DNA from: Pseudomonadota bacterium
GTDB taxonomy: Bacteria; Pseudomonadota; Gammaproteobacteria; Acidiferrobacterales; UBA6901
Length of the DNA: 64,000 nt
NCBI GenBank assembly: GCA_021790335.1
Contig: JAJYEE010000003.1
Location: 62,001-126,000 of the forward strand
Direction of reading: 5' to 3'
This document shows positions 1-64,000 of the stretch, piece after piece. A program made the translations under genes and the position numbers. The notes beneath the pieces are model-generated. The model did no database searches. It had not been told where the DNA came from and worked only from the letters and a program-made list of their open reading frames with translations. Each line of letters starts with the position of its first letter. Within the stretch, counting starts at the first letter, position 1.

Positions 1-28
1 AGGTTCGGGCAGCCGTCACGGAACGGTA

Positions 29-1003
29 TCAAGGCCAGGCAATCGAGGGGTCGTCCTGCTCGGGCAGCTGTTTCGGCTGCGCCAGAATAGCAGGAGGGGG
101 CCGTGCCCCGGGCAGTTGCCACGGGAGTGGTTCGCTTCGCTTGAGTGCAAGCAGTGTCGCCAGCGGTACCAGGCGGATCCGGTAGAAGCCCAGTCTCGGC
201 AGCCATTGTCGCAGTACCTCCAGAGTCGCTGGGCGGGGATGGCCGATGGCTATCGCGTGACCGCGTCTGCGGGCGATGCGGATCAGCAGAGCGAACTGTC
301 TTTCCACGGCATCGACCGTCGGGATGTCGTCGAGGAACACGTTTCGTGACAGGTTCGGTATGCGATATGCGCCGGCCGCGCGGGCCGCCACGGTCTGGGC
401 GATGGTTCGCGAATCGACGAAGAACAGACCGCCGTGCTCGTGCAGCGCCTGCATGATCCACTCCATTGGCACCGGCCGCGAGGTCAAAAGACTTCCCATG
501 TGATTGTTGACACCCTCCACGTAGCGGAGGCCGGAGAGATCATTGTCGAGCGTAAGTGTGAGCAGGGTCCGCGACATCGCCGTGTCCAGAGCCCCGGGTC
601 CCGGATCGAGCCCGCCTACCGGTTCCATCGGCAGGTGCAACAGCACTTCTTTGCCGTGCCGGTGCGCCATCTCATCAAGATCGACGGCATACGGCGTATG
701 CGGCAGGATCGCGCAGGCGACTGGTCCAGGGAGACGCACGGCCTGTTTCCCCGCCGGGAGGCTGTTGCCCAGGTCGTCAATGATGATGCTTATGTATGTG
801 GGAGGAAAATTTGGGGTGTCGGCACCGTACGCACAGCTCGCCCCGAGCAGTGCCACGGCAGCGAGCGTCGCCTGGAGCCAGGGCGTGATCCCCCTACGCC
901 GAATCGCCGCAGCCGGACGAAGCCAGACTGCGGGCTGCAACGCAGCCCGCAGGAACGTTACCGGTTTGTCGTTATCTTCCTGCGCGCCCGGCTCGCTAGT
1001 CAC
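29..1003 (-). CDS. Divergent polysaccharide deacetylase family protein (YibQ-like)
   Basis: Periplasmic protein of the divergent polysaccharide deacetylase (DUF610/YibQ) family, 324 aa. A basic N-terminus and a hydrophobic stretch ending near AYGA (about residue 60) look like a signal peptide. The family hallmark IIIDDLG follows near residue 74, with the HLPMEP motif near 123 and a GHPRP motif near 255. The family resembles NodB deacetylases, but its substrate is not established. The start codon overlaps the stop of the upstream ctpA gene by 4 nt, so the two are probably translationally coupled. It ends a minus-strand run gpmI-envC-ctpA-yibQ that is common in gammaproteobacteria and suggests a role in the cell envelope. 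Family assignment is firm; activity is inference. Confidence 0.9.
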   Translation of the reverse strand: MTSEPGAQEDNDKPVTFLRAALQPAVWLRPAAAIRRRGITPWLQATLAAVALLGASCAYGADTPNFPPTYISIIIDDLGNSLPAGKQAVRLPGPVACAILPHTPYAVDLDEMAHRHGKEVLLHLPMEPVGGLDPGPGALDTAMSRTLLTLTLDNDLSGLRYVEGVNNHMGSLLTSRPVPMEWIMQALHEHGGLFFVDSRTIAQTVAARAAGAYRIPNLSRNVFLDDIPTVDAVERQFALLIRIARRRGHAIAIGHPRPATLEVLRQWLPRLGFYRIRLVPLATLLALKRSEPLPWQLPGARPPPAILAQPKQLPEQDDPSIAWP

Positions 1004-2394
1004 TCGCCCGCTTCATGCTGGAAGACCGCGATCCCTCTGAGCAAGTTGAGCGCTTCCCACAGCTGGTAATCCGACCCGACAGTGTCAGGCGGTAGCGCGC
1101 TTGAAGCAGGCGCGTTTGCCGCGGCCGGCCCGGTGTTTTTCAGGTGACCCTCGAGATCGACTTCCTTCAGCATGCCATCGTTGGCCTTCTCGACCTTGGG
1201 GATCTTCATTTCATCGACGATTACGTCCGGCGTGATGCCGCGGTCCTGGATGGAACGGCCGCTCGGGGTATAGTAGCGAGCCGTCGTCAGCCTGAGGGCC
1301 GAGCCGTCGCTCAGTGGGATAATGGTCTGTACCGAGCCCTTTCCGAAGGTCTTGGTGCCCATGATGATGGCGCGCTTGTTGTCCTGCAGTGCTCCGGCGA
1401 CAATTTCCGACGCAGAGGCCGAGCCGCCGTTGACGAGCACCACCATCGGCGCTCCGTGCAGAACGTCGCCCCCGGGGGAGGCGGCGAATGTCATATTGGA
1501 GTCCGGCACGCGTCCCTTGGTGTAGACAATCAGGCCTTTGTTGAGGAAGGTGTTGCTGACCGACACCGCGGCATTCAGCACGCCGCCGGGGTTGTTGCGC
1601 AGATCCAGAACCAGGCCTTTGAGGGCACCCTTGTTTTTGCGCTTCAGCATCTTGAGCGCTCTCATGAGGCTGCCTTCGGTGTTGGCCTGAAACTGCGCGA
1701 TGCGGACGTAACCATAGCCCGGCTCGAGCAGACGAGCCTTGACGCTCTCGATCTTGATGACCGCGCGCTTGAGCTTGAATGTCAGCGGCTTATTTACTCC
1801 CCGGCGCAGCACGGTGAGCGTGATTTCGCTGCCCGGCTTGCCGCGCATCATGTCGACCGCCTGATCCAGTGACATGCCCTGGACGGCCTTCTGGTCGATC
1901 TTGATGATCAAATCGCCCGGCTTCAGCCCGGCATGTGCTGCCGGGGTATCGTCTATCGGCGAAATGACCTTCACGACCCCGTCTACCATCGTCACCTGCA
2001 GCCCGAGTCCACCGAAGTCTCCCTCGGTGCTGATGCGCATTTCCCTGAATGCTTGCCGGTTGAGAAAGGCCGAATGAGGATCAAGCGAGGACACCATGCC
2101 CTGGATGGCGTTGTCGATCAGTTTCCTGTCGCTCTCCGGTTCAACGTAGTCCGACTTGATGCGTGCGAAGACGTCCGTGAACGTGCGCAGCTGCTGTATG
2201 GGCAGCGGCTCGCTCGCCTGGGCCCCGGCTTGAGTCTGAGCGCCAGCAGCGTTGCGGTCCGCCTGCACCGCGCGTTCCAGCGTGATTCCCGCCCCTATGA
2301 ACACACCCAAAAGCAGGATCAGCGCATAGCGCATGAAATGACCGCCCTTGGGGCGCCTGTGCCCCTTATCGGGGGAGCGGTGCGATAGATTCAT
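1000..2394 (-). CDS. ctpA: S41 family carboxy-terminal processing peptidase (CtpA/Prc-type)
   Basis: Periplasmic serine protease of the tail-specific S41 family, 464 aa. After an N-terminal membrane anchor or signal (about residues 21-40) comes a PDZ domain (about 115-195, with GDLIIKID) and the protease core. The catalytic serine lies in GGSASASE and the lysine in TFGKGSVQT. Such proteases trim proteins from their C-termini and often act on peptidoglycan hydrolases or their regulators, which fits the adjacent envC. I chose the ATG at 2394 because GGAG precedes it at good spacing. A second in-frame ATG at 2334 sits right at the hydrophobic segment and would give a shorter leader. Length is typical. 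Confidence 0.95.
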   Translation of the reverse strand: MNLSHRSPDKGHRRPKGGHFMRYALILLLGVFIGAGITLERAVQADRNAAGAQTQAGAQASEPLPIQQLRTFTDVFARIKSDYVEPESDRKLIDNAIQGMVSSLDPHSAFLNRQAFREMRISTEGDFGGLGLQVTMVDGVVKVISPIDDTPAAHAGLKPGDLIIKIDQKAVQGMSLDQAVDMMRGKPGSEITLTVLRRGVNKPLTFKLKRAVIKIESVKARLLEPGYGYVRIAQFQANTEGSLMRALKMLKRKNKGALKGLVLDLRNNPGGVLNAAVSVSNTFLNKGLIVYTKGRVPDSNMTFAASPGGDVLHGAPMVVLVNGGSASASEIVAGALQDNKRAIIMGTKTFGKGSVQTIIPLSDGSALRLTTARYYTPSGRSIQDRGITPDVIVDEMKIPKVEKANDGMLKEVDLEGHLKNTGPAAANAPASSALPPDTVGSDYQLWEALNLLRGIAVFQHEAGE

Positions 2395-2497
2395 TTAGGT
2401 TTCTCCGGATTACAGGGGTTGCGCTGCCGCCTGACTGCACAGGCCGCGGCAAGGTTTGCTGCATGTGATCCTAAACTGACCGTAAAGATTTCAAAGT

Positions 2498-3787
2498 CTA
2501 GCGTATTTTGCACCACTTCAGCGGGTTTACGGGCTTTTCGTCGTGCAGGACTTCGAAATACAGCCCGGGTTGCGCAGCCCCGCCGGTATTGCCGACCGTT
2601 GCGATGACCTGCCCGGCCCTGACCCAGTCTCCGACCTGTTCGTACAGGCTCTGATTGTGGGCGTACAGGGACATGTAGCCGTCGCCGTGATCGATGATCA
2701 TGAGCATGCCGAAGCCGCGCAACCAGTCGGCATAGGCCACCCGGCCGTTGAACACGGAGACTACCTTGCTTCCCTCTGGAGCCGCCAGAAACACACCCTG
2801 CCACTTGAGGGTGCCAAAGCCTTCGGGTTCACCGAACCGATCCACAATTCTGCCCGCTACCGGCAGGCGAAGTCTACCGCGAAAATCCGCGAACCGGCTA
2901 TTGGGGCCGGGTAGCGGAACCGGGGAAGTGCCCACCATGACGTTCTGAATTCCTTTGACCAGGCGACTCAGCCGTTGTTCATCGGCTCGCAGGCGGGCGA
3001 TTTCCCGTGACTGGCTGATGACTTTCCGGTTCAGCCGTACGAGCAGGGCCTGGCGGCGCGCTTCGGACCGCAGCAGCGCCTGACGTTTGGCAACCTGGTC
3101 GGCGCGCAGTCGCACAAGCGCATGTTCACGCTTCCTGATCCGGTTTGTGATGGCGGTCAGGCTCGCGAGCGCCTTGCGCGCCGCGGCAATATGGCCTGCG
3201 CGTGCCCTTTGCAGGTACCCGTAGTAGGTGAGCACGCGGCTGACCGTCGCCGGATCCTGCTGGTTGAGGAGCAGCTTAAGGTACTCCTGGCGTCCGAGGA
3301 TATAGGCCGCGCGCGCCTCATCCTCGAGTTCGCGAAGCTGTCCACTGATCCGGCGGCGCTCTTGCAGTTCCTGGGTGCGCAACTGCACCAGCCGCCCGTC
3401 CTGTCGCTGACGCTCGGTATCCAGTCGTCTAAGGCCGAGCAGGATCCTGCCGATCTGCTTTTCCGAGTCGCGCAGTGCGGTAAGTTGGGAGTCGCGCTGG
3501 CCGCGTGTATGCTCGAGACTGTGCTGCAGTGCCTTGAGGCGGTTGCGTAACTGCGTGAGCCGCTGTGCTGCCGCTCCCCCCTCGGCGGCTGCGATGCCGC
3601 CCGTTGTGCACAATATCGCTGCCAGTCCGGCCGCGAGCAGCGCCAATCTGGCGCGGCCCAACCGGTGCGGTACCGGAGCGCTGCGGGGAACGAGGGTGAG
3701 ACGTGCATTGCCGGCGCGCCTGGCCGGAAAAGACCAACGGGCAAAAAGACCCGCGTTGCGACGCCTGCTTTCAGGCTTCCAGTTCAA
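2498..3787 (-). CDS. envC: Murein hydrolase activator EnvC-like (M23 peptidase domain)
   Basis: Periplasmic coiled-coil protein with a C-terminal M23/LytM domain, which in EnvC activates the division amidases AmiA/AmiB. A long Arg/Gln/Leu-rich coiled coil (about residues 75-290) is followed by the LytM domain with [23 protein letters not shown] and NTGG...LYFEV motifs. The frame contains no ATG or GTG near its beginning. The longest reading starts at TTG 3787, overlapping gpmI by 17 nt. TTG codons at 3661 or 3646 would put the start directly before the signal-peptide core ([12 protein letters not shown]) and are biologically more likely. None has a clear ribosome site, so the N-terminus is open. 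Family assignment is strong. Confidence 0.9.
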
Positions 3788-5321
3788 CCAAAGAACGTCC
3801 GGTCATCTCCGTGGGAATGCGCAGGCCCATCAGCGACAGCATAGTCGGGGCCACATCCTCAAGCGATCCGCCGCCGGCAAGGCGTGCCGGGCGGCCGATA
3901 TACAGCAGCGGCACCGGATTCGTGGTGTGGGCGGTATGGGGCTGGCCGGTCTCGGGATCGTACATCTGCTCGGCATTGCCGTGGTCGGCAGTGATCAGCA
4001 GTTCACCGCCCGATTCGAGAACCACGGGTACCAGGCGCCCAAGGCAGGTGTCGAGTGTCTCGATGGCCTGCACCGTGGCCGGAAAATCGCCGGTGTGGCC
4101 GACCATGTCGGCATTGGCGAAATTGCAGACGATGACGTCATAGACTCCGCTTTTCACGGCCGCGACCATCTTGTCCGTGACATCCAGTGCGCTCATCTGC
4201 GGTCTGAGGTTGTAGGTCGCCACTTCGGTGGGCGACGGCACAAGAATGCGGTCTTCGCCTTCGAATGGCGTCTCCATGCCCCCGTTGAAAAAAAAGGTCA
4301 CATGCGCGTATTTTTCGGTCTCCGCGATCCGCAGCTGATGTTTGCCGAGGCTGGCCAGATAGGCGCCCAGTACGTTGCGCAGCCGCTCGGGCGGAAATGC
4401 CACGGGAATGTGAAATTCGGACTGGTATTCGGTCAGGCTGACAAAACGGCCCAGCATCGGGCGTGCCGCGCGGCTGAAGCCGTCAAAATTTTCTTCGACG
4501 AACGGGCGCGTGATCTGGCGCGCGCGATCGGAGCGGAAATTCATGAACAGCACCACATCGCCGTCGTCAATGTGCACCGGCTCGGTGCCCGGTGGCGCGA
4601 TCACCGTGGCCTTCACGAATTCGTCGGTTTCGCCGCGCGCGTAGGCGGCTTCGAGCGCTTCGGCCGCGGAGGATGCGCGGAATTCAGCTTTTCCCTGTGT
4701 GATCAGGTCGTAGGCAGCCTGGATGCGCGGCCAGCGGTGATCGCGGTCCATGGCATAATAGCGCCCTATCATGGTAGCGATCCGTCCCTGGCCGAGGCTG
4801 CGGAATTTCTGCTCCATGGCGTCGATAGATCTCCGTGCGCTTTGTGGCGGTGTATCGCGGCCGTCCAGGAACGCGTGCAGGAACAACTTTTTCGCCCCGC
4901 GTCGAACCGCGAGCTCCGCCATCGCGTGAATGTGGTCCTCGTGGCTGTGTACCCCGCCGGGAGACAGTAGACCCAGGATGTGGACCGCCCGGTCCGTGTT
5001 GATCGCGAGGTCAACCGCATCAGTAAAGGTCTTGTTGGTAAAGAACGAGCCCGAGCTGATGGCGCGATTGATGCGTGTGTATTCCTGGTAGACCACACGG
5101 CCGGCGCCCAGGTTGAGGTGCCCTACCTCCGAGTTTCCCATCTGGTTCGATGGTAGTCCCACCGCCGCTTCCGAGGCACGGATCAGGGTATGGGAATAGC
5201 GTGCCCAGAAATTATCCCAGTTCGGCTTGCGGGCGCTGGCAATCGCGTTGTATTCGGCATTTTCGCGGCAGCCCCAGCCATCCATGATAACCAGAACAAG
5301 CGGTTTGGGGATCGACTGCAT
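3771..5321 (-). CDS. gpmI: 2,3-bisphosphoglycerate-independent phosphoglycerate mutase
   Basis: Cytosolic glycolytic enzyme interconverting 3- and 2-phosphoglycerate, manganese-dependent, 516 aa (normal for iPGM). Diagnostic motifs are IMDGWG near residue 13, the phosphoserine site [13 protein letters not shown] near 63, [11 protein letters not shown] near 148, NFRSDRARQ near 265, [13 protein letters not shown] near 398 and TADHGNAE near 441, together covering both metal centres. It is the first gene of the minus-strand group with envC, ctpA and yibQ. It diverges from the arsR-type gene across a 170-bp promoter region. Nothing unusual. Confidence 0.97.
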
Positions 5322-5374
5322 GCCTTTCGTTTAACCCGGATGATTCTGTGGTCTTTTAAAATTGGCTAATATTG

Positions 5375-5380
5375 TATAAT
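5375..5380 (+). promoter_or_regulatory. Candidate -10 box of the arsR-rhodanese-grxC promoter
   Basis: A perfect TATAAT lies in the divergent gpmI/arsR interval, in an AT-rich patch (5351-5385) that stands out from the GC-rich surroundings. The -35 position (about 5352-5357) is poor. An ArsR-type repressor or activator would plausibly act here on its own gene. Confidence 0.45.
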
Positions 5381-5491
5381 GTTTCCAGGACAATGACAGC
5401 CACAGGATGGATTCGTTCATCGAATGTGGCGATCGGCTGGAGGGCCTGTGGGACACCAGCAGCAACTTCTAACCGAGACGAGGTTAAAGAA

Positions 5492-5824
5492 ATGAGTGTA
5501 ACCGCCGAGCATGTGGGTCTGATCACCAACGAAGAGGACATCTACCGCGCTTCCCATTCGATGAAGGCCATGGCCCATCCGTTGCGCCTGAAGATTCTGT
5601 GTATGCTGGGCGCCATGAACGAAGTCAGCGTACAGGAAATTGTGGAACATGTGGGGACGTCCCAGAGCAACATCTCCCAGCATCTGTCTATCCTGCGGGA
5701 CAAGGGCATTCTGGCATCGCGCAAAGACGCCAACAAGGTATACTACCGGATTGCCGAACCCGGGATCATCAATCTTATCGGCGCGTTGCGCGCCGCGTTT
5801 TGCAGCAGATTCGACGAAGCGTAA
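5492..5824 (+). CDS. ArsR/SmtB-family regulator, BigR/SqrR-like dithiol sensor
   Basis: Small winged-helix repressor, 110 aa. The HTH is clear: AMAHPLRLKIL (residues 26-36), then SVQEIVEHVGTSQSNISQHLSILRD with the recognition helix near 56-70, and a beta wing near 75-86. It has exactly two cysteines, C37 in the first HTH-adjacent helix and C104 in the last helix. This is the same placement and spacing as the persulfide-sensing pair in SqrR/BigR/YgaV, and there is no metal-binding ELCVCD motif. The downstream rhodanese and glutaredoxin fit a reactive-sulfur or redox signal. I chose ATG 5492 because GAGG-like and AAAGA bases precede it and homologous proteins start here. The effector is inferred. 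Confidence 0.9.
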   Translation: MSVTAEHVGLITNEEDIYRASHSMKAMAHPLRLKILCMLGAMNEVSVQEIVEHVGTSQSNISQHLSILRDKGILASRKDANKVYYRIAEPGIINLIGALRAAFCSRFDEA

Positions 5825-5972
5825 CGTGATGGCCGGGCGCCGCGCACGGTGCTTCGGGGGTCCGAACGCGGCAACGGGGTGCAGCATGTGCCGCCGCAGC
5901 CGCCATTTGAACCCCATGCCGGACCGCTCCTGACTTCAGACAACTACCCCAGCATCTGCCGAGATCTCCTAA

Positions 5973-6383
5973 ATGCAGTTCGTAATTCACAATTGGTATC
6001 TGTTCCTAGCACTGGCGGTTGTCCTCGTCCTGCTGGTCGCCGCCCCACTGAACCAGGCGCTCCATGGCGTCAAGTCGGTGCCCGTGGGTCAGGCAGTTCG
6101 CATGGTCAATCACGAGTCGGCACTGATCGTCGACGTACGCGAGCCTGATGAATTCAGGAGTGGGCACATCCCAAACTCGATCAATATTCCACTCAGTGCT
6201 CTGGGCGGGCGGCTGGGCGAGCTCGAGAAATTCAAGAGCCGCCCGCTCATCATCAGCTGTCGCACCAGCCAGCGCTCGGCCAAAGCCGCCATGGCGCTGC
6301 GCAAACATGATTTTCAGTCGGTGCACGTTCTGGCCGGCGGGATCCTTGCCTGGCAGGGTGAAAACCTGCCAACGCAGAAGTGA
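5973..6383 (+). CDS. Membrane-anchored rhodanese-like sulfurtransferase
   Basis: Single-domain rhodanese of 136 aa with an N-terminal membrane helix (about residues 8-30), so the domain is tethered to the inner membrane. Rhodanese motifs are VDVREPDEFRSGHIPNSINIP (about 50-70) and the active-site loop CRTSQRS (about 97-103), whose first cysteine would carry the persulfide. The gene sits between a dithiol ArsR regulator and a glutaredoxin, consistent with sulfur transfer or thiol repair. It lies 7 bases upstream of grxC and is probably co-transcribed. The sulfur donor is unknown. Confidence 0.92.
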   Translation: MQFVIHNWYLFLALAVVLVLLVAAPLNQALHGVKSVPVGQAVRMVNHESALIVDVREPDEFRSGHIPNSINIPLSALGGRLGELEKFKSRPLIISCRTSQRSAKAAMALRKHDFQSVHVLAGGILAWQGENLPTQK

Positions 6384-6390
6384 GGTGGAA

Positions 6391-6660
6391 ATGGGAGAGA
6401 CAGCCAAAGTTCTGATGTACTGCACACGCATCTGCCCTTACTGTACGATGGCGGACCGCCTGCTTGAGCGCAAAGGCGTGAAAGTCGAGAAAATACACGT
6501 TGACGAAGTGCCGGAGCAGCGCGTGGAAATGGTGCGGATCACAGGCAGAACCACAGTGCCCCAGATCTTCATCGGCCAAACCCATGTCGGCGGCTACACG
6601 GATCTGGCGGAGCTCGAACGCAACGGCAGGCTCGACGAGCTGCTAGCACCGCAGCCCTGA
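6391..6660 (+). CDS. grxC: Glutaredoxin 3
   Basis: Cytosolic dithiol glutaredoxin of 89 aa that reduces disulfides and glutathione mixed disulfides using glutathione. The active site CPYC is near residues 15-18, followed by the cis-proline motif TVPQIFI and the glutathione-binding GGYTDL. ATG 6391 was chosen because AGGTGG precedes it and the protein then begins directly at the first beta strand. The grxC-secB-gpsA order is widely conserved in gammaproteobacteria. Confidence 0.96.
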   Translation: MGETAKVLMYCTRICPYCTMADRLLERKGVKVEKIHVDEVPEQRVEMVRITGRTTVPQIFIGQTHVGGYTDLAELERNGRLDELLAPQP

Positions 6661-6777
6661 AGCCGGCCGACGCGGCTGCGCCGGCTACTTTCCGTTGCCG
6701 CGCGCAGCGTGGACAATAACGGTATATAACAGCGGGACGTTCCCGCACGTTTCCCATCCTACCAATAGGAACCGCCC

Positions 6778-7239
6778 ATGGCAGATTCGAATGAACCCCA
6801 GGGTCCGACCCTGAACGTGGAAAAGATCTACGTGAAGGATATCTCGTACGAGGCGCCGAATGCCCCGCACGTCTTTTTGGAGCAGAAGGTGCCGGAGGTG
6901 GGGATCCAGCTCCATATCGGACACAGTCCGCTTACCGCCGACGAGGGTCTCTACGAGGTGGTTCTCGGAGTGACGGTGACCGCCAAGGTCCTGGACAAGA
7001 CCGTGTTCCTGGCGGAAGCCCAGCAGTGCGGTCTGTTCCGCATCACGGGGGTCTCCGCCGGTGAACTGCCCATGGTGCTCGAGATCGGCTGCCCCAACAT
7101 ACTGTTGCCGTTCGCGCGCGAGGTCATCAACGATCTGGTCGGCAAAGGGGGGTTTCCGCAGCTGCTCATCAACCCGGTGAATTTTGAGCTGCTGTATCAG
7201 CAGAAGCAGCCAGCCGGCAGCCAGCCGGCCAGCCACTGA
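6778..7239 (+). CDS. secB: Protein-export chaperone SecB
   Basis: Cytosolic tetrameric chaperone that keeps presecretory proteins unfolded and hands them to SecA. At 153 aa it has normal length. Conserved stretches include VEKIYVKDISYEAPN (about residues 14-28), LYEVVLGVTVTAK, and CPNILLPFAREVINDLV with GGFPQLLINPVNF near the C-terminus. AGGA lies before the start. It lies between grxC and gpsA, its usual place. Confidence 0.98.
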   Translation: MADSNEPQGPTLNVEKIYVKDISYEAPNAPHVFLEQKVPEVGIQLHIGHSPLTADEGLYEVVLGVTVTAKVLDKTVFLAEAQQCGLFRITGVSAGELPMVLEIGCPNILLPFAREVINDLVGKGGFPQLLINPVNFELLYQQKQPAGSQPASH

Positions 7240-7284
7240 CGCACTCCGGCGCCGCTTGGCGCGCGGGAAGTGCCGAACCCACGC

Positions 7285-8301
7285 ATGGCGCAGCCGACGA
7301 CCGATTCTGATATCGCCGTCCTGGGCGCAGGTTCCTGGGGCACCGCACTCGCGGTGGTGCTTGCGCGCAATGGCTACCGCAGTTTTCTGTGGGGCCACGA
7401 CCCCGCGCGCATGGCGCGCATGGCGCATGAGCGCACCAACGCCCTGTATCTTCCCGGCATACCTTTTCCTGATGGCCTGTACCTGCGCGAAGACCTGGCG
7501 GCGCTGGCGCAGGAATGTGGACGGTTTCTCGTCGCAGTGCCGAGCGAGGCCTTTCGCACGACACTCGAAGCACTGGCCCCGCATGCCGCACCCACGGCTA
7601 TCGTGGCCAGCGCCACCAAGGGTCTGGAGCCAGGGTCAGGCAGGTTGCTGAGTGAAGTCTGCGTTGCCGTGCTCGGAGCGGGACGGGGCATTGGCGTGAT
7701 ATCCGGTCCGACGTTCGCCCGCGAAGTGGCGCGCGGTCTGCCGGCAGCGATGACCGTGGCGGCCCGGGAACCAGCAACGGCCGAAACCATCGCAGCCTGG
7801 CTGCGCAATGATCACCTGCGTGTGTATACGAGCCAGGACGTGGTGGGGGTGCAGCTCGGCGGCGCCGTCAAGAATATCATGGCCATTGCCACCGGTATCA
7901 GCGATGGACTGGCTCTCGGTGCCAATGCCCGCGCCGCGTTGATTACCCGCGGGCTCGCTGAAATCCAGCGCCTCGGTCAGGCGCTGGGAGGGCGGCTGGA
8001 AACCTTCATGGGCCTGGCCGGCATGGGCGACCTCGTTCTTACCTGTACGGACGACCAGTCGCGCAACCGCCAGGTCGGGCTTGCGCTCGGACAGGGAGGG
8101 TCACTGCGTACCACGCTTGCGCAGCTCGGGCAGGTGGCAGAGGGTGTTGGGACAGCGCGCGAGGTGCGCGCACTCGCTCACCGTCTGGGTGTGGACATGC
8201 CGATTACCGAAGAGGTCTATCGTGTGCTGTACGAAGGCCTGCCCCCCCGGGATGCGGTGGCCGCACTGCTGCGGCGTGAGCCGAAGCAGGAAAAATTGTG
8301 A
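7285..8301 (+). CDS. gpsA: Glycerol-3-phosphate dehydrogenase [NAD(P)+]
   Basis: Cytosolic enzyme making sn-glycerol 3-phosphate from dihydroxyacetone phosphate for phospholipid synthesis. The nucleotide-binding GAGSWGTA is at residues 14-21, GPTFAREVARG is near 142, and the catalytic-lysine motif GGAVKNIMAIATG is near 192, followed by GLAGMGDLVLTC. At 338 aa it has normal length. A GTG at 7270 is an alternative start that adds five residues. ATG 7285 gives the common MAQP-type beginning. It ends the ArsR-to-GpsA group. Confidence 0.97.
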   Translation: MAQPTTDSDIAVLGAGSWGTALAVVLARNGYRSFLWGHDPARMARMAHERTNALYLPGIPFPDGLYLREDLAALAQECGRFLVAVPSEAFRTTLEALAPHAAPTAIVASATKGLEPGSGRLLSEVCVAVLGAGRGIGVISGPTFAREVARGLPAAMTVAAREPATAETIAAWLRNDHLRVYTSQDVVGVQLGGAVKNIMAIATGISDGLALGANARAALITRGLAEIQRLGQALGGRLETFMGLAGMGDLVLTCTDDQSRNRQVGLALGQGGSLRTTLAQLGQVAEGVGTAREVRALAHRLGVDMPITEEVYRVLYEGLPPRDAVAALLRREPKQEKL

Positions 8302-8943
8302 TCGGAAAGCATGCTTTGGCTGAAGCCGCCTTTCTGAAAGTCGGATCAAACCGGGTCGGGGCATGTTTCCGGCCAAATCATAATATTCTGATGACGTCGG
8401 TATTGCCGCGCCTGCAAAAGGGTCAAGCGGTGCAGGACTTAGCCATCGCCGTCCGCAAACAGTGAGCCTTGCTTGATCCATCACGGTTTCGCAGGCTTGG
8501 CGTCCGGTCTTTCGGACCCTTGCGGCACATCGACGTGCCGTAATGCCACCATTATCTTTGCCGGCAACAAACTCCTCGTGCCGTCGTTGAGCCAGTCTTC
8601 CCGCCCCGTTCCTCCGCAGCAAGTTCCTTTGCAGCCAGTCTGATAAAGTCTGGCGCCCCATGCACGACGGCATCTGCATCACGCGCCGGACATCGAACGC
8701 CAGCGCAAGGGGTGGCACCGTCAAAACGGATAAACCACAAATTACGCCGTTCCCTTTTGCTTTGGCGTCGATTCTGTGCAGCCCGCGCAGTTTGTCCGGG
8801 GCTGTAACGACTGCATTCTTAACGTGGCAGCGTCCCGCCGGACGCGATCAGACGGTATATCGGGCGACGGGAAAAGGCCGGGACAACCGACCTGCCAGTG
8901 GGGGGGTGCCGCGTCATCATCTTGTGCCTGCGCCGCCCGGCGT
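8302..8943. other. Gene-free interval between gpsA and trmL
   Basis: About 640 bp between two converging genes. No frame here shows a recognisable protein, start signal or tRNA fold. A 12-bp perfect palindrome (AAAGCATGCTTT, 8306-8317) sits just after the gpsA stop but has no loop or T-run, so I do not call it a terminator. Confidence 0.5.
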
Positions 8944-9399
8944 TCACAGAAAGTCGAGTTGCCGCCATGCCTCGTACACGACAATTGCCACAGCATTGGA
9001 CAGATTCAGGCTGCGAACCCCGGGCCGCATGGGCAGGGTCAGGCAATGTTCCGGGGGCAGACCCAGCAGCACTTCATTCGGCAGGCCACGTGTCTCCGGG
9101 CCAAACAGCAGTGCGTCGCCACGGCAATAGCCGAATTCGGAGTAGCGTCGTCGCGCGCGGCTTGAGAACGCCAGCATCCGCGGCGGATTGATCCGGCACA
9201 GGAACTCGCCCAGATCCGGGTAGCTGCGCACCGTTACCCATTCATGATAGTCCAGGCCGGCGCGCTTGAGTCGGCGGTCGTCGAGCGTGAATCCCAGAGG
9301 TTCGATGAGATGCAGCTGCGCCCCGGTGTTGGCGCACAAGCGGATGACATTGCCGGTGTTTGGCGGAATTTCGGGTTGGTATAGCACGACGTGCAACAT
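8944..9399 (-). CDS. trmL: tRNA (cytidine(34)-2'-O)-methyltransferase TrmL
   Basis: SPOUT-fold methyltransferase of 151 aa that 2'-O-methylates the wobble base of tRNA-Leu isoacceptors. Motifs are VVLYQPEIPPNTGN at residues 4-17, the SAM-binding LLFGPETRGLP near 95 and PMRPGVRSLNLSNAVAIVVYE near 120, which contributes to the trefoil knot. ATG 9399 was chosen over an upstream in-frame start at 9438 because family members begin MxHVVLYxPEI. It diverges from the MSHA locus. Confidence 0.96.
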   Translation of the reverse strand: MLHVVLYQPEIPPNTGNVIRLCANTGAQLHLIEPLGFTLDDRRLKRAGLDYHEWVTVRSYPDLGEFLCRINPPRMLAFSSRARRRYSEFGYCRGDALLFGPETRGLPNEVLLGLPPEHCLTLPMRPGVRSLNLSNAVAIVVYEAWRQLDFL

Positions 9400-9420
9400 G
9401 GACGGGTTCGCAGAGCAAAG

Positions 9421-9437
9421 CTGGCGCGAATTTTGCA
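9421..9437 (+). promoter_or_regulatory. Sigma-54 (-24/-12) promoter for the MSHA locus
   Basis: CTGGCGCGAATTTTGCA matches the RpoN consensus YTGGCACGNNNNTTGCW with one mismatch (A to G in GGCAC). GG is at 9423-9424 and GC at 9435-9436, giving the required 10-base gap. Transcription would start near 9448 and give an 84-base leader before mshE. It lies outside trmL and points at mshE. Confidence 0.6.
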
Positions 9438-9462
9438 TTGAGCCTGGTAGATTTCGCGTAAA

Positions 9463-9479
9463 CCTTAACTACAGTTAGG
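9463..9479. repeat. Inverted repeat in the mshE leader
   Basis: CCTTAACTACAGTTAGG contains the dyad TAACT-AC-AGTTA, and its outer CC/GG bases also pair if one T bulges. It lies just downstream of the predicted sigma-54 start site and could be a regulator site. Function is inferred only from position. Confidence 0.35.
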
Positions 9480-9531
9480 TACATCTGCTGGCAGTCTATA
9501 CGAACCAGCTCCGGCCAGCGAGGTTGGCGTC

Positions 9532-11247
9532 ATGTCCGCAGTCACGGTCAAGCCCAAAAAGATCCGCATCGGGGATTTGCTGATCGAGCACAAGATCATT
9601 TCGCAGGAGCAGCTCAATGCTGCCCTCGCGGAACAGAAGAAGAGCGGCCGCAAGCTGGGGCGTGTGCTGATCGAAAACGGTTACCTGACTGAAGACCAGC
9701 TGCTGGATTTCCTGGCGCGCCAGCTGAACATTCCGTGCATCGACCTCAAGCGTTATCACCTCAAACCCGAGGTCGTGCACCTCATTCCCGAGACGCATGC
9801 ACGCCGCTTCCGGGTGCTCGCGCTGGAGGGGGGCCACGACAGCCTGCTCATCGGCATGGCCGATCCGACCGACATCTTTGCCTATGACGAACTGGCGCGC
9901 GTGTTGCGCCGGCCGTTGCGCCTGGCGGTAGTGCGCGAGACCGACCTGCTGAAAGCCATTGATCTGATGTACCGGCGCACCGACGAGATCAGCGGACTCG
10001 CCCAGGAGCTCGACCAGGAGATGTCCGCCTATGACGTGGACCTAAACCAGCTGGGTGGGGTCGACGGCCTGACCGATGCGCCCGTGGTCAAATTGCTGCA
10101 GACCATGTTCGAGGATGCGGTTCAGGTCAACGCCTCTGACATCCATATTGAACCCGACGAAAGGGAGCTGCGCATCCGATTTCGCCTGGACGGCGTGCTG
10201 CGAGTGCAGACGACCGCCGAGCGGCGCATCGCCAGTGCGCTGCTGTCGCGTCTGAAACTTATGGCAGGGCTGGATATATCAGAGAAGCGGCTGCCCCAGG
10301 ACGGGCGCTTCAATGTACGGGTGCGCGACAAGAGCGTGGATGTGCGCCTGTCGACACTACCCGTGCAATATGGCGAGTCGGCGGTCATGCGGCTGCTGAA
10401 CCAGACTACTGGTGTGCTTGATCTCGCCCAGCTCGGCATGCCCGAGGTGTTGCTCGCCCGGTTTCGCAGGATGATCCACAGCCCGCACGGCATGGTGCTC
10501 GTCACCGGACCGACAGGAAGCGGCAAGACTACGACCCTGTACGGGGCATTGCGTGAACTCAACAAGCCGACTTCCAAGGTCATCACCGTGGAGGATCCGA
10601 TCGAGTACCGCCTGCCGGGCATCAACCAGGTGCAGGTAAACAGCAAGATCAACCTGACCTTCGGGCGCGTGCTGCGTTCGGTGCTGCGTCAGGATCCGGA
10701 TATCGTGCTGGTCGGCGAGATGCGTGATCAGGAGACTGCGGAGATCGGGCTGCGCGCCGCCATGACCGGGCACCTGGTGCTGTCGACGCTGCATACGAAC
10801 GATGCCTTGTCGACGCCCTCGCGCCTGCTCGACATGGGGGCGGCGCCGTTTCTGATCGCTGCCAGTCTGCGCGGCATCTTGGCGCAGCGCCTGGTGCGGC
10901 GCATCTGCGAGAGCTGTTCCGAGCCGCTCGCCCTGGAGCCCGGCATGCGTGTGGTGGCAGAGCAGGAACTCGGGAGGCCGGCAGACGGCCTGGATTTTCG
11001 CCGCGGACGTGGGTGCACCTATTGCAACCACACCGGCTACCACGGACGCATCGGCATCTACGAACTGCTGGAGATGGACGACAGCCTGGTCCAGGCGCTG
11101 CACCGCGGTGACCCGCTGGCTTTCGCGCATGCCGCCAAAATGCAGCCGGGCTTTCTGAGCCTGAAGCGCAGCGCCGTGGAGCTTGCCGCGCGCGGCCTGA
11201 CCACCATGGAACAGGTGATGCGCGCCACCTTCGGCCTGGAGGATTGA
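9532..11247 (+). CDS. mshE: MSHA pilus extension ATPase MshE (GspE/PilB family, c-di-GMP-binding)
   Basis: Cytoplasmic hexameric ATPase that powers extension of the MSHA-type pilus, 571 aa. The N-terminus has two tandem 24-residue MshEN motifs, R12-Q35 and K41-Q64, separated by five residues. This is the arrangement shown to bind c-di-GMP in Vibrio cholerae MshE. The C-terminal ATPase has Walker A GPTGSGKT near 326, Walker B DIVLVGEMRD near 393, and a tetracysteine zinc site (CESC near 459, CTYC near 495). It is the first gene behind the sigma-54 promoter, 16 bp before mshG. The first motif starts RIG and the second KLG rather than RLG, both conservative. Confidence 0.96.
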   Translation: MSAVTVKPKKIRIGDLLIEHKIISQEQLNAALAEQKKSGRKLGRVLIENGYLTEDQLLDFLARQLNIPCIDLKRYHLKPEVVHLIPETHARRFRVLALEGGHDSLLIGMADPTDIFAYDELARVLRRPLRLAVVRETDLLKAIDLMYRRTDEISGLAQELDQEMSAYDVDLNQLGGVDGLTDAPVVKLLQTMFEDAVQVNASDIHIEPDERELRIRFRLDGVLRVQTTAERRIASALLSRLKLMAGLDISEKRLPQDGRFNVRVRDKSVDVRLSTLPVQYGESAVMRLLNQTTGVLDLAQLGMPEVLLARFRRMIHSPHGMVLVTGPTGSGKTTTLYGALRELNKPTSKVITVEDPIEYRLPGINQVQVNSKINLTFGRVLRSVLRQDPDIVLVGEMRDQETAEIGLRAAMTGHLVLSTLHTNDALSTPSRLLDMGAAPFLIAASLRGILAQRLVRRICESCSEPLALEPGMRVVAEQELGRPADGLDFRRGRGCTYCNHTGYHGRIGIYELLEMDDSLVQALHRGDPLAFAHAAKMQPGFLSLKRSAVELAARGLTTMEQVMRATFGLED

Positions 11248-11263
11248 AGGCGGCGCCCCGAAC

Positions 11264-12499
11264 ATGCCCAACTTCCACTACCACGGACGCAACCGCCGCG
11301 GCGAGGCCGTGACCGGCCGCATTGAGGCTGTCACCGCCGAGAGCGTAGCCAACCAGCTGTTCAACAACGGCATCACGCCGATCGACATCCGGCCGGCCGC
11401 TGCCGTGCGCGACGTATTCGGTGATCTGAAAAGCCTGATCGGGCGTCTGAACGAGGGCCGGGTCGGACTCACCGATCTGATCTTTTTCTGCCGGCAGATG
11501 TATACCCTGCTCAAGGCTGGCGTCCCGATCATGCAGAGCCTGCGCGGACTGCGCGACTCGACCCAGAATCCGGCACTGGCTGACGTGATCGGCAGCATCG
11601 CCGAGGGGTTGGACTCGGGCATGGATCTGACCAGCGCCGTCAGGCGGCATCCGCAGGTGTTTTCCAATCTTTTCGCGAGTCTGGTGCAAGTGGGCGAGAC
11701 CACCGGGAATCTGGCCGAGGCCTTCCTGCAGCTGGCGGCCTATCTCGAACGCGAGAAGGACACACGCGAACGTATCAAGCAGGCGCTGCGCTACCCTTCG
11801 ATCGTGGTGTTCGCCATCACCGTCGCCCTGTTCATCATCAATATTTTCGTCATTCCGGCGTTCGCCAAGGTGTACGCCGGGTTTCATGCGAAGCTGCCAT
11901 GGCCGACGCGCCTGCTCATCGCCACTTCGCACTTCATGGTGCACTACTGGGGGGTGATCCTGGTGATCGTGGTTGCCGCCGCCCTGGCTGTGAGGAGCTG
12001 GCTGCGCACGGCCGACGGCCGATACCGCTGGCACAGGGTCAAGCTGAAGCTTCCGGTCGTTGGGCGCATTGTGTATTCCGCCACGCTCGGGCGCTTTGCG
12101 CGTTCTCTGGCGGTCACGCTCAAGGCCGGCGTACCCCTGGTCCAGGGCATGTCGGTCGTCGCGCGCGCGGTGGATAATGATTTTGTCGGCGACCGCATTG
12201 CCCAGATGCGCGATGGGGTAGAGCGCGGTGAGAGCATCACCCGCTGCGCCACCGCGACCGGTCTGTTTCCGCCGCTGGTGCTCCAGATGATCTCGGTCGG
12301 CGAAGACTCCGGCGCGCTCGATCAGCTGCTCGTCGAGGTGGCGGACTATTATGAGCGCGAAGTCGACTACGATCTGCGCAATCTGAATACCGCGATCGAG
12401 CCGATCCTCATTTCGATCATCGGTGTGATCGTGCTCATCCTCGCCCTCGGTGTGTTCCTGCCCATGTGGGATCTGGCGCGTGCCGCACAGGCACACTGA
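11264..12499 (+). CDS. mshG: MSHA inner-membrane platform protein MshG (GspF/PilC family)
   Basis: Polytopic inner-membrane platform that couples the ATPase to pilin assembly, 411 aa. Two T2SSF domains can be seen (about residues 65-190 and 270-395), each with a cytoplasmic helical bundle and nearby transmembrane segments (FAITVALFIINIFVIPAF near 188, ISIIGVIVLILALGVFLPMW near the C-terminus). The N-terminal segment MPNFHYHGRNRRGEAVTG is typical of the family. It directly follows mshE and precedes the pilin genes. Confidence 0.95.
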   Translation: MPNFHYHGRNRRGEAVTGRIEAVTAESVANQLFNNGITPIDIRPAAAVRDVFGDLKSLIGRLNEGRVGLTDLIFFCRQMYTLLKAGVPIMQSLRGLRDSTQNPALADVIGSIAEGLDSGMDLTSAVRRHPQVFSNLFASLVQVGETTGNLAEAFLQLAAYLEREKDTRERIKQALRYPSIVVFAITVALFIINIFVIPAFAKVYAGFHAKLPWPTRLLIATSHFMVHYWGVILVIVVAAALAVRSWLRTADGRYRWHRVKLKLPVVGRIVYSATLGRFARSLAVTLKAGVPLVQGMSVVARAVDNDFVGDRIAQMRDGVERGESITRCATATGLFPPLVLQMISVGEDSGALDQLLVEVADYYEREVDYDLRNLNTAIEPILISIIGVIVLILALGVFLPMWDLARAAQAH

Positions 12500-12503
12500 C
12501 GCC

Positions 12504-13190
12504 ATGCGTCACATCCGTTGTCAGAAACTGGACAAACTCCCTACCGTATCCTACGGTCTGATAAAAGAATTCGAGACTCGGCACCCGCGCTTTACAGGGG
12601 GCACAAGTCCGTCAGAGGGGCCTCTCGCACGATCGTGGCGGGAGCGGGGATTTACGCTGCTGGAGCTGGTGGTCGTCATCGCCGTCATCGCACTGCTGCT
12701 GACGGTCGCGATCGGTCATTTGTGGGTCCTGCAGAAGGAGGCGGAGGCGACCGCGATGGAGCAGGTGCTCGGTACGCTGCGCAGCGCACTTGGCATGAAT
12801 GTTGCAAGTGATCTGGTGAACGATGATATCGCTGATCTGCGCCGCCTGGCGGGCAGTAACCCGATGCGGGAACTGGCGCAGACGCCGAAGAATTACCTGG
12901 GCACGTTCGATGGTGTGAACCCGGCCAGTATTCCGGGGGGCCACTGGTACTTCGACCGGCGCAGCCGGATGCTGATCTACCGGGTGCGCAACCGGGATTA
13001 TTTCAGCGGCGGGCTGGGCATGCCGCCCCGGGCCGGCTTCACGATCCGGATTGCGCAGGCGCGACACACGCGTGGCAAAGCGGTCGGCGCAGTGCTGGTT
13101 GCGGTGGCGCCCTACCGCTGGGGACCGCGGCGCGCAGCAGAACGAAGGCAAGGCGTCGCATGGAGTATCGGCAGGATTTTCGGTTTCTGA
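12504..13190 (+). CDS. Prepilin-like protein in the MshF position
   Basis: A pilin-like protein of 228 aa with a type IV cleavage signal RG|FTLLELVVVIAVIALLL (cleavage near residue 49) and a long positively charged leader. The globular part has no recognised domain; motifs such as GGHWYFDRRSRMLIYRVRN are seen. It lies between mshG and two major-type pilins, where mshF stands in Vibrio, but similarity to MshF cannot be judged by eye. The leader is unusually long, and a later non-ATG start is possible. Probably a minor pilin or initiation factor. Confidence 0.8.
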   Translation: MRHIRCQKLDKLPTVSYGLIKEFETRHPRFTGGTSPSEGPLARSWRERGFTLLELVVVIAVIALLLTVAIGHLWVLQKEAEATAMEQVLGTLRSALGMNVASDLVNDDIADLRRLAGSNPMRELAQTPKNYLGTFDGVNPASIPGGHWYFDRRSRMLIYRVRNRDYFSGGLGMPPRAGFTIRIAQARHTRGKAVGAVLVAVAPYRWGPRRAAERRQGVAWSIGRIFGF

Positions 13191-13204
13191 ACGAGGAGGC
13201 AGTA

Positions 13205-13666
13205 ATGAAATCACAGCAGGCGGGCTTTACCCTGATCGAGCTCGTGATCGTGATCATCATTCTCGGCGTGCTGGCGGCAATCGCCCTGCCGCGTTATGTC
13301 AATCTGGGCCAGTCGGCGCGCGTTGCGAGCGTCAATGGTGTGGCCGGCGGGCTGCGTGCGGCGGTCGCCGTGGTCCAGTCGCGCTATATTGCGACCGGCC
13401 AGACTACTTCCCCCGTGACCATGCTCGATGGCACCACGGTGGCCGTGGCGACCGGCGCCAATGACGGCGGCATTCCCCTGGCCACGGCGCTCGGCATCGG
13501 CAATGCCATCCAGGCAGCGAGCAATACTGCGCCCATTGCCAACTATAACACCCACTACGCAGGCAGCATTGCGACCTTCACGCTGCGCACCAACTGCGAT
13601 GCTACCTACACAGAGAACGGGACCACCCTCATCGGCGTGGTGGCCGTCACGATCACCGGCTGCTAG
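13205..13666 (+). CDS. mshB: MSHA-type pilin, first copy (MshA/MshB-like)
   Basis: Type IVb prepilin of 153 aa with a seven-residue leader, MKSQQAG|FTLIELVIVI, glutamate at +5 and a hydrophobic first helix of about 22 residues. The body is small and rich in Ala, Thr and Gly, with cysteines in NCDAT near 129 and at the very C-terminus, suited to the D-region disulfide. Its paralogue follows 65 bp later. By order this is the MshB position, but it could equally be a second major pilin. Start supported by GAGG upstream. Confidence 0.85.
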   Translation: MKSQQAGFTLIELVIVIIILGVLAAIALPRYVNLGQSARVASVNGVAGGLRAAVAVVQSRYIATGQTTSPVTMLDGTTVAVATGANDGGIPLATALGIGNAIQAASNTAPIANYNTHYAGSIATFTLRTNCDATYTENGTTLIGVVAVTITGC

Positions 13667-13731
13667 CCGGTCCGACGGAACGTGTTCATTTTGACTATGG
13701 TAAACCCTTATTTCGAAACAGGAGTCCTGAT

Positions 13732-14178
13732 ATGAAGAAGCAGACCGGTTTTACCCTGATTGAATTGGTGATGGTGATCGTGATCCTTGGGATCCTGGCC
13801 GCCGTCGCGCTGCCGAAGTTCGTCAATCTCGGGGGCGATGCGCGCACTTCGGTGATTCAGGGCGTGGAAGGCAGCATGCGCGGTGCGAACGCCGAGATCT
13901 ACGCCATGGCGGCACAAGCGAGCGGTGGGCTGGGTGCCACGTCGACAGTGACCATCAACGGTGCGACCGTCAATACGGCCTACGGATACGCCGCCACGGT
14001 CGCCGACCTGGAAAAGGTGATGGACCTTTCTCCTGCGGGCGACTTCACGACCGTCGTCGGCCCGCCCGGCGAGATCGAAATGACCAACGCGACGACTCCG
14101 TCCAGCTGCAAGACGACCTACACGGCCGCCACTGCCACGTCTACCCCGAATTATGTCACTGCCACCGGGGGCTGTTGA
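13732..14178 (+). CDS. mshA: MSHA major pilin candidate
   Basis: Type IVb prepilin of 148 aa with a six-residue leader, MKKQTG|FTLIELVMVI, glutamate at +5 and a typical hydrophobic helix. Two cysteines (SCKTT near 124 and the terminal residue) would close the D-loop. A strong AGGAG lies before the start, and a rho-independent terminator follows 58 bp after the stop, as expected for an abundant pilin. The pilin is secreted to the inner membrane, cut by a PilD-type peptidase (not in this window) and polymerised by MshE/MshG. Confidence 0.88.
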   Translation: MKKQTGFTLIELVMVIVILGILAAVALPKFVNLGGDARTSVIQGVEGSMRGANAEIYAMAAQASGGLGATSTVTINGATVNTAYGYAATVADLEKVMDLSPAGDFTTVVGPPGEIEMTNATTPSSCKTTYTAATATSTPNYVTATGGC

Positions 14179-14235
14179 TCGGCCACTGTCGAAGCCGGTA
14201 CGTCCGGCAGCGATCCAGATGCGGAGGTAATAAGA

Positions 14236-14270
14236 ACGGGGTGTTGGCATACAGCACCCCGTCTTTTTTT
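14236..14270 (+). terminator. Rho-independent terminator after mshA
   Basis: Stem ACGGGGTG (14236-14243) pairs with CACCCCGT (14255-14262) across an 11-base loop, followed by C and seven T's. It would set high pilin mRNA levels against lower read-through into the minor-pilin genes. Confidence 0.8.
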
Positions 14271-14311
14271 GGCGCCCGCCGGAGCACAATGCCATACGCA
14301 GAGGGAATGCC

Positions 14312-14833
14312 ATGAACAAGCACGCTCGAAATGCGAAGGCCCGCCCGGCGTGCGAGCGCGGCTTTACCTTCGTCGAACTCGTGGTTGTCCTGGTGATTGC
14401 AGGCGTGCTCGCCGCGGTAGCCGCCAGCCGCTGGAACGCGACCGGTGCGACCGCGCCCTATCAGGGAGAGCTCCTTGCACGCAGCATCCGCCACACGCAG
14501 ATGCTTGCCATGGCCTGGGGCAGCACTTTACTGCTCACGCCAGCAGGCGGTGGCTACGGTGTTTCCTGTGCCAGCGCCGGTACCCCCGCGTGCGCCAGTG
14601 GTCCAGGCACACCGGTCACGGACCCGGCGAGCGGCGCGCCCTTCAATGTCGCGCTGAGCTATGGCGTCACGCTCACCGGCCCGGCTCTGTATCTCGACAG
14701 CCTTGGCCGGCCGGTGTCATCGGCCGGAACCGTCCTCAGTTCAGCGACGGTCTACACCCTGAGTGCCGGCACCCAGACCTGGTCGGTGCGCGTGGCGCCC
14801 ATAACCGGCTTCGTGACGGTGTCCACGCCATGA
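14312..14833 (+). CDS. mshC: MSHA minor pilin MshC-like (GspH-type)
   Basis: Prepilin-like protein of 173 aa with a 17-residue leader ending ERG|FTFVELVVVLVIAGVLAAVAASRW. The body contains IRHTQMLAMAWG and a C-terminal strand region VRVAPITGFVTV, as seen in MshC/FimT-type minor pilins. It overlaps mshD by 4 nt (ATGA), so the two are coupled. It lies after the major-pilin terminator and would be expressed at lower level. Likely primes pilus assembly with MshD, MshO and MshP. Confidence 0.85.
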   Translation: MNKHARNAKARPACERGFTFVELVVVLVIAGVLAAVAASRWNATGATAPYQGELLARSIRHTQMLAMAWGSTLLLTPAGGGYGVSCASAGTPACASGPGTPVTDPASGAPFNVALSYGVTLTGPALYLDSLGRPVSSAGTVLSSATVYTLSAGTQTWSVRVAPITGFVTVSTP

Positions 14834-15234
14834 GCAGGTGCAGCGCACGCGGCTTCACGCTGGTCGAGCTGATCATGGTGATCGTGCTGCTCGGGATCGC
14901 TGCGGTCGCGATCATTTCCGGCTACGGCCAGGTAGCGCGCTCGCTTAGCGCCAACGCCGAGCTGCAGGCAGGCATGCAGCTCGCACGCGAATGCGGTGAG
15001 TACCTGATTGCGCAGCGACGCGACAACCCGCTCGTGGGCTACAGCGGCGTGAGCGGAGCCAATATCTGCAGCACGCTGCCGGACCCGCAGGGCCTCACCG
15101 TGGCGGTCACGTTCACTGATCCCTATGGCGGCGCGGCCTGTGGGGGCATCTCCTCCTGCAAGCTGGCGGACATCACGGTGACTCAGGGAACGCAGACCCT
15201 GGATACCGCCAGCCTCATGCTGGCGAGCTACTAA
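14830..15234 (+). CDS. mshD: MSHA minor pilin MshD-like
   Basis: Prepilin-like protein of 134 aa, leader MSRCSARG|FTLVELIMVIVLLGIAAVAII. ATG 14830 overlaps the mshC stop, which fixes the start; longer frames upstream are in mshC. The short body has cysteines at NICST, GAACGGISSCK and a motif LADITVTQGTQTL. Assignment as MshD rests on order (C-D-O-P) and leader; family detail is not distinctive. Its stop overlaps mshO by one base. Confidence 0.82.
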   Translation: MSRCSARGFTLVELIMVIVLLGIAAVAIISGYGQVARSLSANAELQAGMQLARECGEYLIAQRRDNPLVGYSGVSGANICSTLPDPQGLTVAVTFTDPYGGAACGGISSCKLADITVTQGTQTLDTASLMLASY

Positions 15235-15788
15235 TGCGGCGGGCAATGCCAGGCACCGTCGGCGCCCTTGCAGCGCATCGCGCTCAGGACGGCTTCACGC
15301 TCATCGAACTGGTCATGGTGATCGTGCTCATCGGCATAATCGCCGTTGCCGCTACGCCCGTGCTGCTGAGTGGCGTCAAGACGTTCCATACGACGTCGGC
15401 AAGCCTCGACGCCCTGAGCAAGCTGCGCTATGCCACCGCGCGCATGGCGCGCGAGCTCCGCGAGATCCGGCGCAATCCAGCCAATACCGCCGATTACGAC
15501 ATTGCCACCATGACCGCGACGACGCTTTCCTTCACCAAGACCGACGGCACCACGGTGACGATCAGCGAAAGTCTTCCGGATGTGATGCTTTCCTACTCGA
15601 CGCCGCCGGCCTCGGCGGTGCTTACCGACGAGGTCAGCAGCCTTGCGTTCAGCTACCTCAAGATCGATGGCGTGACGCCGGCTACCGGCGCTGCAGACGT
15701 GGCATTCGTCCGCATCGATCTCACACTGACCCAGAACGGGGAACCCTATAGCCAGACGACCTGGGTGACGCTGAGGAACCAGTCATGA
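15234..15788 (+). CDS. mshO: MSHA minor pilin MshO-like (PilW/GspJ-type)
   Basis: Prepilin-like protein of 184 aa with leader ending AQDG|FTLIELVMVIVLIGIIAVAATPVLL. The body has the PilW/GspJ-like segment LRYATARMARELREIRRNP (about 62-80) and a C-terminal FVRIDLTLTQNGEPYSQTTWVTLRNQ strand. Overlaps with mshD (1 nt) and mshP (4 nt) show a tight operon. Probably part of the pilus-tip minor-pilin complex. Confidence 0.87.
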   Translation: MRRAMPGTVGALAAHRAQDGFTLIELVMVIVLIGIIAVAATPVLLSGVKTFHTTSASLDALSKLRYATARMARELREIRRNPANTADYDIATMTATTLSFTKTDGTTVTISESLPDVMLSYSTPPASAVLTDEVSSLAFSYLKIDGVTPATGAADVAFVRIDLTLTQNGEPYSQTTWVTLRNQS

Positions 15789-17191
15789 AGGAGTCATTCG
15801 AGACAGGTTTCCGTGGGCACGCGCGCGAACAGGGCGCAGCCACCCTGATGGCGGTGCTGTTTCTGCTCATCGTGATCGCGTTCGCGGTGCTGGTGGCGAC
15901 AAGCATGTCCGGTTCCGACATCACCGACACCAGTCTCGGGCAAAGCGGCGTGAGCGCGCTGCTGCTGGCGGAAAGCGGCATAGAGCGTGCCGCCGCCCGC
16001 TATGTCGCGGGCAATTCCTGCGCCACTCTTGCGGTTGACGGTCCTTATGCCCTGGGTCAGGGGTCGTTCACGATCAATGCTTCCTACACCACCGATTTCA
16101 GCGGGACGAACCTGCCCGCTGGCGAATGCCGTGTGCAGAGCGTAGGAACCGTCGGGCTGGTTCAGCGCACGGTGCAGGCGATCCTGCAGCTCCCGGCATC
16201 GGATGGCATGGTCGTCGGCAACGGCGGGACCGCACTGCGCTGTGGCGGCAGCACCTGCACCAGCACCAAGGGGATACCGGGTAGGGATAACCTGGTCGGC
16301 GTCTCCTGTCCGACATCCACGGACTGCATCGCGGTGGCTGGCAATAAAGGGGATGCCTTCGGATGGAACGGATCGAAGTGGACCCGGCTGCGTGTTCCAC
16401 CCATCCGGCACTGGCAGTCGTTTGCTTCGGTCGCCTGCGAGCCGGGCAACGGAGCCGACTGCTTTGCTGTCGGGACGGCGGGGAAAGCGGGTGACCAGTA
16501 CGTGCTGCAATGGACGGGCACCCGCTGGAGACGGGTCGGTGCGTATCCGGGCGGGTACGACGTTTATTTCGGGCAGCTAAACGCCATCTCCTGTGCCGGC
16601 AGCGGAGCCACGACCACCTGTTATGCGACGACGAACGGCGGTTGGTTCGGCAGCATTTTCTGGGTTGGCGCGAGCGGGGGTGGCAACTGGTTCTACGCGA
16701 ATTCTTCCAATCCACTGAGCGCGGTTTCCTGCGCAAGGGCCACAGACTGCTGGGCGACGGAGGGCGCATCATCGTATTTCGATGCGCTTACCCCCGCCGG
16801 CGGGGGCCAATCCAGTTATAGTGTCAGCGGCAACGCCCCCAACCTCGATGCGATCTCCTGTGACGCGACGAATGACTGCTGGGCGGCCGGGCAAACGGTC
16901 GGCAGGAGGGGCGGCCGATCGGTGTTCGTCTACTGGAACGGCAGCGCCGGGGCCGTACAGACCCTGAGAACCAAGCGAAATCTGGATGGGGTCGATTGCC
17001 TGTCCTCCAGCGAATGTTGGGCAGTAGGCACTAAAGGCACGGTTTTGCATGGCAGCGGTACCGCCGCCGCCCGCACCTGGTCTGCCGTGAGATCGGGGAC
17101 CGGGCAGCAGCTCAATGCGGTGTCGTTTCCAGCAGGTTCAAGCGGCAGCAGTTCGGCGGTGGTGATTCAGTGGCACGAGATCGAATCCTGA
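15785..17191 (+). CDS. MshP-like minor pilin fused to a seven-repeat, disulfide-rich propeller-like domain
   Basis: 468 aa; ordinary MshP proteins are much shorter. Residues 1-140 look like MshP/PilX: a charged leader, a long hydrophobic helix (ATLMAVLFLLIVIAFAVLVATSM, about 19-41), then LLLAESGIERAAARYV. From about 165 to the end there are seven repeats starting at 170, 213, 265, 311, 354, 400 and 443 (43-52 residues apart). Each begins L(N/D/S)A(V/I)SC-like; six have a second cysteine 6-9 residues later in (D/E)C(W/F/I)A(V/A)G, followed by a strand ending in W-x-G. The last repeat has Phe for Cys. This is best explained as a seven-bladed beta-propeller with one disulfide per blade, displayed at the pilus tip. 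It ends the mshC-D-O-P operon; no separate MshQ follows. Fold is inferred. Confidence 0.85.
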   Translation: MKESFETGFRGHAREQGAATLMAVLFLLIVIAFAVLVATSMSGSDITDTSLGQSGVSALLLAESGIERAAARYVAGNSCATLAVDGPYALGQGSFTINASYTTDFSGTNLPAGECRVQSVGTVGLVQRTVQAILQLPASDGMVVGNGGTALRCGGSTCTSTKGIPGRDNLVGVSCPTSTDCIAVAGNKGDAFGWNGSKWTRLRVPPIRHWQSFASVACEPGNGADCFAVGTAGKAGDQYVLQWTGTRWRRVGAYPGGYDVYFGQLNAISCAGSGATTTCYATTNGGWFGSIFWVGASGGGNWFYANSSNPLSAVSCARATDCWATEGASSYFDALTPAGGGQSSYSVSGNAPNLDAISCDATNDCWAAGQTVGRRGGRSVFVYWNGSAGAVQTLRTKRNLDGVDCLSSSECWAVGTKGTVLHGSGTAAARTWSAVRSGTGQQLNAVSFPAGSSGSSSAVVIQWHEIES

Positions 17192-17356
17192 CCTGATCTG
17201 GACCAAGGCGGCTGGAGGTCCGTATCGCAACGCCGGGGCGAAATTTCACAGATGGTTATAAGTACTTTATTAAAAAAGGATTTCTGGCATCTGCTGCACG
17301 ATTTCATCGCTACGACCAGGGATATCCGCTGGTTTTCGTGCAGGCCGGAAATTCCA

Positions 17357-17384
17357 TTGACAACATAGAGTTACTATGTAAATT
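17357..17384 (+). promoter_or_regulatory. Candidate sigma-70 promoter for mshI-N
   Basis: TTGACA (17357-17362), 16 bases, TAAATT (17379-17384) in an AT-rich part of the 297-bp interval after the mshP-like gene. The rest of this interval (17192-17488) holds no gene. A separate promoter fits the split of the locus into two blocks. Confidence 0.4.
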
Positions 17385-17488
17385 TTCTGCTATGGTTCAA
17401 CTATGAACAATAACTGCATGGGATGGATCATGTCTGCTGCCGGATGGTTCATTAACCACTTGCCGGAATTCCGCCGTTGTTCGCACTA

Positions 17489-18415
17489 ATGAAAAAAAGA
17501 CAGACCTTGCCTGGGCTGACGGCGGTCGGGCTGGGTGGTGACGGCGTATTTCTGGTGCGTATGCTGCGCGAATCAGGGAAGCGCCCGCGCATTCTGCACT
17601 GGGATTTCCGGCCAGTCAGCGCGGATGCGTCGCAGGACAAGGTCCTCTCGGCGCTCGCTCGTGACTATGATCTCAAGCGCGCCCGCTGCACGACGCTGCT
17701 CGATGTGGCGGACTATCAGCTTCTGCTGACCGAGGCGCCGGATGTGCATGCCGACGAACTGAAAGCAGCGTTGCGCTGGCGCGTCAAGGATCTCATCAAC
17801 TTTCATATCAATGATGCAAGTCTCGACGTCTTCGATCTGCCGGGCGATGTTGTGCCCGGGCGTGCCCGCGAGATGTATGTAGTGGCGGCGCGCAACAGCG
17901 CGATCCAGGAGCGGGCCGACACCCTGGATGCGGCCGGCATCAATCTCGATATCATCGACATTCCCGAGCTCGCGCAGCGCAACGTCGCATCGCTGCTGCC
18001 CGAGGACGCAAACGGGGTGGCGATGCTGACGCTGCAGGCTTCAAGCGGACTCGTTACTCTGACCCGCCAGGGCCTCATGTACCTGAGCCGTACGCTCAAC
18101 GTCGGGACCGAAACCCTGGAAAGTGCCATCGAGCAGGCAGGCTACTATGATCATATCGTTCTGGAGGTCCAGCGTTCGCTGGATTATTACGAAAGCCATT
18201 TTCGCGAGGCACCGATCCGCCATCTGGTTCTCGGAGGCGCAGCGGCCGGCCTGCCGCCGCTGATCGAGCACCTGCGCGCCAACCTCAACATGCAGGTATC
18301 CGTGCTGGACCTGTCGCAGCTGCTCGATTGCGACACGACCCCGCCGGAGGGACTGCAGTTGCGCTGCCTGGCCCACATTGGCGCGGCTCTGCGCCAGGAG
18401 GTCAAGGCGTTGTGA
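17489..18415 (+). CDS. mshI: MSHA biogenesis protein MshI (PilM-like)
   Basis: Cytoplasmic actin-like protein of 308 aa, equivalent to PilM in type IVa systems, where PilM with PilN forms the cytoplasmic side of the alignment complex. Seen are TAVGLGGDGVFLVR near the N-terminus, LKAALRWRVKDLI near 92-104, SLDYYESHF near 232 and the nucleotide-fold-like LVLGGAAAGLPPL near 246. ATG 17489 was preferred over a TTG four codons earlier. It overlaps the next gene (GTGA), so the two are coupled. Confidence 0.88.
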   Translation: MKKRQTLPGLTAVGLGGDGVFLVRMLRESGKRPRILHWDFRPVSADASQDKVLSALARDYDLKRARCTTLLDVADYQLLLTEAPDVHADELKAALRWRVKDLINFHINDASLDVFDLPGDVVPGRAREMYVVAARNSAIQERADTLDAAGINLDIIDIPELAQRNVASLLPEDANGVAMLTLQASSGLVTLTRQGLMYLSRTLNVGTETLESAIEQAGYYDHIVLEVQRSLDYYESHFREAPIRHLVLGGAAAGLPPLIEHLRANLNMQVSVLDLSQLLDCDTTPPEGLQLRCLAHIGAALRQEVKAL

Positions 18416-19053
18416 TCCAGCAGGTCAATCTCTTTCATCCGATCTTCCGCAAGCAGCAGAAGAAATTCTCTGCCAAGGCCATGCTGCAGGCGGGTGTTGC
18501 GGTGCTTGCCGGCATCGCGCTGATGTATGCGCTTACCTGGTGGCGACTCGAGGTGCTGCGGGGGCAGGTGCGCGAGGTAGATCGGCAGCAGACCGCGGCG
18601 GCCAGCCGCATTACGGACATAGGCAGGGATTTCCCGTTGCGCCAGGCGACGCCGGCACTGGCTGCCCGGTTGCGCCGGCTACAGGAGCGGGTGGCGGCGA
18701 GCAGGCGCGCGTACCGCATTCTTCAGCACGAACACTTTGGCAGCACCGGCGGTTACTCTGCTTACCTGATCGCGTTTGCGCGCCAGCACGTTCCTGGACT
18801 GTGGTTGACCGGGGTGCATATCGCAGGCACCGGCCAGCACATGACACTGGAAGGACGCAGCATGCTGCCCGATCTCGTGCCGCGCTATCTGCAGCGCTTG
18901 TCCACAGAAAAGATCCTGGCCGGAACCGACTTTGCGGTCTTCCGTATAACACGCCCGCAACGGCCCTCGGGCAAAGGGGCTCTCGAGCCGTACGTCGATT
19001 TCATTGTAAAGACTGCCGGTACCGGATTCGGCGCAGGGGTCGGCCATGACTAG
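18412..19053 (+). CDS. PilN-like MSHA alignment protein (MshI2 position)
   Basis: Inner-membrane protein of 213 aa with a short cytoplasmic N-terminus IQQVNLFHPIFRKQ, the PilN-type motif that docks on PilM. A single transmembrane helix (about 24-44), a periplasmic coiled coil and a small globular domain follow. GTG start overlaps the mshI stop. It corresponds to the small PilN-like gene of other MSHA loci (MshI2/MshI1 by naming). Followed by mshJ with an 8-nt overlap. Confidence 0.85.
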   Translation: MIQQVNLFHPIFRKQQKKFSAKAMLQAGVAVLAGIALMYALTWWRLEVLRGQVREVDRQQTAAASRITDIGRDFPLRQATPALAARLRRLQERVAASRRAYRILQHEHFGSTGGYSAYLIAFARQHVPGLWLTGVHIAGTGQHMTLEGRSMLPDLVPRYLQRLSTEKILAGTDFAVFRITRPQRPSGKGALEPYVDFIVKTAGTGFGAGVGHD

Positions 19054-19786
19054 CGGTTGGCGCCAGTCAGTCAAGCGGTATGCTGACCGCATCGATGCAC
19101 TGTCGCTGCGTGAGCGTGCGCTGGTGTTCGTCGGAATTCTGGTGGTGCCGATCGTGATCGCGGTCAATTTCCTGTTCATGCCCTTGCGCAACGAGCAACT
19201 GCGTCTGGAGCAGCAGATTGCCAGCCGGCTCCACCAGGCACGGGAGCTGGACGCGCAGGGCAACGCGCTGCTGGCCTTGCGCACGGATCATCCGGATGCC
19301 GCTGCGCAGGCCCAGATTGCGCTGCTCAAGCAACAGCTGCGGACGAACCGTGGAACGCTTTCCATCATCACGCACGGCCTGGTAGGCCCGAAGCAGATGG
19401 CCAGGCTGGTACATGAAGTGCTCGCGAAGAACGGCGCGCTGCAGCTGGTTTCTATCGAAAACCTGCCGCCGCTTCCCCTGGGTGGTTCCGGCATTGCAAG
19501 TCAGGCGAAAGCAGCGGCCCCCGGTCCGGCGGCTGCACAACCCCCTGCTTCCCCCGGCGCGAGCCTTGCGGGCGCCGCCACCGGCCCGGTTCTCTACCTT
19601 CACGGCATGCGCGTGGTGCTGAAGGGCCGCTATGTCGACATCGTGCGCTATCTGCAGGCGCTGCAGGCGCTGCGCTGGAAGATGTTCTGGGGGAGGCTGG
19701 ACCTGAAAGTCCAGCATTACCCGGTTTCCGAGGTAACGCTGGTGATCTATACGCTCGGCTTCAACCGGGCCTGGATCGGCATGTAG
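19046..19786 (+). CDS. mshJ: MSHA biogenesis protein MshJ (PilO-like)
   Basis: Inner-membrane protein of 246 aa. One transmembrane helix (about residues 28-47, ALVFVGILVVPIVIAVNFLF) follows a short basic cytoplasmic part, then a periplasmic coiled coil rich in Gln and Leu (48-110), an Ala/Pro-rich linker (about 155-185) and a C-terminal domain with KGRYVDIVRYLQALQALRW. This is the PilO-type ferredoxin-like pattern. It partners the PilN-like protein in the alignment complex. Confidence 0.88.
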   Translation: MTSGWRQSVKRYADRIDALSLRERALVFVGILVVPIVIAVNFLFMPLRNEQLRLEQQIASRLHQARELDAQGNALLALRTDHPDAAAQAQIALLKQQLRTNRGTLSIITHGLVGPKQMARLVHEVLAKNGALQLVSIENLPPLPLGGSGIASQAKAAAPGPAAAQPPASPGASLAGAATGPVLYLHGMRVVLKGRYVDIVRYLQALQALRWKMFWGRLDLKVQHYPVSEVTLVIYTLGFNRAWIGM

Positions 19787-19836
19787 CCGCGCAGGGATGC
19801 TGTATTGGCATGATATTTGTAACGGTGCTGAGGTAA

Positions 19837-20211
19837 ATGGACAAAGGGCATCTATATCGGGTGGTCATGTTACTGCTGCTGGCATGCGCCGGTGCGCCGG
19901 CGCATGCCAGCGACTCCCTGGCTGGGCTCGCCGACCCCACGCGGCCGTATGCCGGAAATGCCGCATCGGGGCACGGGCATGCGGGATTCGTGCTGCAATC
20001 GACGCTGGTGTCGCCGTTGCAACGCATGGCCGTGATCAATGGCCGTGCCTTTACCGTAGGCGCGCACATCGGCGGCGCGGAGATCGTGCGGATCCATTCG
20101 TATGGCGTGGTCCTGAGCCGCGCCGGCAAGCGACGCCTGCTGCGTCTGCTGCCGAAACTGGATATCGAGAGACGAAGCGATGAGAGCATGCTCCCTGCAG
20201 CAATCCGATAA
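19837..20211 (+). CDS. mshK: MSHA biogenesis protein MshK (PilP-like)
   Basis: Small periplasmic protein of 124 aa with a signal peptide (hydrophobic core VVMLLLLACAGAPAHAS, residues 9-25) and the family motif LADPTRPY near 31. A short beta domain follows, LVSPLQRMAVINGRAFTVGAHIGGAEIVRIHSYGVVL. It links the inner-membrane alignment complex to the secretin MshL, whose start lies inside this gene in another frame (32-nt overlap). Confidence 0.87.
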   Translation: MDKGHLYRVVMLLLLACAGAPAHASDSLAGLADPTRPYAGNAASGHGHAGFVLQSTLVSPLQRMAVINGRAFTVGAHIGGAEIVRIHSYGVVLSRAGKRRLLRLLPKLDIERRSDESMLPAAIR

Positions 20212-21928
20212 ATACCGCCGCGCGCGCGTCCTCCTGGCGGTCCTGGCCACGACTGGGCTGGCTGCCTGCCAGACCAACCCCTATCGCTGGGACAAAGAGG
20301 TCGGAACGCACATCGGCGCAAGCCTGGAGCGTGCCGGCAAGACCGATGCGTCCGCGTCCACAGTGCCCCGTGCCGTAAGCCAGGCGCTGCTGCCGCCGCT
20401 CGAGATCCGCTTGCCGCACGGACAGCGCGCGCCGCTCGAGCCGCGTTTCGATCTGTCCGTCAACAACGCCCAGGCGCGCGATGTGTTCATGGGCCTGGTG
20501 CGGGGGACACCCTACAGCGTAATCGTGTCGCCGGATCTCACCGGGACCCTCACCCTCCACCTGAAGAATGTCACGGTGCCTGAAGCCCTGGACGCGATCC
20601 GTCAGGCCTATGGCTACGACTACCGGCGCGAGGGCAACCGCTTTTTCATCTACGGCCTGGGGATGCAGACACGCATCTTCCACATCAATTACCTCAACAT
20701 GGTCCGCACCGGAGAATCGGAACTCCGCGTGACCTCAGGTGAGCTCACACAGAGCGAGACTTCGGCGGGTTCTTCGAGTGCGGTGCCCGGAGGCACCTCA
20801 ACCTCGACATCTCAGTCGATTCCCAGCATCCGGGTGAAAACGATATCCAAGGCGGATTTCTGGGGAACGCTCAGGAGCAGCCTGACCGCGATAATCGGAA
20901 ACACCGGCGGCCGCCAGGTGGTTGTCAACCCGCAGGCCGGTCTGGTCATCGTGCGCGCCATGCCGCGGCAACTGGAGATGGTGCGCCGCTACCTCAGGCA
21001 GACCAGCGTAGCGGTGGACCGCCAGGTGATCCTCGACGCGAAGATCCTCGACGTCCAGCTCAACAATCAGTTCCAGACCGGCATCAACTGGGCGGCTTTG
21101 CAGGGCTCTTCGGTATTCGCGCAGACCGGCGGTGGCACCATCTTCGGTGGCCCGGGAACGAGCGATATCGCAGGCCAAACCGGCAATCTCAATCCCAACA
21201 TTGCCAATCCCGCCACGCCGGCCGGCAGCAGCTTTATCAACAATACCGCCGTTTCGGCGTTCGGAGGCGTGTTCAGTATCGCGACCAAGTCTGCGGACTT
21301 CGCTTCGTTCCTGGAACTGCTGCAGACCGAGGGAACCGTGCACGTGCTGTCAAGCCCGCGGGTGTCGACGATCAACAACCAGAAAGCCGTCATCAAGGTT
21401 GGCGGCGATGACTTCTTTATCACCGGCGTGACCAATACGCCGCTGACTTCCGTTGGCGGGACCACCACCGTTTCCAGTCAGGTGGAACTGACGCCGTTCT
21501 TTTCCGGCATCGCCCTGGACGTAACTCCCGAGATCAATGCCCGGGGCGACATCATCCTGCACATCCATCCTTCGGTAAGTCAGGTCGTTCAGAAGGACAA
21601 CACCTTTACGCTCAACGGGCAGGTCAACAGTCTGCCGCTCGCCTCAAGTACGATCCAGGAGTCCGACGATGTTGTGCGTGCCAAGAGCGGTCAGTATGTG
21701 GTGATCGGCGGCCTGATGAAGGAGGAGAGCACCGACAATAATGCCGGCGTGCCGTTTCTCGACGATATTCCGCTGCTGGGCAACCTGTTCAAGGACAAGC
21801 AGGCGGTGCGCGTCAAGAACGAGCTCGTGATCCTGCTCAAGCCGACCATCGTGGACAATGGTGAGGTCTGGGAAGATTCGATCCAGGGATCGCGCCGTCA
21901 TTTCCGCGATCTGGAAAGCAGCCACTGA
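20180..21928 (+). CDS. mshL: MSHA outer-membrane secretin MshL
   Basis: Outer-membrane secretin of 582 aa through which the pilus exits. It has a lipoprotein signal with lipobox LAAC (C30), a secretin N0-type domain (LDLSVNNAQARDVFMGLV-like near 92-110), an N1 domain (residues 230-290, QVVVNPQAGLVIVRAMPRQLEMVRRYL) and the secretin pore domain with VDRQVILDAKILDVQLNNQFQTGINW, VLSSPRVSTINNQKAVIKVG and GQYVVIGGLMKEE. A Ser/Thr-rich insert lies near 195-215. Length is normal. Confidence 0.95.
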   Translation: MRACSLQQSDKYRRARVLLAVLATTGLAACQTNPYRWDKEVGTHIGASLERAGKTDASASTVPRAVSQALLPPLEIRLPHGQRAPLEPRFDLSVNNAQARDVFMGLVRGTPYSVIVSPDLTGTLTLHLKNVTVPEALDAIRQAYGYDYRREGNRFFIYGLGMQTRIFHINYLNMVRTGESELRVTSGELTQSETSAGSSSAVPGGTSTSTSQSIPSIRVKTISKADFWGTLRSSLTAIIGNTGGRQVVVNPQAGLVIVRAMPRQLEMVRRYLRQTSVAVDRQVILDAKILDVQLNNQFQTGINWAALQGSSVFAQTGGGTIFGGPGTSDIAGQTGNLNPNIANPATPAGSSFINNTAVSAFGGVFSIATKSADFASFLELLQTEGTVHVLSSPRVSTINNQKAVIKVGGDDFFITGVTNTPLTSVGGTTTVSSQVELTPFFSGIALDVTPEINARGDIILHIHPSVSQVVQKDNTFTLNGQVNSLPLASSTIQESDDVVRAKSGQYVVIGGLMKEESTDNNAGVPFLDDIPLLGNLFKDKQAVRVKNELVILLKPTIVDNGEVWEDSIQGSRRHFRDLESSH

Positions 21929-21965
21929 CCGGCGCAGGCCCATCCGTATCGAGGGAAGTTGAGGC

Positions 21966-22880
21966 ATGTACGCATCGCATTTTGGCCTGACCGAACTCCC
22001 TTTCAGCATTACGCCGGATACGAGCTTCTTTTACGGGCATTCGAGCTACCAGGATGCGCTTAATACGCTGCTTGTGTCGGTGCGCAGCGGCGAGGGCTTC
22101 ATCAAGGTGGTCGGCGAGGTCGGCACCGGCAAAACACTTCTGTGCCGCAAGCTGCTGGCCAGCCTGGAGGAGGATTTCGTCACCGCCTACATTCCCAACC
22201 CCTATCTTGAACCGATGACGCTGCTGCTGGCCGTGGCCGACGAGCTTGGCGTTGCCTACGGCGGACAGGTCAATCAGCACCATTTGCTCAAGTCAATCAC
22301 TTCGTTTCTGGTCGACGTGCACGCACGGGGCAGGAGAGTGGTTGTGTGTCTGGATGAAGCGCAGGCCATGCCGATCGAAACGCTCGAGGCTCTGCGCCTG
22401 CTGAGTAACCTGGAGACGGAGCGGCGCAAGTTGTTGCAGGTGGTGCTGTTCGGCCAGCCCGAACTCGATGCGCGCCTGGATGATCCCTCCATCCGTCAGC
22501 TCAGGCAACGGATCAGCTTTTCCTGCAATCTGGGCGCCATGAGCGTCGAAGACGTTGAATATTATGTCGCGCACCGGCTGGGCGTTGCCGGCTACCGCGG
22601 TCCGCGGCTCTTCTCGCGCGAGGCGGTGCATACGCTGTACCGCGCAAGCCGCGGGATCCCGCGGCTGGTCAATGTTCTGGCACACAAGGCCATGATAGCG
22701 GCCTTCGGCGAAGGCGTGCACCTGATCGGCATGCGCTATGTGAAGGAAGCGGTCGCCGACACCGAGTCGACGCGGCTGTGGCTGACGCCACAACGGGTCC
22801 GGATCATCAAGGCCGCGGCCGCTGTTCTCGCGCTTGTGCTGATGTCCGCCGGGATGCTGATGTGGAGGCTTCGCGTGTGA
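21966..22880 (+). CDS. mshM: MSHA biogenesis ATPase MshM (ExeA/GspA-type AAA)
   Basis: AAA ATPase of 304 aa with Walker A GEVGTGKT (residues 50-57), Walker B VVVCLDEAQ near 122 and a C-terminal transmembrane helix (about 278-300, AAAAVLALVLMSAGMLMW). ExeA-like proteins help assemble secretins through the peptidoglycan; MshM is the MSHA counterpart, but it lacks an obvious periplasmic peptidoglycan-binding domain. Its stop overlaps the GTG start of mshN. Confidence 0.93.
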   Translation: MYASHFGLTELPFSITPDTSFFYGHSSYQDALNTLLVSVRSGEGFIKVVGEVGTGKTLLCRKLLASLEEDFVTAYIPNPYLEPMTLLLAVADELGVAYGGQVNQHHLLKSITSFLVDVHARGRRVVVCLDEAQAMPIETLEALRLLSNLETERRKLLQVVLFGQPELDARLDDPSIRQLRQRISFSCNLGAMSVEDVEYYVAHRLGVAGYRGPRLFSREAVHTLYRASRGIPRLVNVLAHKAMIAAFGEGVHLIGMRYVKEAVADTESTRLWLTPQRVRIIKAAAAVLALVLMSAGMLMWRLRV

Positions 22881-23995
22881 GCCTGATAAACAAGATGCTG
22901 AAAGACCTCGAGGTGCGTCAACATGCGCCACAGAAGGGCGCGACGTCCCAGCCGATCTACCAAGACCTGCATCCGGTGGCCGCTGAGCGCGCCCGCCGAA
23001 GCGCCGTGCCATTCGTACTGCTTCTGTTTGGTGCGGTCATCCTGGCAGCCGGTCTGGTCATAGGTTACCGCCGGCTTGTTTCGGCCTCTGCTGACACTGC
23101 GGTCGCTTCGCCGTTCCGACCGGCACAGGCGGGGCCTGTGCCGGCACGGCCCATCATGTCTGTGCGGCCGATCCCGCCGGCGGCACCGTCCGTGGTGACA
23201 GTCAACGCTGGCAAACGTCCCGGCGTCATCAAGCCGGCGAAGTCCACGCGTTCGGGAAGCGTCCATGCGGCGTGGATCAGCCGCAGGCTGCAGGCGGACC
23301 GCAGCCGTCCTGCGCGGATCGCGGCTGTCAGCCGGATTGTGCCCCCGTTATTGGCGTCGTCTGTGGGGAGCGACAATGGAACCGGCGGCGGTCAGATTCA
23401 AATGAAGGTTATTCCACTGACGGCCGGACAGGTTGCCGAAAATGCGTACCGCCAAGGTGTCAATCTGCTCCAACAGGGGCGTCAGGCGGATGCGGAGACC
23501 GACTTCAAGACAGCGCTGGCGAGCGATCCGCGCAATGTGAAGGCGAGAGAGCTCTTCGCTGGCGTCCTGCTTGAGGATGGCCGGCGCTCGGCGGCCGCAA
23601 CACTGCTGGCCCAGGGGCTTTCGGTGCTGCCACATGAGAGTTCATTTGCGTACCTGCTTGCGCGCATCGATGCGGCGCGCGGCGCCGAGCCCGCGGCAAT
23701 CGCGGTGCTCGAGAAAAACCTGCCGTATGCGGGTTCCGACCCCGACTATCTGGCGTTGCTTGCAACGCTCGATCAGCGCGCCGGGCGCAATGCCGACGCC
23801 GCCAACATGTTCAGTCGCGCGCTCGCCCTCAGACCGCTCAACGGCAACTGGTGGATCGGGCTCGGGATCTCGCTCGAAGCGCAGAAGCGCTGGGCCGCAG
23901 CACGCGAGGCCTACACCCGCGCAACGATGACGCGGCTGGACCCGGCGCTCGTGAAATACGCCGATGAGCGCCTGGAAGCGCTTCGCTTCCGCTAA
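22877..23995 (+). CDS. mshN: MSHA biogenesis TPR protein MshN
   Basis: Inner-membrane TPR protein of 372 aa. The N-terminus SLINKMLKDLEVRQ is typical of MshN. One transmembrane helix (about 43-63) is followed by a Pro/Ala-rich periplasmic linker and tetratricopeptide repeats from about 190 on (NAYRQGVNLLQQGRQADAETDFKTAL, AANMFSRALALRPLNGNWWIGLGISLEA). GTG 22877 was chosen because it overlaps the mshM stop and gives the family start. Its role in MSHA assembly is required but poorly defined in Vibrio. Confidence 0.9.
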   Translation: MSLINKMLKDLEVRQHAPQKGATSQPIYQDLHPVAAERARRSAVPFVLLLFGAVILAAGLVIGYRRLVSASADTAVASPFRPAQAGPVPARPIMSVRPIPPAAPSVVTVNAGKRPGVIKPAKSTRSGSVHAAWISRRLQADRSRPARIAAVSRIVPPLLASSVGSDNGTGGGQIQMKVIPLTAGQVAENAYRQGVNLLQQGRQADAETDFKTALASDPRNVKARELFAGVLLEDGRRSAAATLLAQGLSVLPHESSFAYLLARIDAARGAEPAAIAVLEKNLPYAGSDPDYLALLATLDQRAGRNADAANMFSRALALRPLNGNWWIGLGISLEAQKRWAAAREAYTRATMTRLDPALVKYADERLEALRFR

Positions 23996-24033
23996 CGGCC
24001 GTGTAGATCCGAAACTGCCGGATTTTCCGGATA

Positions 24034-24425
24034 GCCGGCGACAAATTGAGTGCCGGCCTGTACTACAACGACAACAAGGCCGATCTCACCGCGCTCCCGG
24101 ACGCCGGTGGTACCTTATACGGTCGACGGCAATACTTATTGCTGCTGCCCAGGTTGGGGCCCTCACCGGGACGGTGCGTTTCAATCCGTCTTCCCCTTAA
24201 TCGGATTGGGGTTCGGCAATCCGATATGGGGGTCCGTGGACGTTCGTGCTGGATGTGGGCGCGCTTTACCAGGGTTCGCCCAAAGCCAATCTGAGTGCCA
24301 GTGGGACCCTTGCCAATCCGCAGCTGGCAGCCGATGTCGCTTCCGCCCAGCGGACGGCCGAAAGCGATGCCGCCAAGTACCGGTGGTGGCCGATGGTGCA
24401 GCGGGGTTTGGGGTACCGGTTCTAA
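24034..24425 (+). pseudogene. Decayed 3' end of an outer-membrane beta-barrel protein gene
   Basis: No frame is open across this stretch, but pieces in three frames read as the C-terminal half of one outer-membrane barrel: GLYYNDNKADLT (from about 24058), TVDGNTY (about 24118), AQVGALTGTVRFNP (about 24153), VFPLIGLGFGNPIWGS (about 24190), then WTFVLDVGALYQGSPKANLS and AESDAAKYRWWPMV to a terminal GYRF stop at 24425. A terminal aromatic residue is the usual barrel-assembly signal. Several small insertions or deletions and a stop (TAA near 24200) break it, and the N-terminal half is absent. It follows mshN by about 40 bp. Confidence 0.65.
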
Positions 24426-24451
24426 CGGAAGAGGTGGGAAGTGAAAGTAAT

Positions 24452-24479
24452 GAGGCACCGGCCAGGCGGCCGGTGCCTC
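24452..24479. terminator. Perfect 12-bp hairpin between converging genes
   Basis: GAGGCACCGGCC (24452-24463), loop AGGC, GGCCGGTGCCTC (24468-24479). It lies between the dead barrel gene and the DUF302 gene, which converge, so it could stop transcription from either side. The T-runs are weak on both strands, hence moderate confidence. Confidence 0.5.
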
Positions 24480-24495
24480 GAAACACGCTCCGGTG

Positions 24496-24969
24496 CTACT
24501 TTACCGCCTCAAGCGCAGCGATAACGTCGGCTTCGACCTTGCGTGCGGGGCCTTCGGCCGGAGTGCCTTCGGCGATGTGGCTGGCGCGGGCGTACTGGAT
24601 TGTGGTCCAGCCGTCCTTGGATGTGAGCGTTATGTGCAACGGGCAGATTGCCGCCATGTCAGGATCGGCATTGGTAACCATATTGAACAGGACGGGGTTG
24701 CAGAAAACGATTGCCCGCGTGTCGCTCAGATGGTTCATGTTGTAATCCTTGAAGTGCAGTTTCCGGTGCGCCATCGCCACCTTTTTGCCGATGTCGATTT
24801 CCTGCACGATCTTGAAGTGGTGCATCTTCAGGGACTTCGAAACGTCCCGCACCGTAACAACCATGCTGTGATGTACCCGCTGTGTGTAGACACCCGGCGC
24901 CGGCATTGCGGCGTGCGCGCTGGCGAACGTGAACAGCAGGGCAGGTACGGCAAAAATGGACTTGCGCAT
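24496..24969 (-). CDS. Secreted DUF302 domain protein
   Basis: Periplasmic or exported protein of 157 aa with a clear signal peptide (MRKSIFAVPALLFTFASAHA, cut after AHA at about 20). The DUF302 core is seen as VTVRDVSKSLKMHHFKIVQEIDIGKKVA, then IVFCNPVLFNMVTNADPDMAAICPLHITL near 87-115. DUF302 proteins are small alpha/beta proteins of unknown activity, often seen with sulfur or redox genes. GAGGAG lies before the ATG. It stands alone. Confidence 0.88.
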   Translation of the reverse strand: MRKSIFAVPALLFTFASAHAAMPAPGVYTQRVHHSMVVTVRDVSKSLKMHHFKIVQEIDIGKKVAMAHRKLHFKDYNMNHLSDTRAIVFCNPVLFNMVTNADPDMAAICPLHITLTSKDGWTTIQYARASHIAEGTPAEGPARKVEADVIAALEAVK

Positions 24970-25745
24970 CTACAATCTCCTCAGAGTGAATGGATAAACC
25001 TGCACAACGGTGCATAACTGTAAAGGGTTAGCGGCCAAAAACGATGCTGTGCCGCGGATGGACACGCGGCGCTTCGACCAAGATTCGACACGGCTTTTGG
25101 GTGTCGCCGGGTATATTCTGGGGAACAGCATTGCTGTCACGACGGAAATTGGCGACGGCCCGCAGTCTATAGGTCGCTCCGACCGATCGCAAATACGGCG
25201 ACGGCGGATACCCTTGCACGGGGATAGACGCAGCCGAGGGGAGCTTTATTTCCTGCCGGGCGGATTTATGGCGCGTGCGCCGGCGAGTATTTGCAGAGGG
25301 GGGGTTGGCGGCCGCCTCGTGGTTGCCCGGTGGATTTACCCCGGTTGCCCTGTTGCGGCGCTGATCGATCCGGGCCGGACCATTCCACAGCCGGTGGCCT
25401 GAGTCGTCGGCAGGGTTGATACGATGACCCTGATCCCGATGTGGCCCTGCCGCCTGTCGGCTGTCGTGACAATCCCAGGCCAGCAAACGGGATCTCTCAA
25501 AAGTAAATCGTTGCCGGGACTCGGAGAGAAACCCTGCGACTGCTCTCGCGCCTGACGTGTTGGTTCCGACAGTTCGGGCCGCTTTTCCCGCACAATGTTT
25601 CGAATGTCGCGTTTGACTCGGTCAATCATCCCGGGGATTCTAGGGCATGGACTGGTTTGGCGGTGTCTGGGTTCTGCCGATCGTAACCTGCCCGGGCCGG
25701 GCATGCCGCGGTGGGCCACACGGGAGCCGTAGGACTCAGGATAAT
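24970..25745. other. Gene-free interval
   Basis: About 775 bp between two minus-strand genes. I see no frame with recognisable protein, no tRNA fold and no repeat. The first 60 bases hold the upstream region of the DUF302 gene. The rest may be decayed sequence or an unrecognised RNA. Confidence 0.4.
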
Positions 25746-26336
25746 TCAGGCCACCGGCTTCCTCTTGCGAAAGCCGACGGCTCCCCACAGTCCAATGGCT
25801 GAGCACATCAGGATGCCCGCGGAAGGCAGAGGAACAGGCGAAACGGAGTAAGACGTCGCGGTGTTCACAGCATAAGGCGCATAGCCCGCGAATACGCCGT
25901 CATTGGAGTTAGGAACGCCCAGATTGCTTTGGCTCAGAAGCGGGTCAAAGAAAAAGCCGTTGGTCAAATTGCGGTTGGTCGCCGACAGAATTGCGGCGTA
26001 AATCCCCTGCTTTCCAGAGACCAAAGCGGGAACAAATGCATTCAGGTTGGTGTTGTAGCCGAAATAGTTATAGTTCTTGTTCTTGTTCGAACGTACGAAT
26101 GCCAGGTTGTAGGACTGGGCCTGCGCAACCAGATTGACTGTGAAAGAGTGCAAATTTGCGTAGGTCAGCGTGCCGGATTTTAAGGAATCGTAGCTGAACG
26201 AGCCATTGGCGACTACGGACGAGTTGTTCAGGAAGACGAAATTGTCCGTCACGATCGAGGCGCTTGCCGGCAACGTAAATAATGCTGCCGCCAAGTTCGC
26301 CAGAAGCCATTTCGCTATACAACCTGTCAGTTTCAT
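25746..26336 (-). CDS. Exported protein with VPLPA/PEP-CTERM-type sorting signal
   Basis: 196 aa. An N-terminal signal (about residues 8-27) precedes an Asn/Ser/Tyr-rich secreted body (NKNKNYNYFGYNTNLNAF and similar) with no known domain. The C-terminus is tripartite: VPLPSAG (168-174), a hydrophobic helix ILMCSAIGLWGAVGF, and a basic tail RKRKPVA. This is the architecture of exosortase substrates (VPLPA-CTERM variant of PEP-CTERM). It would be cut by an exosortase, not present here, and released to the surface or matrix. ATG 26336 was chosen because AGGA precedes it and a signal peptide follows at once. A sigma-54 promoter lies upstream. Confidence 0.85.
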   Translation of the reverse strand: MKLTGCIAKWLLANLAAALFTLPASASIVTDNFVFLNNSSVVANGSFSYDSLKSGTLTYANLHSFTVNLVAQAQSYNLAFVRSNKNKNYNYFGYNTNLNAFVPALVSGKQGIYAAILSATNRNLTNGFFFDPLLSQSNLGVPNSNDGVFAGYAPYAVNTATSYSVSPVPLPSAGILMCSAIGLWGAVGFRKRKPVA

Positions 26337-26482
26337 TGTGCTGTCCTGATGAAGAAATCGTTCTTTAGGCCATGGAGGCCGCTCAAGGAGCGCTGATTCC
26401 TTTTGCTTCCGGAACGGTTTGTGTCTTTGTTGACATTCCAGAGCCCCTTCCCTGGGAACGAGGATGCTCTCAAGGAATGTTA

Positions 26483-26499
26483 TGCAAGTTCGATGCCAT
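26483..26499 (-). promoter_or_regulatory. Sigma-54 promoter of the VPLPA-CTERM gene
   Basis: On the minus strand ATGGCATCGAACTTGCA has GG (26497-26496) and GC (26485-26484) ten bases apart, with TGGCA and TTGCA matching the RpoN consensus. Start would be near 26472, leaving a leader of about 136 bases. PEP-CTERM genes are known to be driven by RpoN with the PrsK/PrsR pair, which supports the call. Confidence 0.55.
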
Positions 26500-26518
26500 A
26501 TTGAAAAAGCTCGTTGTT

Positions 26519-26640
26519 TACCAGCGCGAAAGCCCAACGAACCGGGGTAACCCTGCGGGACGCTTAAATTGTTGAGACGGAGACCGTGGATACGGATGGT
26601 CGTCGGCAAGGCCGACTGGAAAAGCTCGGTTTATCGTATC
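26519..26640 (+). other. Possible degenerate c-di-GMP-I (GEMM)-like RNA element
   Basis: GCGCGAAAGCCCAA, AACCGGGGTAACCC and GGGACGC follow each other at about 26524-26563, echoing the order CGAAAG...CAAACC...GGGACGC of GEMM-I aptamers. The next conserved part (AAAGCC and the 3' helix) is not convincing. It points away from the VPLPA-CTERM gene and toward bioF. Weak; may be chance. The minus-strand part of this region could instead hold an activator site for the sigma-54 promoter. Confidence 0.2.
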
Positions 26641-26669
26641 CGCATCTGGTCTGCACAATATTTGTGCAA

Positions 26670-26702
26670 TTGTAAATAAATCATGTTTATGCAGGTTGAC
26701 TA
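26670..26702 (+). promoter_or_regulatory. Candidate BirA operator upstream of bioF
   Basis: TTGTAAATA, 15 bases, GGTTGACTA. The proteobacterial BirA site is TTGTAAACC-N14/15-GGTTTACAA; each half matches 7 of 9. The right half also lies in a small perfect dyad, GTTGAC-TATG-GTCAAC (26695-26710). It is 133 bp before bioF. The remaining interval back to 26337 holds no gene. Confidence 0.45.
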
Positions 26703-26834
26703 TGGTCAACGGGTGATAGACTGCCACCTAAAAAACTCAATAGGGTTGTGTGCTGTTCGCGCGACGGTTGGACAATTCCGGGCAACCGCCTGCGGATCCG
26801 GCCGCAGGACACTTGTTGGAAGGTCTGACAGGAC

Positions 26835-28013
26835 ATGACACAGGGCGATCAGACGAATCGGGAACTGCGCGCGCAACTCGAGCGGTTGCGCGTCGGACAT
26901 CTTTATCGACGGCGCGAGATCGTTGATAGCGCACAGGGCGTGCAGTTAACGATTGGCGGTCGCGCATGTCTCAGCTTCTGCAGCAACGACTACCTCGGCC
27001 TGGCGAATCATCCAGAGGTAGTGAAGGCGTTCCAGTCGGCGGCCGCGCAGTATGGCGTCGGAGCCGGTGCGTCCCATCTCATCAGCGGGCATAGCCGGCC
27101 GCACCATGCCCTCGAGGAGGAGCTCGCAGACTTCGTCGGTGCTCCGCGCGCCCTGCTTTTTTCAACCGGCTACATGGCCAATCTCGGCACCGTGTCGGCG
27201 CTTATGGATCGGCATGGGACGGTTTTTGAGGACAAGCTCAATCACGCCTCGCTGATCGATGCAGCCCGGTTTTGTCAGGCATCCGTGAAGCGCTACCCGC
27301 ACGCCGACCTCAACCGCCTTGGATCACTGCTGACCGTTGCCGATGGATCGAAGTTAGTGCTTACTGATGGTGTATTCAGCATGGATGGTGATATAGCTCC
27401 TTTGACTAGGTTGATCGATCTTGCCCGAGCCCACGGGGCACGTCTGCTTGTAGACGATGCCCATGGCATGGGTGTCCTGGGTGCCCATGGCGGAGGTTCT
27501 TTCGAGCACTTCGGACAGCCGGTCAAACCGCCAGTGATTCTCATGGGGACGCTGGGCAAGGCGCTGGGGACCTTCGGGGCATTCGTCGCTGCCGAGGAAG
27601 AAGTCATCGAAACGCTGATTCAGCGCTCGCGTACCTACATTTATACGACGGCTCTTCCGGCCGCCATAGCTGAAGCAACACGTGCCAGCCTGCGGCTAGT
27701 GCGTTCCGAAACCTGGCGGCGGCAGAATTTGTACGAGCGCATCGACCAGTTCCGGTGCGGGGCGCGCGCAATCGGCCTGGGCATCATGGAATCTGAGACC
27801 CCGATTCAGCCGGTGGTGCTGGGCGATCCGGATGCTGCGCTGGCAGCGGCGCTCGTGCTGCGACAGCACGACATCCTGGTACCGGCAATTCGGCCGCCGA
27901 CCGTACCGCGGCATTCGGCGCGCCTGCGCGTCACCCTGTCGGCAACGCATACGGCGGCCGAGGTCGAACGCCTGCTCGATGTGCTGTCGCATCTCCCGAA
28001 GTCTTTGCTATGA
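26835..28013 (+). CDS. bioF: 8-amino-7-oxononanoate synthase
   Basis: PLP enzyme joining pimeloyl-ACP and L-alanine in biotin synthesis, 392 aa. The PLP lysine is K242 in GTLGKALG; LVDDAHGMGVLG (205-216) supplies the aspartate and histidine that contact PLP; NDYLGLANHP (51-60) and GAGASHLISGH (77-87) are family motifs. AGGA precedes the ATG. It begins the bioFHCD operon and overlaps bioH by 4 nt. Confidence 0.97.
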   Translation: MTQGDQTNRELRAQLERLRVGHLYRRREIVDSAQGVQLTIGGRACLSFCSNDYLGLANHPEVVKAFQSAAAQYGVGAGASHLISGHSRPHHALEEELADFVGAPRALLFSTGYMANLGTVSALMDRHGTVFEDKLNHASLIDAARFCQASVKRYPHADLNRLGSLLTVADGSKLVLTDGVFSMDGDIAPLTRLIDLARAHGARLLVDDAHGMGVLGAHGGGSFEHFGQPVKPPVILMGTLGKALGTFGAFVAAEEEVIETLIQRSRTYIYTTALPAAIAEATRASLRLVRSETWRRQNLYERIDQFRCGARAIGLGIMESETPIQPVVLGDPDAALAAALVLRQHDILVPAIRPPTVPRHSARLRVTLSATHTAAEVERLLDVLSHLPKSLL

Positions 28014-28774
28014 ATATTTTGTCCCGGACTGCGCTCGGCAGCGGCCCCGAACTGGTCCTTGTTCACGGATGGGGCCTGCACGGGGGAGTCTGGGCCGGAT
28101 TGGCACCGGTGCTGGCCGCGCGGTTTCATGTCACCGTGGTCGATCTGCCGGGGCATGGATTGAGCGCGGGGGTGCGGACACGCGATATCGATGCCTGTGC
28201 CGATGCGTTGGCGGCGGTCGTACCCGGGGCTGCCACCTGGATTGGATGGTCCCTGGGTGCTACGGTGCTGCTGCATATGAGCTGGCGCCACAGACAGAAG
28301 GTCGAAAGACTTGTGCTCGTCGGTGCGACTCCATGCTTCGTGCGCGCGCCGGGCTGGCCCTGGGGGATGGAGCCGGAGATGTTCGACGCCTTCGCCCGCG
28401 ACCTGATGGTCTCGTACCGCACCACTCTGCAGCGTTTCCTGAGCCTGCAGCTGGGGCAGGATGAAGACGACCGTGCGCTCGTACGCCGGATGCGTGTTGA
28501 GCTATTCCGGCACGGGGAACCGGATCCCGCAGGACTGAACGCGGGCCTTGCGATTCTGCGTACGACGGATCTGCGTACGCTGCTGCCGCGCATCCAGATG
28601 CCATGTCAGGTGATTCACGGTGCGCACGACCGGCTCGTGCCGCTCGCTGCAGCCCGCTCTCTGGCGAGCAGCCTTGGCGCATCCTGCCACATTCTCCCAT
28701 CCGCAGGGCATGCGCCGTTCCTTTCCCATCCCGAAGAATTCCGGGTGGCGCTGGACACATTTCTGAATGACTGA
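28010..28774 (+). CDS. bioH: Pimeloyl-ACP methyl ester carboxylesterase
   Basis: Alpha/beta hydrolase of 254 aa that removes the methyl group from pimeloyl-ACP methyl ester. Oxyanion motif HGWG (19-22), nucleophile S81 in GWSLG, acid in HDRLVPL near 205 and H234 in AGHAPF. Start overlaps the bioF stop (ATGA), and the stop overlaps bioC by 8 nt. Position between bioF and bioC makes BioH, rather than a generic esterase, the best call. Confidence 0.95.
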   Translation: MNILSRTALGSGPELVLVHGWGLHGGVWAGLAPVLAARFHVTVVDLPGHGLSAGVRTRDIDACADALAAVVPGAATWIGWSLGATVLLHMSWRHRQKVERLVLVGATPCFVRAPGWPWGMEPEMFDAFARDLMVSYRTTLQRFLSLQLGQDEDDRALVRRMRVELFRHGEPDPAGLNAGLAILRTTDLRTLLPRIQMPCQVIHGAHDRLVPLAAARSLASSLGASCHILPSAGHAPFLSHPEEFRVALDTFLND

Positions 28775-29666
28775 TCCGGCCGCCTTCCTGGACAAGCGTC
28801 GCATGCGCGCCGCCTTCCAACGGGCAGCGTTGTCCTATGATTCGGCCGCAGTTCTGCAGCGCGAGATTGCGGACCGGCTGATCGAAAGGCTGGACCTCAT
28901 CAGGTACCAGCCTGCCTGTGCCCTTGATGTGGGCAGCGGCACCGGGTATTGCTCACGCGCGCTTGTCCGTCGCTATCCGCGCGCGCGTGTCATCGGCGTG
29001 GATATCGCGCCGGCTATGGCGCAGATGGCGGCGCGCCGGGGCCGGCGGTTTGCCTGGGCCGGGTGGCATCCACGCGAGCGCTATGTATGCGGCGATGCCG
29101 AGTCTTTGCCTATCGTGTCCGGGTCGGTAGATATGGTGATTTCCAATCTGGCACTGCAATGGTGCAACCCGGATGCAGTGTTCGCCGAGATCGCCCGAGT
29201 GCTGCGTCCGGGCGGATTGCTGATGTTCACGAGTTTCGGACCGGATACGCTGCGCGAGTTGCGCCTCGCGTGGATGAGCGTGGACGATGCCATGCACGTA
29301 CACAACTTTATCGATATGCATGATCTTGGCGATGCGCTGGTGCGAGCACGCCTTGCCGAGCCGGTTATGGATGTGGAGCGCATGGTCCTGACCTATCCGA
29401 GCGTGCTGCATGTGCTGCGGGATCTGAAGGCGATCGGGGCGCACAATGCGGCGCGCGACCGGCATCCAGGCCTGACTGGGAAGCGCCACTTTGCCTGCTT
29501 TCGCAGCGCCTACGAGTCGATGGCCGGGACTGACGGGCGGATCCCTGCGAGCTACGAAGTGGTCTACGGACATGCCTGGGCCGCCGTACCCACGGGCGGG
29601 AGCCAGCGGCGACCGGACGGCTCAGTGACGGTTGCGCTGGACCGCCTCGGCCGGGGGCGGCGCTGA
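28767..29666 (+). CDS. bioC: Malonyl-ACP O-methyltransferase
   Basis: SAM-dependent methyltransferase of 299 aa that primes pimelate synthesis by methylating malonyl-ACP. N-terminal FQRAALSYDSAAVLQREIADRL is the BioC signature; SAM motif LDVGSGTGY (53-61), DIAPAMAQMA near 76, and VISNLALQWCNPD near 127. Overlaps bioH and lies 1 bp from bioD. The C-terminus is slightly longer than usual and ends in a basic tail. Confidence 0.96.
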   Translation: MTDPAAFLDKRRMRAAFQRAALSYDSAAVLQREIADRLIERLDLIRYQPACALDVGSGTGYCSRALVRRYPRARVIGVDIAPAMAQMAARRGRRFAWAGWHPRERYVCGDAESLPIVSGSVDMVISNLALQWCNPDAVFAEIARVLRPGGLLMFTSFGPDTLRELRLAWMSVDDAMHVHNFIDMHDLGDALVRARLAEPVMDVERMVLTYPSVLHVLRDLKAIGAHNAARDRHPGLTGKRHFACFRSAYESMAGTDGRIPASYEVVYGHAWAAVPTGGSQRRPDGSVTVALDRLGRGRR

Positions 29667-29667
29667 G

Positions 29668-30354
29668 ATGCGCATGGGCAGTGGCTGGTTTGTCACCGGA
29701 ACCGATACGGGCGTAGGCAAGACCCGTGTCTCCTGCACTTTGCTGCAGGCATTGGCGGCGAACGGGCTCCCAGCCGTAGGCATGAAGCCGGTCGCGAGCG
29801 GATGCCAACGAGGCGCGGCGGGATTGCGCAGTGCCGACGCTGAGGCGTTGCGCGCGGCGAGTTCAGTCCATGCAGCTTACGAAGACGTCAACCCCTATGC
29901 GTTCGCTGTCGCGACCGCCCCCCATCTGGCCGCGGATGCCGTGGGTATCGAGATCGACATTGCCTGCATCCGGCAATGCTATGCACGGCTCGCCGGGCAA
30001 GCCCGCTACGTTGTGGTAGAGGGTGTGGGTGGGTGGTGCGTGCCGATTACGGCTCGACAGACGATGGCTGACCTCGCCGTAGCGCTGGCGCTGCCAGTGG
30101 TTCTTGTTGTGGGGGTGCGTCTGGGCGCCCTCAATCACGCTGTGCTCACGGCGCAGGCAATTCGCGCCTCCGGTTTGCGGCTTGCCGCCTGGGTCGCGAA
30201 CCGTATCGATCCTGACCCGGTGCTTGACGGTTACGTCGATGCGCTGAACGGCTTTCTCAAAGCCCCGCTTCTTGGGTCCCTTCCCTACGACCCGACCGGC
30301 AATCCTGCAGGCTGGCTGCGGCATTTCGATGTCGGTTTGCTGGAACCTGCATAG
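29668..30354 (+). CDS. bioD: Dethiobiotin synthetase
   Basis: ATP-dependent enzyme closing the ureido ring of dethiobiotin, 228 aa. P-loop GTDTGVGKT (11-19), KPVASGCQ near 41, VVEGVGGWCVPI near 111, and VANRIDP near 177. ATG 29668 follows the bioC stop at once; a GTG just upstream in bioC is less likely. It ends the operon. No bioB lies in the window. Confidence 0.96.
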   Translation: MRMGSGWFVTGTDTGVGKTRVSCTLLQALAANGLPAVGMKPVASGCQRGAAGLRSADAEALRAASSVHAAYEDVNPYAFAVATAPHLAADAVGIEIDIACIRQCYARLAGQARYVVVEGVGGWCVPITARQTMADLAVALALPVVLVVGVRLGALNHAVLTAQAIRASGLRLAAWVANRIDPDPVLDGYVDALNGFLKAPLLGSLPYDPTGNPAGWLRHFDVGLLEPA

Positions 30355-30498
30355 TCCGTCCGAGTAATCCCGGCAGCTATTGACCGGAAACGGAAATTTC
30401 CCGTTTCGCTCCCGGTCTCCGGCCCATCGCGCCATCTGCAGTGCTTCCCCCCACTATGATAATGTTTCAAGAGATGGTAGATTTTACAGAGGCTGTCA

Positions 30499-30512
30499 TT
30501 GATCTGGATCAT
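30499..30512 (+). promoter_or_regulatory. FNR/ANR-type box, distal
   Basis: TTGATCTGGATCAT, one mismatch from TTGAT-N4-ATCAA. Centre is 32 bp (three turns) from the perfect box downstream, so both would sit on the same face of the DNA. Confidence 0.5.
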
Positions 30513-30530
30513 TAAAATGCCAGATCATGA

Positions 30531-30544
30531 TTGATCTGGATCAA
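30531..30544 (+). promoter_or_regulatory. FNR/ANR-type box, proximal
   Basis: TTGATCTGGATCAA is a perfect match to the FNR/ANR/DNR consensus. It is 92 bp before the DUF2244-cox operon and inside a gene-free interval (30355-30635), so oxygen-responsive control of the oxidase is likely. The interval also has an imperfect hairpin after bioD (GACCGG/CCGGTC) without a T-run. Confidence 0.6.
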
Positions 30545-30635
30545 GTGAATGCGATTAAGCTGGGTAGCTGCGGTGTTATCGGCTCTGTGCGGTTTCCCGG
30601 AGCTGCGTACAGCGACATGAGACAACTCAGGGCGT

Positions 30636-31172
30636 ATGAGCGAGTCCAGGCCGGAATTTCGGGTCGTCATTCACCCCAACCGTTCGTTTTCCGGGCGCAG
30701 CATGGCGTGTGTGTTTTGCCTGTACGTGCTGATCTCGACGGGTATCGCGGGCGGTTTTGCCCTCGGTGGAGCTTGGCCGGTGGCGCCGTTCGTGGGGCTG
30801 GAGGCCTTGGTCATCTTGGCAGTGCTGGTATGTGTCACGCGCCACGCCAGTGACCGGGAGATCCTGGTAGTCGATGGCGACCGGATGGAAATCGTCCAGA
30901 TCACGGGTCGGGACGAACACCGCGTGGCCCTGCAGCGCTACTGGGCGCGGATACGCCTGGAGAAGCAGGTTGATGATTGGTATCCCACGCGCCTGCTGGT
31001 GGGATCGCACGGCCGTTGGGTGGAGATTGGCTCGGCTCTTACCGACGATGAGCGGACATCTCTGTCAAAGCGGCTGAACAGCGTGTTGCGCGCCCAGCCG
31101 GCGATATGGGCGGACCAGCCACGGGGTGGAGTGGACGGCCCGAAGAGTGACGATTCAGAAAAATGTGGATGA
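30636..31172 (+). CDS. DUF2244 membrane protein of the cox operon
   Basis: 178 aa with two transmembrane helices (about 23-42 and 50-68) and a C-terminal cytoplasmic part containing RMEIVQITGRDEHRVALQRYWARI, the DUF2244 pattern. The family is commonly encoded next to subunit II of heme-copper oxidases and is presumed to help assembly; no activity is known. It is followed by coxB after 16 bp, and FNR-type boxes lie upstream. Confidence 0.88.
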   Translation: MSESRPEFRVVIHPNRSFSGRSMACVFCLYVLISTGIAGGFALGGAWPVAPFVGLEALVILAVLVCVTRHASDREILVVDGDRMEIVQITGRDEHRVALQRYWARIRLEKQVDDWYPTRLLVGSHGRWVEIGSALTDDERTSLSKRLNSVLRAQPAIWADQPRGGVDGPKSDDSEKCG

Positions 31173-31188
31173 TTGGGGGAAAACTGGC

Positions 31189-32412
31189 ATGTCTTTGAGT
31201 TTTAAGAAAAAGAAACCGTCCAGGCCGCTTAACGTTGTCTGGGCCCGCTTCGCCGCCGCCATGGCTCTGCTGTTCGGTGTTGGTACTGCCTCGGCGCGTG
31301 TAAGGTGGAACTTCCAGACTCCTGTCACTCCCATGGCCCACCAGATCTTCCATCTTCAGGACATCATGTTTGGCGTGTGCGTCGTGATTTTCGTGCTCGT
31401 CTTCGGCGTGATGTTTTATTCGATCTTCGCGCACCGCAAGAGCAAAGGACACAAGCCGGCGACCTTCCATCAAAGCACGACGATCGAGATCATCTGGACA
31501 GCAGTACCTTTCCTGATTCTCGTGGCCGTGGCGGTTCCTGCTACAGCTACGTTGATCAGGATGGAAAATACGAGCGATTCTGCCCTGACGGTCCGGATCA
31601 CCGGCTACCAGTGGAAGTGGCACTACACCTATCCGGCGCAGGGCATCGGCTTCTTCAGCGATCTCTCGACTCCGGTTGCACAGATCGAGAATCAGGAGCC
31701 CAAGGGCAGGCATTACCTGCTCCAGGTGGACCATCCCCTAGTGCTGCCGGTGGGAGAGAAGATCCGTTTCCAGATTACTTCCAAGGATGTGATCCATTCG
31801 TGGTGGGTCCCGAGCTTCGGGGTCAAGACCGATGCGATTCCGGGGTTCATAAATCAGACCTGGACCGAGATCGATGTACCCGGGACCTATCGTGGCCAGT
31901 GCGCCGAACTGTGTGGCATGGGCCATGCCTTCATGCCGATTGTCGTCAAGGCGGTAAGCCAGAAAGACTTCCAGAAGTGGGTAACCGCCCAGAAGGCGCT
32001 GATGGTCGCCTCCGCTGCCGGGTCCAACAAGACCTGGACCGAAGCAGATCTGCTCAGTCATGGAAAAACCGTGTTTGCGGCCAACTGCGCGGCATGTCAC
32101 CAGATTACCGGCCAGGGTGTCCCAGGAACGTTCCCGCCGCTTTCTGCCGGCAAGAAATTCTCGGCCGCGCCAGCCATGCTGCAGCAGTTGCGCAACCGAG
32201 GATTCCTGACGAAAGACGGACGCATCGTCATGGGTCCGGTCAAGAACCACCTGAGCATTGTATTGCAGGGCATACCCGGTACGCCGATGCCGTCGTTCGC
32301 CGGACAGCTTAACGACGCCGACGTCGCCGCGGTGATTACCTATGAACGCAATTCGTTCGGCAACCACACCGGAGACGTAATCGAGCCTTCCCAGGTGGCA
32401 GCGGTACGCTGA
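31189..32412 (+). CDS. coxB: Cytochrome c oxidase subunit II with fused cytochrome c domain
   Basis: 407 aa. Signal region near 15-37, two transmembrane helices (about 58-80 and 103-123), then the periplasmic cupredoxin with the CuA ligands H203, C238, C242, H246 and M249 (CAELCGMGHAFM), and a C-terminal cytochrome c domain with CAACH at 300-304. It accepts electrons from soluble cytochrome c and passes them to subunit I. The fused cytochrome marks a caa3-like enzyme. ATG 31189 was chosen over one 63 bases earlier because of the following leader. Confidence 0.96.
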   Translation: MSLSFKKKKPSRPLNVVWARFAAAMALLFGVGTASARVRWNFQTPVTPMAHQIFHLQDIMFGVCVVIFVLVFGVMFYSIFAHRKSKGHKPATFHQSTTIEIIWTAVPFLILVAVAVPATATLIRMENTSDSALTVRITGYQWKWHYTYPAQGIGFFSDLSTPVAQIENQEPKGRHYLLQVDHPLVLPVGEKIRFQITSKDVIHSWWVPSFGVKTDAIPGFINQTWTEIDVPGTYRGQCAELCGMGHAFMPIVVKAVSQKDFQKWVTAQKALMVASAAGSNKTWTEADLLSHGKTVFAANCAACHQITGQGVPGTFPPLSAGKKFSAAPAMLQQLRNRGFLTKDGRIVMGPVKNHLSIVLQGIPGTPMPSFAGQLNDADVAAVITYERNSFGNHTGDVIEPSQVAAVR

Positions 32413-32456
32413 GCCGGTCGGGGTTCCTGAAACAGTTCGGAGCGAGGAGAAAGAAG

Positions 32457-34022
32457 ATGGCAAGTGCAGCGGCAACCCACGAAGAACATCCTGTCGGCCT
32501 GAAGCGATGGCTGTTCACCACCAATCACAAGGACATCGGCACGATGTATCTCGTGTTCAGTCTGCTGATGTTTTTCGTCGCCGGCAGCTTTGCGATGGTC
32601 ATACGTGCCGAGCTGTTCTCGCCGGGCATGCAGATCGTGCAGCCCTACTTTTTCAACGAGCTCACCACGATGCACGGCCTGGTGATGATTTTCGGGGCAA
32701 TCATGCCGGGCTTCGTCGGTTTCGCCAACTGGCAGCTGCCGATGATGATCGGTGCCCCCGACATGGCGCTGCCGCGTCTCAACAACTGGAGCTTCTGGAT
32801 CCTGCCGTTTGCCTTCACGCTCATGCTCAGCTCGTTTTTCGTTCCGGGCGGTGCCCCAGGAACCGGCTGGACCATGTATGCCCCGCTGTCGATCGAGGCG
32901 GGCATGGGCATGGACATGGTGATTTTTTCCATCCATCTGCTGGGCATCTCGTCGGTGCTGGGCGCGATCAATATCATCGTCACCATTCTCAACATGCGTG
33001 CGCCTGGAATGACCCTGATGAAGATGCCCATGTTCGTGTGGACCTGGCTGATCACCGCCTTCCTGTTGGTGGCGGTGATGCCGGTGCTCGCTGGAACCGT
33101 CACCATGGTGTTGATGGACCGCCACTTCGGAACCCACTTTTTTGATGCCGCCGGAGGTGGCGATCCGGTGCTGTACCAGCACCTGTTCTGGTTCTTCGGG
33201 CACCCGGAAGTCTACATCATGATTTTGCCGGCGTTCGGCATCATCTCCCAGATCATTCCGACGTTTTCGCGCAAGCCGCTGTTCGGTTATGAGTCCATGG
33301 TCTATGCAACGGCATCGATCGCGTTCCTGTCCTTCATCGTCTGGGGACATCACATGTTCACGGTGGGAATGCCGGCCGCAGCCGAAATGTTTTTCATGTA
33401 CTCGACCATGCTGATTGCAGTGCCGACGGGCGTGAAGATATTCAACTGGGTCGCCACCATGTGGCGCGGTTCTCTTAGCTTCGAGACCCCGATGCTGTTT
33501 GCCATCGGTTTTCTGGTCATGTTCACGATCGGTGGATTATCGGGCCTGATGCTCGCGGTCGTGCCGGCCGACTTCCAGTATCACAACACCTACTTTGTCG
33601 TGGCCCATTTCCACTACGTGCTGTTTTCCGGCGCCGCAATGGCCATGATGGGAGGTTGCTATTACTGGCTGCCAAAGTGGACCGGCCATATGTACAACGA
33701 AACCCTGGGCAAATGGCATTTCTGGCTGACAACCATCTTCTTCAACCTGACATTTTTCCCGATGCACTTCCTCGGGCTTGCCGGCATGCCGCGCCGCGTT
33801 CCCGACTACGCGCTGCAGTTTACGGACCTGAACCGGGTGGCCAGCATCGGCGCCTTCGGTCTGGGTTTGTCGCAGCTTCTGTGGGTGTACGTGATCTACC
33901 AGACGGTGAAAGGCGGAAAGAAGGCGGCAAGCAAGGTGTGGGAAGGCGCGGAAGGGCTGGAATGGACGCTTACCTCGCCTCCTCCCTACCACAGCTTTGC
34001 GACGGCACCGACCGTCAAATAG
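32457..34022 (+). CDS. coxA: Cytochrome c oxidase subunit I (heme-copper, A-type)
   Basis: 521-aa integral membrane catalytic subunit reducing oxygen and pumping protons. Landmarks are TTNHKDIG (21-28), low-spin-heme histidine in MHGLVMIF near 75, the CuB/Tyr motif HPEVYIMILPAFGIIS near 248, WGHHMFTVG near 298 and HFHYVLFSGA near 383. The YIMILPAFG tyrosine identifies the A family. GAGGAG precedes the ATG. Confidence 0.98.
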   Translation: MASAAATHEEHPVGLKRWLFTTNHKDIGTMYLVFSLLMFFVAGSFAMVIRAELFSPGMQIVQPYFFNELTTMHGLVMIFGAIMPGFVGFANWQLPMMIGAPDMALPRLNNWSFWILPFAFTLMLSSFFVPGGAPGTGWTMYAPLSIEAGMGMDMVIFSIHLLGISSVLGAINIIVTILNMRAPGMTLMKMPMFVWTWLITAFLLVAVMPVLAGTVTMVLMDRHFGTHFFDAAGGGDPVLYQHLFWFFGHPEVYIMILPAFGIISQIIPTFSRKPLFGYESMVYATASIAFLSFIVWGHHMFTVGMPAAAEMFFMYSTMLIAVPTGVKIFNWVATMWRGSLSFETPMLFAIGFLVMFTIGGLSGLMLAVVPADFQYHNTYFVVAHFHYVLFSGAAMAMMGGCYYWLPKWTGHMYNETLGKWHFWLTTIFFNLTFFPMHFLGLAGMPRRVPDYALQFTDLNRVASIGAFGLGLSQLLWVYVIYQTVKGGKKAASKVWEGAEGLEWTLTSPPPYHSFATAPTVK

Positions 34023-34046
34023 GGTTCAGGTGGCCCGCAGCACGCA

Positions 34047-34190
34047 ATGACCGAGATGAGGCACGCGCACGACGACCATGCGAATAGAGCCGACGCGCTG
34101 CGCCGGTCGAACCGCCGCGCTGCGATCATTGCAGGGGCGATTGCTCTGGCGATTTTCGTGTACACGCTTGTACGAGGTTTCTTCAGATGA
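34047..34190 (+). CDS. Small single-helix protein of the cox operon
   Basis: 47 aa, with a His/Asp-rich start MTEMRHAHDDHANRADALRR and one transmembrane helix AAIIAGAIALAIFVYTLVRGFF. Small proteins of this type sit between coxA and coxC/ctaG in many proteobacterial cox operons and are thought to be assembly factors. Its stop overlaps the ATG of the next small frame. Function not proven. Confidence 0.7.
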   Translation: MTEMRHAHDDHANRADALRRSNRRAAIIAGAIALAIFVYTLVRGFFR

Positions 34191-34339
34191 GCGATGCGGG
34201 ATCCGGCAATCCGCGGTCCAGTCGAACCCTGATCGGGGAGGGTGACATTTGGGTGTACGCGCATCTCGACGGCAGGGCGTCGAATGGATGGCAGGCATTG
34301 CGCGATCCGGATCCGAGTGCCGCGCCGATGGTTGCCTGA
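34187..34339 (+). CDS. Short frame in the place usually held by ctaG/cox11
   Basis: 50 aa beginning MSDAGSGNPRSSRTLIG, start overlapping the previous stop (ATGA). The first residues could be the cytoplasmic start of a Cox11 (CtaG) protein, but no transmembrane helix and no Cu-binding CFC motif follow. It may be a relic of ctaG or a chance frame. Included because of the tight coupling and position. Confidence 0.3.
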   Translation: MSDAGSGNPRSSRTLIGEGDIWVYAHLDGRASNGWQALRDPDPSAAPMVA

Positions 34340-34385
34340 CGGTGCGAAAGCCCGTAAAAACCAACATGAAATAAGGGGATTGAAC

Positions 34386-35225
34386 ATGTCTGCAACATCC
34401 GACCACTACTATCTGCCTAATCCGAGTCCCTGGCCGCTGATTGCCTCGTCCGGGCTATTTACGCTGGCACTTGGCACGGTACTCACCATCAACGACCTCG
34501 GCGCCGGGCCCTGGGTCCTGCTCGTGGGCGCAGTGATCGTCGGGTACATGATGACGCGCTGGTTCGGTCAGGTGATCGGAGAAAGCGAAGGCGAGGTGTA
34601 CAACGCGCAGGTGGACGTGTCGTTCCGCCTGGGAATGGCATGGTTTATTTTCTCGGAAGTCATGTTCTTTGCTGCGTTCTTCGCCGCACTTTTTTTCGAG
34701 CGCCATTTCTCGGTGCCCTGGATCGCTGCAGACCATATCCTGTGGCCCGGGTTCCAGGCAATGTGGCCAACCGCCGGTCCCAAAGGGGCTGCATTTACAC
34801 CGATGACTCCCTGGGGAATCCCGGCGATCAATACGCTCATCCTGCTGACGTCGGGAGCCACAGTGACGTGGGCTCACTGGGGACTGCTCAAGAACAACCG
34901 TGCCCAGCTCATCGTGGGTCTGATTCTCACGATATTGCTGGGCATCAGCTTCATTGCGATGCAGGCCCACGAGTACTACATGGCCTATACGCACTTCGGT
35001 TTGACGCTGAAGGCGGGTGTCTACGGGGCAACCTTCTTCATGCTGACCGGATTTCACGGTCTTCACGTGACCATCGGCACCATCATGCTGATCGTGATGC
35101 TGATCCGCAGCATCAAAGGACATTTCCGGCCCGATCACCACTTCGCGTTCGAGGCGGTGTCCTGGTACTGGCACTTCGTGGATGTCGTCTGGCTTGGGTT
35201 GTTTATCTTCGTCTACTGGCTGTAG
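34386..35225 (+). CDS. coxC: Cytochrome c oxidase subunit III
   Basis: 279-aa polytopic membrane protein with seven hydrophobic segments. Motifs are FRLGMAWFIFSEVMFFAAFF near 75-94, including the conserved glutamate, TFFMLTGFHGLHVTIGT near 220 and SWYWHFVDVVWLGLF near 260. ATG 34386 follows AGGGG closely. It completes the structural genes of the oxidase. Confidence 0.97.
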   Translation: MSATSDHYYLPNPSPWPLIASSGLFTLALGTVLTINDLGAGPWVLLVGAVIVGYMMTRWFGQVIGESEGEVYNAQVDVSFRLGMAWFIFSEVMFFAAFFAALFFERHFSVPWIAADHILWPGFQAMWPTAGPKGAAFTPMTPWGIPAINTLILLTSGATVTWAHWGLLKNNRAQLIVGLILTILLGISFIAMQAHEYYMAYTHFGLTLKAGVYGATFFMLTGFHGLHVTIGTIMLIVMLIRSIKGHFRPDHHFAFEAVSWYWHFVDVVWLGLFIFVYWL

Positions 35226-35297
35226 GCGGACGGTCCGTCACCGCCGGGAACCGCCCGATACTGCACTTGCAGTCCCGGACCGCGAGTGCGGTATGTG

Positions 35298-35519
35298 TCA
35301 CGGCCGGATGCCGTGCGGCGTGATCAATCCAAAATGGAATCCGATGATCATCATAAAGAATAGCGCCAGGGACAGTGCAATACGCACGGTCAGAAACCGT
35401 ACTGTACGGGTTCCCTGACCCTTGTCTTTATACAGGGAGGCCAGCGCCGAAAACAGGCTTGCGACGACCAGCAGCAGTATCACGACGATGGCGATGCGGA
35501 AGATGAGGGGAGTCGACAT
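35298..35519 (-). CDS. DUF2909 twin transmembrane protein
   Basis: 73 aa with two transmembrane helices (about 7-27 and 45-65) linked by a basic loop YKDKGQGTRTVRFLTVR. DUF2909 proteins are regularly encoded beside cox operons on the opposite strand, as here between coxC and SURF1. Role unknown, assumed to be in oxidase biogenesis. A GTG three codons upstream (35528) is an alternative start. Confidence 0.85.
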   Translation of the reverse strand: MSTPLIFRIAIVVILLLVVASLFSALASLYKDKGQGTRTVRFLTVRIALSLALFFMMIIGFHFGLITPHGIRP

Positions 35520-35606
35520 GGGATCCACCCAAGATAGATTTTAAGGGAATGAAGTATACTGAGTGTAACCCGATTACCAGTTTGCGCAATAATTCGTTTT
35601 TTCCCG

Positions 35607-36365
35607 ATGCCGACTTCCAGAATCTGCTTCCGTCCGGGCTTCGTGCCCACGCTTGCAACCCTGTTGCTTTTCCCGGCGCTGATCGCGCTAGGGATCTGGC
35701 AGCTCGATCGCGCCAGGGAGGCGAGCCGGATCCAGGCGCTGATCGATGCACACTCGCGCGGCCGTCCCGTGGAAGTCGGCCAGCAGCTGCTGCCGGCGGA
35801 CCAGTTGCGCTATTACCATGTAGTCACCAGGGGTTATTACGATCCTCGCTATCAGATCCTTCTCGACAACCAGGTTCATAACGGATTCGCGGGCTATGAC
35901 GTCATCACGCCGCTGCATATCGCAGGTGGCGGCACTCGGATTCTGGTCAACCGCGGTTGGATACCGCTCGGTGCGGATCGTGCACACCCCCCGCAGGTCC
36001 CGGTACCCAAGGGCGAGCAGGTGATTGTGGGCGTTGGCTCGATCCCGGCTGCGCACTATTTCACATTGGCGCGCCCCGGCCCGGTATCCGGGCCATGGCA
36101 GACCGTATGGGAAAACATGGATATGCGCCGGTTTCGGCGGGCAGTCCCGTTTCCGTTGCAGCCGGCCGTCATTCTGCTAGACCCGAAAAGCCCGGCAGGG
36201 GGGTTTGTGCGCAAGTGGCAGGAGCCCGATACCGGGATCGCGATGCATCAGTCCTATGCCGGCCAATGGTTCCTGCTGGCGGCTGCGCTGCTGGTGATCT
36301 ATGTCTGGGTCAACGTCAAGCGCGTTACCCCAGATCCCAAGGAGGCCAGTCATGAAACCCGCTGA
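35607..36365 (+). CDS. SURF1 family oxidase assembly protein
   Basis: 252-aa inner-membrane protein with two transmembrane helices (about 13-31 and 221-240) flanking a periplasmic domain. SURF1 motifs are ALGIWQLDRA near 27, YDPRYQILLDNQVHNGFAGYDVITPL (78-103) and RILVNRGWIP near 111. SURF1 helps insert heme a into subunit I. ATG 35607 has a weak ribosome site. It overlaps the SCO-like gene by 14 nt. Confidence 0.93.
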   Translation: MPTSRICFRPGFVPTLATLLLFPALIALGIWQLDRAREASRIQALIDAHSRGRPVEVGQQLLPADQLRYYHVVTRGYYDPRYQILLDNQVHNGFAGYDVITPLHIAGGGTRILVNRGWIPLGADRAHPPQVPVPKGEQVIVGVGSIPAAHYFTLARPGPVSGPWQTVWENMDMRRFRRAVPFPLQPAVILLDPKSPAGGFVRKWQEPDTGIAMHQSYAGQWFLLAAALLVIYVWVNVKRVTPDPKEASHETR

Positions 36366-36981
36366 ACGCCTGGTGCAGCAGCCGGCGCCTGGCGGTCGCG
36401 GCAGAATCAAGCTGATGCTGATTATTGCGGTTTTTTTCCTGCCGCAGATTGTTGCCACTTTGCTTTATTTCGGAGGCTGGCAACCGCATAAGCTGGTCAA
36501 TCACGGGCAGCTGATCCAGCCCGCCAGGCCCATCACGGATGTCGCTCTGCGGACGCTCGACGGTTCGGCATTTCGACTTAGCACGTTGCGTGGAAAGTGG
36601 CTGATGGTCTATTTCGGTTCGTCGTCGTGCGGCAGTGCCTGTATGCGGGATCTGTACATGATGCGCCAGGTGCGCATTGCCCAGGGTGAAAACGCGGAGC
36701 GGCTGCAACGGCTGTTTGTGGTTACCGGCGGACATGCCATTGACCGTTTGCGGATCATCCTCAAGGACTATCCGGGCATGCATGTTGTCACCGGACCGGC
36801 CGCGGCGATCTCCTCCTTGGAGGGACAGTTCATGTCCAAGGGGGGCTCACCGGAAAGTCGCGATCGGATCTACCTCGTGGATCCCCTCGGAAACCTGATG
36901 ATGAGCTATCCGTCGGACGCCGATCCGGAGGGGATACGCAAAGATCTCGTGCGCCTGCTGCAGGTGTCGCAGGTGGGCTAA
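36352..36981 (+). CDS. SCO1/SenC-like thioredoxin-fold assembly protein
   Basis: 209 aa; one transmembrane helix (about 21-42) and a periplasmic thioredoxin-like domain with CGSAC (C-x3-C, near 96-100), the copper/thiol motif of SCO proteins. The histidine that completes copper binding in SCO1 may be the one in VVTGGHAID, but this is uncertain. It would act on the CuA site. GGAGG precedes the ATG. It overlaps ctaA by one base. Confidence 0.88.
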   Translation: MKPAERLVQQPAPGGRGRIKLMLIIAVFFLPQIVATLLYFGGWQPHKLVNHGQLIQPARPITDVALRTLDGSAFRLSTLRGKWLMVYFGSSSCGSACMRDLYMMRQVRIAQGENAERLQRLFVVTGGHAIDRLRIILKDYPGMHVVTGPAAAISSLEGQFMSKGGSPESRDRIYLVDPLGNLMMSYPSDADPEGIRKDLVRLLQVSQVG

Positions 36982-38021
36982 TGCTTAGCCGGGGCTCCTC
37001 ACCGTCAGTGAAGTTCTTCCGGTACGCACTGGGTTGCGCGGCATTTGCCTATGCACTGCTGCTTTTTGGTGTCTACACGCGCCTGTCCGACGCCAACCCC
37101 GGCTGCCTGGTCTGGTCCGGCTGTTACGGCAAGCCGTTTGCCCCGCTCACCGCCAGGGAGATCTACGAGGCCCGGCGCGACCAGCCTGCACTTCCGGATG
37201 CGGTGCAGCAACGGGTCTGGCGAGATGCGCTGTACCGGTATTTGCCGGGGATTTTCGGGTTGTTCATGATCCGGCTCGGATATCTCGGCCGGCAGCTGCG
37301 GAAGCGCTATCGTACACAGCAGTTTTTGATACCGGTGGCGGCGGCGATGCTGGCTTTTCTGCAATCGGGGCTGGCGATAGCCGTTACCGGACAGGATCCC
37401 AGCCCCCTGGTCGTCATGGCCGACCTGGTTTTCGCGTTAATGATCCTGGGGCTTCTATGGTGGGTGATGCTGCGGGAGCAGCATTTCTGGAGGACCGTGC
37501 CTCCGCATTCCCGCATCCGGCACCTGCGGGTACGCGCGCTGGTGGCGTTGCTGCTGGTCGTGGGGGTCATTCTCGTCGGCGGATGGACCGCCGCCAATGA
37601 CGCTGGGCTGGCGTGCCCCGATTTTCCGACATGCCAGGGAAGCTGGTGGCCGGCGATGGATTTCGTCGACGGCTTCTCGCTGTGGCGCAGTGTCGGCTTC
37701 AATCATCCGGGCGGCATGCTGGACCTGTCCGGAATCACTGCGATCGACGTGATCCATCGCGTAGCGGCGCTTATCACGCTGTTGTATGTCGGCTGGCTCG
37801 CGCTGCGTACGATGCGGGTGGGTTTCGACAGCAATCTGTGCCGCTATGGAATGTTGGTGCTTGTGCTGCTTCTGGGTGAAACAGTTGCTGGCGTGATGGA
37901 CATCGTGCTGCGCATGCCGTTGCTGGTTGTCATCGCACATAGTGCAATTGGCGTATTGCTGATGTTGAGCCTGATTACGCTCAATCATGTCCTTCGGCCA
38001 CGTGAGTCTCGTGCAGGCTGA
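36981..38021 (+). CDS. ctaA: Heme A synthase (Cox15/CtaA)
   Basis: 346-aa polytopic membrane enzyme oxidising heme O to heme A. Eight hydrophobic segments and the motifs GVYTRLSDANPGC near 29, GGWTAANDAGLACPDFPTC near 193, IDVIHRVAA near 258 and IAHSAIGVLL near 324, which hold heme-binding histidines. Start overlaps the previous stop (TAATG). Follows SURF1 and the SCO-like gene. Confidence 0.95.
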   Translation: MLSRGSSPSVKFFRYALGCAAFAYALLLFGVYTRLSDANPGCLVWSGCYGKPFAPLTAREIYEARRDQPALPDAVQQRVWRDALYRYLPGIFGLFMIRLGYLGRQLRKRYRTQQFLIPVAAAMLAFLQSGLAIAVTGQDPSPLVVMADLVFALMILGLLWWVMLREQHFWRTVPPHSRIRHLRVRALVALLLVVGVILVGGWTAANDAGLACPDFPTCQGSWWPAMDFVDGFSLWRSVGFNHPGGMLDLSGITAIDVIHRVAALITLLYVGWLALRTMRVGFDSNLCRYGMLVLVLLLGETVAGVMDIVLRMPLLVVIAHSAIGVLLMLSLITLNHVLRPRESRAG

Positions 38022-38275
38022 TGGCGGGGAAACCTGTGACCGGTCGCAAGTACCCGGGGGCCGATTCTGCAAAAGATGCGTACTGCGCCCCGGCCGGCGC
38101 CGTGGATTTGCCGTGAGGGGGGCCGTACATGTGCTGCCGAGCGGATCCGTGCAGAGCTTCTCGGTGCCGCCGCAGGAACCGTTTCCCATTATGGGACAGG
38201 AGTACGCATATCATGTTGCGGGGACAGGGCGTGGTGCCCGAATAACCGCACCCTATATTGAGGTGTGAAGCCGTG

Positions 38276-39220
38276 ATGACTACGCAGACCGAGACGTCGG
38301 CCTTGCCGCCGGGCCGCCAGCGATTCCTGGGCCTGGCGCGCGAGTTTTTGCAATTGTGCAAGCCGCGCGTCGTGATGCTCATCGTTTTTACCGCGATGGT
38401 TGGCATGTTCCTGGCCGCTCCGGGCCTGGTACCCTGGAACACGCTCGCTTTCGGTACCATCGGGATCGCTCTTGCGGCCAGCTCTGCGGCCAGCATCAAC
38501 CATCTGCTCGATCAGGCTGCCGATTCTGTCATGGAGCGAACGCGCGCGCGGCCCCTGCCCACCGGACAGCTCACCCCGTTTCAGGCTCTCGTCTTCGCGC
38601 TGATTCTGGCGGCAGTTTCGATGCTGATTCTGGCAGTGGGAGTCAACCTGCTCACCGCCGTGCTGACCTGCTCCGCGCTTATCGGTTACGGAGTCATCTA
38701 CACGGTATACCTCAAGTACGCGACTCCGCAGAACATCGTAATCGGGGGCGCTGCCGGAGCCGCACCGCCCGTTTTGGGCTGGGCCGCTGTCACCGGCCAT
38801 GTGACAGCCGATGCGCTCCTCCTGTTCCTGATCATCTTTGTCTGGACGCCGCCGCACTTCTGGGCGTTGGCGCTCTACCGGCAGCCGGAATATGCGCGTG
38901 TGCGCATTCCCATGCTGCCCGTTACCCACGGCAGCGAGTTCACGCGGCTACATATCCTGTTATACACGATACTGTTGTCGGCGATCACGGTGTTGCCGTT
39001 TGCAGTCGGCATGAGCGGCTGGTTCTATCTGCTGGGTGCGCTGGTTCTCAATGTGGGGTTCCTCCGGCTTGCCTGGGGGCTATACCGCCACTACAGCGAT
39101 ATCCTGGCACGCCGGACCTTCGTTTACTCGATTCAGTATCTGTCGCTGCTCTTCGCGCTCCTCCTGATCGACCATTACCGATTCTATATCGCAGGCCTGC
39201 TGCATCTTGTGACAGGGTGA
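38276..39220 (+). CDS. ctaB: Protoheme IX farnesyltransferase (heme O synthase)
   Basis: 314-aa UbiA-family membrane prenyltransferase making heme O, the substrate of CtaA. Motifs are [18 protein letters not shown] near 29, [21 protein letters not shown] near 77 (first Asp-rich site) and [17 protein letters not shown] near 145. ATG 38276 was preferred over codons 18 nt upstream. The 250-bp gap after ctaA has no convincing gene. Confidence 0.97.
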
Positions 39221-39474
39221 GACCGGCACGACCGTGGTCCGGAGCGCCTGCCGGAATCCTGGGGTCGGTTTGCCCGGCATTAGCCCGGGTTCGGGAAAGT
39301 CACGCGGGGCGGCGGCGCACGACGGGCGCACAGCCGTGTATCCACGCTTTACCAGATGTTGCAGCAGCCACTTGAGTCGCATCGGCGCATTTAAGTAGAA
39401 TGCTAATTATTCGCCTACTACGTTGTTGTGTTCAGGCAGTCCGGCCAAGCCGATATACCGTTTAGAATAAGGCA

Positions 39475-41019
39475 ATGCTCGTGAGAAGCGCTTTGGATAA
39501 GACCCTTGCCGTATCTGGTCGGATGCGTACCTGCTGCCGTGGCCTCGGGTCTGCGGCCATCCTCGCGTCGCTCGCCGGATGCGCAGTAGGGCCCGTCTAT
39601 CACAAGCCGCCACCGCCCGCCATTACGCGCTACGTGGCAGCGGAGACTCCTCCCGCGCAGGGGGCCCAGATTTTCGAATATGGCCAGACAGCCACTGGTG
39701 ACTGGTGGCGCATGTTCCAGTCGACTCGGCTGAACCGGCTAGTGACCCAGGCGTTGGCACGCAACCCTTCGCTTCAGGCGGCGCAGGCTTCGTTGCGTGA
39801 AGCACATGCGAACCTGCGCGCGGCGATGGGCATCTTCTATCCACAGGTGAATGCTGGGCTGTCGGCTGAGCGCATGCGCGACTCCGGCGCCCAGTTCGGC
39901 GGCCGTTCTTCGGGCAGTACGTTCTCCCTGTTTACGGGGAGTGTGAATGTAAGCTATTACCCGGATGTGTTCGGAATTAACCGCTTTGTATACCGCCAGG
40001 CCAAGGCCCAGGAGGACATCGCCGCGGACGCTCTCGATGCTGCACGCCTGTCGGTTGAGGGTAACGTGGTGGCTACCGCTTTGAGCGCCGCTTCCTTTCA
40101 GGCGCAGATCGCAGCAACGCGCGAAATCATCGATAACGAGAAGCGGCTGCTGGCACTCACGCAGCAGCGGTATCAGATGGGTGCCGCCTCCTATCTGGAG
40201 GTGGTGGCGCAGAAAAGCCAGCTGGCGTCTGACGATGCGACCCTTCCCCCCCTGATGGAGGCGCTCGATCGCGATCAGGATGCGCTGGCTGCCCTTAGCG
40301 GCCGGTACCCTGCACAGTGGAAGCACAAAGTGCTGTCGCTCACGCAGCTGCATCTGCCGGGAAAGCTGCCGGTCAGCCTGCCGTCTGCGCTGGTTGCAAA
40401 CCGTCCCGATATCCGGGCCGCCGAAGCGCAGCTGCGCGCAGCAAATGCCGTCGTCGGCGAGTCGGTCGCGCGCATGTATCCGTTGCTGGATATCACCGCC
40501 AGCTGGGGCGGCCAGAGCCTGAAAGCCAGCACGCTGTTTGATTCTGCCAACCGCATCTGGTCTCTGGCCGGGGACCTCACCGCGCCGATCTTCGAGGGCG
40601 GAACGCTGGAGGCCCAGAAACATGCGGCGCAGGCGGCCTACAGCGCGTCCTTCGCCCAGTACAAGGTGACCGTCCTCGGTGCATTCCAGCAGGTGGCCGA
40701 TACTCTGCGTGCGCTCGAGCACGATGCCGCGGCGCTCAATGCGCTCGACGAGGAGCTCAAAGCCGCGACCACGACGCTCCACCTGACCCAGGGCCAGTAT
40801 CGTGTCGGTGCGGTCGATTATCTGGCGCTGCTTTCCGCGGAGGCAGGCTATAGCCGTGCCCGCATAGGGTTTGTGCGAGCACTCGCGCAGCGCTATACCG
40901 ATACCGCCGCACTGTTTGTGGCTCTCGGCGGCGGTTCGCCAAACGTCAGAGCCCGTCACGTGCCCGGGGCGGCGGCGGATACAAGTGATGTTTCAAGGCT
41001 TCGGAGAACTAGTCGATGA
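39475..41019 (+). CDS. Outer-membrane efflux lipoprotein (OprM/NodT, TolC superfamily)
   Basis: 514 aa; lipobox LAGC (C36) after a hydrophobic stretch, then two outer-membrane-efflux repeats (about residues 85-270 and 295-490) with VTQALARNPSLQAAQASLREAHA and VANRPDIRAAEAQLRAANAVVGE motifs. It forms the outer-membrane duct of the RND pump encoded next. Its stop overlaps the MFP start (ATGA). Upstream 39221-39474 has no gene. Confidence 0.94.
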   Translation: MLVRSALDKTLAVSGRMRTCCRGLGSAAILASLAGCAVGPVYHKPPPPAITRYVAAETPPAQGAQIFEYGQTATGDWWRMFQSTRLNRLVTQALARNPSLQAAQASLREAHANLRAAMGIFYPQVNAGLSAERMRDSGAQFGGRSSGSTFSLFTGSVNVSYYPDVFGINRFVYRQAKAQEDIAADALDAARLSVEGNVVATALSAASFQAQIAATREIIDNEKRLLALTQQRYQMGAASYLEVVAQKSQLASDDATLPPLMEALDRDQDALAALSGRYPAQWKHKVLSLTQLHLPGKLPVSLPSALVANRPDIRAAEAQLRAANAVVGESVARMYPLLDITASWGGQSLKASTLFDSANRIWSLAGDLTAPIFEGGTLEAQKHAAQAAYSASFAQYKVTVLGAFQQVADTLRALEHDAAALNALDEELKAATTTLHLTQGQYRVGAVDYLALLSAEAGYSRARIGFVRALAQRYTDTAALFVALGGGSPNVRARHVPGAAADTSDVSRLRRTSR

Positions 41020-42119
41020 GCAAGTCCGGTTTGCACCCGTTCCTGTCGACCGTGGTCGTAGTAGTCGTGGTGCTCGGCGCCGTGTTCGGATTCAAGTCCT
41101 GGAAGGCCCATCAGGCGTCTGTGGCTATGGCCCATCGCGGTCCTTTCGTAGTAAGCGTTTCGGCGACGGAGGTCGTAAAGATGCCATGGCAGCCACGCAT
41201 CGATGCAGTCGCGAGCCTGATTGCCGTCGAGGGTGTCCACCTCACCTCGCAGCTTGCGGGACAGATCACAGGCGTCTATTTCCACTCTGGCCAGCCGGTT
41301 CGGAAGGGCCAGAGACTGGTTCAGATTGACGACTCGAACCAGCGGGCGCAGTTAGCCAGCGATCGTGCCACGGAAACACTCGACCGCCTCAACTACCGGC
41401 GTGCTACCAGCCTTTTCCGCCTGCGTGCAACCAGCCGGGCGAGTCTGGACACGGCCCGTGCGTCTTATGAGATGGCCAGAGCAGCAGTGGCCAACGATCT
41501 GGCCACCCTAGCCAAGCTTTCCGTGGCAGCCCCGTTCTCGGGGCGCATCGGGATACGCCAGGTAAGTGTCGGGCAATACATGGTCCCCGGCACGGAAATC
41601 GCGGCGTTGAATACCTGGAATCCGCTGCGCGCCGAATTTACCGTGCCGCAGAGTCAGATCGATCTGGTGCGCCCCGGCGATCAGGTTTCGATCACGATCA
41701 ATGAATTCGCCAACCGGCACTTTACCGGACGCGTGAGCGCGATGGATTCGGAAGTCGATTCCAGTACACGGAACGTCACCGTGGAGGCCACGATACCCAA
41801 TCCGCAATCCCTGTTGCGCCCTGGCATGTTCGGCGAGGCGCGTGTCATGGTCGGTGCCGCGAAGCCGGTTCTGACAGTACCCACGGTGGCGATTAGCTAC
41901 AGTTCCTTCGGCGATTTCGTGTACATCGTGCAGACGCACAAGGCTGGCGGCCAGACTATGCGCGTAGCGATCGCTACGCCCGTGCATCCGGGCGACACGC
42001 GCGGTGGCATGACCCAGATCCTCTCCGGTTTGCAGCCAGGCGAGCTTGTGGTGACCGCCGGACAGATGAAGCTGCGCAGCGGCATGCCGGTCGCGGTTCA
42101 TGACAGCAATGCGCATTGA
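41016..42119 (+). CDS. RND efflux periplasmic adaptor (MFP/HlyD family)
   Basis: 367 aa with an N-terminal membrane anchor (about 8-25). Lipoyl half-motif EGVHLTSQLAGQITGVYFHSGQPVRKGQRLVQID (about 70-103), short helical hairpin, then the second lipoyl half LSVAAPFSGRIGIRQVSVGQYM near 168 and beta-barrel/membrane-proximal domains. It joins the RND permease to the outer-membrane duct. Confidence 0.95.
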   Translation: MSKSGLHPFLSTVVVVVVVLGAVFGFKSWKAHQASVAMAHRGPFVVSVSATEVVKMPWQPRIDAVASLIAVEGVHLTSQLAGQITGVYFHSGQPVRKGQRLVQIDDSNQRAQLASDRATETLDRLNYRRATSLFRLRATSRASLDTARASYEMARAAVANDLATLAKLSVAAPFSGRIGIRQVSVGQYMVPGTEIAALNTWNPLRAEFTVPQSQIDLVRPGDQVSITINEFANRHFTGRVSAMDSEVDSSTRNVTVEATIPNPQSLLRPGMFGEARVMVGAAKPVLTVPTVAISYSSFGDFVYIVQTHKAGGQTMRVAIATPVHPGDTRGGMTQILSGLQPGELVVTAGQMKLRSGMPVAVHDSNAH

Positions 42120-42131
42120 GGCGCAAGGCTG

Positions 42132-45100
42132 ATGAAATTCACCGACATCTTCGTACGGCGGCCGGTTCTGGCGAGCGCGCTGAGCCTCGTGATTCTGCTC
42201 CTCGGGATGCGCGCATGGCTCGCTATGACGGTACGCCAGTATCCGAAGGTTACCAGTACGCTGGTAACGGTCACCACAGCCTATCCCGGGGCCAGTCCGA
42301 GCACGATTCAGGGGTTCGTGACCGCGCGGCTTGAACAGGCAATCGCCTCCGCTCCGGGCATCGACTACATGACGGCGGCCAGTTCTCCCGGTATTTCGAC
42401 AATCACCGTCTATATGCAGCTCAACTACGATCCGAACGCTGCACTGGCCCAGATCATGTCGAAAGTGCAGCAGGTTCAGAACCAGCTGCCCGGTGGAACC
42501 GAGGCGCCGGTGATCAACGAGACCGTAGGAAACCAGACTGCGCTGATGTACCTGGCCTTCTACAGCAAGACGCTGTCGCAGCAGCAGGTCAACGACTACA
42601 TCCTGCGGGTCGTGCAGCCGAGGATCCAGGGTGTTGCCGGCGTGGGTCAGGCGCAAATCGTTCCCGCCGGTACCGGCCCGAGCGGCAACAGCTTTGCGCT
42701 GCGCGCCTGGCTCAACCCGAACAGTATGGCGGCGCTGGGCGTCACGCCGGCGGATGTGGTTCAGGCTCTCACAGCCAACAATTTCATCAGCGCCGTCGGA
42801 CGCACCAAGTCAGCCGACATCGCCCGCACCATTCGGGCACAGACGACCCTGCACAGTGCCAGCCAGTTCCGGAACCTGGTTGTAAGGAACACCGGCAATA
42901 CTCTGGTGCGTCTGGGTGATGTGTCCAAGGTCGAGCTCGGGGCGCAGAACTACAATCAGGCTGTTTATTTCAATGGCACGCCCGCCGTGTTCATCGGCGT
43001 GTTCGCCACACCTGATGCGAACAGTCTGTCGGTTGCCAACGGAGTGCACCGTGTGTTCCGCGAACTCAAGCGGACGTTGCCTCCCGGCATCGAAGCGGCC
43101 ATTCCTTACGACGGCAGCGATTTCATCCGGACCTCGATCCATGAGGTCATGATGACCATCGGCATCACGCTCGCCATCGTCGTGATCGTGATTTTCGCGT
43201 TCCTCGGTTCGCTGCGGTCACTGCTCATTCCGGCGGTGGCGATTCCGCTGTCGATCATCGGCGGCGGCATATTCATGATCGCTGCGGGCTATACGATCAA
43301 CCTGCTGACGTTGCTCGCCGTGGTGCTTGCCATAGGCCTCGTGGTGGACGATGCGATCATCGTGGTGGAGAACATACACCGCCACATGGAGGAGGGCGCA
43401 ACGCCCTTCGATGCGGCAATCCAGGGTGCTCGAGAGCTCGCTACGCCGATCATCGTCATGACGACTACGCTTGCCGCGGTGTTCACGCCCATCGGGTTGA
43501 CAGGCGGGCTGACAGGCAGCCTGTTCTCGGAGTTCGCGTTTACGCTCGTTTTCACGGTGCTGGTGTCGGCGGTGGTCGCGCTGACGCTGTCGCCCATGCT
43601 TTCTTCGAAGGTGCTGCGGCCGGCCGGGGAACATGGGCTGGTGCACGCACTGGACATGGCGTTTACCCGCATCCGGCAGACCTACGACCGTTCCCTGAGC
43701 GGGGTCCTGCGGCACCGAGGGGCCGCTATTCTGGTCGCGGTGATTGTCTTCATCACGATTCCAGTGATGTTTCTCGGTACCCCGGGCGAGCTCGCGCCGA
43801 CTGAAGACCAGGGCCTTATTCTGGTTTCGGCCACCGGCCCGGCAACCGCCACCCTGAACTATCTAAACGGCTATTCGAGAAAAATTGCCAGCATTTTCAG
43901 GACCTTCAAGCAGACCGGGAACATATTTCAGATCAATGGACTGTCCTTCGGCGGCGGGGCGGCCAATGCGCTGGTCGGCGGTATGAAGCTTGTGCCCTGG
44001 GATCAGCGCAACGTGAGCCAGATGGCGCTCATGCCGCTTGTGCAACAGAAGCTCAGCCAGCTTACCGGCGTGCAGGCGGTGGCATTCGAGAAACCGTCGC
44101 TCCCGGGTTCCGCGGGCGGCCTGCCCATCCAGTTCGTCATTACGTCCCCGGGAGGTTTCCGGTCCATTGATGCCGTCGCGAACGAGCTCATCGGCAAGTC
44201 GATGCAGAGCGGGTTGTTCGCATTTCTGACCAAGGATCTTCGCTACGACAATCCGGAAATCGTGGTGCACGTGAACCGGAGCCTGGCCGGAAACCTCGGT
44301 ATCACCATGGCCAACATCGGCCAGAACCTGGAACCGCTGCTGGGGGGCAACTTCATCAATCGCTTCGACATCGGAGGGCGCAGCTACAAGGTCATACCGC
44401 AGGTGCCTGATCGGTTCCGCGCTGATCCAGCCGCCCTGCGGAATTACTATATCCGCTCGCAGTCGGGCAGCCTGATTCCGCTTTCCACGCTGGTTACGCT
44501 GCGCACGCAGGTCGATCCTGAATTTTTGCCCCAGTTCCAGCAGCTCAACTCGGCGACGGTGGAGGGCGTAATGGCGCCAGGCGTGACGATGGGCAAGGCA
44601 CTGTCCTATCTTGCGCAGGAAGCCGCGAAAATCATGCCCGCCGGCTTCAGCGTCCACTATGCCAGTGAGTCGCGCCAGTACGTCGAGGAAGGACATACCA
44701 TCGTCGTCACTTTCGCTCTCGCGATCGTGCTCGTATACCTGCTGCTGGCTGCGCAGTTCGAGAGTTTCCGCGATCCGCTGATCGTCATGGTGACAGTACC
44801 GATGGCGATCTCCGGTGCGCTGGTGTTCCTGTATCTCGGTGCCGGTACCCTCAACATCTACACGGAGGTCGGGCTGGTCACCCTGATCGGCCTCATTACC
44901 AAGCAGGGGATCCTGATCGTGCAGTTTGCGAACGTAATGCAGGAAACCGAAGGTCTGGACCGCAATGCGGCGGTCGAAAAGGCTTCCAGCATCCGCCTGC
45001 GGCCGATCCTGATGACGACCGGGGCTATGGTATTCGGTGCGCTACCGCTCGTTTTCGCCACGGGACCGGGAGCGGTCAGTCGCTTCGATATGGGTCTCGT

Positions 45101-45209
45101 GATTGCCTCCGGCCTCGGCATCGGGGCGCTGTTCTCGCTGTATATGGTTCCTGTCATCTACAGCTATCTGGCGCGCGATCGTCGGACCGGCGTGTCGCCG
45201 CAGGATTAA
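42132..45209 (+). CDS. RND multidrug efflux permease (HAE1/AcrB-type)
   Basis: 1025-aa inner-membrane proton antiporter. Twelve transmembrane helices in two halves; N-terminal FVRRPVLASALSLVILLLG; TM4 GLVVDDAIIVVENIHRHMEEG (about 402-422) holds the two proton-relay aspartates; TM10-11 segment LVTLIGLITKQGILIVQFAN near 915. The substrate cannot be told. Close to MexF/AcrD-type HAE1 proteins of environmental bacteria. Third gene of the pump operon. Confidence 0.97.
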   Translation: MKFTDIFVRRPVLASALSLVILLLGMRAWLAMTVRQYPKVTSTLVTVTTAYPGASPSTIQGFVTARLEQAIASAPGIDYMTAASSPGISTITVYMQLNYDPNAALAQIMSKVQQVQNQLPGGTEAPVINETVGNQTALMYLAFYSKTLSQQQVNDYILRVVQPRIQGVAGVGQAQIVPAGTGPSGNSFALRAWLNPNSMAALGVTPADVVQALTANNFISAVGRTKSADIARTIRAQTTLHSASQFRNLVVRNTGNTLVRLGDVSKVELGAQNYNQAVYFNGTPAVFIGVFATPDANSLSVANGVHRVFRELKRTLPPGIEAAIPYDGSDFIRTSIHEVMMTIGITLAIVVIVIFAFLGSLRSLLIPAVAIPLSIIGGGIFMIAAGYTINLLTLLAVVLAIGLVVDDAIIVVENIHRHMEEGATPFDAAIQGARELATPIIVMTTTLAAVFTPIGLTGGLTGSLFSEFAFTLVFTVLVSAVVALTLSPMLSSKVLRPAGEHGLVHALDMAFTRIRQTYDRSLSGVLRHRGAAILVAVIVFITIPVMFLGTPGELAPTEDQGLILVSATGPATATLNYLNGYSRKIASIFRTFKQTGNIFQINGLSFGGGAANALVGGMKLVPWDQRNVSQMALMPLVQQKLSQLTGVQAVAFEKPSLPGSAGGLPIQFVITSPGGFRSIDAVANELIGKSMQSGLFAFLTKDLRYDNPEIVVHVNRSLAGNLGITMANIGQNLEPLLGGNFINRFDIGGRSYKVIPQVPDRFRADPAALRNYYIRSQSGSLIPLSTLVTLRTQVDPEFLPQFQQLNSATVEGVMAPGVTMGKALSYLAQEAAKIMPAGFSVHYASESRQYVEEGHTIVVTFALAIVLVYLLLAAQFESFRDPLIVMVTVPMAISGALVFLYLGAGTLNIYTEVGLVTLIGLITKQGILIVQFANVMQETEGLDRNAAVEKASSIRLRPILMTTGAMVFGALPLVFATGPGAVSRFDMGLVIASGLGIGALFSLYMVPVIYSYLARDRRTGVSPQD

Positions 45210-45321
45210 CTGCCTTGGCGCGGATATCGGAGATTTGCGGTTTGCGACAGAGGCCGCGCGGCGCATCGGGGACCCGGGTTCCGGCCGGGCGGGACGGGGA
45301 ACCAGATCCAGGTATAACTTC

Positions 45322-46152
45322 ATGAGCAGTGACACCGAAGCGCGTCCGGCCCCGGTAAAGGCCGCGATCGAAACTACCCGTCTCAGCCGCCAGTTCGGGA
45401 AGCTCACGGCTGTGGACAGTCTGGACCTGAGCGTTCCGCCCGGCACCCTTTTCGGCCTGCTGGGTCCCAATGGTGCCGGCAAAAGCACGCTGATCAAGAT
45501 GCTTATTACCCTGCTGCCGCCGACCAGCGGGACGGCCACGGTCGCGGGGTGCGACATCCGTCGTCAGGCCGTCGCGGTCAGACGCAGAATCGGTTATGTA
45601 CCGCAACTGCTGAGTGCCGACGGTGCTCTGACGGGCCGGGAAAATCTGGAACTGTTTGCCAAGCTCTACGGCATCCCCCGACGGGAACGGGCGCAGCGTA
45701 TCGATCAGGTGCTCACCGTCATGAAACTGGAGGAGGTCGCGCATACCCTGGTGCAGCGCTACTCCGGTGGCATGATCCGGCGGCTGGAGATCGGCCAGTC
45801 GCTGCTGCATGAACCGCGCGTGCTGTTTCTGGACGAGCCGACGGTAGGCCTGGACCCGCTGGCCAGGCAGGCCGTCTGGGAGCGGCTGCATGCGCTGCGC
45901 GATACCCATGGAATCACGCTCTTCATGACGACCCACGACATGGAGGAGGCTGACAAGCTTTGCGAAGCCGTGGCCATCATGAACCGCGGCCGGGTTGTTG
46001 CCATGGGTGCGCCCAATGAATTGAAGGCCCGTGTACGAAGCGGAGCGAGCCTGGGCGACGTTTTTGCACACTTCAGCGGGGAATCACTCGAGCAGGAGGG
46101 GGATTATCGTGGCATACGAGGAACGCGCCGAACCGCAAGCCGCCTGGGCTGA
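45322..46152 (+). CDS. ABC exporter ATP-binding protein (DrrA/NodI-like)
   Basis: 276-aa ABC ATPase. Walker A GPNGAGKS near 51, Q-loop GYVPQ near 93, signature YSGGM near 142 (for LSGGQ), Walker B VLFLDEPTVGLD near 164 and H-loop TTHDME near 198. C-terminal extension after 230 is typical of ABC-2 exporters. Partner permease starts before this gene's stop. Placed directly after the RND pump, possibly co-transcribed. Confidence 0.94.
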   Translation: MSSDTEARPAPVKAAIETTRLSRQFGKLTAVDSLDLSVPPGTLFGLLGPNGAGKSTLIKMLITLLPPTSGTATVAGCDIRRQAVAVRRRIGYVPQLLSADGALTGRENLELFAKLYGIPRRERAQRIDQVLTVMKLEEVAHTLVQRYSGGMIRRLEIGQSLLHEPRVLFLDEPTVGLDPLARQAVWERLHALRDTHGITLFMTTHDMEEADKLCEAVAIMNRGRVVAMGAPNELKARVRSGASLGDVFAHFSGESLEQEGDYRGIRGTRRTASRLG

Positions 46153-46933
46153 AAGCTCGCCCGTTGTGGCGTTTTGGCGCCAGACCGTGGCGGTAGCGGC
46201 GGCCGAACTGCATAAGCTGCGCCGTGATCCGTGGGAGCTGCTGACGCGTGCAGTCCAGCCGGCACTGTGGCTGTTGATCTTCGGAGAGGTGTTTGCGCGT
46301 GTGCACGGAATTACTGCGGGCGGCGTCAGCTATCTTTCATTCCTGGCGCCTGGAGTGTTGGCACAGAGCACGCTTTTCATCGCCATTTTTTACGGCATCA
46401 TCGTGATCTGGGAGCGCGATCTCGGCATTTTGCAGAAGCTGCTTGTGACTCCCGCTGCGCGTGCCGCGTTGGTGCTGGGGAAGGGTCTTTCAGCGAGCGT
46501 GCGCGGTCTGGCGCAGGCCCTGATCGTCTATGCTCTGGCTGCGGTGATCCGTGTGCCGCTGCATTTCGGCATCGTTTCCATCATCGGGGTGTTCGTCTTC
46601 GTTTCCCTGGGCGCGGTGCTTTTTTCCACCTTTTCGCTGACCATTGCCTGTCTGCTCAAGACGCGTGAGCGATTTATGGGCATAGGCCAGGTGCTGACCA
46701 TGCCTTTGTTTTTTGCGAGCAATGCGATTTATCCGCTGGCGCTGATGCCGAGGTGGCTGCGGGCGGTAGCCGATGTAAATCCGCTTACCTATCTGGTCGA
46801 TGCGCTGCGGACGCTGATGGTTGGAAAGGTGCCCGGGGCGTTTAGCCTCGGGGTCGATTTCGGGGTGCTGACGCTGCTCACAATCGCTATGGTGATGCTG
46901 GCTTCCAGGCTTTATCCGAAAGTGGTCAGTTAG
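46109..46933 (+). CDS. ABC-2 type exporter permease
   Basis: 274-aa membrane protein with six hydrophobic segments; motifs YLSFLAPGVLAQSTLF near 75 and FFASNAIYPLALMPRWLRAVADVNPLTYLVDALR near 205, the ABC-2 signature. GTG 46109 was chosen because a strong AGGAGGGGG lies 7 bases upstream; it overlaps the ATPase gene by 44 nt. Substrate unknown (drug or polysaccharide). Confidence 0.93.
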   Translation: MAYEERAEPQAAWAESSPVVAFWRQTVAVAAAELHKLRRDPWELLTRAVQPALWLLIFGEVFARVHGITAGGVSYLSFLAPGVLAQSTLFIAIFYGIIVIWERDLGILQKLLVTPAARAALVLGKGLSASVRGLAQALIVYALAAVIRVPLHFGIVSIIGVFVFVSLGAVLFSTFSLTIACLLKTRERFMGIGQVLTMPLFFASNAIYPLALMPRWLRAVADVNPLTYLVDALRTLMVGKVPGAFSLGVDFGVLTLLTIAMVMLASRLYPKVVS

Positions 46934-47008
46934 AGCAGTCGGCAATGGTGCGGCGGCGGGCTTTTTTCAGAAGTTTTCCGGGCGACCGGCGGGACTCGGG
47001 AGGATGTG

Positions 47009-47596
47009 ATGGGCAATGACATGGGGTGGCTGCCGAAACGTACGGCATTGATCGTGATCGACCTGCAAAAGGGTGTCGTCGCAATGCCCACTGCGCCGGT
47101 TTCCAGTGCCGAGGTGGTGCGCAATGCAGCCCGCCTGGCCGACGCCTGCCGCAGTGCGGGTGCACAGGTGGTGCTGGTGCGGGTGACGCCCTCGGCGGAT
47201 GGTGCGGATGCGCTGCGCCCTGCGGCGGATCAGTCGTTATCGGTTGGTCCCACGTTGCCGGAGGGCTGGGCGGACCTGGTACCGGAGGTGGGTCCGCATG
47301 CGGGAGATCTGGTGATCACCAAGCGGCAATGGGGCGCTTTCTATGGCACCGAGCTGGACCTGCAGTTGCGTCGCCGCGGCATCGAGACGCTGATCTTGTG
47401 CGGAATCTCGACGAATATCGGCGTCGAAAGTACAGCGCGCGATGCCTATGAGCGGAATTATCGCCAGATTTTTGCACGAGACGCGATGGCGGCGCGGTCC
47501 GCGGAGGAACATGAAATGAGTATCGCGCGAATTTTTCCCCGGCTCGGACAGGTGCGCACGACCGATCAGATCATCGCCGGTCGGTCGGCGCCTTGA
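47009..47596 (+). CDS. Isochorismatase-fold protein, YecD-like
   Basis: 195 aa. The fold's acid is seen in ALIVIDLQKG and the lysine in ITKRQWGAFYGTELD. The usual nucleophilic cysteine (T-x2-C-V-E-S-T-A) is glycine here: GISTNIGVESTARDAYE. E. coli YecD has the same substitution, so this is a known subgroup with doubtful hydrolase activity. GGGAGGA before ATG 47009. It converges on rpoH. Confidence 0.9.
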   Translation: MGNDMGWLPKRTALIVIDLQKGVVAMPTAPVSSAEVVRNAARLADACRSAGAQVVLVRVTPSADGADALRPAADQSLSVGPTLPEGWADLVPEVGPHAGDLVITKRQWGAFYGTELDLQLRRRGIETLILCGISTNIGVESTARDAYERNYRQIFARDAMAARSAEEHEMSIARIFPRLGQVRTTDQIIAGRSAP

Positions 47597-47668
47597 GGCG
47601 ATCTCCGGCCGCATCTGCGGCGGACTGCTACGCAGGGATGGAGGGCGCTGTCGTCGCCCGCATCTCGG

Positions 47669-48547
47669 CTAGCCTGCCACGATCATCCCGGAGTCGAGCG
47701 CTTCCTTCATGTGGGTCAGGGCCTTCTTCTCGATCTGGCGTATGCGCTCCGCAGAGACTCCGTACTCGTGTGCCAGCTCGTGAAGCGTCGGCTTGTCGTC
47801 GTCCAGCCAGCGCCGCTGGATGATCGCACGGCTGCGCGGGTCCAGGTCGGCGAGTGCGGTCGACAATTGTTTGCCACGTTCCGTCTCCCCGGTCGATTCG
47901 GCGTACAGGCTTTCCGGGTTATAGCGCATGTCCTTGAGGTAGCCGGCAGGGGACGCATGGAACTCGTCATCCTCGGTGTCGTCGTGCGCATCGAACGGAA
48001 CGTCCGTATTCGTCATGCGCGACTCCATTTCCTTCACGGTATCCGTCGGCACGTCCAGATTGGCCGCCAGATTGTCTACCTCGTCCTGATTCATCCAGCC
48101 GATACGGTTGCGTGACTTGCGAAGATTGAAAAACAGCTTGCGCTGGGCCTTGGTGGTGGCCACTTTCACGATGCGCCAGTTGCGCAATACGAAGTCGTAG
48201 ATCTCGGCCCGGATCCAGTGGATCGCGAACGAAAGCAGCCTCACGCCATGCGCCGGATCGAAGTGCCGTACGGCCTTCATGAGGCCGATGTTGCCTTCCT
48301 GGATAAGATCCGCCTGTGGCAGGCCATAGCCGCTGAAACCGCGTGCTACCCGGACCACATAGCGAAGGTGCGAGACAACGAGCTGTCTCGCCGCATCGAG
48401 ATCACCTTCCTGATGCAGGCGCCGCGCAAGCTGACGCTCTTCTTCAGCGCTGAGCAGTGGCGCGGTATTAACCGCGCGAACATAGGCCGAAAGTCCGCCT
48501 TCGGCACTGAGATTCATTCCAATAGGTAGCGAAAGTGTCTGTGTCAT
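47669..48547 (-). CDS. rpoH: Heat-shock sigma factor RpoH (sigma-32)
   Basis: 292-aa sigma-70-family factor for heat-shock promoters. Region 2 has DLIQEGNIGLMKAVRHFDP (80-98) and IHWIRAEIYDFVLRNWR; the RpoH box QRKLFFNLRK is at 135-144; region 4 ends with the HTH TLHELAHEYGVSAERIRQIEKKA. GGGGAG precedes the ATG. Downstream of ftsYEX as in E. coli. A CIRCE element and promoter lie just upstream, so HrcA control is likely. Confidence 0.98.
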   Translation of the reverse strand: MTQTLSLPIGMNLSAEGGLSAYVRAVNTAPLLSAEEERQLARRLHQEGDLDAARQLVVSHLRYVVRVARGFSGYGLPQADLIQEGNIGLMKAVRHFDPAHGVRLLSFAIHWIRAEIYDFVLRNWRIVKVATTKAQRKLFFNLRKSRNRIGWMNQDEVDNLAANLDVPTDTVKEMESRMTNTDVPFDAHDDTEDDEFHASPAGYLKDMRYNPESLYAESTGETERGKQLSTALADLDPRSRAIIQRRWLDDDKPTLHELAHEYGVSAERIRQIEKKALTHMKEALDSGMIVAG

Positions 48548-48601
48548 GGATCAGCTCCCCAACTTCTGTAAACAAACCGCCTGGCCATCAACCGGGCTAT
48601 T

Positions 48602-48628
48602 TTAGCACTCGGGACATGAGAGTGCCAA
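48602..48628. promoter_or_regulatory. CIRCE element (HrcA operator) in front of rpoH
   Basis: TTAGCACTC - nine bases - GAGTGCCAA. The CIRCE consensus is TTAGCACTC-N9-GAGTGCTAA, so 17 of 18 arm bases match with exact spacing. It ends 54 bp from the rpoH start and overlaps a plausible minus-strand promoter (TTGGCA at 48628-48623, 18 bases, TAAAAT at 48604-48599). HrcA bound here would block rpoH transcription at normal temperature. Confidence 0.8.
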
Positions 48629-48729
48629 ACATGCTAAAAGTTCATAGAATCCTAGGCCAGTCAGGGGGGAGGCAGCCTTAATCCAGGTCAAAAATGGAGC
48701 AAAACTGAGGGAACTTGCCGGGACCTTCC

Positions 48730-49644
48730 CTATCCCGGTTCAATCGCCCGCAGATGCCGGCCGACTGCGAGCCGCGAGCCCGACCAGCCCAGGGCAGCCC
48801 CGCCCAGAAGGAGGATCGTTCCGGCTCGCAGGCCCAGGCCTGCGAGCTCGAAGTCGCTGCCATATAGGCCAGCCAGGTTACGCACCGGCCCGGCAAGCAG
48901 AGCCAGGCTGGCCGCCACCAGGATCCACGCGAGCAGGCCCCCGAACAGACCCTGAAACAGGCCGGCGTACAGGAAGGGTCTGCGGATAAACGCATCGGTG
49001 CCGCCGATCAGCTTGATGACCTCGATCTCGGAGCGGCGGCTGAGAACTGCAAGCCGGATGGTATTGCCGACGACCAGGAGGACGGCAATGCCCAGGAGCA
49101 ACGCGAGAATCAGCACCCCCCTTTGCGCCAATCGGAGTATGGCATCGAGTCTCCTCACCCATTCGAGGTCGAACTGTGCCAGCGCCACGCCCGGGAGCCT
49201 CCCGAGGGTTTGTGCCAGTTTCTGAGCCGCGCCGGCACCGGCGCCCTGATTTACCGGGCGCACGAGCAGCACAGCCGGAAGCGGGTTCGAATCGAGCAGG
49301 TCGAGGGTGTTGCCAAAACCGGACAGCCGCTTGAACTCCTTCAGGGCGGCGGTGGGGGAAATATAACGTACGTCTGCGACCCCGGGCATGGCGCGTATCT
49401 GGCCAGCCAAAGCCTGCGTCGCGGCCTGGGAGGCGCCCAATCTGAGAAACACCGATATCCGCGCACCCTCATCCCAGCCTCCGCCCACGCGTTGCAGATT
49501 GCCGAGAAGCGCGTATAGCGCCGCCGGCAGGGCCAAGGTGATGCCGATCACGGCGACGGTCATGAAGGCAGTCAGCGGTGCTCGTGCCAGTTCGCCGAGG
49601 CTGTAAAAGAACACCTGCAGGTGGCGCAGCAGATGGTTTTTCAT
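48730..49644 (-). CDS. ftsX: Cell division protein FtsX
   Basis: 304-aa membrane part of the FtsEX complex, which controls septal peptidoglycan hydrolases (EnvC in E. coli; an envC lies at 2.5-3.8 kb). One N-terminal transmembrane helix (about 25-45), a periplasmic domain, and three C-terminal helices; motif RRSEIEVIKLIGGTDAFIRRPFLYAGLFQG near 200. ATG 49644 was chosen; it overlaps the ftsE stop. Confidence 0.95.
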   Translation of the reverse strand: MKNHLLRHLQVFFYSLGELARAPLTAFMTVAVIGITLALPAALYALLGNLQRVGGGWDEGARISVFLRLGASQAATQALAGQIRAMPGVADVRYISPTAALKEFKRLSGFGNTLDLLDSNPLPAVLLVRPVNQGAGAGAAQKLAQTLGRLPGVALAQFDLEWVRRLDAILRLAQRGVLILALLLGIAVLLVVGNTIRLAVLSRRSEIEVIKLIGGTDAFIRRPFLYAGLFQGLFGGLLAWILVAASLALLAGPVRNLAGLYGSDFELAGLGLRAGTILLLGGAALGWSGSRLAVGRHLRAIEPG

Positions 49645-50315
49645 GCCGTCTGGCTCCCGCTGTCCACAATCAGTTCCCCGTCCTTCAGTGCGAGCACGCG
49701 CTTGCGCATGCGCTGGATCTGCCGCAGATCGTGGGTTGCAATCAGCACGCACACCCCATGGCGGTTGAAGTCATCGAACAGGTCTATGATCTGGTCGGCC
49801 ATGTCCGCATCCAGGTTCCCTGTGGGCTCGTCGGCCAACAGCAGGGCAGGCTTGTTTACGACCGCGCGCGCGATGCCGACGCGCTGTTGCTCGCCCCCGG
49901 ACAGTGTAATCGGGCGCATCTTTTCCTTTCCCAGCAATCCCACCTTGTCCAGCGCCGCGCGCGTGCGACGGCCTATTTCCTGGTGTGACAGACCAGCCAC
50001 CACCAGCGGAAGGGCAACATTATCGAATACGGTGCGGTCGTGCAGGAGTTTGTTGTCCTGGAAAACCACGCCTATTTCCCGCCGAAAGTAGGGAATGCGA
50101 CGGCGCGGCAGTCGCGCGACATTCTTGTTGTTCACTACAACCTGGCCACGCGAGGCATGTTCGATCAGCGTGAGAATCTTGAGCAGGGTGCTCTTGCCTG
50201 CGCCGGAATGGCCGGTGATAAAGACCAATTCCCCATCCGCGACTTCAAAACTGACGTTGCGTAGCGCGTCGAAGCCCCCGGGGTAGCGCTTGAATACGTT
50301 GCTCAGCTGAATCAT
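49641..50315 (-). CDS. ftsE: Cell division ATP-binding protein FtsE
   Basis: 224-aa ABC ATPase of FtsEX. Walker A GHSGAGKS near 35, signature LSGGEQQRVGIARA near 138, Walker B ALLLADEPTGNLD near 158, H-loop ATHD near 194. Starts MIQLSNVFKRYPGG, typical. Overlaps ftsX by 4 nt. Confidence 0.97.
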   Translation of the reverse strand: MIQLSNVFKRYPGGFDALRNVSFEVADGELVFITGHSGAGKSTLLKILTLIEHASRGQVVVNNKNVARLPRRRIPYFRREIGVVFQDNKLLHDRTVFDNVALPLVVAGLSHQEIGRRTRAALDKVGLLGKEKMRPITLSGGEQQRVGIARAVVNKPALLLADEPTGNLDADMADQIIDLFDDFNRHGVCVLIATHDLRQIQRMRKRVLALKDGELIVDSGSQTA

Positions 50316-50407
50316 TGGGGGTCAGCAATAGATGGCAATGATTGAAGTCTCGGATAACCTGGAGCAGCCATGTTTAGGGTTCGGTTCACCTTACGATGCG
50401 ACCCCGG

Positions 50408-51358
50408 CTACTCTACCTGGGGCAGAATTGCGTCGACGAACTGCCCGGCGTCGAATACGCGCAAATCGCCGATGTCTTCCCCGACTCCGATGAAGCGGAT
50501 AGGGATGGCGGTCTTTTCGGCCATTGCGAACAGTATGCCGCCTTTCGCGGTTCCATCCAGCTTTGTAAGACAAAGTCCGGTCACGCCCACCGCGTTGTGG
50601 AAGTGTGTCAGCTGCGCGAGCGCATTCTGACCGATGCCGGCATCGAGGACCAGCAGTACCTCATGCGGGGCGCGGGCGTCGAAGCGCCCGATGACGCGCT
50701 TGATTTTCTTGAGTTCGTCCATCAGGCCGGTCTGGGTATGCAATCGCCCGGCGGTGTCGACGATCAGCACGTCGATCGCGCGCGCCACCGCCGCCTGCAT
50801 GGCGTCGTGGGCCACGGCCGCCGCGTCGGCCCCGCCGGCCTGAGCCATGACCGGAACCCCGTTGCGGTCCCCCCAGGCCTGCAGTTGCTCGATCGCCGCG
50901 GCGCGGAAGGTATCGCCCGCCGCAAGCATCAGACTGTAGCCTTCGGAACGAAGGCGCTGTGCCAGTTTGCCGATGGTCGTTGTTTTTCCTGCCCCGTTTA
51001 CGCCTACGACCATGATTACATACGGGCGCACGTCGGGCGGAATTGCCAGCGGCTGCGCGCATGGCGCAACGATGGCAAGCATGGCGGCCCGCAACTCGGC
51101 GTACAGTTCCGCCGGCGTGTGCACCCGCGCCTCCGTGATCCGGGTGATGATGTCGCGAGTGGCTTCGATGCCGACATCAGCGCCGAGCAGCAGCGTCTCG
51201 ATGTCTTCGGCAAGATCGGCGTCCACCGAGGTGCGGCCACGAATCAAGGAGGCGAGGCGCTGGCCTAGCCCGCGGCGGGTGGCAGCCAGGCGGTCGCCGA
51301 TGCGCGCCAATATGCCGTCGCCATTCTCAGCGCGCGTGTTCTTGTTGAAAAGACCCAT
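50408..51358 (-). CDS. ftsY: Signal recognition particle receptor FtsY
   Basis: 316-aa SRP GTPase docking ribosome-SRP complexes at the membrane. G1 GVNGAGKTTTIGKLA near 117, DTAGRLHTQ near 198, TKLDGTAKGG near 258 and GEDIGDLRVFD near 293. The acidic A domain is almost absent: the N domain starts about 25 residues in, so this is a short FtsY as in many proteobacteria. First gene of ftsYEX-rpoH. Confidence 0.97.
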   Translation of the reverse strand: MGLFNKNTRAENGDGILARIGDRLAATRRGLGQRLASLIRGRTSVDADLAEDIETLLLGADVGIEATRDIITRITEARVHTPAELYAELRAAMLAIVAPCAQPLAIPPDVRPYVIMVVGVNGAGKTTTIGKLAQRLRSEGYSLMLAAGDTFRAAAIEQLQAWGDRNGVPVMAQAGGADAAAVAHDAMQAAVARAIDVLIVDTAGRLHTQTGLMDELKKIKRVIGRFDARAPHEVLLVLDAGIGQNALAQLTHFHNAVGVTGLCLTKLDGTAKGGILFAMAEKTAIPIRFIGVGEDIGDLRVFDAGQFVDAILPQVE

Positions 51359-51754
51359 CGGGATTACAAAGTATCAAAGCGATAGGTTATCCTATCATTC
51401 GTATCCCTTTCGGATAAAGGAAACGCGATGCGATTCAACACGGCGGCGACGCCGACCGAGGAAACGTGGGAAGCTGTCCGTCTTTACCGGCCAATGTCGG
51501 CGACCCGGCCGGAAGGGATCTGAGTGCGGCCACGCGGTTCGGTGGGTTTAGAGCCATTCCGGGAGCAGGGTTCTGCTGCGCAGAGCACGGAGAGCAGCGC
51601 GCAAGATTGCCGGTCGCCAAATACGCCGGTCCGGTGTGGTGGATCTCTCCAAACGGCCGAGTCCGGTTCCGAGCGCGTACCCCGGCGACGTGGCGCTGCG
51701 GTTGCGGCGCCGTGCATGGGCCGGCACCGGCCGGCCCACGTACAGGAGTGATCG
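51359..51754. other. Divergent ftsY/rsmD interval with an inverted repeat
   Basis: About 395 bp without a convincing gene. A perfect dyad GATAGG-TTAT-CCTATC lies at 51381-51396, 23 bp upstream of ftsY, in an AT-rich patch that probably holds its promoter. The remaining GC-rich 350 bp show nothing recognisable. Confidence 0.4.
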
Positions 51755-52865
<1,111 letters not shown>

Positions 52866-52897
52866 AATTTAAAAGCTTTAATCCCCGGATTGAATAG

Positions 52898-53173
<276 letters not shown>

Positions 53174-53726
53174 GCCGCTGCAGGGCGCGCGCCCCGATAC
53201 CACCTTTCCGGGTTCCGCATCGTACTGATCCAGACTGGCAGCGCTGATCGCTGCGGCACTGCTATTGCCTGCTCCTGTCAATTTCCTGACGGGAACTCGG
53301 TGTCCCGAGCTTCCTCCTTCCTGCCTTGGCCTGCGCGCGCATGGCAATCCGCCTTTCGACCATGATTCATTGCGCCAATGACAGGGACAGGCTGCAGCGA
53401 TCTGAGATTGACCGGCTTCACGTACACCTGCGCCCGTTTCGCTGGAGGTGGTTCATGGGTACGTCGTCGCAGGAGTCCTGTCGGAGGAGTCCGCAGATCA
53501 TGAAGAGGGCGGGGTAGCCATTAATCCGGTGATTCGCAGCGTTCAGCGTTTTCCACCTGGCTGCCGAGACCAACAATGGTAGGGTGAGTTTCCGGAGAGA
53601 GATGTCCAAAAAAAGGCAGAGATAACCACAAGAAAGGCGGGAATGGGGCGGCGTTGGTAACGGGTTGCTGCAGTGCGCAGCGACGGATGCGGTCTGGCAG
53701 AACCGTTTTCCCCAGGAGGTGCTGTT
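53174..53726. other. Gene-free interval
   Basis: About 550 bp after the ferredoxin gene. No recognisable protein, tRNA or repeat. The last 30 bases carry the strong ribosome site of the small gene that follows. Confidence 0.4.
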
Positions 53727-53885
53727 ATGTGGTGGTTGATCCTTGGCTGGATGGTGGCAGCGTTTGTTGTCGCGATAATTTTCGGGCATGCAGCAAACCG
53801 GGATGAAGGGATAGACGAGCTTGAAGCAGCAGCAGATGATAATGCCGTCAAGGCGTATCAGCATTCCCATTCTGTGCTGCACTGA
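53727..53885 (+). CDS. Small membrane protein, unknown
   Basis: 52 aa; one transmembrane helix WWLILGWMVAAFVVAIIFGHAA at the very N-terminus and an acidic tail. A perfect AGGAGG lies 7 bases before the ATG, so it is very probably translated. I do not recognise the family. It stands alone between the ferredoxin and the dynamin-like gene, which it faces. Confidence 0.6.
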   Translation: MWWLILGWMVAAFVVAIIFGHAANRDEGIDELEAAADDNAVKAYQHSHSVLH

Positions 53886-54106
53886 TTGCTCGCCGAAGGA
53901 TTGGTGTCCGTCTGCGGAGCACCCCGGCGACAAGGCCTTGAAACCCTGGGGTTCGGTTTCTGCTTGAGTCGCGGGGGGTGCCAGTTCGCTACGCGTACTG
54001 CACGATTGGCGGTACCGTGGTTATGGTGGTGCTGCAATTAGGGTCTGCACGGTACCGGATTTCCCCTTCGGAAGCAGTGCTTGCGGCGCAGTAAGGGCCT
54101 GCTGTC

Positions 54107-56089
54107 TCAGGCAGACAGGTCGATATCAAGCGCCGGTTCGGCACCAGCGGCGGGTACCGCAGGGGCGTTGAGAATCGAGGTAATGGTGTCAGCCTGCGTC
54201 TCAAGCGCCTTGTCCTGGGCACGAATGCCGTCGCGTACATCCTTGAGTTCGTTCAGCCGATCCTCCAGGGTATCGCTTGCCTTGTGGATGCGCTTGATGC
54301 TTTCAAGGCGCCGGCGCAGTTGAATCTGGTGTTCGCGTACCTGCGATTCCATGGGTGACATGATAGTCCTGAGCCAGTTGTCGGCATCGCGGTTGGCAGT
54401 GGCGAAGATTGCCCGGATGCGGGCGACCGCCGACTCATAGAATTTCCGCGTAACCGATTTCTGTTCGGTGATCAGCAGTGACATGCCGCCAAAAAACTGC
54501 ATGTGCTTGTCCTCTACGCGCTTGATCTCGCGCAGGTATTTCATCACCGAAAAGCCGTGTGGCTTGATATTGGACAGGCCGTGTTCCTCCTGGAACTTCC
54601 TGTATATGCCTTCCATGAGATCCTTGATTTCCTGTGCCTGCCGGGCAACGTCTTCCATGATGGCGTGCATCTGCTTGAAGAAGGTCTGCATGTGTGTTTT
54701 CAGGCCGGACGTCGTCAGGCTGATTTCCATATCGCGCTTGGTCTCGGCAATCATCTTGTCGATGGCTTTGAGATTGAGGTGCGAGTACAGCAGGTTGGTC
54801 TGCTGCGAGAAGATGCTGCGGGTTGCCTGGAAGCGCTGCAGGCTCTTCTCGAAGTGTTCCTTGTCCACCCTGACCTTTTCCATCATGTGGTCGATGACAT
54901 CCAGGTTCTTACCGCTCAGGCCCTCGAGCTCCTCCATGTGCTCTTGGACTCCCCTGAGCCGTTGCGTGAGGATGACGCGCATGGCCTTGATGATGTCGAC
55001 CATTTCGCCGCCGATGTTTTCGCGCACAATGTCACGCTTGGCGGGGAGCATTTCCTTCCCCAGCGCGCTCTCGAGGGCGCCTATGCGGCTGCGCTCCAGG
55101 ATGGCCCTGTCACCCCTGATCTTGCCGAGCAGCGCCTTCTGTGCCGATACCGGGTAGATGTTCTGTTCGCCGATCCCCAGGTGCTTCGCGGTTTCCTGGA
55201 TCTGCCGGTCTATCTCGCGCTGCACTTCCTCCCAGTCCCGAAGTTCATCCCACAGGCCGTCGATCTTGTTGAGCACTACCAAACGGCCCTTTGCCGGACC
55301 CCCTTTGGGGTTGCTGATGAAGTCACGCCAGACCTGGATATCGGATTTGGTCACGCCGGCGTCGGCAGCAAGGATGAAAAGGACCGCATGGGCGCTTGGC
55401 AGCAGGCTCAGCGTCAACTCTGGTTCGGTGCCGAGCGCGTTGAGACCGGGTGTGTCCAAGATCACCAGACCCTGTTCCAGAAGCGGGTGCGGGAAATTGA
55501 TGACGGCGTGCCGCCACCTGGGAATTTCCACCAGCCCCTCATCGGTGACATGCATGCCATTCTGGGTGTCTTCCTCGGCGATGTGCAGGCCCATCGATTG
55601 TGCGACTTCCTTAGACACTGTCTTGATCTGTGCAATATGTTGCAGTGCCTCGGCTACCTTGTCCGGAGACTGTATCTCCAGCGGGATCGTGGTCCATTCA
55701 TCCGGGAACCCCTTGAGTTCCGATACCGTAGTGCCGCTGCTGCGGGTTTCGATGGGCAGAAGGCGAATGAACGGAGTGTCCCTGTTCTCGCAGACGAGCT
55801 CGGTGGGGCACATGGTGGTGCGCCCGGCACTTGATGGCAGTACCCGCTGGCCGAATCCAGCGAAGAAAATGGCGTTGATGAGCTCGGACTTGCCGCGGGA
55901 GAATTCGGCTACGAAGGCTACGTACAGCTTGTCATCACGCAGCGTAGAAAGCACCTGTTCCAGGCGCTGGTCGACCTGGGCGTCGGCGATTTCCTGGGTG
56001 CGCAGCCAGCCGCGGAATTCGCTGATTGCGCCGAACAGCCCCGCACGCCAGGAGCCGTAGGCCTCAAATTGCTGTTCTATGTTGTTCAT
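54107..56089 (-). CDS. Dynamin-family GTPase
   Basis: 660-aa large GTPase. G1 AEFSRGKSE (61-69), a typical bacterial dynamin P-loop; G2 threonines T91/T92 in GRTTMCP; G3 LDTPG (211-215); G4 LNKID (273-277). A roughly 110-residue stretch with unusual content separates G2 and G3. The rest is a long helical region with coiled-coil character (about 370-640), ending in an Ala/Pro-rich tail. No transmembrane helix is evident, so membrane contact would be through the helical tip. Bacterial dynamins often come in pairs; here there is one. Function unknown; membrane repair or remodelling is plausible. Confidence 0.88.
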   Translation of the reverse strand: MNNIEQQFEAYGSWRAGLFGAISEFRGWLRTQEIADAQVDQRLEQVLSTLRDDKLYVAFVAEFSRGKSELINAIFFAGFGQRVLPSSAGRTTMCPTELVCENRDTPFIRLLPIETRSSGTTVSELKGFPDEWTTIPLEIQSPDKVAEALQHIAQIKTVSKEVAQSMGLHIAEEDTQNGMHVTDEGLVEIPRWRHAVINFPHPLLEQGLVILDTPGLNALGTEPELTLSLLPSAHAVLFILAADAGVTKSDIQVWRDFISNPKGGPAKGRLVVLNKIDGLWDELRDWEEVQREIDRQIQETAKHLGIGEQNIYPVSAQKALLGKIRGDRAILERSRIGALESALGKEMLPAKRDIVRENIGGEMVDIIKAMRVILTQRLRGVQEHMEELEGLSGKNLDVIDHMMEKVRVDKEHFEKSLQRFQATRSIFSQQTNLLYSHLNLKAIDKMIAETKRDMEISLTTSGLKTHMQTFFKQMHAIMEDVARQAQEIKDLMEGIYRKFQEEHGLSNIKPHGFSVMKYLREIKRVEDKHMQFFGGMSLLITEQKSVTRKFYESAVARIRAIFATANRDADNWLRTIMSPMESQVREHQIQLRRRLESIKRIHKASDTLEDRLNELKDVRDGIRAQDKALETQADTITSILNAPAVPAAGAEPALDIDLSA

Positions 56090-56234
56090 CAGGCCGTCCT
56101 AGAGGTTTTGTCCAATCACGTATCAAAATGTAGCTGTCTGACCCGCCGGCTGCTGACCGGCGGCCGTGACTTCCAGACCGCCGGTCGGTTGGCACGCCCG
56201 TTTAATTAAAATCATCCTAACCAAAAAATCAGGG

Positions 56235-56260
56235 AAATCAAAATACTTGCGTAAGCAAGT
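56235..56260 (-). terminator. Terminator after mutM
   Basis: Minus strand: ACTTGC-TTAC-GCAAGT (56260-56245), then ATTTTGATTT. A short 6-bp stem with a T-rich tail, 22 bp after the mutM stop. Confidence 0.5.
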
Positions 56261-56281
56261 AACGTGCCACTTTAAGTTTTT

Positions 56282-57097
56282 TCAGCTTTGGCAGTGTGGG
56301 CAGAAGAATGCCCGCCGCTGACCCAGGCGTTGCACCCGGATCAATGTGGTGCAGCGCTGGCAGGGTTTGCCGACACGCCCGTACACGGCGAGGGACTGCT
56401 GGAAATAGCCGGGACGGCCATCGGCATTCTGGAAATCGCGAAGCGTTGTGCCGCCCGCATTGATGGCCTTCATGAGCGTTGCGCGAATGGCCCGGACTAG
56501 GCGGTCGCATTCGGCGCGGCTGAGCCGGCCCGCGTGCCGGCTTGGACGGATTCGAGCGCGAAACAATGCCTCGTTGGCGTAGATGTTGCCAATGCCGGCA
56601 ACGATGTGGGTGTTGAGCAACAGGTCCCGAACCGCGACCGTACGCCGGCGCGTGCGGGCATGCAAAAACGCGCCATTGAACTCGGCAGCAAATGGCTCAG
56701 GGCCGATGTCCCTGAGCAAAACATGGAGCGCCGGATCCGTGTGGGTCCACAGCACCGCACCAAAACGTCGCGGATCCCGCAAGCGCAGGCATTTGCCGCC
56801 CGCAAGCACGAAATCCACGTGATCGTATCGTTCCGCCGGAGTGGTAGAGGCCACGATGCGCAGGCTGCCGCTCATGCCAAGATGGACGATGACGGTGCCG
56901 TGGTCGGCGCGCAGCAGTAGGTATTTGGCGCGCCGCTCCACCGCATGCAGGGTTTGCCCCGGCAGTTCCCGGGCCAAATCGGCCGGTACCTTCCAGCGCA
57001 GATTGGGATTGCGGATCACTATCGCCTGGACGCCCTGGCCCAGCAGGTGGGGCGCGATGCCGCGGCGCGTGGTCTCGACTTCCGGAAGTTCCGGCAT
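56282..57097 (-). CDS. mutM: Formamidopyrimidine-DNA glycosylase
   Basis: 271-aa repair enzyme removing 8-oxoguanine. N-terminal PELPEVE with catalytic P2 and E3, K in GRAKYLLL-like segment near 57 (RRAKYLLL), H2TH region near 155-200 with GIGNIYANEALF, and a C-terminal zinc finger CQRC...CPHC (about 244-269). Nineteen bases separate it from the DUF4340 gene, so it may be read from the upstream operon. Confidence 0.97.
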   Translation of the reverse strand: MPELPEVETTRRGIAPHLLGQGVQAIVIRNPNLRWKVPADLARELPGQTLHAVERRAKYLLLRADHGTVIVHLGMSGSLRIVASTTPAERYDHVDFVLAGGKCLRLRDPRRFGAVLWTHTDPALHVLLRDIGPEPFAAEFNGAFLHARTRRRTVAVRDLLLNTHIVAGIGNIYANEALFRARIRPSRHAGRLSRAECDRLVRAIRATLMKAINAGGTTLRDFQNADGRPGYFQQSLAVYGRVGKPCQRCTTLIRVQRLGQRRAFFCPHCQS

Positions 57098-57116
57098 GGA
57101 CGTTGCGCAATTCGGC

Positions 57117-58031
57117 TCAGTGAGGTTTCAGTTCCAGGAGCTGCGAGGCCATATCGGCAGGAAAATGATATTCGAGACCCTCGTCCTTGCGATAGAGAAT
57201 AAGCTCCGGTTTGCGCTCCAGGATGCCGAGATCCAGCACGCTGCGCGGACCCGGCTCCGGCGGCTTGCCTGAAGTGCCGAGGGGGTGGCCGGCGCCGGCC
57301 GGTGCGCGCACCGCAGGCAGCGCAAAGGTGATGCGGACGTGGGCGATCACAGGTTTTCCGGAATACGGTCTGACGGACAGCGCTTCCGCGTAGCGCCAGT
57401 CATCGACAAATGTGTTCACGCGATCGGTCGACAGCTTCTTGTTCGGCGGCGTTACCTGCCAGCTGCCATCCGGCTTGCGCGTGAGGCTCAGCCCGGGCAG
57501 CTGCAGAGCCATAAGCCTGCTGCGGATGTTGATCAGGCGGGTACTGAAAAATCCCGACAGCGGTGCAGTGGCGGCATTGGCATAATGGTCGGGGACTAGG
57601 TAGACCTGCCCCCGGTAAAGAACATAGTGATCCGGGTCCAAGGGATGCGGTCCGCCAAAACTGATCTTTTCGTTGTTCAGCCAGACTTCGGCGCGCGGCT
57701 TATCCAGACCATACCTGCCGAGATCGGCCGCCGGAGCGGCGAAATGCGTGGCAATTCTGGCCACAGCCAAGTGCAGCAGCTCGTTGATGCGGAAACTGTT
57801 GGCGCGTGCCTTGCGCGGCGCCGTCATCACCCACCGTCCAGCGGACCTGGCGAGGTCGATCTCGGGTTTGCCCGGACGCCGCAGACGGATATGGTCGATC
57901 CGGTTGATGGATAGGTCAGTGAGCGGCGGGATGGCCGGCGCCTTGTGCATCCCGGGCTTGAATTCCACGACCATCGCCAGGGCGATGATCAGGGCAGCCA
58001 GGCCGATGTTGAGCCACCAGCGACTGCTCAT
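57117..58031 (-). CDS. DUF4340 domain protein
   Basis: 304 aa with an N-terminal membrane anchor (about 5-22) and an extracytoplasmic body. The DUF4340 pattern is seen: INRIDHIRLRRPGKPEIDLARSAGRWVMTAP (43-73), a DKPRAEVWLN region near 109, and FSTRLINIRSRLMALQLPGLSLTR near 161. It is the last gene of a Gld-type ABC operon; these proteins are thought to act with it at the cell surface, but the substrate is unknown. Confidence 0.88.
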   Translation of the reverse strand: MSSRWWLNIGLAALIIALAMVVEFKPGMHKAPAIPPLTDLSINRIDHIRLRRPGKPEIDLARSAGRWVMTAPRKARANSFRINELLHLAVARIATHFAAPAADLGRYGLDKPRAEVWLNNEKISFGGPHPLDPDHYVLYRGQVYLVPDHYANAATAPLSGFFSTRLINIRSRLMALQLPGLSLTRKPDGSWQVTPPNKKLSTDRVNTFVDDWRYAEALSVRPYSGKPVIAHVRITFALPAVRAPAGAGHPLGTSGKPPEPGPRSVLDLGILERKPELILYRKDEGLEYHFPADMASQLLELKPH

Positions 58032-58047
58032 GCACGCCCCCGACGGT

Positions 58048-59394
58048 TCAGCGCTTGCGCCGGCGCAGCCATATCCCGACTCCGCTTGCGAGAAGTACCA
58101 GGGGGAGTACCACCAGGAACCCGATGCCGATGACGGCCTCGGCCGTGCGCGATAGGTCCAGACGCAGGTCTGGTGCGGTCCGCGTAGGCACGTTGATATA
58201 AGCGTCGTCGTTGCTCAGCCAGTTTATCAGGTTCATACCGAGATCCAGGTTACCGCCGTTGCCGATGAAGGCGTTCGACAGAAAATTCCCGTTCCCGATG
58301 ATAGCCACCCGCTGCTGCCGTTTGGCACGTTCGTGGGTGAGTGCCACGCCGATGTTGAGCGGCCCGGGTATGTCTTTGCCTTTCCTGAACCTGGTAACCT
58401 TACCGAGAGGTCCGGTCGCTGACCAGGCGGTGGGTGAGGTGTCGATTATCACCTGCGCCTGCCAGTGCTTTGGCTGCTTGAAGGTAAGGCCGCCGGCCTG
58501 CGGAAACAGGGTCATCAGATTGAAGCCGCGCACCACCGGCTGCTCGCCGTATCGGGTGATGACCACGTCGGTGGCGGACTGCCCTCCGGTCAGAAGCTGG
58601 GAGACCGGATCTACGATCACGCCTGGCTGGAACTGGACGCCAAGCATCTCGGCCAGCGGAGTCAGCCCTTGGCGCGAACCTGGATCGCTCAGCCACAGCA
58701 GATTGCCGCCGTGACGTACGTAGTGCTCAACCTCTTTCACCTCTCCCGGAAGAAATCGGGCAGTCGGGCTGGCAATGACCAGCACCGAGGTTTTCTTCGG
58801 GATCCGGCCGGTTGCACCAAGCGTCAGGCTGCGGGTCTTCAGGCCGCGCTTGTTCATCTGCGCGACCCAGGTCGAGAGGTCGAAATTCGCATCGCCGTCC
58901 GGACTGCGCTCGCCCTGGCCGCTGAGAAATACCACCGAGCGCTGTCCACTGCGGCCGGCGCGTGCCAGTGCATTGGTCAAGGACTGTTCATTGACCTGGT
59001 CGACTGTCTGCGTCTGGTTACCGTATTGGACCAGAAGCTCTCCGTCAAAACGGATGCCCGCGGCGCGGGCGCGTCCGGGATCCTTGTCGGGATTGACAAA
59101 GTGCAGCGCAATGTTGCTGTCGTGACGCTGATAGCGCGCCACGAGCTCCGATATGCGCATGCGCAGGTTGCGCTTGTCGGTGGCAAAAGCAGTGATCGTG
59201 ATCGGTTTGGGCAGACGCTTCAGGAGTGTCACGCTTGCCTGGGAGAGGCTGTTGCGACCCGATTCGGTCCAATCGAACTGCCTGTGGTACTGCCGGCTCA
59301 ACGCCATCAGCAGCCCTACGGCGATCAGGAACAGCACGACCGAGCTGCTGCTGGCAAGACGCATGCGGACACGCGATTGGCGGGGTGTGCGCAT
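58048..59394 (-). CDS. GldG-family ABC transport auxiliary protein
   Basis: 448-aa protein with an N-terminal (about 15-32) and a C-terminal (about 420-440) transmembrane helix and a large periplasmic part. Motifs LIAVGLLMALSRQYHRQFDWTESGRNSLS and ITAFATDKRNLRMRISELVARY match the GldG/ABC_transp_aux family. It pairs with the permease gene 5 bp upstream. Despite the name, these proteins occur widely in non-gliding bacteria. Confidence 0.9.
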   Translation of the reverse strand: MRTPRQSRVRMRLASSSSVVLFLIAVGLLMALSRQYHRQFDWTESGRNSLSQASVTLLKRLPKPITITAFATDKRNLRMRISELVARYQRHDSNIALHFVNPDKDPGRARAAGIRFDGELLVQYGNQTQTVDQVNEQSLTNALARAGRSGQRSVVFLSGQGERSPDGDANFDLSTWVAQMNKRGLKTRSLTLGATGRIPKKTSVLVIASPTARFLPGEVKEVEHYVRHGGNLLWLSDPGSRQGLTPLAEMLGVQFQPGVIVDPVSQLLTGGQSATDVVITRYGEQPVVRGFNLMTLFPQAGGLTFKQPKHWQAQVIIDTSPTAWSATGPLGKVTRFRKGKDIPGPLNIGVALTHERAKRQQRVAIIGNGNFLSNAFIGNGGNLDLGMNLINWLSNDDAYINVPTRTAPDLRLDLSRTAEAVIGIGFLVVLPLVLLASGVGIWLRRRKR

Positions 59395-59399
59395 CGGTC

Positions 59400-60149
59400 T
59401 CAGCCTCCCAGCCGGTCCATGTCCAGACGCCGTATGCTCAGCATCAGGAATGTAAGGATGAACAGTACCAGATATGTAGCATCGCTCGTGTCGAAAATGC
59501 CCTGCAGGAATGGTTCATAGTGATTCAGGATCGACATATAGCCGAGGATTCCGGAAGCGCCCGAGCCCTGTCCGGCCCAGTCCAGGATCCAGAACAGCAG
59601 CAACACGCCGAACGTGCTGACTGCCGCTACGGTCTGGTGCTGGGTGAGTGTGGACATGAAAAGCCCGACCGCGGCGAAGCCGGCAAGCAGCAGCGCCAGA
59701 CCGAGCAGTCCGGCGCCGAACATGCCGAAATCGAGCGTGCCGCCCGCCAGCAGCGACAGCGGCATCAGCGCCACCAACGCCAGTATCAACCACAGGAAGC
59801 CCACCAGGCTGAGATATTTGCCCAAGACGATTTCGGTCATCGAAACCGGAGCGCTGAACAGCAGACTCAGCGTCTTGTTGCGGCGCTCGTCGGCGACCAG
59901 CCGCATGCTGACCAGCGGAACGACCAACAGCAGCACGACTGCCGCGTTCCCGAGCAGCGGCGCAACCACGACGGCGGTGAGCCCCTGATCGCTGCCCATG
60001 CTAAGCAGGCGCGACTGTATCAACACGAAGTACTGCAGATTGCTGAGAAACATGAACGCCAGTATCAGCAGTACCACAGCCAAAATGGTCCAGGCCAGCG
60101 GCGAAAGGAACATGCGGCGCAGTTCGTTGCGCGCTATCGTGAAGATCAT
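59400..60149 (-). CDS. ABC-2 permease, GldF-like
   Basis: 249-aa membrane protein with six transmembrane segments; starts MIFTIARNELRRMFLSPLAW, and has VPLVSMRLVADERRNKTLSLLFSAPVSMTEIVLGKYLS near 78-115, the ABC-2 family signature. Start overlaps the ATPase stop by 4 nt. Second gene of the Gld-type operon. Confidence 0.92.
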   Translation of the reverse strand: MIFTIARNELRRMFLSPLAWTILAVVLLILAFMFLSNLQYFVLIQSRLLSMGSDQGLTAVVVAPLLGNAAVVLLLVVPLVSMRLVADERRNKTLSLLFSAPVSMTEIVLGKYLSLVGFLWLILALVALMPLSLLAGGTLDFGMFGAGLLGLALLLAGFAAVGLFMSTLTQHQTVAAVSTFGVLLLFWILDWAGQGSGASGILGYMSILNHYEPFLQGIFDTSDATYLVLFILTFLMLSIRRLDMDRLGG

Positions 60150-61099
60150 GCCACTGCCCCCGTCAAGGATTCGTGCTCCTCGGTGGTGATGTGCACGAAA
60201 ATGTCCTCGAGCGATGCGCGCTGGGGTTGCAGCTCGTAGAGACCCCAGCGTTTTTGCACCGCCAGCTCTACCAGCGCCTCGGTGGGGTCGATGGCGGGGT
60301 CGTAGAACACATGCAGCCGTCCGTCGCCCTGGTCCTGCACTGACTTGACGCCCCCGATGCCCTGTATCAGGTCGAGATCGGGGGTGTTTCGCAGGCCCAC
60401 TGACAGCGCCGAGGACTGCATGTGACGCGACAGGCCCTCGATGCTGTCATTGAGGACTAGTTCACCCTTGTTGATGATCTGCACCTGGTCGCAGGTCGCC
60501 TGGACCTCCGGCAAGATATGGGTGGACAGGATCACCCCGTGCTCCTTGCCCAGCTCACGGACCAGGTGCCGGATCTCGCGTATCTGGATCGGATCGAGGC
60601 CCACCGTGGGTTCGTCCAGGATTATCACCGGCGGCAGGTGGATAATCGCCTGGGCCAGGCCGACGCGCTGCTGGTAGCCTTTGGAAAGATTGCCGATGAG
60701 TCGCCTGCCGACATCGCTCAGGCCACATTTCTTCTTCGCTACTTCGCGTGCTGCCCGCCGCTGGCTGTGCGCGATGCGGTTCAATCCGGCGCAATAATCC
60801 AGGTACTCGTCGACGGTAAGTTCACGGTACACGGGCGGTTGCTCGGGCAGATAGCCGATCGCCTGTTTTGCCCCGCGCGGATCCTCCAGCAGGTCGTGTC
60901 CGGCTATGCGTACCCGTCCGGTGCTGGGTGCAAGGTTGCCGCTGAGGATCTGCATGGTGGTGGTCTTGCCGGCACCGTTCGGACCGAGAAATCCAAGTAC
61001 CTGCCCGCGGCGGATGCTGAAGTTAATATGCTTGACCGCCAGGATCGCCCCATAGGAGCGTGACAGATCTTCCACTTCCACCAGCACTTCGTCACTCAT
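60146..61099 (-). CDS. ABC transporter ATP-binding protein, GldA-like
   Basis: 317-aa ABC ATPase. Walker A GPNGAGKT near 40, Q-loop GYLPEQPP near 82, signature LSKGYQQRVGLAQA near 136, Walker B VIILDEPTVGLD near 158 and H-loop STHIL near 191. A C-terminal domain after 215 is usual for the GldA/NatA group. ATG 61099 was chosen over 61177 because the protein then begins at the first strand. First gene of the operon. Confidence 0.93.
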   Translation of the reverse strand: MSDEVLVEVEDLSRSYGAILAVKHINFSIRRGQVLGFLGPNGAGKTTTMQILSGNLAPSTGRVRIAGHDLLEDPRGAKQAIGYLPEQPPVYRELTVDEYLDYCAGLNRIAHSQRRAAREVAKKKCGLSDVGRRLIGNLSKGYQQRVGLAQAIIHLPPVIILDEPTVGLDPIQIREIRHLVRELGKEHGVILSTHILPEVQATCDQVQIINKGELVLNDSIEGLSRHMQSSALSVGLRNTPDLDLIQGIGGVKSVQDQGDGRLHVFYDPAIDPTEALVELAVQKRWGLYELQPQRASLEDIFVHITTEEHESLTGAVA

Positions 61100-61659
61100 G
61101 ACCGGCATCTTCCAGTGTTGCGTGACCAACGGTTCGACATGGCGCGCAATTAAATGTACGCGCAAGAGGATTGTCAATGTATGGCCAGGGATTTGTCATG
61201 CAATAGAGGCGGTTAATTTTCTAGCATTCAGTCGCCTGGGTTGCTGTGTTGGTCTCCGCACTCTTTGACGTGGCTCTCCAAGTTTGGTTCCGGACCGCCG
61301 GCCGTGGCGCCACGGATCCCGTGCCCGGCGGGCGCCTCCGTCTGGATGCCCAAAGTCCGGGAAATGGCTGCCGTGCTGGCGAGCGGTCCGTAAGTATATG
61401 ATAAATGTGTCTTGTGCGGGCATGGGACAGCAGATATGGCCACCGCCGGTCCGCAAGCCGCCCCGGCGGAGCAGGCGGATGCTTCAGCGGAATCCCGGTC
61501 ATGCGCAGCGCGTGTAAGGACGCCTGCCGGCAAACAAGGGATGATGTACAGTCCCTTATCTCGAAAGGTCGGGACATCGACAGCGCCCGCTTTGACTCAA
61601 CTGTGTTTTTGGAGACAATGCGGAACGTCCCGCCCATTGACCAGGCGACCGGAACATAT
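61100..61659. other. Gene-free divergent interval
   Basis: About 560 bp between the GldA-like gene and the reductase. The reductase frame is open back to about 61405 and includes an ATG at 61618 with GGAG only three bases before it, but the upstream residues do not look like the family. No RNA or repeat was seen. Confidence 0.4.
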
Positions 61660-62715
61660 ATGACTTTCAAAGTTCGCATCGAGCCGAGCGGCCATGAGTT
61701 CGTCGCGGAGGGCAGTGAAACCATTCTCGAGGCTGCCTTGCGCCACGGCTTCAATCTTCCCTACAGCTGCCGCAACGGGGCCTGCGCTACGTGCAAGGGC
61801 AAGGTGATCATGGGTTCCGTCGACTATGGCGTATACGAAGCCAAAGCGCTGAATGAGGCGGAGAAGCTTACTGGCATGGCGCTGTTCTGCCGCGCCCGGC
61901 CACTTTCCGATGTGGTCATTGAAGTGCGCGAGATCGGGGCAGCCCGGGGCATCACCATAAAGACGCTTCCGTGCCGGGTGGTCCGTATGGAGCGGCTCGC
62001 GCACGATGTGATGGTGCTTCATCTGAAATTGCCTCAGAGCGAGCGGCTCCAGTTTCTTGCGGGCCAGTATATCGACATTCTGCTGCGCGACGGACGCCGT
62101 CGCAGCTTCTCGCTCGCCAATGCCCCGCATGATGACGAGGCATTGCAGCTCCATGTCCGGCTTCTGCCGGGCGGGCATTTCTCCGGACATGTTTTCACGC
62201 ACATGAAGGAAAAAGACCTGCTGCGCTTCCAGGGCCCGCTGGGAACGTTCTTCCTGCGCGAGGAGGACGCGCCGGCTGGGGTCAATTCTTTCGCGGTCGA
62301 GCGCCCCGCGATACTGATGGCCGGTGGCACCGGTTTTGCGCCCATCAAAAGCATCCTGGAACATGCATTTTACGTGGGGACGCAGCGGCCGTTGCACCTG
62401 TACTGGGGCGCGCGTGCCAGGCGCGATCTCTACCTGCACGCGCTCGTTCAGTCCTGGGTCGAGGCCCACGCCAATTTCCGCTACACGCCGGTGCTGTCCG
62501 AACCGGATCCGAACGACCACTGGGACGGCCGTTGCGGATGGGTGCATGACGCCGTGGTGCAGGACTACCCGGACCTGAGTGGCCATGAGATCTATGCCAG
62601 CGGCCCGCCGCCAATGATCGAGGCCGGCAGGCTGGCCTTTTCGGCACACGGCCTGCCGGCTGATCGCCTGTTCTATGATTCGTTCGAGCGGGCGCGGGAC
62701 CCCGTCGTGCAGTAA
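61660..62715 (+). CDS. 2Fe-2S ferredoxin-type NAD(P)H-flavin reductase
   Basis: 351-aa electron-transfer protein. Plant-type ferredoxin domain with C37, C42, C45 and C77 (SCRNGACATC...FCRA), then FAD domain RRSFSLANAP near 148, and NAD domain GGTGFAPIKS near 224 with YASGPPPMIEAG near 310. Such proteins include CDP-6-deoxy-delta-3,4-glucoseen reductase and the phenol-hydroxylase reductases; the partner here is unknown. It stands alone. ATG 61660 was chosen by family start, although its ribosome site is weak. Confidence 0.92.
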   Translation: MTFKVRIEPSGHEFVAEGSETILEAALRHGFNLPYSCRNGACATCKGKVIMGSVDYGVYEAKALNEAEKLTGMALFCRARPLSDVVIEVREIGAARGITIKTLPCRVVRMERLAHDVMVLHLKLPQSERLQFLAGQYIDILLRDGRRRSFSLANAPHDDEALQLHVRLLPGGHFSGHVFTHMKEKDLLRFQGPLGTFFLREEDAPAGVNSFAVERPAILMAGGTGFAPIKSILEHAFYVGTQRPLHLYWGARARRDLYLHALVQSWVEAHANFRYTPVLSEPDPNDHWDGRCGWVHDAVVQDYPDLSGHEIYASGPPPMIEAGRLAFSAHGLPADRLFYDSFERARDPVVQ

Positions 62716-62899
62716 GCCGGGTTGCGCAGGCACGGGCAGAGAAGTACCCGTAAAACGGGCAGCCGTCGCAGGTGCGCGCCAAACACAACTCGCCCGCTTC
62801 CGGCCGCTGGGCCGGACGAACAGAACCAAGCCGTTTTCCCGTCTGAGCAATGCGCAGCCGGCCGGCGTGAACGTCGACCGGGCGGAAGCGGAGCGATCC

Positions 62900-63859
62900 A
62901 TGCCGCACCATCACGACGGTAGTCACGATCACCGCAGCAGGCACCGCCCGCCCGCGACGGGTGGTCATCGTCGGCTCGGATGGGTGCTGGTGCTCACGCT
63001 CGGATTCGCGGCGGTGGAAGCGCTTGGCGGACTGTGGGCGCATTCACTCGCCCTGCTGGGCGATGCCGGGCACATGTTTTCCGATTCTGTTGCGCTGGGC
63101 ATGGCGGCCACGGCTTCATGGGTAGGGAGACGTCCTCCGTCGGCGCGGCATTCATACGGGCTGGCGCGGGCGGAAGTGGTGGCCGCCCTGCTGAATGGTC
63201 TTGTGATGCTGGCAGTGGTTGTCGCAATCGTGGTCGAGGCCATCCGGCGCTTCCGCGGACCCCAACCGGTCGCGGGCGTGCCGGTGATGGTGATTGCAGG
63301 TGCCGGACTTTTGTTCAATGTGGCGGCCGCGTTCATACTGAGCCGGGGCGAGCGGACCATCAATGTGCGCGGCGCACTGGTGCACGTGACCGGCGACCTG
63401 CTGGGGTCGGCGGGCGCGCTGCTGTCAGGGGCGGTTATCTATTTTACCGGGTGGATGCCAATCGATCCGCTGCTTTCATTGCTGATCTGTGCGCTGATCC
63501 TGTACTCGACGATGCGCCTTCTGCGAGAGGCTTTGCATGTCCTGATGGAGGGCGTGCCGCCGGAGCTCGATCTCAACAGGGTCGGCCAAGCGCTTGCCCA
63601 TGTGCCGGGTGTTGTTTCGGTGCATGATCTGCACATCTGGATGCTGTCGCCCGGCATTCCGGCGCTTTCGGCGCACGTAGTGATGGACGACCTGAACGCC
63701 TGGCCGAAGGTGCTGGTAGACATGCGTCAGCTGCTAGACAAGCGTTATCATATCGGGCATGTGACGCTGCAGCCGGAGATAACAGCTGACCTGGTGGAAG
63801 TCCCGTTGCCGCACGGCGCAAAGGTTTATCCGCTAAAGCCCGAAAATACCGGGCACTGA
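62900..63859 (+). CDS. Cation diffusion facilitator (CzcD/ZitB-like zinc exporter)
   Basis: 319-aa inner-membrane antiporter exporting Zn2+ or related ions. His-rich N-terminus (residues 3-18), six transmembrane helices, metal sites HSLALLGDAGHMFSD in TM2 and NVRGALVHVTGDLLGS in TM5, and a cytoplasmic C-terminal domain with VSVHDLHIWMLSPGIPALSAHV. GGAG precedes the ATG. Converges on the partial gene at the window edge. Confidence 0.95.
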   Translation: MPHHHDGSHDHRSRHRPPATGGHRRLGWVLVLTLGFAAVEALGGLWAHSLALLGDAGHMFSDSVALGMAATASWVGRRPPSARHSYGLARAEVVAALLNGLVMLAVVVAIVVEAIRRFRGPQPVAGVPVMVIAGAGLLFNVAAAFILSRGERTINVRGALVHVTGDLLGSAGALLSGAVIYFTGWMPIDPLLSLLICALILYSTMRLLREALHVLMEGVPPELDLNRVGQALAHVPGVVSVHDLHIWMLSPGIPALSAHVVMDDLNAWPKVLVDMRQLLDKRYHIGHVTLQPEITADLVEVPLPHGAKVYPLKPENTGH

Positions 63860-63865
63860 ATGCGC

Positions 63866-64000
63866 TCAGCGGCTGTAATGGCCGACGCTGTCTGAGTTTC
63901 CACGCCTTGCGCTGGAAGGCCTATCGGCGGTCCCGGCGCCGGGCCGGGTGTTGCCGCCGTACAGTTCCAGGGCGTGGCGGTAGTATCCCAGCGCCTTTTC
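63866..64000 (-). CDS. C-terminal end of a possible TPR protein (cut by the window)
   Basis: The minus strand is open from the window end to a TGA at 63868-63866 (44 codons). It begins EKALGYYRHALELYGG, which resembles the second helix of a tetratricopeptide repeat, and then turns into a low-complexity Ser/Arg tail. Only this part is visible, so the protein cannot be named. Confidence 0.45.
   Translation of the reverse strand, partial: EKALGYYRHALELYGGNTRPGAGTADRPSSARRGNSDSVGHYSR

Follow-up and report, generated by a model that had tools for sequence, protein, structure and literature searches.

An MSHA-locus minor pilin with an inserted, apparently exchangeable seven-blade propeller-type domain

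The gene at 15785–17191 of the window, the whole 64,000-nucleotide stretch of DNA analysed here, is a single uninterrupted open reading frame encoding 468 amino acids, in which a minor pilin and a seven-blade propeller-type domain form one chain. It sits at the MshP position of an MSHA-type locus, where its ATG and the stop codon of mshO share 4 bases. The initial annotation had proposed a pilin and propeller in one chain at this position, with a frameshift between two genes as one outcome that would speak against it. Full-length orthologs in two other species of the same genus (G002 and G004, 67–68% identity) agree with the proposal. Because both congeners carry the complete fusion, a frameshift, two separate genes and an assembly chimera are ruled out. 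Sequence comparisons document the fusion, its insertion site, the seven blades, co-variation of their cysteines, the locus, and a divergence of DNA confined to the propeller. We consider it likely that the protein is a modular pilin at the tip of the MSHA pilus, in which an inserted, closed seven-blade propeller serves as an exchangeable binding head.

The locus reads mshE, G, F, B, A, C, D, O, the 468-aa gene, I, J, K, L (secretin), M and N; all of these genes lie on the + strand. mshE, mshG and the prepilin genes mshF/B/A/C/D (9532–15234) were assigned from Pfam matches and synteny in relatives, and the minor pilin gene mshO, directly upstream (15234–15788), from its N_methyl match. A MshO homolog lies immediately 5' of the pilin-propeller gene in 19 of 24 loci (the window and 18 others). 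Downstream, mshI, J, K, the secretin gene mshL, mshM and mshN (17477–23995) were identified by PilM_2 and Secretin matches and by synteny. A Sigma-70-like promoter sequence (TTGACA-16-TAAATT) is found at 17357–17384, between the 468-aa gene and mshI. Since a similar sequence also occurs 3' of the short mshP of a congener (L002), the mshI–N operon probably has its own promoter. Between congeners, few products of the locus other than the propeller have diverged as far as that of mshN (22778–23995; 46–87% identity, dN/dS of 0.35–0.43). As initially annotated, no MshQ follows the gene; a profile search for MshQ (DUF6701, PF20419) found none in the entire genome, whose PilY1 is a 1222-aa frame on another contig. 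We abandoned the idea that each genome has exactly one of the two, the pilin-propeller protein or MshQ: both are encoded by G054 and G056, and neither by g6 genomes with a short MshP.

The N-terminal part of the protein has the features of a type IV pilin. A prepilin leader (residues 1–17, 15785–15835) ends in AREQG with predicted cleavage between G17 and A18, as judged from the sequence and 24 relatives. The junction AREQG/AATLMAVLFLLIVIAFAVLVAT displays the Gly followed by a hydrophobic helix that marks the type IV pilin superfamily, a feature of 24/24 pilin-propeller relatives. Glu at mature position 5 is absent from all 24 pilin-propeller proteins, the window protein included. The first pilin segment (residues 18–137, 15836–16195) ends in RTVQAILQLP, is delimited by congeners, by propeller-less proteins (L002 and L034) and by profile, and is 90–93% identical among congeners. 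A pilin profile of related pilin-propeller proteins, from which the genus of the window protein was left out, matched the N-terminal half with an E-value of 7e-17, in keeping with the MshP/PilX pilin start first proposed. The window protein falls below the N_methyl and PilX_N cut-offs, and profile scans of the whole protein gave no Pfam or NCBIfam family match; two relatives (L038 and L045) exceed the Pfam PilX_N cut-off. Searching the PDB with the pilin profile matched no pilin. A low-confidence model of the short pilin (pLDDT 49) had no pilin among its Foldseek matches, a list we took to be meaningless.

Beyond the pilin segment, a blade profile detected seven matches, starting at residues 138, 170, 214, 265, 311, 354 and 400 (total E 3.7e-42 with a profile that itself includes blades of the window protein); the best of 1000 shuffled sequences scored 8.7 bits. 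Six blades are continuous: residues 170–212 (16292–16420; Cys 175/181), 213–264 (16421–16576; Cys 218/226), 265–310 (16577–16714; Cys 270/279), 311–353 (16715–16843; Cys 316/322), 354–399 (16844–16981; Cys 359/365) and 400–442 (16982–17110; Cys 405/411). The match at residue 138 begins at profile position 9 and has no strand A, which is provided by the strand at 443 (LNAVSF). The seventh blade is accordingly predicted to be composite, closed in velcro fashion by pairing the closing strand A (residues 443–458 with the linker, 17111–17158, alike in relatives) with strands B–D from residues 138–169 (16196–16291; Cys 153/158). The initial annotation had placed repeats at 170, 213, 265, 311, 354, 400 and 443. 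These starts hold, as does the number of seven blades, but the element at 443 is a closing strand only and not a whole repeat. Velcro closure went unrecognized there, as did the insertion, the wide distribution and the exchange of the module. Seven matches were likewise found in 19/24 pilin-propeller proteins, the first beginning at profile position 7–13; the other five have 4, 6, 11, 13 and 14. Two MshP-slot pilins, each in a frame of 910 aa, possibly contain two propellers in series: L040:2030–4759 has 14 blade matches and L045:11934–14663 has 13.

In most blades, one Cys ends strand A and another starts strand B. A disulfide staple predicts that the two would be kept or lost together. Among 152 blades having both positions aligned, 132 had both Cys, 19 had neither, and 1 had a single Cys (Fisher p 3e-23). 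The window protein has 16 Cys in total, and every one of them can be paired. The paired Cys and the Phe described initially were located as Cys 153/158, six further blade pairs, and Phe 448 in the last strand. Most blades therefore appear to be stapled by one disulfide each.

The profile search of the repeat region that had been suggested at the outset pointed to a specific propeller type. With an alignment of 18 members, the best PDB sequence match was Ycf48 (E 2.2e-7), and Pfam scans of the 18 relatives detected a Rax2 propeller in 10 and PSII_BNR (YCF48) in 3. The protein has the seven blades and the A-V-G / W-x-x-W repeats of the YCF48 type. Residues conserved across the alignment are mainly structural G, C, W and V. 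The PDB returned nothing when searched with the whole window protein and no significant match when searched with a blade-only profile. A single-sequence AlphaFold model of residues 128–468 was of low confidence (pLDDT 45, pTM 0.41), as was a prediction for the short pilin from a two-row alignment. Foldseek nonetheless ranked YCF48 first with the low-confidence model (E 7e-6). Most of the top matches listed were propellers, with a superposition (TM about 0.3) too poor for the model to demonstrate a closed ring. Profile, Pfam and Foldseek results thus support a YCF48-like fold of the seven-blade propeller type, as the initial description of propeller-type blades had it.

The position of the propeller within the pilin is revealed by a congener, G001 (L002, MAG BP9.bin79), with the same locus and a 156-aa MshP that has no propeller. 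This protein follows the pilin sequence to ILQLP, continues with RRRRRGP, and finishes with VVIQWHEIES, the last ten residues of the window protein (residues 459–468, 17159–17188). Because the propeller-less congener retains both pilin halves, comparison of the two sequences indicates that the propeller is inserted rather than appended, with the pilin resuming in a conserved strand that contains a W-x-E motif. The Trp of this strand is present in 18/18 aligned proteins, and a pilin part without propeller also occurs in L034. Short MshPs of family f4 have a hairpin and then end in ...RTVTATRKQGKITYTVTAWAQQ (...VTAWAQQ), which makes the last hairpin of the pilin the most likely insertion point. 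Relatives in other families carry modules different from the propeller at the same site (L035, L036, L037, L038 and L087), all ending in a Trp-containing motif, mostly W-x-E. The L038 module resembles a CBM_4_9 domain with a score below the cut-off. MshP-slot pilins of two families (L035:8463–10112 and L087:5901–7124) share an insert type of ~200 aa before the Trp tail; the L035 insert had no Pfam match. G056 encodes, directly after its pilin-propeller gene, a second modular pilin (L085:4051–6108, a 686-aa frame) with a different insert containing WNG repeats and the ending IYDWVEIFP.

Divergence at the locus is concentrated in the propeller. Between the window and G002, neighbouring msh proteins are 87–98% identical and the pilin part 93%, as compared to 57% for the propeller. 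Corresponding dS values are 0.11–0.38 for other msh genes, 0.24 for the pilin part, and 0.84 for the propeller. Between congeners, nucleotide identity falls from about 95% to 68% in the propeller. Against G002 it goes from 97% to 73% at 16201 and is back to 93% at 17161; both transitions coincide with the edges of the inserted domain. Propeller dN/dS (0.29–0.45) is still purifying, and the jump in dS argues for recombinational replacement rather than fast selection alone. Strong local selection together with repeated recombination would be an alternative source of this divergence that the data do not separate from replacement. The tree of the pilins disagrees with that of the propellers at well-supported branches. 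In L126 and L129, a propeller that groups with the long-pilin set sits on a short-set pilin, and L133 shows the reverse, its propeller grouping with the short-pilin set and its pilin with the long set. Collectively, the loss of DNA identity exactly where the propeller begins and ends, seen in dS as well, and the conflicting trees suggest module exchange: the propeller seems to be traded between relatives like a cartridge. On a larger scale, mshF–mshO plus the pilin part (window 12532–16131) are ~90% identical to G004 (L032) with dS of 0.16–0.48, as against about 0.7–0.85 for flanking mshE, mshG, mshI and mshL; this block itself looks recombined between species.

The pilin-propeller design recurs in many related bacteria, usually right after mshO; this recurrence is new here. 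Among 57 genomes of the window's order, 13 have blade matches and 11 encode the fusion. Matches in the other two, G024 and G036, are to YCF48-like repeat proteins that are not pilins. G036 encodes several large YCF48/BNR-repeat proteins of ~750–830 aa (L090:4971–11091 and L091:5090–7552) that look secreted or like lipoproteins and have no pilin part. In a class-wide sample of 369 genomes, 18 have blade matches and 14, the window's own genome counted, encode a pilin-propeller chain. Only the window's own genome was positive in a phylum-wide sample of 398, and scans of viral contigs and of plasmids found no homolog.

We propose that a minor pilin resembling PilX, MshP and GspK has been split at its last beta-hairpin to accommodate a closed seven-blade YCF48-type propeller. 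Velcro closure would bring the first and last propeller strands next to each other, from where the pilin could resume and finish with its W-x-E strand. A missing Glu5 and a bulky insert suggest that the protein comes first in the filament, a place also proposed for GspK and ComZ. The subunit would then start the pilus with MshO, MshD and MshC, be first to pass the MshL secretin, and remain at the tip. A tip location and a role in adhesion are plausible. The propeller would be displayed there as a binding head, perhaps instead of a separate MshQ. The reading that it replaces MshQ is weak; MshQ is also missing from some genomes with a short MshP. As close relatives replace, lose or recombine the propeller while their pilin parts stay constant, cassette exchange could change binding specificity without rebuilding the pilus. 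We would put at even chances a broader version, in which many Gammaproteobacteria have an MSHA tip pilin that combines an unchanging pilin frame with a recombining head cassette, a self-closing propeller or some other module, set into one fixed hairpin; strains would swap this cassette or replace it allelically, altering adhesion independently of PilY1 and MshQ.

Other roles for the chain can be envisaged. A tip propeller might be a receptor for DNA uptake or for a secreted partner protein instead of a surface adhesin, given that ComZ, with the same insertion topology, binds DNA, and CofB is an adaptor that holds CofJ. We think this unlikely: the locus is of MSHA type and not a competence locus, and the propeller is strongly variable among close species with only structural residues conserved in the 18-member alignment, a pattern that does not suggest one constant ligand and is expected of a head whose ligand varies by lineage. 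Divergence could alternatively reflect weak constraint on a propeller that only primes or caps assembly and binds nothing. A high propeller dN fits this scenario, as does the priming of T4aP by PilY1 and minor pilins described in PMC7541494. Against it stand an ortholog wholly without propeller in an otherwise intact locus, the maintenance of blade count and Cys pairs, and the purifying dN/dS, which together leave a pure priming role rather improbable. Finally, the uninformative structure prediction of the pilin part gives some room for a propeller that is simply a C-terminal appendage, with the W-x-E tail belonging to it and not to the pilin. An identical tail in the propeller-less ortholog and the same end motif in proteins with unrelated inserts make this very improbable. 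An exchangeable binding head at the pilus tip remains our preferred interpretation.

The part with which MSHA pili bind and the role of MshP appear to have received little study. An exchangeable propeller on a constant pilin frame offers a concrete, testable answer to both, and the propeller-less congener constitutes a natural control. The fixed insertion hairpin may also lend itself to display at the pilus tip.

Several known systems share elements of this architecture. PilY1/PilC tip proteins (PF05567) also have a propeller at the type IV pilus tip, but PilY1 is a separate large non-pilin protein, whereas here the propeller is in the pilin chain; a PilY1 assignment of the window protein was discarded, with no match to PF05567 (T4P_PilY1). 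YCF48/HCF136, the closest PDB profile match, has the same blade pattern and number but is a photosystem II assembly factor and not a pilin. GspK, which has no Glu5, is likewise a tip pseudopilin with an inserted domain; its insert is alpha-helical and interrupts the sheet between strands 3 and 4, in contrast to the propeller of the window protein. MshP of other MSHA pili shares the slot after mshO, but known short MshPs have no insert and a separate MshQ (DUF6701), while the window locus has an insert and no MshQ. Text searches of an open-access library turned up no account of a propeller-bearing pilin at the MshP position. Modular pilins have already been published as a class (PMC8179133), defined by Raynaud et al. 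2021. The published survey required IPR012902 (PMC8179133), and the N_methyl model matches 0/11 pilin parts scanned here; therefore, this group would escape the survey, and tip modules of such kind are probably under-counted. PilB of Streptococcus sanguinis is a demonstrated adhesin and PilC is part of a glycan-binding complex (PMC8179133, PMC9934059). Like these, the window protein is a minor pilin joined to a module that is predicted to be functional and that probably sits at the tip. The PilB module follows the pilin via a short linker, whereas the module described here is inserted. ComZ of Thermus thermophilus has its module between the last two pilin strands (PMC6561018), as does the window protein. 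The ComZ insert, however, is a beta-solenoid and belongs to a competence pilus; in the MSHA locus described here the insert is a propeller of seven blades, apparently exchanged among relatives. The "new layout" originally suggested is thus upheld for a propeller within an MshP-slot pilin, but not for modular pilins or ComZ-type insertion, which were already published. The layout is a variant of published modular pilins, inserted as in ComZ, rather than a wholly new kind.

Follow-up and report, generated by a model that had tools for sequence, protein, structure and literature searches.

A predicted HrcA operator interleaved with sigma-70-type and sigma-E-type promoter motifs upstream of rpoH

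In the usual view of proteobacterial heat-shock control, HrcA and sigma-32 are parallel systems, and in E. coli the structure of the RNA and the stability of the protein determine sigma-32. The window analysed here, i.e., the whole stretch of 64,000 nucleotides, raises the question of whether the two systems may be connected: its rpoH gene is preceded by a candidate HrcA operator, from which the initial annotation had proposed a cascade with HrcA above sigma-32. If HrcA represses rpoH and blocks a sigma-E promoter there, the HrcA and sigma-32 systems would be one circuit, and two chaperone sensors, one being GroE by way of HrcA and the other the chaperones that act on the sigma-32 protein, would converge on rpoH together with an envelope sensor.

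The gene itself is well defined. An open reading frame of 292 amino acids at 47669–48547 (minus strand) scores 386.9 bits against the RpoH model TIGR02392 (cut-off 323.1), and the domain search matched regions 1.2, 2 and 4 of Sigma70 in its product, which bears out the earlier assignment of rpoH downstream of the CIRCE element. A ribosome-binding site, GGGGAG, is present at 48560–48555. The CIRCE element, a predicted HrcA operator, occupies 48602–48628, 54 nt from the rpoH start codon, and reads TTAGCACTC-GGGACATGA-GAGTGCCAA in the window and TTGGCACTC-TCATGTCCC-GAGTGCTAA on the rpoH strand (minus). It falls under the CIRCE definition TTAGCACTC-N9-GAGTGCTAA with one mismatch, i.e., 17 of the 18 arm bases agree and the spacer is exactly N9, as first described, and it is the sole match with up to three mismatches within the window. 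A chance palindrome was considered and rejected as having practically no likelihood: nothing speaks in its favour, none of 100 dinucleotide-preserving shuffles of the window contained such a match, and the element is conserved across the order and the class with its position fixed over the core promoter, which makes an accidental palindrome very unlikely.

The remainder of the genome (3.08 Mb, 109 contigs) holds the other parts expected of an HrcA system. Three places match CIRCE with up to three mismatches, and the reversed control pattern matches none; besides rpoH, these are groES-groEL (no mismatch) and hrcA-grpE (two mismatches). The genome encodes an intact HrcA (PF01628, E 8e-65) that also matches the solved HrcA structure 1stz (E 4.5e-16), and the hrcA gene has its own CIRCE and is followed by grpE. 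Both the repressor gene, the lack of which would have spoken against the initial annotation, and the operator at groESL that it led one to look for are thus present. The geometry of CIRCE is gene-dependent (48602–48628 compared with loci L001 and L003): at rpoH it lies over the core promoter, at groES just after a TTGACA-N16-TATCAT promoter, and at hrcA close upstream of the start codon. The groESL and hrcA elements are without the sigma-70-type and sigma-E-type motifs of the rpoH site. As a separate observation, the right arm of the rpoH site is GAATGC and not GAGTGC in 17 of 17 genomes from one family of the order (L005–L021), and the groES and hrcA sites fetched from that family retain GAGTGC; the altered arm is perhaps a weaker rpoH operator.

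How the operator is placed relative to the promoter can be read directly from the rpoH strand, where the order of elements is GAACTT-N9-TTGGCACTC-TCATGTCCC-GAGTGCTAA-AAT. The left CIRCE arm contains a sigma-70-type –35 element, TTGGCA (48623–48628, minus strand), and the right arm plus three further bases form an extended –10 element, TGC-TAAAAT (48599–48607, minus strand). Together they give TTGGCA-N18-TAAAAT with an upstream TG, in which 10 of 12 bases agree with the consensus, so that the overlap of the operator with an rpoH promoter noted at the outset holds as a consensus match. Transcription would start at about 48592, as judged from the –10 element, which predicts a 5′ leader at 48548–48592 (minus strand). 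The final T of the –10 element lies three bases beyond CIRCE and is a T in 31 of 31 rpoH sites of the order (the window and 30 stored loci out of 52 order matches) and in 40 of 41 rpoH sites from named relatives. Of the comparison sites from the order, which are 40 fetched ones and the genome's own two and come mostly from one family, none of the 21 at groES and one of the 21 at hrcA has a T in this position. Since this base is outside CIRCE, the specificity of HrcA does not explain its conservation.

The arrangement is nearly constant within the order. Of 57 genomes, 52 have an RpoH that scores above the cut-off and two others (G032 and G039) give partial matches, so 54 carry rpoH. A combined pattern of CIRCE core, leader, start codon and GYGLP codons matches 52 of the 57 genomes, and one that it missed (G051) has a perfect CIRCE at rpoH, bringing the count to 53 of the 54 rpoH-bearing genomes. 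In the exception, G021 (L156), CIRCE has decayed to TTGGTACTC...GGATGGTAG and GAACTT-N16-TCAGA is kept; judged by these remnants, it is an apparent intermediate in operator loss. Among 369 genomes drawn from the class, at least 114 have CIRCE at rpoH (reversed-pattern control, 0), a lower bound because the leader range was too short by a few bases for the window's own genome, which a wider range recovers. HrcA is encoded in 268 of the 369 genomes and in 107 of the 114 with the site; the seven without an hrcA match are 62–86% complete, except for G149 (99% complete). A draw from the phylum gave matches in 12 of 398 genomes, every one in the same class, although with a strict pattern and mostly complete genomes this is no proof of absence elsewhere.

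Named relatives allow the site and its presumed repressor to be compared locus by locus. After removal of two loci with truncated upstream DNA (L099 and L107) from 80, CIRCE with up to three mismatches was found within about 400 nt upstream of rpoH at 41 of 78 loci, the carriers including Nitrosomonas, Herbaspirillum, Pandoraea, Trinickia, Polynucleobacter, Methylocaldum, Dyella and Pseudoalteromonas. With hrcA looked for in the same genomes, 38 have both CIRCE at rpoH and hrcA, 3 CIRCE alone, 9 hrcA alone and 28 neither, the last group being mostly enterobacteria, Vibrio and kin. By plain counts the association is strong and consistent with HrcA dependence; it is no proof, because the counts are not independent of descent and the independent events are too few. 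Parsimony on the RpoH tree requires seven changes for CIRCE and eight for hrcA, and only three supported independent pairs are available for the association (sign test, p = 1).

Three observations on individual named genomes may be added. Pseudoalteromonas luteoviolacea (L063) has a perfect CIRCE 72 nt before the start of the rpoH match, its relatives in the tree are without hrcA, and its own hrcA (L155, 908–1852, minus strand) is very divergent (PF01628, E 1e-11) and lies directly before grpE. In Xanthomonadaceae (L048, L087 and L045), which possess hrcA, the corresponding position upstream of rpoH is occupied by a palindrome of variant form, TTAGCAGTC-N9-(G/C)ACTGCTAA or weaker, and the specificity of HrcA may have shifted in this family. 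L084 bears a record title naming Verrucomicrobia, yet its RpoH groups with Nevskiaceae (Gammaproteobacteria), and the label is probably wrong.

The inverted repeat could in principle be kept for its part in the promoter, or because some other protein binds it, and not for HrcA, and ten sampled genomes (seven from the class and three named) that have the site and no hrcA match would fit that reading. The same 18 arm bases, however, stand at groESL and hrcA of the same genomes, and of the 31 named genomes that lack hrcA, 28 also lack the palindrome, 18 of these 28 still keeping a sigma-E-type motif. A role for the repeat unconnected with HrcA is therefore very improbable.

A second promoter type appears to pass through the left arm of the operator. 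GAACTT at 48638–48643 (minus strand; pattern match G000:C79:110605–110643) has the form of a sigma-E-type –35 element, and N16 from it TCTCA at 48617–48621 (minus strand), to which the left arm contributes its last two bases and the N9 spacer its first three, has the form of the corresponding –10 element. The resulting GAACTT-N16-TCTCA (48643–48617) fits the sigma-E rule of GAACTT, N15–17 and a TCNNA-type –10. In E. coli K-12, GAACTT-N16-TCTGA precedes rpoH with identical spacing, and we take this to be P3. The E. coli rpoH P3 promoter is described as sigma-E-dependent, with sigma-E activating rpoH (PMC8103513, PMC8745692). A matching sigma factor is encoded in the window's genome, where RpoE scores 330.4 bits against TIGR02939 (cut-off 236.15) and rpoE is followed by rseA and rseB (RseA_N and MucB_RseB domains next door).

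GAACTT at N9 or N10 from CIRCE recurs in 79 of the 369 class genomes and in none of the controls, and precedes rpoH in 78 of the 79 (at 34 of 35 fetched loci rpoH follows downstream in the same orientation, and the other 44 were assigned by overlap with rpoH hits). At the 35th fetched locus (L197, about 65–103; G128), GAACTT-N9-CIRCE precedes a different frame, ClpB-like to judge by its sequence, so that the GAACTT-CIRCE cassette can serve another gene. The third base of the N9 spacer, which forms the A of the putative –10 element, is A in 72 of the 79 class sites; the named rpoH sites have an A there in 18 of 19 cases when AAC[TC]T is upstream, versus 7 of 22 without. Within the order, AACTT is found at –14 or –15 in 24 of 31 sites, and the spacer A is present in all seven of the others. 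The motif is a frequent and not a universal part of the arrangement, given that GAACTT with strict spacing is absent from 7 of the 31 order sites and AAC[TC]T from 22 of the 41 named sites, Burkholderiales included. This putative sigma-E-type promoter and the wide spread of the arrangement, both read from sequence, are additions to what the initial annotation contained.

It may be argued that HrcA controls rpoH through the sigma-70-type promoter alone and that GAACTT/TCTNA is no working sigma-E promoter. The –10 T is kept in 22 of 22 named rpoH CIRCE sites without AAC[TC]T, which indicates that operator and sigma-70-type promoter can stand alone. We nevertheless regard an idle sigma-E motif as unlikely: at exact spacing GAACTT recurs in the class sample as described, with 78 occurrences at rpoH and none in controls; the spacer A tracks GAACTT; a sigma-E-type motif occurs in 18 of the 28 named loci that have neither hrcA nor CIRCE, compared with 0.55 expected from shuffles; and G021 retains GAACTT-N16-TCAGA in spite of its decayed CIRCE.

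The surroundings of rpoH bear on how much an operator at this place could achieve. Upstream lie a frame for ftsX (48730–49752, minus strand; its true start may be further in), then ftsE (49641–50315) and ftsY (50408–51358), all from the open reading frame list and named on the assumption that the ftsYEX-rpoH gene order applies here; ftsX adjoins rpoH in E. coli as well. Between ftsX and rpoH a terminator facing rpoH was not found, so transcripts that continue from ftsX into rpoH could circumvent the operator and may dilute its control. HrcA might accordingly bind with little effect, the level of rpoH being set by RNA structure or protein stability, or by ftsYEX read-through. Control of E. coli rpoH by RNA structure is a precedent for this, and so is the control of protein stability in E. 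coli described in PMC6032397. Against it, the rpoH leader and early coding region (193 nt) fold no better than shuffles (z –0.75), weak evidence, on folding and not on melting, that neither supports nor excludes a thermosensor; and since 53 of the 54 genomes of the order with rpoH preserve the site together with its spacing, the operator is probably under selection. We judge an operator of little consequence to be distinctly unlikely.

The reading that we prefer, and consider likely, is that an HrcA operator is built into a compound rpoH promoter and represses transcription by both sigma-70 and sigma-E in a GroE-dependent manner. The operator, hrcA, the three CIRCE sites, rpoE-rseA-rseB, and the interleaving and conservation of the elements are established at the level of sequence. 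What we infer is that HrcA binds, that it depends on GroE, that both promoters are used and that the logic is AND-like. PMC6032397 reports for other bacteria that GroE increases HrcA binding and that misfolded protein diverts GroE. At normal temperature, free GroE would keep HrcA active and HrcA would occupy the 27-bp CIRCE. It would then cover the sigma-E –10 element and the sigma-70 core promoter in full, and both polymerases should thereby be excluded, the sigma-70 enzyme at a –35 and an extended –10 element that coincide with the CIRCE arms and the sigma-E enzyme at a –10 element that spans the junction of the left arm and N9. Misfolded cytoplasmic protein would titrate GroE and cause HrcA to release the DNA, with joint derepression of groESL, hrcA-grpE and rpoH, upon which sigma-32 would raise its own regulon. 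Envelope stress, by freeing sigma-E, would add to rpoH transcription once the operator is vacant. The cascade initially proposed, with HrcA above sigma-32, gains support from the presence of hrcA, from CIRCE at groESL and from the conservation of the site, and its binding and repression steps are predictions.

A broader reading concerns the history of the site. It is possible, and we would stop short of calling it probable, that HrcA operator, sigma-E and sigma-70 elements at one 45-bp site represent the old form of rpoH control in much of the gamma- and betaproteobacteria, uniting cytoplasmic misfolding and envelope stress, and that E. coli P3 is the sigma-E half left after loss of hrcA and the operator. 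In that case, the textbook scheme of rpoH control would be a derived state. Should HrcA indeed repress rpoH through an operator that also blocks a sigma-E promoter, E. coli would not be a good model for much of its class. The site is short, its spacing is strict and it is found in culturable relatives, which makes the prediction cheap to test.

Descriptions of the compound promoter were not found in the open literature searched, nor was a paper joining rpoH, HrcA and sigma-E. The heat-shock regulons of beta-, gamma- and epsilon-proteobacteria are the subject of a study by Permina and Gelfand from 2003, and this study, as well as RegPrecise, may already list some of the rpoH sites. Among papers that contain HrcA, CIRCE and rpoH, as far as their accessible text goes, only PMC545781 puts CIRCE before rpoH; for Geobacter sulfurreducens, its Table 8 predicts a perfect CIRCE at –51 of rpoH, as well as CIRCE at groESL and hrcA, and in light of that table the placement of CIRCE ahead of rpoH is by itself no novelty. 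That prediction concerns a single genome of a deltaproteobacterium, and the accessible portion of PMC545781 mentions neither a sigma-E-type promoter through the operator nor a spread in gamma- and betaproteobacteria.

With the HrcA/CIRCE regulon of the Bacillus subtilis type, also present in H. pylori and Chlamydia, the system shares operator sequence and spacing, an hrcA gene heading grpE, and sites at groESL and hrcA; as described for H. pylori in PMC6032397, the operator lies over core promoter elements. H. pylori is without sigma-32 according to the same source, whereas here rpoH itself is a target, which would place the repressor above a second heat-shock regulator. With E. coli P3 the site shares GAACTT-N16-TCTGA in form and spacing, but there is no hrcA match in the E. 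coli control genomes and no CIRCE was seen in the 330 nt before rpoH of K-12, whereas here the motif runs into the left arm of a predicted HrcA operator. Taken together, the rpoH site interleaves a known operator with what is by its motifs a known type of promoter, and does so across many genomes at a target that has been little described.
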